Shown piece after piece: positions 1 to 13,586 of a stretch of DNA of 13,586 bases (position 1 is its first letter; each line of letters starts with the position of its first letter). The notes under the pieces are model-generated. The model worked only from the letters and a program-made list of their open reading frames with translations. It was not told where the DNA came from and made no database searches. The position numbers were made by a program, and so were the translations under genes. This stretch comes from Minisyncoccota bacterium (GTDB taxonomy: Bacteria > Patescibacteriota > Minisyncoccia > Phycocordibacterales > Phycocordibacteraceae): contig JALHML010000006.1 of NCBI GenBank assembly GCA_022844065.1, forward strand, positions 1-13,586, read 5' to 3'.

Positions 1-42
1 ACCAGCGACCCTATTGTTGGAGACAATGTGCAGGTTCGGTAA
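1..42 (+). CDS. C-terminal tail of an unidentified gene (partial)
   Basis: The first frame is open from base 1 to a TAA at 40-42 and gives the 13-residue tail TSDPIVGDNVQVR. A Rho-independent terminator follows 24 nt later, which is the main reason to choose this frame over frame 2, which stays open to about base 118. The peptide is too short to assign to a family. What lies upstream is outside the window. Confidence 0.45.
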   Translation, partial: TSDPIVGDNVQVR

Positions 43-66
43 GACACCACTCGTCTTATACGTCTT

Positions 67-101
67 AACTCCTGAAGCATTGTGCCTCAGGAGTTTTGCG
101 T
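67..101 (+). terminator. Rho-independent terminator after the first partial gene
   Basis: A perfect 9-bp stem (AACTCCTGA at 67-75 and TCAGGAGTT at 87-95) closes an 11-nt loop and runs into TTTTGCGTT. It sits just after the TAA at 40-42 and before the promoter region of the next gene. Confidence 0.75.
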
Positions 102-187
102 TGCAGACTTCATGAAGCATATTCCTCTTCATATTTCTTTCTGTGCTACGGTTTTTAGATTAACTTTGCACCTAGATCCTTACACCT

Positions 188-1279
188 ATGACATACACCC
201 CCATTAAGACACTGAGCATATTCGCCGTTATGGCACTCGCGTTTATCCCGTTCACCGCGTCAGCAGCAAGCTCAAGAATATCCTGCGAACTCACCGTTAC
301 AACGTCCTTTGACGACGCATCCTTCAAGAAGAAAGGGAAGGTCCTTGTGCAGAAGGGCGACGAGGTTACTATTGCGTGGGAAGGAAAGAACGCAACCAAC
401 GCTATTGATCGAGACAAAGACGAGGTGCATCTCAAGGACTCCATAACCGTTACTCCAAACGAAGACGAGACATACTCCTTTCAGTTTACTGACGACAGAA
501 GGAAGGCAGATTGTTCGGTAGAGCTCGTTGTTGTTGAGGCCTCAATAGACGAGGACACACTCCAAACAGGCGAAGCAAAGCCGACTATTTCAGGCGAGGC
601 TATAGGTGCAAAATCTGTACGTCTCCTTATTACAGACGAGAACAGAAAGACGGCATTCAAGAGTAGGAATATTCGCACAAAAGATGGCGACTGGATGACG
701 CGTGTCACTAAAAGCCTCAAGGACGGATCCTATGACGTGACGCTCTTTGGAGATAAGCGTGCCAACATAAACATCATCGCTACGAGCACGCTCGTTATTG
801 GAGATGGCCCAACCTCAGCAAGCAACTCTTCAACCAAGAAGGGAGGTATGCTCGCCATCAGCCCAATAGCGCTTCTTGCAGGAGGAAGCGCGGCTCCTGG
901 CGCATCAGTTCCTGTTGCCTACATTAAGGTAGCGAATCCGGGAAAGGATGCGGCCTCGATTGATGGGTTCACCCTGAAGCAAAATGGTTCTGCTTCCACG
1001 AACGCCATACTGAGCTTCTCAACTAATGACGACAAGAGCGGTTCTCGCTTCACAACGTCTGGAGCGGGTCTCTTCAAGAATGGTCATACGTTTGTAGGTC
1101 TTCCGGCTACTATCCCCCCGGGCCAGTTCCGCATCTTCACGATTAAGGCCAACCTGAACTCAACAAGCGGTATCTCCGCGGAACAGACGCTCATGCTTGA
1201 TGTTGCCTCAGTTAAGTCTGGTGCAGCACTTGGCGGTTCGTTCCCCATTAAGGGCGTGACGTGGACTCTCACAAACTAA
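188..1279 (+). CDS. Secreted Ig-like beta-sandwich protein, function unknown
   Basis: This 363-residue protein starts with a classical signal peptide: Lys7, a hydrophobic core at about 9-23, and a likely signal peptidase I site after TASA (residues 23-26). Residues about 31-114 look like an Ig-like beta-sandwich with a candidate disulfide between C33 and C109. Residues about 118-207 resemble a second bacterial Ig-like repeat (TISGEA, KDGDW and DGSYDVTLFGD patterns). A Ser/Lys linker and a Gly/Ala-rich hydrophobic patch (219-236) lead into a C-terminal beta-rich domain (about 237-363). No catalytic motif is visible. It probably acts at the cell surface as a structural or adhesion protein. The ATG at 188 is chosen because it gives a complete signal peptide; no Shine-Dalgarno precedes it. 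It is a single-gene unit bounded by terminators on both sides. The family assignment is by pattern only. Confidence 0.8.
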   Translation: MTYTPIKTLSIFAVMALAFIPFTASAASSRISCELTVTTSFDDASFKKKGKVLVQKGDEVTIAWEGKNATNAIDRDKDEVHLKDSITVTPNEDETYSFQFTDDRRKADCSVELVVVEASIDEDTLQTGEAKPTISGEAIGAKSVRLLITDENRKTAFKSRNIRTKDGDWMTRVTKSLKDGSYDVTLFGDKRANINIIATSTLVIGDGPTSASNSSTKKGGMLAISPIALLAGGSAAPGASVPVAYIKVANPGKDAASIDGFTLKQNGSASTNAILSFSTNDDKSGSRFTTSGAGLFKNGHTFVGLPATIPPGQFRIFTIKANLNSTSGISAEQTLMLDVASVKSGAALGGSFPIKGVTWTLTN

Positions 1280-1297
1280 ACACACAGTAGAAGGAAT

Positions 1298-1327
1298 AAA
1301 GGGGGCTACTGCCTCCTTTTTTCTTTT
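1298..1327 (+). terminator. Rho-independent terminator after the Ig-like gene
   Basis: AAAGGGGGC (1298-1306) pairs with GCCTCCTTT (1311-1319) with one G-T wobble around a TACT loop, followed by a T-rich tract to 1327. An outer pair ACAGTA/TACTGT (1284-1289 and 1327-1332) could extend the structure. It ends only 5 nt before the putative -10 box of the next gene. Confidence 0.8.
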
Positions 1328-1331
1328 ACTG

Positions 1332-1337
1332 TAGAAT
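1332..1337 (+). promoter_or_regulatory. -10 box of trhO, leaderless-type
   Basis: TAGAAT is followed by 7 nt (TGAGTAA) and then the ATG at 1345. No Shine-Dalgarno is present, and the preceding terminator fixes this as the start of a new transcript. No good -35 hexamer is seen. Confidence 0.5.
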
Positions 1338-1344
1338 TGAGTAA

Positions 1345-2193
1345 ATGGAGACCCAGATACTGCTTTTCTATAAATATGTAACTGTTGAGGACCCAGAGAG
1401 CCTGGCGTCATGGCTGCGCACTCGCTGTTCTGAGCATAATCTCGTAGGACGCATCCTCGTGGCTGAGGAGGGCCTAAACGGCACTGTAGAGGGCACCGTT
1501 GAGAACACGGAGAGGTTCGCGTGCGAGCTTCTTGAAGATATGCGCTTTGGCGATATGAAGGTAAAGCGAAGTGTTGGCAATGGAAAGGGGTTCCCGAAAC
1601 TCTCTGTAAAGGTTAGGAAGGAAATTGTCGGGACACAGTTCCCAGCAACGGTTGATCCTCGAGTTCGTACGGCTACTCACTTAGCTCCCGAGGAACTGAG
1701 ACAGTGGTACGAAGAAGGGAAGGATTTTGTTATCGTCGACATGCGTAACGATTACGAATTCCAGTCAGGGCACTTCAAGGACTCTATTAATCCAGGGCTC
1801 GAGAATTCCCGGGATCTCCCGAAGGCGCTTCCAAAGCTTGAGGCGCTCAAAGAGAAGACGGTCCTTACGGTATGCACCGGCGGCGTACGTTGCGAGAAGA
1901 TGTCAGCATTGCTTCTTGAGAACGGCTTCTCGGATGTATATCAGCTTGATAACGGGATACATGGGTACATGGAGAAGTACCCGGGGCAGGATTTTGTCGG
2001 GGGTCTCTATACGTTTGATGATCGAAAGGTTATGCACTTTGGCGGGGACCGGGAGATCGTTGGACGGTGCCATTTCTGCCAGGCTCCAACAGAGAAGTAC
2101 GTGAACTGTGCCAATGATTTTTGCCACCTCCATTTCCTTGTGTGTGAGGGTTGCAGCGGCTCACGGAGCGTATTTTGCTCCAGGGTCTGCTAA
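1345..2193 (+). CDS. trhO: tRNA uridine(34) hydroxylase (rhodanese family, YceA/TrhO)
   Basis: In characterised bacteria TrhO uses molecular oxygen to hydroxylate U34 of tRNA anticodons to 5-hydroxyuridine, the precursor of cmo5U/mo5U. The 282-residue protein has the N-terminal TrhO domain (about 1-100, with GRILVAEEGLNGTVEG at 35-50) and a rhodanese domain (about 112-215). The latter carries the active-site loop CTGGVRCEK with catalytic-type C177 and C183. A cysteine-rich tail (C242, C245, C255, C260, C267, C270, C278, C282) is probably zinc-binding. The tail ends at the last cysteine cluster, so the protein is shorter than the roughly 350-residue E. coli form but complete by motifs. It opens the cluster trhO-lapA-msrA-Gmad2. 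The ATG at 1345 follows a -10 box by 7 nt, suggesting a leaderless mRNA. Confidence 0.93.
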   Translation: METQILLFYKYVTVEDPESLASWLRTRCSEHNLVGRILVAEEGLNGTVEGTVENTERFACELLEDMRFGDMKVKRSVGNGKGFPKLSVKVRKEIVGTQFPATVDPRVRTATHLAPEELRQWYEEGKDFVIVDMRNDYEFQSGHFKDSINPGLENSRDLPKALPKLEALKEKTVLTVCTGGVRCEKMSALLLENGFSDVYQLDNGIHGYMEKYPGQDFVGGLYTFDDRKVMHFGGDREIVGRCHFCQAPTEKYVNCANDFCHLHFLVCEGCSGSRSVFCSRVC

Positions 2194-2222
2194 CCACATG
2201 CAATCTTCATGAAGTTCATGCG

Positions 2223-2228
2223 TATACT
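2223..2228 (+). promoter_or_regulatory. -10 box upstream of the LapA-domain gene
   Basis: TATACT lies exactly 6 nt before the ATG at 2235, which would place +1 at the A of the start codon. The palindrome CTTCATGAAG (2205-2214) sits in the would-be spacer/-35 region. No -35 match is seen. Confidence 0.45.
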
Positions 2229-2234
2229 GTACGT

Positions 2235-2558
2235 ATGATACTTTCACTAATTCTTGGTTTTCTTTTGGGTGTTGCAGCACTTTTATTCGCTCTTCAGAAC
2301 ACCGCTGTTGTTGAGCTCTCGTTTATGGGGTGGCAATTCGAGAGTTCCCTCGCACTCCTTATCCTTATGGCGTTCGCTGCCGGTATTGTCGTGAGTCTCC
2401 TTGTCTCTATTCCGTCAGCTGTTAAGGACAGTTTCCGTATTGGTGGCCTGAAGAAGGAAAACAAGAAGCTTGTTAACGAAGTGAATGAGTCTCGTCGTGT
2501 GAGTCAGGCTGTTGCGGACGACACCATTCCCCAGGTGCTTGATATTCGTAACCCCTAA
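2235..2558 (+). CDS. LapA-domain (DUF1049) inner-membrane protein
   Basis: This 107-residue protein has two membrane segments (about 1-20 and 37-60) joined by the family's short conserved stretch FALQNTAVVELSFMGW (residues 18-33). A polar, Lys/Glu-rich tail (about 70-90, possible coiled coil) follows. LapA-domain proteins in proteobacteria help assemble or regulate lipopolysaccharide; in an organism of this type the role is unknown. The frame is open from farther upstream (ATG at 2151, inside trhO), but that start overlaps trhO and gives a non-family N-terminus. The ATG at 2235 puts the first membrane helix at residue 2 and has a -10 box 6 nt before it. The stop codon TAA shares its last base with the msrA ATG (TAATG), so the two genes are probably translationally coupled. 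Confidence 0.8.
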   Translation: MILSLILGFLLGVAALLFALQNTAVVELSFMGWQFESSLALLILMAFAAGIVVSLLVSIPSAVKDSFRIGGLKKENKKLVNEVNESRRVSQAVADDTIPQVLDIRNP

Positions 2559-3046
2559 TGGAGAAGAAAGCATATCTCGCTGGAGGATGCTTCTGGGGAC
2601 TTGAGGAGCTGTTTCGTGAGCAAGAGGGAATTCTCGCTATTGAAGCTGGGTATACCGGCGGCGAGAATGAGAACCCTACCTACGAAAATCATCCTGGACA
2701 TGCTGAGGCACTTGAAATAACCTACGACTCTGAGAAGACGTCGTTCAAGAAGATCCTCGACTTCTTCTTTCAGATTCATAACCCAACGACCTTGAATCGG
2801 CAGGGGAATGATGTGGGGTCCTCATACCGCTCTACGATCTTCTATCAAGACGAAGAAGAGCGGAAAGAAGGGCAGGACTTCATACGTCTTGTTAATGAGT
2901 CCGGACGATGGAATGATCCTGTCGTTACGACCTTAGAGCCGTTTACTCAGTTCTATAGAGCAGAAGAGGAACATCAAGACTATCTTCAAAAGAACCCGGG
3001 CGGCTATACCTGCCATGCTATCTATTTCGATAGCTACCTGGGGTAA
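2558..3046 (+). CDS. msrA: Peptide-methionine (S)-S-oxide reductase MsrA
   Basis: MsrA reduces the S-epimer of methionine sulfoxide in proteins and free methionine, using thioredoxin-type recycling. The 162-residue protein has the catalytic motif AGGCFWG with nucleophile C11, the substrate-pocket region (GYTGG at 31-35 and PGHAEALEITYD at 46-57), and the downstream Phe/Tyr-rich segment YRSTIFY. A C-terminal GYTCH places C152 as the likely resolving cysteine. The insert before GHAE is shorter than in canonical MsrA (ENHPGHAE instead of a longer ...SGxTGHAE), a variant rather than damage. The gene overlaps the LapA gene by one base, arguing for one transcript. No MsrB partner gene or fused MsrB domain is in the window. 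Together with the oxygen-dependent TrhO upstream, it suggests an oxidative-stress context. Confidence 0.95.
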   Translation: MEKKAYLAGGCFWGLEELFREQEGILAIEAGYTGGENENPTYENHPGHAEALEITYDSEKTSFKKILDFFFQIHNPTTLNRQGNDVGSSYRSTIFYQDEEERKEGQDFIRLVNESGRWNDPVVTTLEPFTQFYRAEEEHQDYLQKNPGGYTCHAIYFDSYLG

Positions 3047-3055
3047 CATATATCT

Positions 3056-3619
3056 ATGAAAGCAAACTTAATTCTCGCCGTGCTTGTGATCGCTGCTATT
3101 GGCGCTGCTCTCTGGTTTATGACCAAATCTGTGAAGCAGGCAGTAGTTATTAACGATTCTGAAATCCGTTCCTTTGCTGACTGTGCCGCTGTATATCCCG
3201 TAATGGAGAGTTACCCTCGCCAGTGCAAGACCAATGATGGTCGTACCTATGCGGAGGAGCTTCCAGCGCCGGACCCAACCTACGTAAACGCAACCGCGGA
3301 CAACATTAAAGTTATGAGTCCTACACCGGGCTCCGTTACCGGAAAGCCAATTACCGTTATGGGTGAGGCTCGTGGCGGATGGTACTTCGAAGCGTCATTC
3401 CCTGTAGAGGTCCGTGACGGCGCGGGCTCAGTTATCGCTACCGGATACGCTCAAGCACAAGGAGAGTGGATGACGTCTGAGTTTGTGCCGTTCGTAGGAA
3501 CTATTGAGATTCCAGAGACGTACATAGGCGAGGCGGTACTTGTGTTTATGAATGACAATCCGTCTGGCATGCTTGAGAACGCTCGCTCAGTTTCGTTCCC
3601 GATTACGATCGAGTACTAG
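3056..3619 (+). CDS. Membrane-anchored Gmad2 (Ig-like) domain protein
   Basis: The 187-residue protein begins with a single N-terminal hydrophobic helix (about 4-22), which could be an uncleaved anchor or a signal peptide. A small domain follows with C43 and C57 (ADCAAVYPVMESYPRQCKTNDG), a pairing often seen ahead of Gmad2 in Patescibacteria. Residues 84-187 match the Gmad2 immunoglobulin-like fold named from spore-germination proteins: VMSPTPGSVTGKPITVMGEARGGWYF at the start and the NPSG...SFPITI end. Such domains are thought to act as extracytoplasmic interaction modules; no enzyme motif is present. It starts 9 nt after the msrA stop and ends just before a strong terminator, so it is probably the last gene of the trhO-msrA unit. 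Confidence 0.8.
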   Translation: MKANLILAVLVIAAIGAALWFMTKSVKQAVVINDSEIRSFADCAAVYPVMESYPRQCKTNDGRTYAEELPAPDPTYVNATADNIKVMSPTPGSVTGKPITVMGEARGGWYFEASFPVEVRDGAGSVIATGYAQAQGEWMTSEFVPFVGTIEIPETYIGEAVLVFMNDNPSGMLENARSVSFPITIEY

Positions 3620-3636
3620 GTCGAGTAACCAAACAC

Positions 3637-3668
3637 AACAACACCCGTCTTTGGCGGGTGTTGTTCGT
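3637..3668 (+). terminator. Rho-independent terminator closing the trhO-Gmad2 cluster
   Basis: AACAACACCCG (3637-3647) and CGGGTGTTGTT (3655-3665) form a perfect 11-bp stem with a 7-nt loop. The tail is short and mixed (CGTTTATT). The left arm is A-rich, so weak bidirectional function is possible. Confidence 0.8.
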
Positions 3669-3683
3669 TTATTCTCGCGAGTA

Positions 3684-3718
3684 AACTTGTGTATATTGTG
3701 TGGAAAAACGTACAAGTT
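3684..3718. promoter_or_regulatory. Possible operator upstream of the LexA-like gene
   Basis: Inverted arms AACTTGT (3684-3690) and ACAAGTT (3712-3718) are separated by 21 nt, and TTGTGTAT is repeated directly at about 3687 and 3717. The region lies just upstream of the proposed -35, where an autoregulatory site would be expected. The arms are short, so this is a weak call. Confidence 0.3.
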
Positions 3719-3723
3719 GTGTA

Positions 3724-3752
3724 TTGTCGCTCACACAGACGGGGTGTACGAT
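3724..3752 (+). promoter_or_regulatory. Promoter of the LexA-like gene
   Basis: TTGTCG (3724-3729) and TACGAT (3747-3752) are 17 bp apart. The -10 box ends 6 nt before the ATG at 3759, consistent with a leaderless transcript. Confidence 0.45.
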
Positions 3753-3758
3753 ACATCT

Positions 3759-4451
3759 ATGACAAAGCTCGTTGCACTCACGCCAGCACAGAAGGAAACA
3801 CTCACGCTTATCCAGAAGCACACGGAGAAGTATGGGCAGGCACCAACCATCACGGAGATGCGCGACACATTGAAACTCCGTTCACTCCGAAGTGTTACGC
3901 AGCGTATCGAGAGCCTTGAAAAGAAGGGGCTTATAACAAGGAATCGTTTCCAGCATCGCGGCGTCGCTCTACTTGAAGGAGTAGGGTCCCAGCTTTCGTC
4001 CGATCTCATCCAGGTGCCGGTTATAGCGTCCGCCGGCTGCGACGCTATGGACGTGTACGCAGAGCAGAGCTTTGGCGAATACATCGTTATAGACCGAAGC
4101 CTCATTGGCGGACGTCGAGAGAGCACGAATATCGCAGCGGTACGCGCCGTAGGGGACTCTATGCAAGACGCAGGGATTCACAGTGGCGACTACGTTATCG
4201 TTGAGGTTACCGATCAAGTTGAGAATGGTGACAGAGTCGTGGCCATCCTCGGAAACATGGCTGTTATCAAGCGCTTTGAATGGGTTGATGAGGTTGTGTA
4301 CCTGAATCCAGAGAATAGATACGGCACCTATCATCCGATCGTGGTGCGGGAAGAGGATTCAAAGGTCTTTGGAAAGGTCCTTTCCATAATTCCCGGCACT
4401 GAGTGGGTGGACGATATAAAGATCGAATACTACACCGAGCAGCAAGTCTAA
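3759..4451 (+). CDS. lexA: LexA-type transcriptional repressor (S24 self-cleaving)
   Basis: The 230-residue protein has an N-terminal winged helix (about 6-62: LTPAQKETLTLI, PTITEMRDTLKLRS, SVTQRIESLEKKGLITR) as in LexA, and a C-terminal S24 latch domain. The self-cleavage bond is likely A92-G93 (IASAGCDA). The catalytic dyad is S134 (AVGDSMQDAGI) and K171 (MAVIKRF). All residues needed for RecA-stimulated autocleavage are therefore in place. The frame is open from 3552, but the ATG at 3759 is preferred: it gives the usual LexA N-terminus, lies after the upstream terminator and follows a promoter. The gene is a good candidate for the SOS master repressor, although a LexA-like regulator of a narrower regulon is possible. 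A long palindrome lies immediately downstream, before the next gene. Confidence 0.88.
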   Translation: MTKLVALTPAQKETLTLIQKHTEKYGQAPTITEMRDTLKLRSLRSVTQRIESLEKKGLITRNRFQHRGVALLEGVGSQLSSDLIQVPVIASAGCDAMDVYAEQSFGEYIVIDRSLIGGRRESTNIAAVRAVGDSMQDAGIHSGDYVIVEVTDQVENGDRVVAILGNMAVIKRFEWVDEVVYLNPENRYGTYHPIVVREEDSKVFGKVLSIIPGTEWVDDIKIEYYTEQQV

Positions 4452-4468
4452 AAAGCGCATACTCCATG

Positions 4469-4501
4469 AATAATGTATGTAGTTTAACTACATACATTAT
4501 T
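4469..4501. promoter_or_regulatory. 33-bp perfect palindrome, candidate operator
   Basis: Two 16-bp arms around a single central T (4485) are exactly complementary; the core reads GTAGTTTAACTAC. The palindrome begins 18 nt after the LexA-like stop and covers the place where the -35 of the next gene's promoter (-10 at 4514-4519) would lie. It is AT-rich and lacks a following T-tract, so an operator (repressor-binding site) is more likely than a terminator. Confidence 0.6.
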
Positions 4502-4513
4502 GAAGTCAGACGC

Positions 4514-4519
4514 TATACT
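4514..4519 (+). promoter_or_regulatory. -10 box of the HAD-lipid kinase gene
   Basis: TATACT lies 9 nt before the ATG at 4529. No Shine-Dalgarno is visible in the 9 nt between. The palindrome at 4469-4501 occupies the -35 region. Confidence 0.45.
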
Positions 4520-4528
4520 CGTCGAACC

Positions 4529-5977
4529 ATGAAGTACTTCTTCGACTTCGACCGCACTGTTTTCGATACGGAGTCTTTCAAACATGCCTATGAGAAGCGT
4601 CCATCAATTCAAGAGCTCCTACACCAAGCAAAGGAGGCACTAAAAGAATTCTTTGGCAACAAGCGATCTTCCTCTCGGTATCGCATATTTTCTCGTACGA
4701 TTGGCACCTATTTAAGCCACCGACGTTTCGGCTTTGTGCCCGAAGAATTGAAAGAGTACCTCTATCCTGATGCAGCAGCCTTTCTTGCAGCACACAGCGA
4801 GGATTGCACGATTGTTACCTACGGTGTCCGCGCATTCATAACAGCAAAAGTCGCTAACGCACTAACGAGCTACCCACTCGGAGATATTGTGTATACTCCT
4901 CGCAAAAAAGGACGAAGGCTTCGTCGTCTGACAGAAGGAAAAGACGGACCCTTCATTTTTGTAGACGATGCACACTTTCAGCTTGAATCGGTGGGGAAGG
5001 TGTGTCCCGACATTAAGCTTTATGAGATCCGAAGAGATGGGCACAAAGGTGATGGACGCTGGCCAGTTATTCGCTCTTTTGAAGAACTTCCCGGATACAC
5101 CCCTGCTCCAATTAAGTTCTCAACAGCACGCGTCGCTGCGATTCTTAATACCGCGAGTGGCAGTTGCGACACAGCAGCAGAAGAGATAGTCCAGACGCTT
5201 CTTACGGACGCAGGGATCACAGAACCTAAAGTTTGGTGTGGGGACGGGAGTTATATGGAGACGGCCTTTAATGAAATGAAGGCGTTCGATCCCGATGTGC
5301 TTATCGTACTAGGGGGAGACGGAACTATTCGTGCCGGTGCAGAAGCGTGTACCAGTTCTAGACCACTTCTAGTACCGCTTCCGGGCGGAACCATAAACAT
5401 GCTCCCGAAGGCTCTCTATGGGACTCTGTCGTGGCAAGACGCACTCAAAGGTGTGCTGCATAATCCGAAGATACGAAACGTCTCAGGCGGCAGTATCAAG
5501 GGGCGCCAGTTTTTTATAGCAGCAATAATTGGTGCCCCCACTTTATGGGCAAAGGCACGTGAAGCCCTTAGAGAAGGGGACTTGTCTGCGGTTGTTGAGA
5601 AAGGCGTGCATGCATTCCAGAACATGCTCTCGCTCAAGATTAGGTATTCATTCTCCGAGACTGAGAGCGGGGAAGCGGATGCAGTGTCTGTTATCTGTCC
5701 GTTAATTTCCGATGTTATGGATGATGCCGAGCAGTCCCTTGAAGCTGCAGTTGTCGAGGTTGCTAACGCAGGGGGAGTACTTGAACTTGCGTCAGCCGCC
5801 GCCTTCGGCAAGTGGCGGGAAAGTACACGCGTTACAACCGTTAAGACTCGCACAATTAAGGTTTCTGCAGACGAGGATATTCCCCTTATTCTCGACGGAG
5901 AGACAATGGATCTTGGGAAGGAAATTGAAATTCTGTTTGTCCCAAGGGCGTTTAAGGCCATAGTGCCAGGCACTTAG
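4529..5977 (+). CDS. Fusion: HAD-like domain plus diacylglycerol/lipid kinase catalytic domain
   Basis: The 482-residue protein joins two recognisable parts. Residues 1-185 look like a HAD-superfamily hydrolase: DFDRT with D6 and D8 as the motif-I aspartates, CTIVTYG (93-99) as motif II and the acidic IFVDDAHF (143-150) as motif IV. Residues about 200-482 are a DAGK/YegS/BmrU-type kinase domain. It has an NTASGS loop (207-212), the nucleotide-binding LGGDGTI (261-267), PGGTINMLPKAL (285-296) and the C-terminal LDGETM (455-460), matching the family's DGE element. The frame is open from 4403, but the ATG at 4529 begins directly with the HAD motif, falls after the palindrome and is preceded by a -10 box. 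Known relatives phosphorylate diacylglycerol or related lipids, so phospholipid or glycolipid turnover is a reasonable guess. Coupling of a phosphatase-like domain to a lipid kinase is unusual. The exact substrate of either half cannot be told. Confidence 0.82.
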   Translation: MKYFFDFDRTVFDTESFKHAYEKRPSIQELLHQAKEALKEFFGNKRSSSRYRIFSRTIGTYLSHRRFGFVPEELKEYLYPDAAAFLAAHSEDCTIVTYGVRAFITAKVANALTSYPLGDIVYTPRKKGRRLRRLTEGKDGPFIFVDDAHFQLESVGKVCPDIKLYEIRRDGHKGDGRWPVIRSFEELPGYTPAPIKFSTARVAAILNTASGSCDTAAEEIVQTLLTDAGITEPKVWCGDGSYMETAFNEMKAFDPDVLIVLGGDGTIRAGAEACTSSRPLLVPLPGGTINMLPKALYGTLSWQDALKGVLHNPKIRNVSGGSIKGRQFFIAAIIGAPTLWAKAREALREGDLSAVVEKGVHAFQNMLSLKIRYSFSETESGEADAVSVICPLISDVMDDAEQSLEAAVVEVANAGGVLELASAAAFGKWRESTRVTTVKTRTIKVSADEDIPLILDGETMDLGKEIEILFVPRAFKAIVPGT

Positions 5978-6035
5978 CATTCTTTAGGTACACAGTAAGA
6001 GTTGGACACTTGGGTCGTCCTTGATAGTACAAACA

Positions 6036-6041
6036 TATAAT
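6036..6041 (+). promoter_or_regulatory. -10 box of the Kazal/NTR gene
   Basis: TATAAT lies 4 nt before the ATG at 6046, an unusually short distance. The overlapping CATATA two bases earlier would give a 6-nt spacing. There is no Shine-Dalgarno. Confidence 0.4.
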
Positions 6042-6045
6042 CTTC

Positions 6046-7161
6046 ATGAAAAAAGCCCTTCTGGTTCTAGCTGTCTTCTCAGCACTTTCTCTCGCGCCTG
6101 CCGCTGAAGCGTGTAGCGTCCTAGCCCTTGATCGCCCTCTCACCGGGTCTGAAATGATTAAGGATAAGGATGCGGTTTTCATCGGTACAGTTACTGGTGT
6201 TTCCAGGGACAAGAGCATTTATGGCGAGTACCACATCACCTTTGCTGCTGAGGAGTCATACAAGGGAGCGGTAGACGGAACGATTACGGTCCGCGCTCAG
6301 TCGAGCTCTGCAGCCTGCGGCTATGACGACGCGTACAGTTCCTTTAAAACGGGTTCGGCTTGGACCATCTATGCGACTGGAAACGCTACTGATGGCTACA
6401 TGACAAATAGCGTTTCTTCAAATACAAAGTATGCGTCTACTGCAGACGCAAGGAAGGCACTTATTGGTCTTGGGCTCTCTCCGGAAGACACCGGTCCAAC
6501 CATGTGCACCATGCAGTACCAGCCTGTCTGTGGAAAAGATGCGTCAGGAGCAATAAAGACGTATGGAAACTCCTGTGCACTGGGAGCAGCAAAGGCACAG
6601 TACCTCTATGACGGAGAATGTAAGGCTCCGGTAGCGAAAGTACCCGCAAAAGATCTATGGAAGGGGGTGCGCAGTACGGACGTAACGTGGTTACAGGACT
6701 TCCTTGTGTCTAAAGCAACAGGGAAGGCTGCCCTTTCTCTTGGGGCCGTTGGTTCAACTGGATACTTCGGCTCTCTCACAACAGCTGCTCTCGCTGAGTT
6801 TCAGAAAGCGAACGGCATTACACCGGCATTCGGCTACTTCGGTGCAAAGACGCGTGCGTTCATCCTCTCAATCATTGCACCAGCCGTAACTTTTACCGGA
6901 GCAATCTCAGCGGTTAACACAGGGTGCTTCGCTGACGGCATTTGTAGCATTACGGTAGACGGGAAAGAGATTATTCTTCTTGCAGGATTCCGCATTCCTC
7001 CAATCCCAGACGTTGGCAGCTTAAAGGGTGTTGATTCCATTGGGGACCTTGAAGGCGAAATTGGTTCCAAGGCTGAGGTCTATGCTACACCCACAAAAGA
7101 AGGAGATGCTGGATACACTCTCTACGGAAGCACGTTGTACTACGTAAAGGTTCTGGACTAA
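6046..7161 (+). CDS. Secreted NTR/TIMP-like, Kazal and peptidoglycan-binding composite protein
   Basis: The 371-residue protein has a strong signal peptide with likely cleavage after AEA, leaving C23 as the first mature residue. Residues 23-112 resemble an NTR/TIMP-like fold (KDAVFIGTVTGV, FAAEESYKG, C91, GSAWTIYATG). Residues 153-192 form a short Kazal-type inhibitor domain with four cysteines (C154, C162, C177, C192) and the signature PVCGKD...KTYGNSC. Residues about 205-275 are a peptidoglycan-binding-like helical module (DVTWLQDFLV, GYFGSLTTAALAEFQKANGI, GYFGAKTRAFI). A C-terminal beta domain (281-371, C294 and C300 in CFADGICSITVDGKEI) also appears in other Patescibacteria surface proteins, as far as I recall. 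TIMP and Kazal domains elsewhere inhibit metallo- and serine proteases, so protection of the cell envelope from proteases is an inference. It is a single-gene unit with its own -10 box, convergent with the FBP gene. Confidence 0.82.
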   Translation: MKKALLVLAVFSALSLAPAAEACSVLALDRPLTGSEMIKDKDAVFIGTVTGVSRDKSIYGEYHITFAAEESYKGAVDGTITVRAQSSSAACGYDDAYSSFKTGSAWTIYATGNATDGYMTNSVSSNTKYASTADARKALIGLGLSPEDTGPTMCTMQYQPVCGKDASGAIKTYGNSCALGAAKAQYLYDGECKAPVAKVPAKDLWKGVRSTDVTWLQDFLVSKATGKAALSLGAVGSTGYFGSLTTAALAEFQKANGITPAFGYFGAKTRAFILSIIAPAVTFTGAISAVNTGCFADGICSITVDGKEIILLAGFRIPPIPDVGSLKGVDSIGDLEGEIGSKAEVYATPTKEGDAGYTLYGSTLYYVKVLD

Positions 7162-7175
7162 CGATTCGAGTCGAT

Positions 7176-7211
7176 AAAGAAAAACCGCCGGGTCCTTTTG
7201 GATCCCGGCGG
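7176..7211 (-). terminator. Rho-independent terminator of the FBP gene
   Basis: Arms CCGCCGGG (7185-7192) and CCCGGCGG (7204-7211) form a perfect 8-bp stem, extended by TCC/GGA with a one-base bulge. Read on the minus strand it runs into TTTTTCTTT, a good terminator. On the plus strand no T-tract follows, but the same hairpin may weakly stop the convergent 6046-7161 transcript. Confidence 0.8.
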
Positions 7212-7218
7212 CTCGCAG

Positions 7219-7689
7219 TTAGTAGCAGTGATCGAAGAACCGTTCAGCTTCTTCGATAATTCTCACTGCCTTCTCCTCAATACCGATAGTTTCAGACATT
7301 TGGTTTGGCGGCACTGCGACGAGGCGACGAATACGCAGGCTGCACAGCAGATCCTCGCAGAAATCATTTCCGATTTTCCGATTCGGGTTGCGAGTATCCT
7401 CTGCGACGAATAGCCGTACTCCTTGATTTCCGTGAATGGTTTTACACAGATTACACATGCGGACATGCCGTCTTGCTGAAGTCGAAGCACTGCTCCGACT
7501 TAATATAAGGCCACGCATTTGTCCGTGATGTTCCATCACCATAAACCCACGCGCACTCCCGATATCGATCCATCCTAAGAATTCAAGTTCTGGCCATTGC
7601 ACTGTCTCCAGTAAGGAGGGCAGCACTATTTTTTTGCGGTGCTTTCTGGGAAAAGCATCGATGATTTCGTGTCTTTGCAGGTATTGCAC
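7219..7689 (-). CDS. FBP-domain protein (FusB-like, EF-G-binding treble-clef zinc finger)
   Basis: The 156-residue protein matches the stand-alone FBP-domain pattern familiar from Actinobacteria. A short helical N-terminus (EIIDAFPRKHRKKIVLP) is followed by LEFLGWIDIGSARGFMV and then a zinc knuckle CNLCKTIH. After it come DFCEDLLCSLRIRR, giving the CxxC...CxxxxC zinc ligands, and a C-terminal helix IEEKAVRIIEEAERFF. Family members FusB/FusC bind elongation factor G and release it from stalled ribosomes, giving fusidic acid resistance; most short homologues are uncharacterised. The GTG at 7689 is chosen because GAAAGGAG ends 7 nt upstream. The TTG one codon earlier would be too close. This clear Shine-Dalgarno differs from nearly all the plus-strand genes. 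The gene has its own promoter and terminator, suggesting a recently acquired single-gene unit. Confidence 0.85.
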   Translation of the reverse strand: MQYLQRHEIIDAFPRKHRKKIVLPSLLETVQWPELEFLGWIDIGSARGFMVMEHHGQMRGLILSRSSASTSARRHVRMCNLCKTIHGNQGVRLFVAEDTRNPNRKIGNDFCEDLLCSLRIRRLVAVPPNQMSETIGIEEKAVRIIEEAERFFDHCY

Positions 7690-7696
7690 CAACGTT

Positions 7697-7705
7697 CTCC
7701 TTTCA
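7697..7705 (-). promoter_or_regulatory. Shine-Dalgarno of the FBP gene
   Basis: On the minus strand TGAAAGGAG lies 7 nt before the GTG start at 7689. It decides the start codon and is one of only two clear ribosome-binding sites in the window. Confidence 0.8.
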
Positions 7706-7721
7706 AAATTGAATGAGCAAT

Positions 7722-7756
7722 CTATATTGTTATATAGTATTTAAACAGTTAGTCAA
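7722..7756 (-). promoter_or_regulatory. Promoter and dyad of the FBP gene
   Basis: On the minus strand TTGACT (7751-7756) and TATAAC (7729-7734) are 16 bp apart. The inverted repeat CTATAT-TGTT-ATATAG (7722-7737) covers the -10 box and could be an operator, though in AT-rich sequence it may be chance. Confidence 0.5.
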
Positions 7757-7814
7757 TAACTCTCCCTCTTCCCAAATACACAGAATGACTGTATGAATAG
7801 GGCGCAAAAAGGAA

Positions 7815-7820
7815 TATAGT
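7815..7820 (+). promoter_or_regulatory. Possible -10 box of the swivel-domain gene
   Basis: TATAGT lies 22 nt before the ATG at 7843. No convincing -35 is found 16-18 bp upstream, and the intervening leader has no Shine-Dalgarno. The remaining 150-bp divergent gap (7693-7842) shows nothing else. Confidence 0.3.
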
Positions 7821-7842
7821 TACCTAGCTTACACGCACTACT

Positions 7843-9303
7843 ATGTTAAGAAGCCTGGACGCGTCCTTGGTTCCCGATGAATGGAGACGTATTAATATGC
7901 GTACCGTCGCCCATCTTCTTGGTGTCGAGTTTATTCATGATCTATACAACAGATACGACCCAAGAATAAATGCCGTTAGATTTAGGCATACGGTTACCGT
8001 ATGGAAAGATGGCATTGTTAACTCGTATGCACCCAAAACCGAATGGGAGGAGCTTGGTAGGATCGTGGGATATCAATATTACTCTTTAGATGAGTCAATA
8101 ATACGCGCAACAAGGGCTCTCTATAAGACGAAGCGTAAGTACTATTACAAGCTCATGCGCGCCCTCGAGCATACGGACCTTGAGAATATGGCAGACAGGG
8201 ACCTGGCATCAGTACTATTAAATTTCCAGTCGGTGGTATTGGGCGAGCTGTACGTACTAAATTTCGTACAAGTGGAGCATGGGCTTAATACCGCAATAAA
8301 ACAGGTCATATCCGAGATCGCTGATGACCCGTCTCAAGTGGATGAGATCTTTGTAAATTTAATCGGCACAGAAGTTCCTACTGAATCCCAGAGGGAGAAG
8401 CACCGCCTTTTAAAGCTTTCATTGAAGCACCGTTTCCTAAAGACAATAGGCATGTATGAGGAGCCTCGAGCAAAAGCAGATGTCCTAAGACATTGCGCTA
8501 AGTATTCTCACTTGTATTCCGCATATGGTGAGAACCCCCGAGATTTTGAACATTTTTGGGACGAATTCAATTCATTTTTGAAGAACTCCAATCTGCCAAC
8601 ATGGCACTTATTCCCAAAACTTCTATCTCCGGTCTCAAAGAAGAATTTAATCTCTCTGCGCAACAAAAAGCTTTCTGTGCTTGTGCCTTTGCTTGTATGT
8701 GGCGGTATATTCCGTGACAAAAATAAAGCGCTCCTCGGAAACAGTCTTAAGTATCGTTTTGCAGTACTCGATGAAATTGCCAGGAGAGGACTTGAGGGCA
8801 GAGCTAATCTTAATTATTATCTTCTTTCAGAAATTATTGACCTGCTACGCAAGGGAGAAAAGTTGCAAGCTCAAGTGATTGCTCATCGAGCTGAAGAGGG
8901 CGTAATACTTAGTAGACAAGAAAATTTCTCTCTCTATACCTCAGATATGGATTCCTTGCTTACTAAGGATAGCGCTCCTACCTCCTTAAAAGGGCAGTGT
9001 GCTTCAAAGGGAACTGCTCGCGGCAAATGTAAGATAGTTTTATCAAAAGATGACGTCGATAAGGTTCAGGAGGGGGATATTATGGTCGCCATTGGAACAG
9101 ACTTTGATCTAATTGAAGCGATGTATCGAGCCTCTGCAGTTATAACTGAAGAGGGTGGTATTCTCAGCCACGCCTCAGTTGTGTGTAGAGAGTTAAAGAA
9201 ACCCTGCTGTATAGGAGTGCAAGACGTTACCCGTCAACTTAAAGATGGACAGATAATAGAGGTAGATGCCACCCACGGACAGATTACTGTTATTAAGGAC
9301 TAG
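7843..9303 (+). CDS. PEP-utilizing-enzyme mobile (phosphohistidine swivel) domain protein
   Basis: The 486-residue protein ends in a PEP-utilizing mobile domain (about 383-486): KGTARGKCKIVLSKDDVDKVQEGDIMV, EEGGILSHASVVCRELKKPCCIG and DGQIIEVDATHGQITV. H443 in the ILSHAS loop aligns with the phosphorylated histidine of PEP synthase, PPDK and rifampicin phosphotransferase. Residues about 300-380 (YRFAVLDEIARRG, NLNYYLLSEIIDLLRKGE) follow the pattern preceding this domain in those enzymes. Residues 1-300 are basic, partly helical and unrecognised, and would be the acceptor-binding part. No ATP-grasp domain is present; a separate one is encoded at 11504-12439 on the same strand, so the two may act together. 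The stop TAG overlaps the stop of the convergent histidine phosphatase in a shared CTAG. No Shine-Dalgarno is seen. Confidence 0.82.
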   Translation: MLRSLDASLVPDEWRRINMRTVAHLLGVEFIHDLYNRYDPRINAVRFRHTVTVWKDGIVNSYAPKTEWEELGRIVGYQYYSLDESIIRATRALYKTKRKYYYKLMRALEHTDLENMADRDLASVLLNFQSVVLGELYVLNFVQVEHGLNTAIKQVISEIADDPSQVDEIFVNLIGTEVPTESQREKHRLLKLSLKHRFLKTIGMYEEPRAKADVLRHCAKYSHLYSAYGENPRDFEHFWDEFNSFLKNSNLPTWHLFPKLLSPVSKKNLISLRNKKLSVLVPLLVCGGIFRDKNKALLGNSLKYRFAVLDEIARRGLEGRANLNYYLLSEIIDLLRKGEKLQAQVIAHRAEEGVILSRQENFSLYTSDMDSLLTKDSAPTSLKGQCASKGTARGKCKIVLSKDDVDKVQEGDIMVAIGTDFDLIEAMYRASAVITEEGGILSHASVVCRELKKPCCIGVQDVTRQLKDGQIIEVDATHGQITVIKD

Positions 9304-9860
9304 ATAATATCCTTTACAACTTCTCCATCCTCAACAATTCCATAGGCGCAGAATCCGGTCTTTGACCATCGATCTGGAAGTGAAGAGTTTGCGCCCAGTA
9401 GTTCTGCGAAATATATATTTAGAACAGTGCCGTGGGTAACTATTAATACTGTCTTTCCCGGATTCAGTTCTGTCACCTCTTTAACTCCTGCTTTGAAACG
9501 TGCAAGTGCAGTGACGCCTGATTCGCCGTTAAATGCAGTATATTCCAGATCTTCGAGCTGTTTATTTTTTTCCTGCTCAAATTCTTCCTTGGATAGGAAT
9601 TTCTCTCCTCGAGCTACTTCATTGAAAGCAGCTATGGGTGTGCTGGTCTTACCAAGCTTATCAGCGAGAGGCTGAACCGTTAGCGTCGTCTTACGCTCCT
9701 CTGAAACATAGATTACATCTACTGAATTCATTACGTCTATATCTTTAACCTGCTCTGCTTCAGATTTTCCGGATTCAGAGAGGTCCCATAGGGTGGCATG
9801 TAGCTCAGGGTCCTTCTGGGTATCCGCGTGCCTAAGGAAAATGATTCGGTTTTTTGTCAT
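9300..9860 (-). CDS. Histidine phosphatase (phosphoglycerate mutase/SixA superfamily)
   Basis: The 186-residue protein has the branch-2-histidine phosphatase landmarks. FLRHADTQ at the N-terminus contains R10 and the phospho-accepting H11. E81 (FNEVARGE) and VTHGT with H143 complete the set. The RHA rather than RHG triplet is shared with SixA-type phosphohistidine phosphatases, but the protein is longer than SixA (about 160 residues), and its substrate could equally be a sugar phosphate or nucleotide. The stop overlaps the convergent swivel-domain gene by 4 nt. The -10-like TACTAT (9868-9873 on the plus strand) lies 7 nt before the ATG with no Shine-Dalgarno, as in the plus-strand native genes. 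Its place next to a phosphohistidine carrier suggests, but does not show, that it acts on it. Confidence 0.87.
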   Translation of the reverse strand: MTKNRIIFLRHADTQKDPELHATLWDLSESGKSEAEQVKDIDVMNSVDVIYVSEERKTTLTVQPLADKLGKTSTPIAAFNEVARGEKFLSKEEFEQEKNKQLEDLEYTAFNGESGVTALARFKAGVKEVTELNPGKTVLIVTHGTVLNIYFAELLGANSSLPDRWSKTGFCAYGIVEDGEVVKDII

Positions 9861-9867
9861 ACACGAA

Positions 9868-9873
9868 ATAGTA
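9868..9873 (-). promoter_or_regulatory. -10 box of the histidine phosphatase gene
   Basis: On the minus strand TACTAT is followed by 7 nt (TTCGTGT) and the ATG at 9860. There is no Shine-Dalgarno and no clear -35. Confidence 0.4.
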
Positions 9874-9896
9874 CCAGTAAAGTGGGGTAAATGAAG

Positions 9897-9929
9897 AGGG
9901 GCGCCAGCATTTGATTTGCTAGCGCCCCT
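9897..9929 (-). terminator. Terminator hairpin after the cupin-nucleotidyltransferase unit
   Basis: AGGGGCGC (9897-9904) pairs with GCGCCCCT (9922-9929), and after one mismatch a further 4 bp (AGCA/TGCT) extend the stem to about 13 positions. On the minus strand a weak T-containing tail (CTTCATTT) follows. It lies 28 nt past the stop of the nucleotidyltransferase gene. Confidence 0.65.
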
Positions 9930-9956
9930 GGAGGTTGTGTTTGCTTCTTGTGATTG

Positions 9957-10655
9957 CTAGGCGAGCGCATGGAGCAGGCTTTCGTAAATCTCGGGTACGT
10001 TGACATTGAAGCCGACGACGCCGGGATTGTATCCTGTGACGAGTCTTTCCGGAATCAGGAGATCGAAAAGCTCGTCTTCCTTATGCGCTTCCATTCTTTC
10101 GAGTCTTTCCACCACCTCTGGAGTGGGGTCGATGATGTAGCAGCCCATGTTTATTAAGTCCTTCTTCGAAGTTCGAAGAACTCGTTCCCATGAACTTACG
10201 TGGCCATCCTGCACATGGAAGCGTGCACCCTTTGGTGCGGCGACGCTGCGGGCGACCAGAATAGAGACAGGTCGCTCGTGGCTTTCATGGAATTTTTCGA
10301 ATTCATCCCACGAAAAGTCGCAATAGAAGTCACCGGCGCATCCGTAGGCTCGCGATTTTGTCGCAAGTACCTGTCGGACGAGCGGGCCAAGGGGCCCAGT
10401 CATGTGCGCGTCTACTGAGACATTCGTCACGGCCAGCTTTTCCAGTCCCAGCACGATGCGGGGATAGGTTTCCTTACTGGACCACACACGCACTTCGTCA
10501 AAACTTCTCCCTGCCTTTTGGACGATCTCACCCAAGAGGGTTCCTCCGTCCGTCGGAATTGGCAACAGGTGTTTGGGAAGGAAGGGGGACATCGTGGCGA
10601 TATACGCCGCAATGCGTTCCCCCTTACCTCCCGCGCTAACGTTCAGCGTCTTCAT
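9957..10655 (-). CDS. Nucleotidyltransferase-like protein (NTP_transferase fold)
   Basis: The 232-residue protein looks like a sugar-phosphate or related nucleotidyltransferase. LNVSAGGKGERI (4-15) takes the place of the LAGGxGTRL loop, and LPKHLLPI (26-33) carries the lysine of the PKxxxP motif. Further marks are CAGDFYCDF with metal-binding type D109, INMGCYIIDP (168-177) and a GFNVNVPE end (215-222). It lacks C-terminal beta-helix repeats, so it is a minimal single-domain enzyme. The GGKGER variant of the loop is unusual, and the sugar and nucleotide cannot be read from the sequence. Its ATG overlaps the stop of the bicupin gene by one base (TGATG), so the two are translationally coupled. 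Codons are more C/G-ending than in its neighbours, consistent with recent acquisition of both genes. Confidence 0.72.
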   Translation of the reverse strand: MKTLNVSAGGKGERIAAYIATMSPFLPKHLLPIPTDGGTLLGEIVQKAGRSFDEVRVWSSKETYPRIVLGLEKLAVTNVSVDAHMTGPLGPLVRQVLATKSRAYGCAGDFYCDFSWDEFEKFHESHERPVSILVARSVAAPKGARFHVQDGHVSSWERVLRTSKKDLINMGCYIIDPTPEVVERLERMEAHKEDELFDLLIPERLVTGYNPGVVGFNVNVPEIYESLLHALA

Positions 10656-11371
10656 CAGGCCACTGCCAAAGCAGGGGTTCTGATGGAGTCGATCACGTTC
10701 GCGCTCACACCGTCGACGAAGGTCCGGTTCACCATGGGATGGTCATCGTCAGTCATTCCGGTATCGCTATCAGGATGAAACGTGATGACGTCCATGATGT
10801 CGTTTTCCGTATCGAAGCTGTGCACCGTTTCCGGCAGCATCACGAAGGCGTAACCCGGAACGAGCGAAACGCGCCGACCCTCATCGGGAAGAACGCATAC
10901 ACCCGAACCACGGTAGACCGCATTCACCCGAATGGACGGGTGAGTGTGCGGCGTCTGCACAGTCCCCGGGGGGAAGTGCAGATGGTTCAGACACGGATCG
11001 CCCTTCCTGACAGGAGGAACGAGAAGCGAGTCTGTGCTGCCGTCGATATAACGGAGCCGGCCCTGATCTTCAAGAGGTCCGCCGCACATGTTGATGCCGA
11101 CGTATCCACGGGAAGAAATCAGGATGCCGGAACCGCTGCCCGTGAGGAGCATCGGACCGACACAGGAGAAGTAGTCACCTGCGTAGAGCGAGCGACGACG
11201 ACCCCGGTAGTTCAGCAGCACCTCACCGTCGAGAACGACACCGAAGTGACTGTACCCGTGATGAAGGCAGGTGCAGGCGCCAGGCACGAAGCCTGAAACC
11301 TGTGTACCGTCCTCGTGTTCGTAGAGAACCCGAGGGCCCAGTTCGAGAGCCAAAAACCCAGTACGAGACAT
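10655..11371 (-). CDS. Bicupin-type protein with altered metal site
   Basis: The 238-residue protein has two cupin-like barrels. The first (about 25-95) has LHHGYSHFGVVLDGE and YAGDYF. The second (about 125-200) has FPPGTVQTPHTHPSIR and VPGYAFVMLPETVHSFDT. In the second barrel H142, H144 and H184 fit the metal ligands, but the usual glutamate of the first cupin motif is R148, so metal binding or catalysis may differ. The C-terminal FHPDSDTGMTDDDHPMVNRT segment also looks family-conserved. Cupins include isomerases, dioxygenases and sugar-binding sensors, and none can be chosen here. Coupling to a nucleotidyltransferase favours sugar or nucleotide-sugar metabolism. The ATG is supported by AAGAAAGG 7 nt upstream and by a promoter. 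Confidence 0.72.
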   Translation of the reverse strand: MSRTGFLALELGPRVLYEHEDGTQVSGFVPGACTCLHHGYSHFGVVLDGEVLLNYRGRRRSLYAGDYFSCVGPMLLTGSGSGILISSRGYVGINMCGGPLEDQGRLRYIDGSTDSLLVPPVRKGDPCLNHLHFPPGTVQTPHTHPSIRVNAVYRGSGVCVLPDEGRRVSLVPGYAFVMLPETVHSFDTENDIMDVITFHPDSDTGMTDDDHPMVNRTFVDGVSANVIDSIRTPALAVA

Positions 11372-11378
11372 GGCATTA

Positions 11379-11386
11379 CCTTTCTT
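11379..11386 (-). promoter_or_regulatory. Shine-Dalgarno of the bicupin gene
   Basis: On the minus strand AAGAAAGG ends 7 nt before the ATG at 11371. Such a site is absent from most genes of the window. Confidence 0.65.
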
Positions 11387-11412
11387 ACAAAGGACGAAGA
11401 CCTTTCAGTCCT

Positions 11413-11427
11413 GTCTCACGATGAGAC
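11413..11427 (-). promoter_or_regulatory. Leader hairpin or operator upstream of the bicupin gene
   Basis: GTCTCA and TGAGAC form a perfect 6-bp inverted repeat with a 3-nt loop, placed about where transcription from the -10 box at 11434-11439 would start. It could be a repressor site at +1 or a 5'-end RNA hairpin. Confidence 0.4.
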
Positions 11428-11433
11428 GTGGTG

Positions 11434-11462
11434 ATAATGCTACCAAAAACCTATTTTGTAAA
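11434..11462 (-). promoter_or_regulatory. Sigma70-type promoter of the bicupin-nucleotidyltransferase operon
   Basis: On the minus strand TTTACA (11457-11462) and CATTAT (11434-11439) are exactly 17 bp apart. This gives a leader of roughly 55 nt containing a hairpin and a Shine-Dalgarno, unlike the neighbouring genes. Confidence 0.6.
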
Positions 11463-11491
11463 GTTTTAGCATACGTTCTATAGGACCAAGA

Positions 11492-11497
11492 TATACT
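11492..11497 (+). promoter_or_regulatory. -10 box of the ATP-grasp gene, leaderless-type
   Basis: TATACT is followed by 6 nt (TACTTA) and the ATG at 11504, so +1 would fall on the A of the start codon. No Shine-Dalgarno is present. Confidence 0.5.
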
Positions 11498-11503
11498 TAC
11501 TTA

Positions 11504-12439
11504 ATGAGATACATTTTCGCGTTAGATGGCTCCAAACCATTCACAGCAGCGGATATAGGCGGAAAAGGGGAATCGCTAAATGCACTTGCATGTATGGGGG
11601 TCACAGTGCCAAAAGTATTCGCTCTCCATACGTCTGCGTTTAAGACCTTTATAGAGGAGAATAATCTTAGCGAAGATATTTCCAGTGCCCTCAAACATAT
11701 TGAGGGGAAATCCTCGGTTGAAATAGCTGAAATATCAGAACAGCTACAAAGCCTTATCAAGACCGGAACAGTACCTGAAGAAATTACTACTGAAATTTTA
11801 GAAGCCTACCGCACCCTAGGTACAGAATATATTGCCGTTCGCTCGAGTGCGCCATCCGAAGACGGTCGATCCGCTGCATGGGCTGGACAACTAGAAACAT
11901 TCCTAAATACATCTGAAGAAAAAGTTATTGAACACGTCATCAGTTGTTGGGCATCCTTGTATTCTCCTCGCGCCATTCAGTATGTGTTAAGAACAGGTTC
12001 ATTAACTGACAAGACTGTATCGGTGCTGCTTCAGGAAATGATTCAAAGCGACGTCTCAGGTACTGCTTTCTCAGTCCATCCCGTGAGCGAGGATACAAAT
12101 GAGATCATTATTGAAGCAGGGCAGGGATTAGGAGAGGCAATAGTTTCCGGTCAGATTCAACCAAGTAGCTTTGTTGTTACCAAGGAGCCACGCGAGATTC
12201 TTACAAAAAATATTGCTGTTCAAGAAAAGAAGCTTGTGGGACAGGCTGGAGGCGGAAATGTTTGGATTAAGGTAGATAAGGCTTTAGCGCATTATCTTTC
12301 CGATGAGATGGTGCTATCGCTAGCGGAGTCTATAACCAAAATAGAAGCTGCCTACGGATATCCTATTGATATTGAATGGGCCCTTAAGGATTCGAGAATA
12401 TTTATCTTGCAGTCCCGTCCGATAACTTCTTTGCAGTAA
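11504..12439 (+). CDS. Stand-alone PEP/pyruvate-binding (PPDK_N, ATP-grasp) protein
   Basis: The 311-residue protein is the ATP-binding half of PEP synthase/PPDK/rifampicin-phosphotransferase enzymes. It shows IGGKGESLNAL (18-28), VPKVFALHTSAF (35-46), the VRSSAPSEDG loop with R113 (112-121), AWAGQLET and VLLQEMIQSDVSGTAFSVHP. The end carries IIIEAGQGLGEAIVSG, PIDIEWA (287-293) and the family's terminal ILQSRPIT (301-308). The protein stops just after QSRPIT, exactly where a full-length enzyme would continue towards the swivel domain. It therefore should need a separate phosphohistidine partner, and 7843-9303 encodes one. In the family this domain uses ATP to phosphorylate the swivel histidine. 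All expected motifs are present, so it looks functional. The gene is divergent from the bicupin operon and 59 nt before the HIT gene. Confidence 0.88.
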   Translation: MRYIFALDGSKPFTAADIGGKGESLNALACMGVTVPKVFALHTSAFKTFIEENNLSEDISSALKHIEGKSSVEIAEISEQLQSLIKTGTVPEEITTEILEAYRTLGTEYIAVRSSAPSEDGRSAAWAGQLETFLNTSEEKVIEHVISCWASLYSPRAIQYVLRTGSLTDKTVSVLLQEMIQSDVSGTAFSVHPVSEDTNEIIIEAGQGLGEAIVSGQIQPSSFVVTKEPREILTKNIAVQEKKLVGQAGGGNVWIKVDKALAHYLSDEMVLSLAESITKIEAAYGYPIDIEWALKDSRIFILQSRPITSLQ

Positions 12440-12481
12440 GAACCCCGCTACCATCCATAGCACTTAGCTGGGCATGGGTTT

Positions 12482-12489
12482 GCTATACT
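12482..12489 (+). promoter_or_regulatory. Extended -10 box of the HIT gene
   Basis: GC preceded by T gives TGCTATACT (12481-12489), an extended -10 element, 9 nt before the ATG at 12499. No Shine-Dalgarno is visible. Confidence 0.5.
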
Positions 12490-12498
12490 TTTGGTTAT

Positions 12499-13002
12499 AT
12501 GGGGAATTACAGTCCGGTTACACAACAGAATAAATGTGTCTTCTGCGATATCGTTAAGCGAAATGACCCTGATGCGATCTTTTGGGAAGACGATAATTAT
12601 GTCGCGTTCCTATCTATAGATCCAAATACTCCTGGATTTAGTCTTGTGGTTCCAAAAGAGCATCTTGATAGCGACATCTTAAAAATGGATGACGTGCTAT
12701 TGCGCGAGTTTATAATTGCCGCAAAGAAGGTAGCAAAGATTCTCGAAGACTTTTATCCCGATGTGGGGCGTGTGGGCTTGATCATGGAGGGAACGGGTAT
12801 AAACCATGCACACATTAAGCTTGTGCCTTTTCATGGCACAGAGCACCTCAAAACAGGAGAGTGGAAACAGCATCTATCTGGCGTAGAGCACTGGTTCGAT
12901 TCGTATGAAGGTTGGGTCTCTTCAGCTGGCGGGCCTATGGCAGATAAAAAGTCATTGATAGAGCTATCCAAAAAGCTCAAGGCTACCTATTGTAATTCTT
13001 AA
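12499..13002 (+). CDS. HIT-family protein
   Basis: The 167-residue protein begins with CVFCDIVKRNDPDAIFWED (C13 and C16, as in zinc-binding HIT proteins) and has the FLSIDPNTPGFSLVVPKEH core. The histidine-triad region is GINHAHIKLVPFHG. The family signature HxHxH becomes H-A-H-I-K followed by a His four residues later in PFHG, a variant branch in which the active histidine is probably the second of the pair. HIT proteins hydrolyse or transfer nucleoside phosphoramidates, dinucleoside polyphosphates or NMP groups through a His-NMP intermediate. About 50 residues after the triad, including a Trp-rich stretch (HWFDSYEGW), are an extension. It follows the ATP-grasp gene by 59 nt but has its own extended -10 box. 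Confidence 0.87.
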   Translation: MGNYSPVTQQNKCVFCDIVKRNDPDAIFWEDDNYVAFLSIDPNTPGFSLVVPKEHLDSDILKMDDVLLREFIIAAKKVAKILEDFYPDVGRVGLIMEGTGINHAHIKLVPFHGTEHLKTGEWKQHLSGVEHWFDSYEGWVSSAGGPMADKKSLIELSKKLKATYCNS

Positions 13003-13023
13003 AGTATCGTTTTAAGACTATGA

Positions 13024-13052
13024 TTGACTTATTCTAATAAATAGTTTATATT
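13024..13052 (+). promoter_or_regulatory. Distal sigma70-type promoter of the hicBA-like module
   Basis: TTGACT (13024-13029) and TATATT (13047-13052) are 17 bp apart, the best full promoter on the plus strand in this window. It would give a leader of about 60 nt containing the palindrome GCGCA-A-TGCGC (13063-13073) and the arms CTTCTCT/AGAGAAG. Confidence 0.5.
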
Positions 13053-13074
13053 TGATTGATCAGCGCAATGCGCA

Positions 13075-13101
13075 CTTCTCTACATTTTTTCTTTAGAGAA
13101 G
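13075..13101. promoter_or_regulatory. Inverted repeat, candidate operator of the hicBA-like module
   Basis: CTTCTCT (13075-13081) and AGAGAAG (13095-13101) are exactly complementary arms 13 nt apart. They flank the position of the -35 for the TATAAT box at 13108-13113. HicB-type antitoxins commonly repress their own operon, so this is a plausible binding site. Confidence 0.45.
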
Positions 13102-13107
13102 AGAGTA

Positions 13108-13113
13108 TATAAT
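13108..13113 (+). promoter_or_regulatory. -10 box of the HicB-like gene, leaderless-type
   Basis: TATAAT is followed by 7 nt (CAATTTT) and the ATG at 13121. No Shine-Dalgarno is present. Confidence 0.5.
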
Positions 13114-13120
13114 CAATTTT

Positions 13121-13444
13121 ATGACTACACCGAAATTTGGGGCACTTTTCGGAAGGGACCAGAAGCCAGAACGTGCTGAAGATCAGGAAAGAATGTTAGC
13201 CGAGATTGAAAAACTTGGTGGCATGCTCCATTTCTCAATTCAGAAAGATGAGGATGGATGGTCAGCTCAATGTAAAGAAATTCCTGGAATAATTACGGGG
13301 GGTAGTAATGCTGATCCTGAAGACTTTGAAATCCAGTCAAACATTCGTGAGGCAATACACACCGCCTTCCATGTTAAGACCACTACAGATTCTCCAATCA
13401 GAATCAAATCAGAAGTTACACAGTTAGCGATGTCATTCGCCTAA
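13121..13444 (+). CDS. HicB-like antitoxin
   Basis: The 107-residue protein carries a HicB/UPF0150-like partial RNase-H fold at about 35-85. MLHFSIQKDEDGWSAQCKEIPGIITGG matches the family's strand pattern (F-x-I-x-KDEDG-W-x-A-x-C-x-E-IPG), and IREAIHTAFHV is the following helix. An acidic, charged N-terminal segment (11-32) precedes it. No DNA-binding helix-turn-helix or ribbon-helix-helix domain is evident at the C-terminus, so DNA binding is uncertain. Downstream by 10 nt lies a partial gene with HicA-like features, in antitoxin-first order. Two possible promoters and an inverted repeat precede the gene. Confidence 0.7.
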   Translation: MTTPKFGALFGRDQKPERAEDQERMLAEIEKLGGMLHFSIQKDEDGWSAQCKEIPGIITGGSNADPEDFEIQSNIREAIHTAFHVKTTTDSPIRIKSEVTQLAMSFA

Positions 13445-13454
13445 CTAGCCGATT

Positions 13455-13586
13455 ATGGCTTCAGAAATCCCAATCACCAGGAAAGGTCTTTGGGATTCAA
13501 GGGGGAATATAAAGTATCGGGACTGGGTTAAGGCTGCAGGTAAGTTAGAGATTCCCATTAGTACTCCTAATAGTGGGAGTTCTCAT
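13455..13586 (+). CDS. HicA-like toxin, truncated by the window end
   Basis: An ATG at 13455 opens a frame that stays open for 44 codons to the last base of the window. The product begins MASEIPITRKGLWDSRGNIK and continues YRDWVKAAGKLEIP..., ending SGSSH. The pattern of a helix with WVKAAxKL followed by a GSSH element resembles HicA mRNA interferases, in which the GSH histidine is catalytic. The position 10 nt after the HicB-like gene supports this. The start codon lacks a Shine-Dalgarno, so translation may be coupled to the upstream gene. The C-terminal half is missing, which limits certainty. Confidence 0.55.
   Translation, partial: MASEIPITRKGLWDSRGNIKYRDWVKAAGKLEIPISTPNSGSSH

Follow-up and report, generated by a model that had tools for sequence, protein, structure and literature searches.

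Gene content of the locus

The window, i.e., the whole stretch of 13,586 nucleotides that was analyzed (Minisyncoccota bacterium, contig JALHML010000006.1), carries two plus-strand genes, one encoding a phosphohistidine swivel protein and the other a standalone ATP-grasp protein, together with five further genes around and between them (Table 1). Both reading frames are intact, and the coordinates, the strand and every motif given for them by an earlier sequence-only reading were verified. That reading had left a gap of 2.2 kb between the two halves; they do lie apart, but the stretch is not empty and holds three minus-strand genes. The swivel and ATP-grasp genes are not in one operon, and promoter-like sites over positions 7150-13100 were not above chance (10 found, 8.7 expected).

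Table 1 Features of the locus, with positions in the window
Feature	Position	Strand	Description
EF-G-binding-type treble-clef zinc-finger protein (FBP_C)	7219..7692	-	157 aa; PF16571 1.1e-28
Divergent intergenic stretch, FBP_C / swivel genes	7693..7842	.	Presumed promoter region
Acceptor and phosphohistidine swivel protein	7843..9303	+	486 aa; putative acceptor domain ~1-377, swivel ~378-486
Acceptor-site motif R291-D292-K-N-K295	8713..8727	+	From alignment to 5fbs; RPH counterpart R666-E667-x-x-K670
Catalytic H443 codon	9169..9171	+	TEEGGILSHA motif; in 118/118
Histidine-phosphatase family protein	9300..9860	-	186 aa; PF00300 1.6e-19
Sugar-type nucleotidyltransferase	9957..10655	-	232 aa; motifs AGGKGER, LPKHLLPI
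Cupin protein	10655..11371	-	238 aa; PF07883 3.8e-10; one-base overlap with nucleotidyltransferase gene start
Divergent intergenic stretch, cupin / ATP-grasp genes	11372..11503	.	Presumed promoter region
Standalone ATP-grasp (PPDK_N) protein	11504..12439	+	311 aa; PF01326 E=4.2e-80
HIT (histidine triad) protein	12499..13002	+	167 aa; PF01230 1.9e-9; adjoins ATP-grasp gene

In the Pfam search, PF00391 was found at residues 409-479 of the swivel protein (E=3.4e-20), and the ATP-grasp protein reached 269.9 bits with PF01326, against a cut-off of 27. Each half is the sole match of its Pfam family in the assembly (625,677 bases, 78.61% complete), so that no complementary partner for either was found elsewhere in it.

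Swivel protein and its putative acceptor domain

The sequence TEEGGILSH of the swivel protein fits the published swivel motif T/S-x-x-G-G-x-x-x-H (PMC12167813). H443, R291, D292 and K295 are identical in every one of the 118 proteins that are 450 aa or longer, the window protein included, among the best 120 of 337 matches. The last three residues correspond to a site of rifampin phosphotransferase (RPH) whose role has been described (PMC4844700); its Arg and Lys are retained, while its Glu is replaced by Asp in all 118 listed swivel proteins.

The first 300 residues had been thought unrecognizable. Similarity to RPH does start only at about residue 290 in the sequence alignment to 5fbs, but the predicted structure from residue 14 on was aligned to RPH residues 329-867, with a large rmsd; for residues 14-290 this match comes from RPH rows alone, with the whole protein as query. 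Whole-protein structure matches to RPH gave rmsd values of 24-28 and TM scores, normalized by query length, of 0.33-0.41, and among the best 50 structure matches six, all of them RPH, clearly extend into the acceptor domain, at most over residues 7-485 and again with large rmsd. Tentatively, the N-terminal part of the swivel protein looks like an RPH-type acceptor domain in sequence and predicted fold.

ATP-grasp protein and its lineage

Residues K21, R113 and T132 of the ATP-grasp protein correspond to K22, R117 and T136 of RPH. Among the best 120 of 3,204 matches, K21, R113 and R305 are identical throughout, and position 132 holds Ser in 84 of them and Thr in the other 36. Because the catalytic and site residues are identical across the listed homologues, both halves belong to conserved protein families and are not chance frames. 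Between them the two proteins cover the parts of RPH; the RPH model NF041857 (cut-off 999 bits) was reached by neither the swivel protein (68.2 bits) nor the ATP-grasp protein (221.7 bits).

The ATP-grasp protein matched PEP synthase 8a8e (5.6e-48), the RPH ATP-grasp 5hv6 (3.5e-47) and HpeI 9goj (1e-42) in the structure database, and PEP synthase models together with this PEP synthase chain score best with it. The pair had been read as a PEP synthase/PPDK/rifampicin-phosphotransferase-type enzyme, and a PEP synthase or PPDK of central metabolism that is split in two would account for these scores. Neither protein, however, has a pyruvate- or PEP-binding Pfam domain at E 0.01, the acceptor part resembles RPH, and pyruvate is not an RPH substrate (PMC4844700). 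We rejected this reading as extremely improbable.

In a tree of 54 ATP-grasp domains, the window ATP-grasp falls inside a 30-member clade (support 0.996) composed mostly of standalone, array and giant-fusion ATP-grasps of Patescibacteria, apart from the ATP-grasps of ten other swivel loci (L043 was left out). It belongs not to the usual lineage of the swivel family but to one common in Patescibacteria, and this mismatch counts against the pairing of the two halves. In other Patescibacteria, arrays of one ATP-grasp gene with several swivel genes occur. A general Patescibacterial ATP-grasp could accordingly serve other swivels, with the true short ATP-grasp lying in the missing fifth of a genome that is 78.6% complete. 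We consider this unlikely, given that the assembly holds no second swivel domain or ATP-grasp and that the ATP-grasp gene has a HIT gene beside it here and in two Saccharibacteria. With P0225 and P0226 the window ATP-grasp also makes up a separate clade on a long branch (support 1.0), which would be in keeping with a dedicated partner. In one closely related pair, swivel protein P0004 (80%) and ATP-grasp P0226 (62%), both come from contigs 59,947 long, and the longest contigs of P0015 and P0273 are 32,177 each; that the members of each pair share one contig is judged from equal size only.

Split, fused and permuted relatives

Among the matches listed in the genome scan, 11 loci were near full length, and the ATP-grasp lies beside the swivel gene or is fused to it in every one of them. 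Five of the 11 are single-ORF fusions with the order acceptor, swivel, ATP-grasp, which makes them, as judged from domain order, circularly permuted forms of RPH. Gene order had been taken as meaningful in the window, but it varies among split relatives: the swivel gene comes first in L033, L036 and L037, and the ATP-grasp gene in L034 and L035 (the L034 swivel gene lies in two frames). It is in the fused relatives alone that the inversion is genuine and worth noting. Nor does the ATP-grasp generally precede the swivel in known single chains, as had been stated, since the PPDK-like nucleotide-binding domain of plant glucan, water dikinases is C-terminal (PMC5575247). The regular-expression search missed units of other spacing, 18 units with an unrecognized His motif, and L034.

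A recurring set of neighboring genes

The phosphatase, nucleotidyltransferase, cupin, EF-G-binding-type and HIT genes are a recurring module around the kinase. The earlier reading had overlooked this recurrence of the genes around and between the two halves. Some relatives have the nucleotidyltransferase and the kinase in one fused protein. In the counts that follow, the profiles had been built in part from the very loci that were counted (the cupin and HIT profiles from every positive locus), and the control loci were mostly from Bacillus-type genomes. A histidine phosphatase was detected by profile near or fused to the swivel gene at 7 of the 11 other loci. FBP_C was likewise detected at 7 of 11 (8/12 with the window), with confirmation by Pfam at L035, L039 and L041. 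Cupin genes were counted at 3 of 11, of which tblastn finds L041 only; against PDB sequences the window cupin gave weak matches only (best 0.032). HIT adjoins the ATP-grasp in the two Saccharibacteria, L034 (by Pfam) and L035, giving 3/12 loci with the window, and tblastn at 1e-6 did not detect it.

The window nucleotidyltransferase has no Pfam match of its own and weakly matches mannose-1-phosphate guanyltransferase beta (5.9e-5). Its relatives occur at 5 of the 11 other loci, i.e., 6/12 with the window, and PF00483 was found in those of L041 and L037. Fusion of nucleotidyltransferase and kinase was observed in L041 and four database proteins, the latter counted with the longer-type ATP-grasp model alone, with which fused ATP-grasps still scored. 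Loci L038-L040, L042 and L043 lack the nucleotidyltransferase and have an importer instead.

The gene set is sporadic and very patchy, and is present in both bacteria and archaea; because of this patchiness, lateral transfer of the module is suggested. Plasmid records gave no match at 1e-20, and the two loci found in viral contigs contain no more than fragments of the swivel domain.

FBP proteins are in many cases normal constituents of the cell, which counts against reading the set as an accessory island protecting against a ribosome-targeting compound, with an RPH-type kinase inactivating the compound and a FusB-like protein protecting or clearing EF-G. The RPH-type fold, the very patchy distribution and the FBP_C gene at 8/12 loci would fit such an island, and the FBP_C of L039 weakly matches resistance models of the FusB family, the best at 2.2e-9 and 37.4 bits where the cut-off is 375. 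It leaves the sugar-type nucleotidyltransferase, the cupin, HIT and the importer of the Firmicutes-type loci unexplained, and as a defence system the set was rejected, with no PADLOC match at E 0.01 for eight proteins (five from the window and three from relatives; HIT and phosphatase left out). We regard the island as distinctly unlikely. The 403-aa protein of L039 gave no lead in a PDB sequence search.

Comparison with described dikinases

Split RPH-type two-component dikinases are known, namely HpeHI, CreHI and PpsAB, in which one protein combines the swivel with an RPH-like acceptor domain, another carries the ATP-grasp, and both components are needed in the published cases (PMC12167813). 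There is thus precedent for dividing such an enzyme into two proteins, and the order of the genes has no diagnostic value. The window pair shares with them the separate ATP-grasp protein with intact ATP-site residues, the partner ending in a His swivel domain, the conserved His and, presumably, the phosphohistidine mechanism; in size, HpeH has 71.1 kDa and the swivel protein of the window 486 aa. Phenolic dikinases of the HpeHI kind have aromatic-degradation neighbors, whereas the window pair has none, and the window family differs further in the swivel-first fusions and the nucleotidyltransferase association of its relatives. The pair would work like the HpeHI/PpsAB kind, but since its neighbors are phosphatase, nucleotidyltransferase, cupin, FBP_C and HIT genes, we do not file it as a phenol kinase.

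The ATP-grasp, acceptor and swivel domains of RPH all have counterparts, that of the acceptor domain a putative one, in the window proteins (PMC4844700; 5fbs, 5fbt, 5fbu, 5hv1-3). K22, R117, T136, R666, K670 and the catalytic His are conserved in the pair, with Asp for E667. The single chain of RPH runs from the ATP-grasp through the acceptor domain to the swivel, while the window has two chains and the fused relatives run acceptor, swivel, ATP-grasp; there is no reason to expect rifampin as the acceptor. Plant glucan, water dikinase shares the order of the fused relatives, with a phosphohistidine domain and a C-terminal PPDK-like nucleotide-binding domain (PMC5575247, PMC12892837), but it is a plant enzyme that acts on starch and has carbohydrate-binding modules, none of which was found by Pfam at E 0.01 in either window protein. 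Beyond the papers cited, a search of mainly open-licence literature found no account of Patescibacterial arrays or split forms, of circular permutation in this class of enzyme or of split synthases, and no domain order was found in passages of PMC7569903.

Kinase and sugar-type nucleotidyltransferase together resemble the two opening steps in the making of methyl phosphoramidate, and HIT proteins include nucleoside phosphoramidases. The kinase might form a phosphorus-nitrogen bond, as do phenylphosphoamidate synthase and the glutamine kinase of Campylobacter; the nucleotidyltransferase might then make a nucleotide-linked phosphoramidate cleavable by HIT. In L041 the fused ATP-grasp region gave a match to NF004508, best over the stretch 499-718; we take this model to cover Cj1418, so that the kinase family is presumably akin to glutamine kinase, and the window HIT matches NCBIfam NF007965 (7.5e-5). 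Pas-alpha/beta of Desulfatiglans anilini is likewise a two-subunit ATP-dependent kinase with a phosphohistidine and phosphorylates an amine, although its substrate is aniline and its pathway one of carboxylation (PMC7500099). With HIT at just 3/12 loci and the other pathway enzymes not found among the neighbors scanned, we hold this proposal to be quite improbable.

A two-component dikinase as the probable explanation

The pair is probably a dikinase that acts on a small molecule and, like HpeHI, has two components, within the wider RPH/HpeHI kind; its product is probably nucleotide-activated, and the module genes would act in the same accessory pathway. The two-component phosphotransferase proposed earlier agrees with the two proteins being the only halves in the assembly, with the adjacent or fused ATP-grasp of the listed relatives, and with the RPH-like acceptor part. 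We infer the pairing in this genome, the reaction, the order of steps and the role of the nucleotidyltransferase as follows. ATP would be bound by the ATP-grasp protein, on which the swivel domain would dock so that H443 accepts the beta-phosphoryl group, with release of AMP and Pi. The swivel domain would then return to the acceptor domain of the same protein, and R291, D292 and K295 would there steer phosphoryl transfer onto a polar small molecule. The nucleotidyltransferase, whose gene lies between those of the two halves, would probably activate the phosphorylated product with a nucleotide, and the cupin, histidine phosphatase, HIT and EF-G-binding-type proteins may act in the same pathway. 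Against this explanation stand the lack of a shared operon and the nucleotidyltransferase at just 6/12 loci, with an importer in its place at L038-L040, L042 and L043; the 78.6% completeness and a misbinned assembly may also count against it.

A bolder extension, which we put forward only tentatively, is a laterally transferred bacterial and archaeal pathway in which a permutable, split or fused RPH-type dikinase leads to a nucleotide-activated metabolite tied to translation via the FusB-like EF-G-binding protein. It would be a new modification or protection system, in which the window lineage swapped its ATP-grasp partner.

Aromatic catabolism is the setting of the two-component dikinases described in the papers cited, and the HpeHI study expects homologues in other processes (PMC12167813). 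The swivel family, with its cross-domain, sporadic gene set, looks like such a homologue. Its natural fusions indicate which parts work together, the circular permutation shows how freely the ATP-grasp can move around the swivel, and the recurring EF-G-binding-type gene raises a specific, testable link to translation. Two of the database proteins carry species names, the fused P0193 that of Anaerocolumna aminovalerica and the swivel protein P0204 that of Halocatena salina; we take both species to be cultured.

Both genes are intact, single in the assembly and members of conserved families

The sequence-only reading had claimed two intact genes on the same strand, one for the phosphohistidine swivel half and one for the ATP-grasp half of a phosphotransferase, and both were found at exactly the positions it gave. 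It had also asked about other partners, and none was found for either half: the pair gave the sole PF00391 and PF01326 matches in the 625,677-base assembly (107 contigs, 78.61% complete). The swivel protein and its sequence relatives form a coherent family. The catalytic H443 of the swivel protein and its acceptor-site residues R291, D292 and K295 were invariant in all 118 proteins of at least 450 aa among the 120 listed of 337 matches. The ATP-grasp protein had 3,204 matches at 0.55-1.75 times its length; K21, R113 and R305 were invariant in the 120 listed, among which Patescibacterial groups made up 7 of the 10 organism-named relatives. The observation is thus confirmed and is of more interest than a mere split gene would be, although a split of this enzyme is of an already known kind.

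Coordinates of the features discussed
Feature	Location	Strand	Remarks
Swivel protein, 486 aa	7843-9303	+	intact ORF; PF00391 at residues 409-479, 3.4e-20 (Pfam)
ATP-grasp protein, 311 aa	11504-12439	+	intact ORF; PF01326, 4.2e-80 (Pfam)
EF-G-binding-type zinc-finger protein (FBP_C)	window, before swivel gene		
HIT protein	window, after ATP-grasp gene		
HAD-DAGK protein, 524 aa	4403-5977		fused HAD-like and diacylglycerol-kinase/NAD-kinase-like
Interrupted swivel gene	L034:1368-2840		one in-frame TAG
Broken swivel/ATP-grasp frame	L043:9911-12278		layout as in fused loci
Protein downstream of dikinase gene	L039:12283-13494		about 403 aa
Giant ORF, 3111 aa	L149:1646-10981		N-terminal ATP-grasp, then 7 swivel units
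Giant ORF, 1863 aa	L150:3298-8889		N-terminal ATP-grasp, then 4 swivel units
Giant ORF, 1141 aa	L151:11520-14945		N-terminal ATP-grasp, then 2 swivel units
HAD phosphohydrolase-type gene	L147:11446-12051		inside or beside swivel array
HAD phosphohydrolase-type gene	L048:17755-18357		inside or beside swivel array
HD phosphohydrolase-type gene	L158:10340-10963		inside or beside swivel array
HD phosphohydrolase-type gene	L153:7727-8326		inside or beside swivel array

Split and fused relatives

A scan of one genome per species (84,980 species) gave 557 confirmed loci. Among the best 80, which were kept, 11 (L033-L043) aligned nearly the whole swivel protein at an identity of at least 30%; a twelfth, L046, covers its length with 24% identity and was classed as a separate array-type protein. 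Going by their titles, the 11 come from a Halobacteriales archaeon, two Saccharibacteria (one a Microsaccharimonas), an Aminicenantes, an Aenigmatarchaeon, two Mollicutes, and a Bacilli, a Firmicutes, a Proteobacteria and a Clostridia bacterium. The conserved neighbourhood and fused versions that had been proposed as a check do exist: an ATP-grasp adjoins or is fused to the swivel gene at all 11 loci, and acceptor, swivel and ATP-grasp, in this order, share a single ORF in five (L038, L039, L040 and L042, 763-766 aa; L041, 972 aa, with a nucleotidyltransferase as its C-terminal part).

Since the swivel gene comes first in three of the five split loci (L033, L036, L037) and second in two (L034, L035), gene order is free there, and the order inversion stressed by the earlier reading carries little weight; in the fused relatives, however, it is real and meaningful. 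In the predicted model of one fused protein, P0121 (pLDDT 87.7, pTM 0.65), residues 97-485 align to residues 443-867 of rifampin phosphotransferase (RPH; rmsd 28) and residues 493-763 to RPH 1-315 (rmsd 2.7), and on this predicted structure P0121 is a natural circular permutation of RPH.

A fusion census covered 103 database proteins new relative to the swivel-family listing, among the 120 listed of 246 matches. The order acceptor-swivel-ATP-grasp was found in 79, the same with an added nucleotidyltransferase in 4, and the swivel protein alone in 18; one had an ATP-grasp first with two swivels, and one had two swivels. The fusions are not independent events, because most are closely alike (the first 64 matches listed share at least 60% identity with the query). 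The interrupted frames of L034 and L043 possibly reflect decay or assembly error, and P0190, a 693-aa swivel protein carrying ABC-type ATPase domains, is either a fusion or possibly an artefact of the reading frame.

A recurring gene neighbourhood

The 2.2 kb between the halves, previously counted as mere distance, is not empty: three genes fill it on the minus strand, encoding a histidine phosphatase, a sugar-type nucleotidyltransferase and a cupin. Profile searches of 12 loci, the window included, found FBP_C and histidine phosphatase in 8 each, nucleotidyltransferase in 6, cupin in 4 and HIT in 3, with profiles partly built from the loci scored; every cupin- or HIT-positive locus was in training, while matches outside the training set were FBP_C in L034, L038 and L043, phosphatase in L033, L038, L042 and L043, and nucleotidyltransferase in L036. 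None of the five occurred in 59 control loci (L054-L112, 3 to 20 kb, mostly from organisms that are Bacillus-type by title, each surrounding some other gene that has a swivel-type domain, many of these genes presumably being Bacillus pyruvate kinases), where an ATP-grasp occurred in 5. Ten further loci (L044-L053) gave cupin in 1, ATP-grasp in 2 and the remaining module genes in 0. By tblastn with the window proteins, the nucleotidyltransferase was found in five loci, the phosphatase in two and the cupin in one; FBP_C and HIT were found in none of L033-L043, and thus recur as families and not as close orthologues. The recurrence of FBP_C is what suggests a link to translation.

In L037 phosphatase and swivel protein are one fusion. 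The nucleotidyltransferase is absent from L038-L040, L042 and L043, which have an importer instead (of the SsuA/TauA kind in L039), and in all five a protein of about 403 aa lies directly downstream of the dikinase gene; that of L039 matched nothing in Pfam or NCBIfam and nothing significant among PDB sequences.

Lineage of the ATP-grasp and pairing

A tree of 54 ATP-grasp domains, which included those of the ten other loci L033-L042, is against the simplest reading of the pair. The window's domain lies inside a clade of 30 (support 0.996), mostly standalone, array and giant-fusion ATP-grasps of Patescibacteria, plus two from ATP-grasp-first proteins, and shares a long branch with P0225 and P0226 (support 1.0). 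Because the ATP-grasps of L033-L042 fall outside this clade, the window's lineage appears to have given its swivel protein another kind of ATP-grasp as partner. That the two proteins of the window form a pair is probable from their being the sole copies in the assembly, from the module they share with other loci and from the HIT neighbour; two relative swivel/ATP-grasp pairs, in each of which the longest contigs are of equal length (59,947 and 32,177 bases), may also be linked.

Misbinning of the contig is possible, since the HAD-DAGK gene, elsewhere on the contig, resembles its counterparts within the genus only moderately: its protein matched in 11 of 83 genomes, its own included, with identities of 44-56% in G082 and 45% in G073. 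In G082, the HAD-like and kinase-like halves lie in separate frames.

Distribution

In genome samples, each count including the genome on which the search was centred, the swivel family occurred in 1 of 397 from the window's order (at 1e-40), 1 of 383 of its class, 2 of 244 of L035's class (the second being L034's genome) and 1 of 195 of L033's order, and the fused form in 1 of 193 of L039's order. When 379 genomes from the phylum were searched with a profile, 26 matched at 1e-40, the window's included (733 bits); the next best scored 191 bits, and the non-window matches are, judged from score, probably other swivel proteins. The scattered occurrence suggests that an accessory function has spread by lateral transfer.

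Proposed mechanism

By analogy with RPH and the two-component dikinase HpeHI, ATP would bind the grasp protein and H443 would accept the beta-phosphoryl group; the swivel would then turn to the acceptor site, where R291, D292 and K295 would guide transfer. What the analysis itself shows are the intact catalytic residues, the predicted fold, the recurrence and the fusion. The phosphorylated product may feed the nucleotidyltransferase, as the fusion in L041 and four database proteins would imply. Because many polar residues of the acceptor domain are conserved (for example E29, H32, N43, R46, R48, Q143, E145, R349, R358 and E360, invariant in 47 proteins), the sequence suggests a polar putative acceptor.

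Swivel arrays and giant fusions

In other Patescibacteria (L147, L148, L154, L155, L156, L158) and Woesearchaeota (L048, L052), a standalone ATP-grasp gene neighbours 1 to 8 swivel genes, mostly of about 350-590 aa. An ATP-grasp was present in 11 of 14 regions chosen for swivel matches, in three as fusions, some regions being cut by the contig end. The giant ORFs of L149, L150 and L151 are laid out like an assembly line. R[DE]xxK/R was absent at the searched spacing in 81 of the 96 array-type units whose His motif was recognised. A Thr two residues before the His, a feature of PEP synthase, was seen in 8/8 units of L147, 6/7 of L149 and 1/4 of L150. The HAD and HD genes of the L147, L048, L158 and L153 arrays suggest phosphate-ester turnover.
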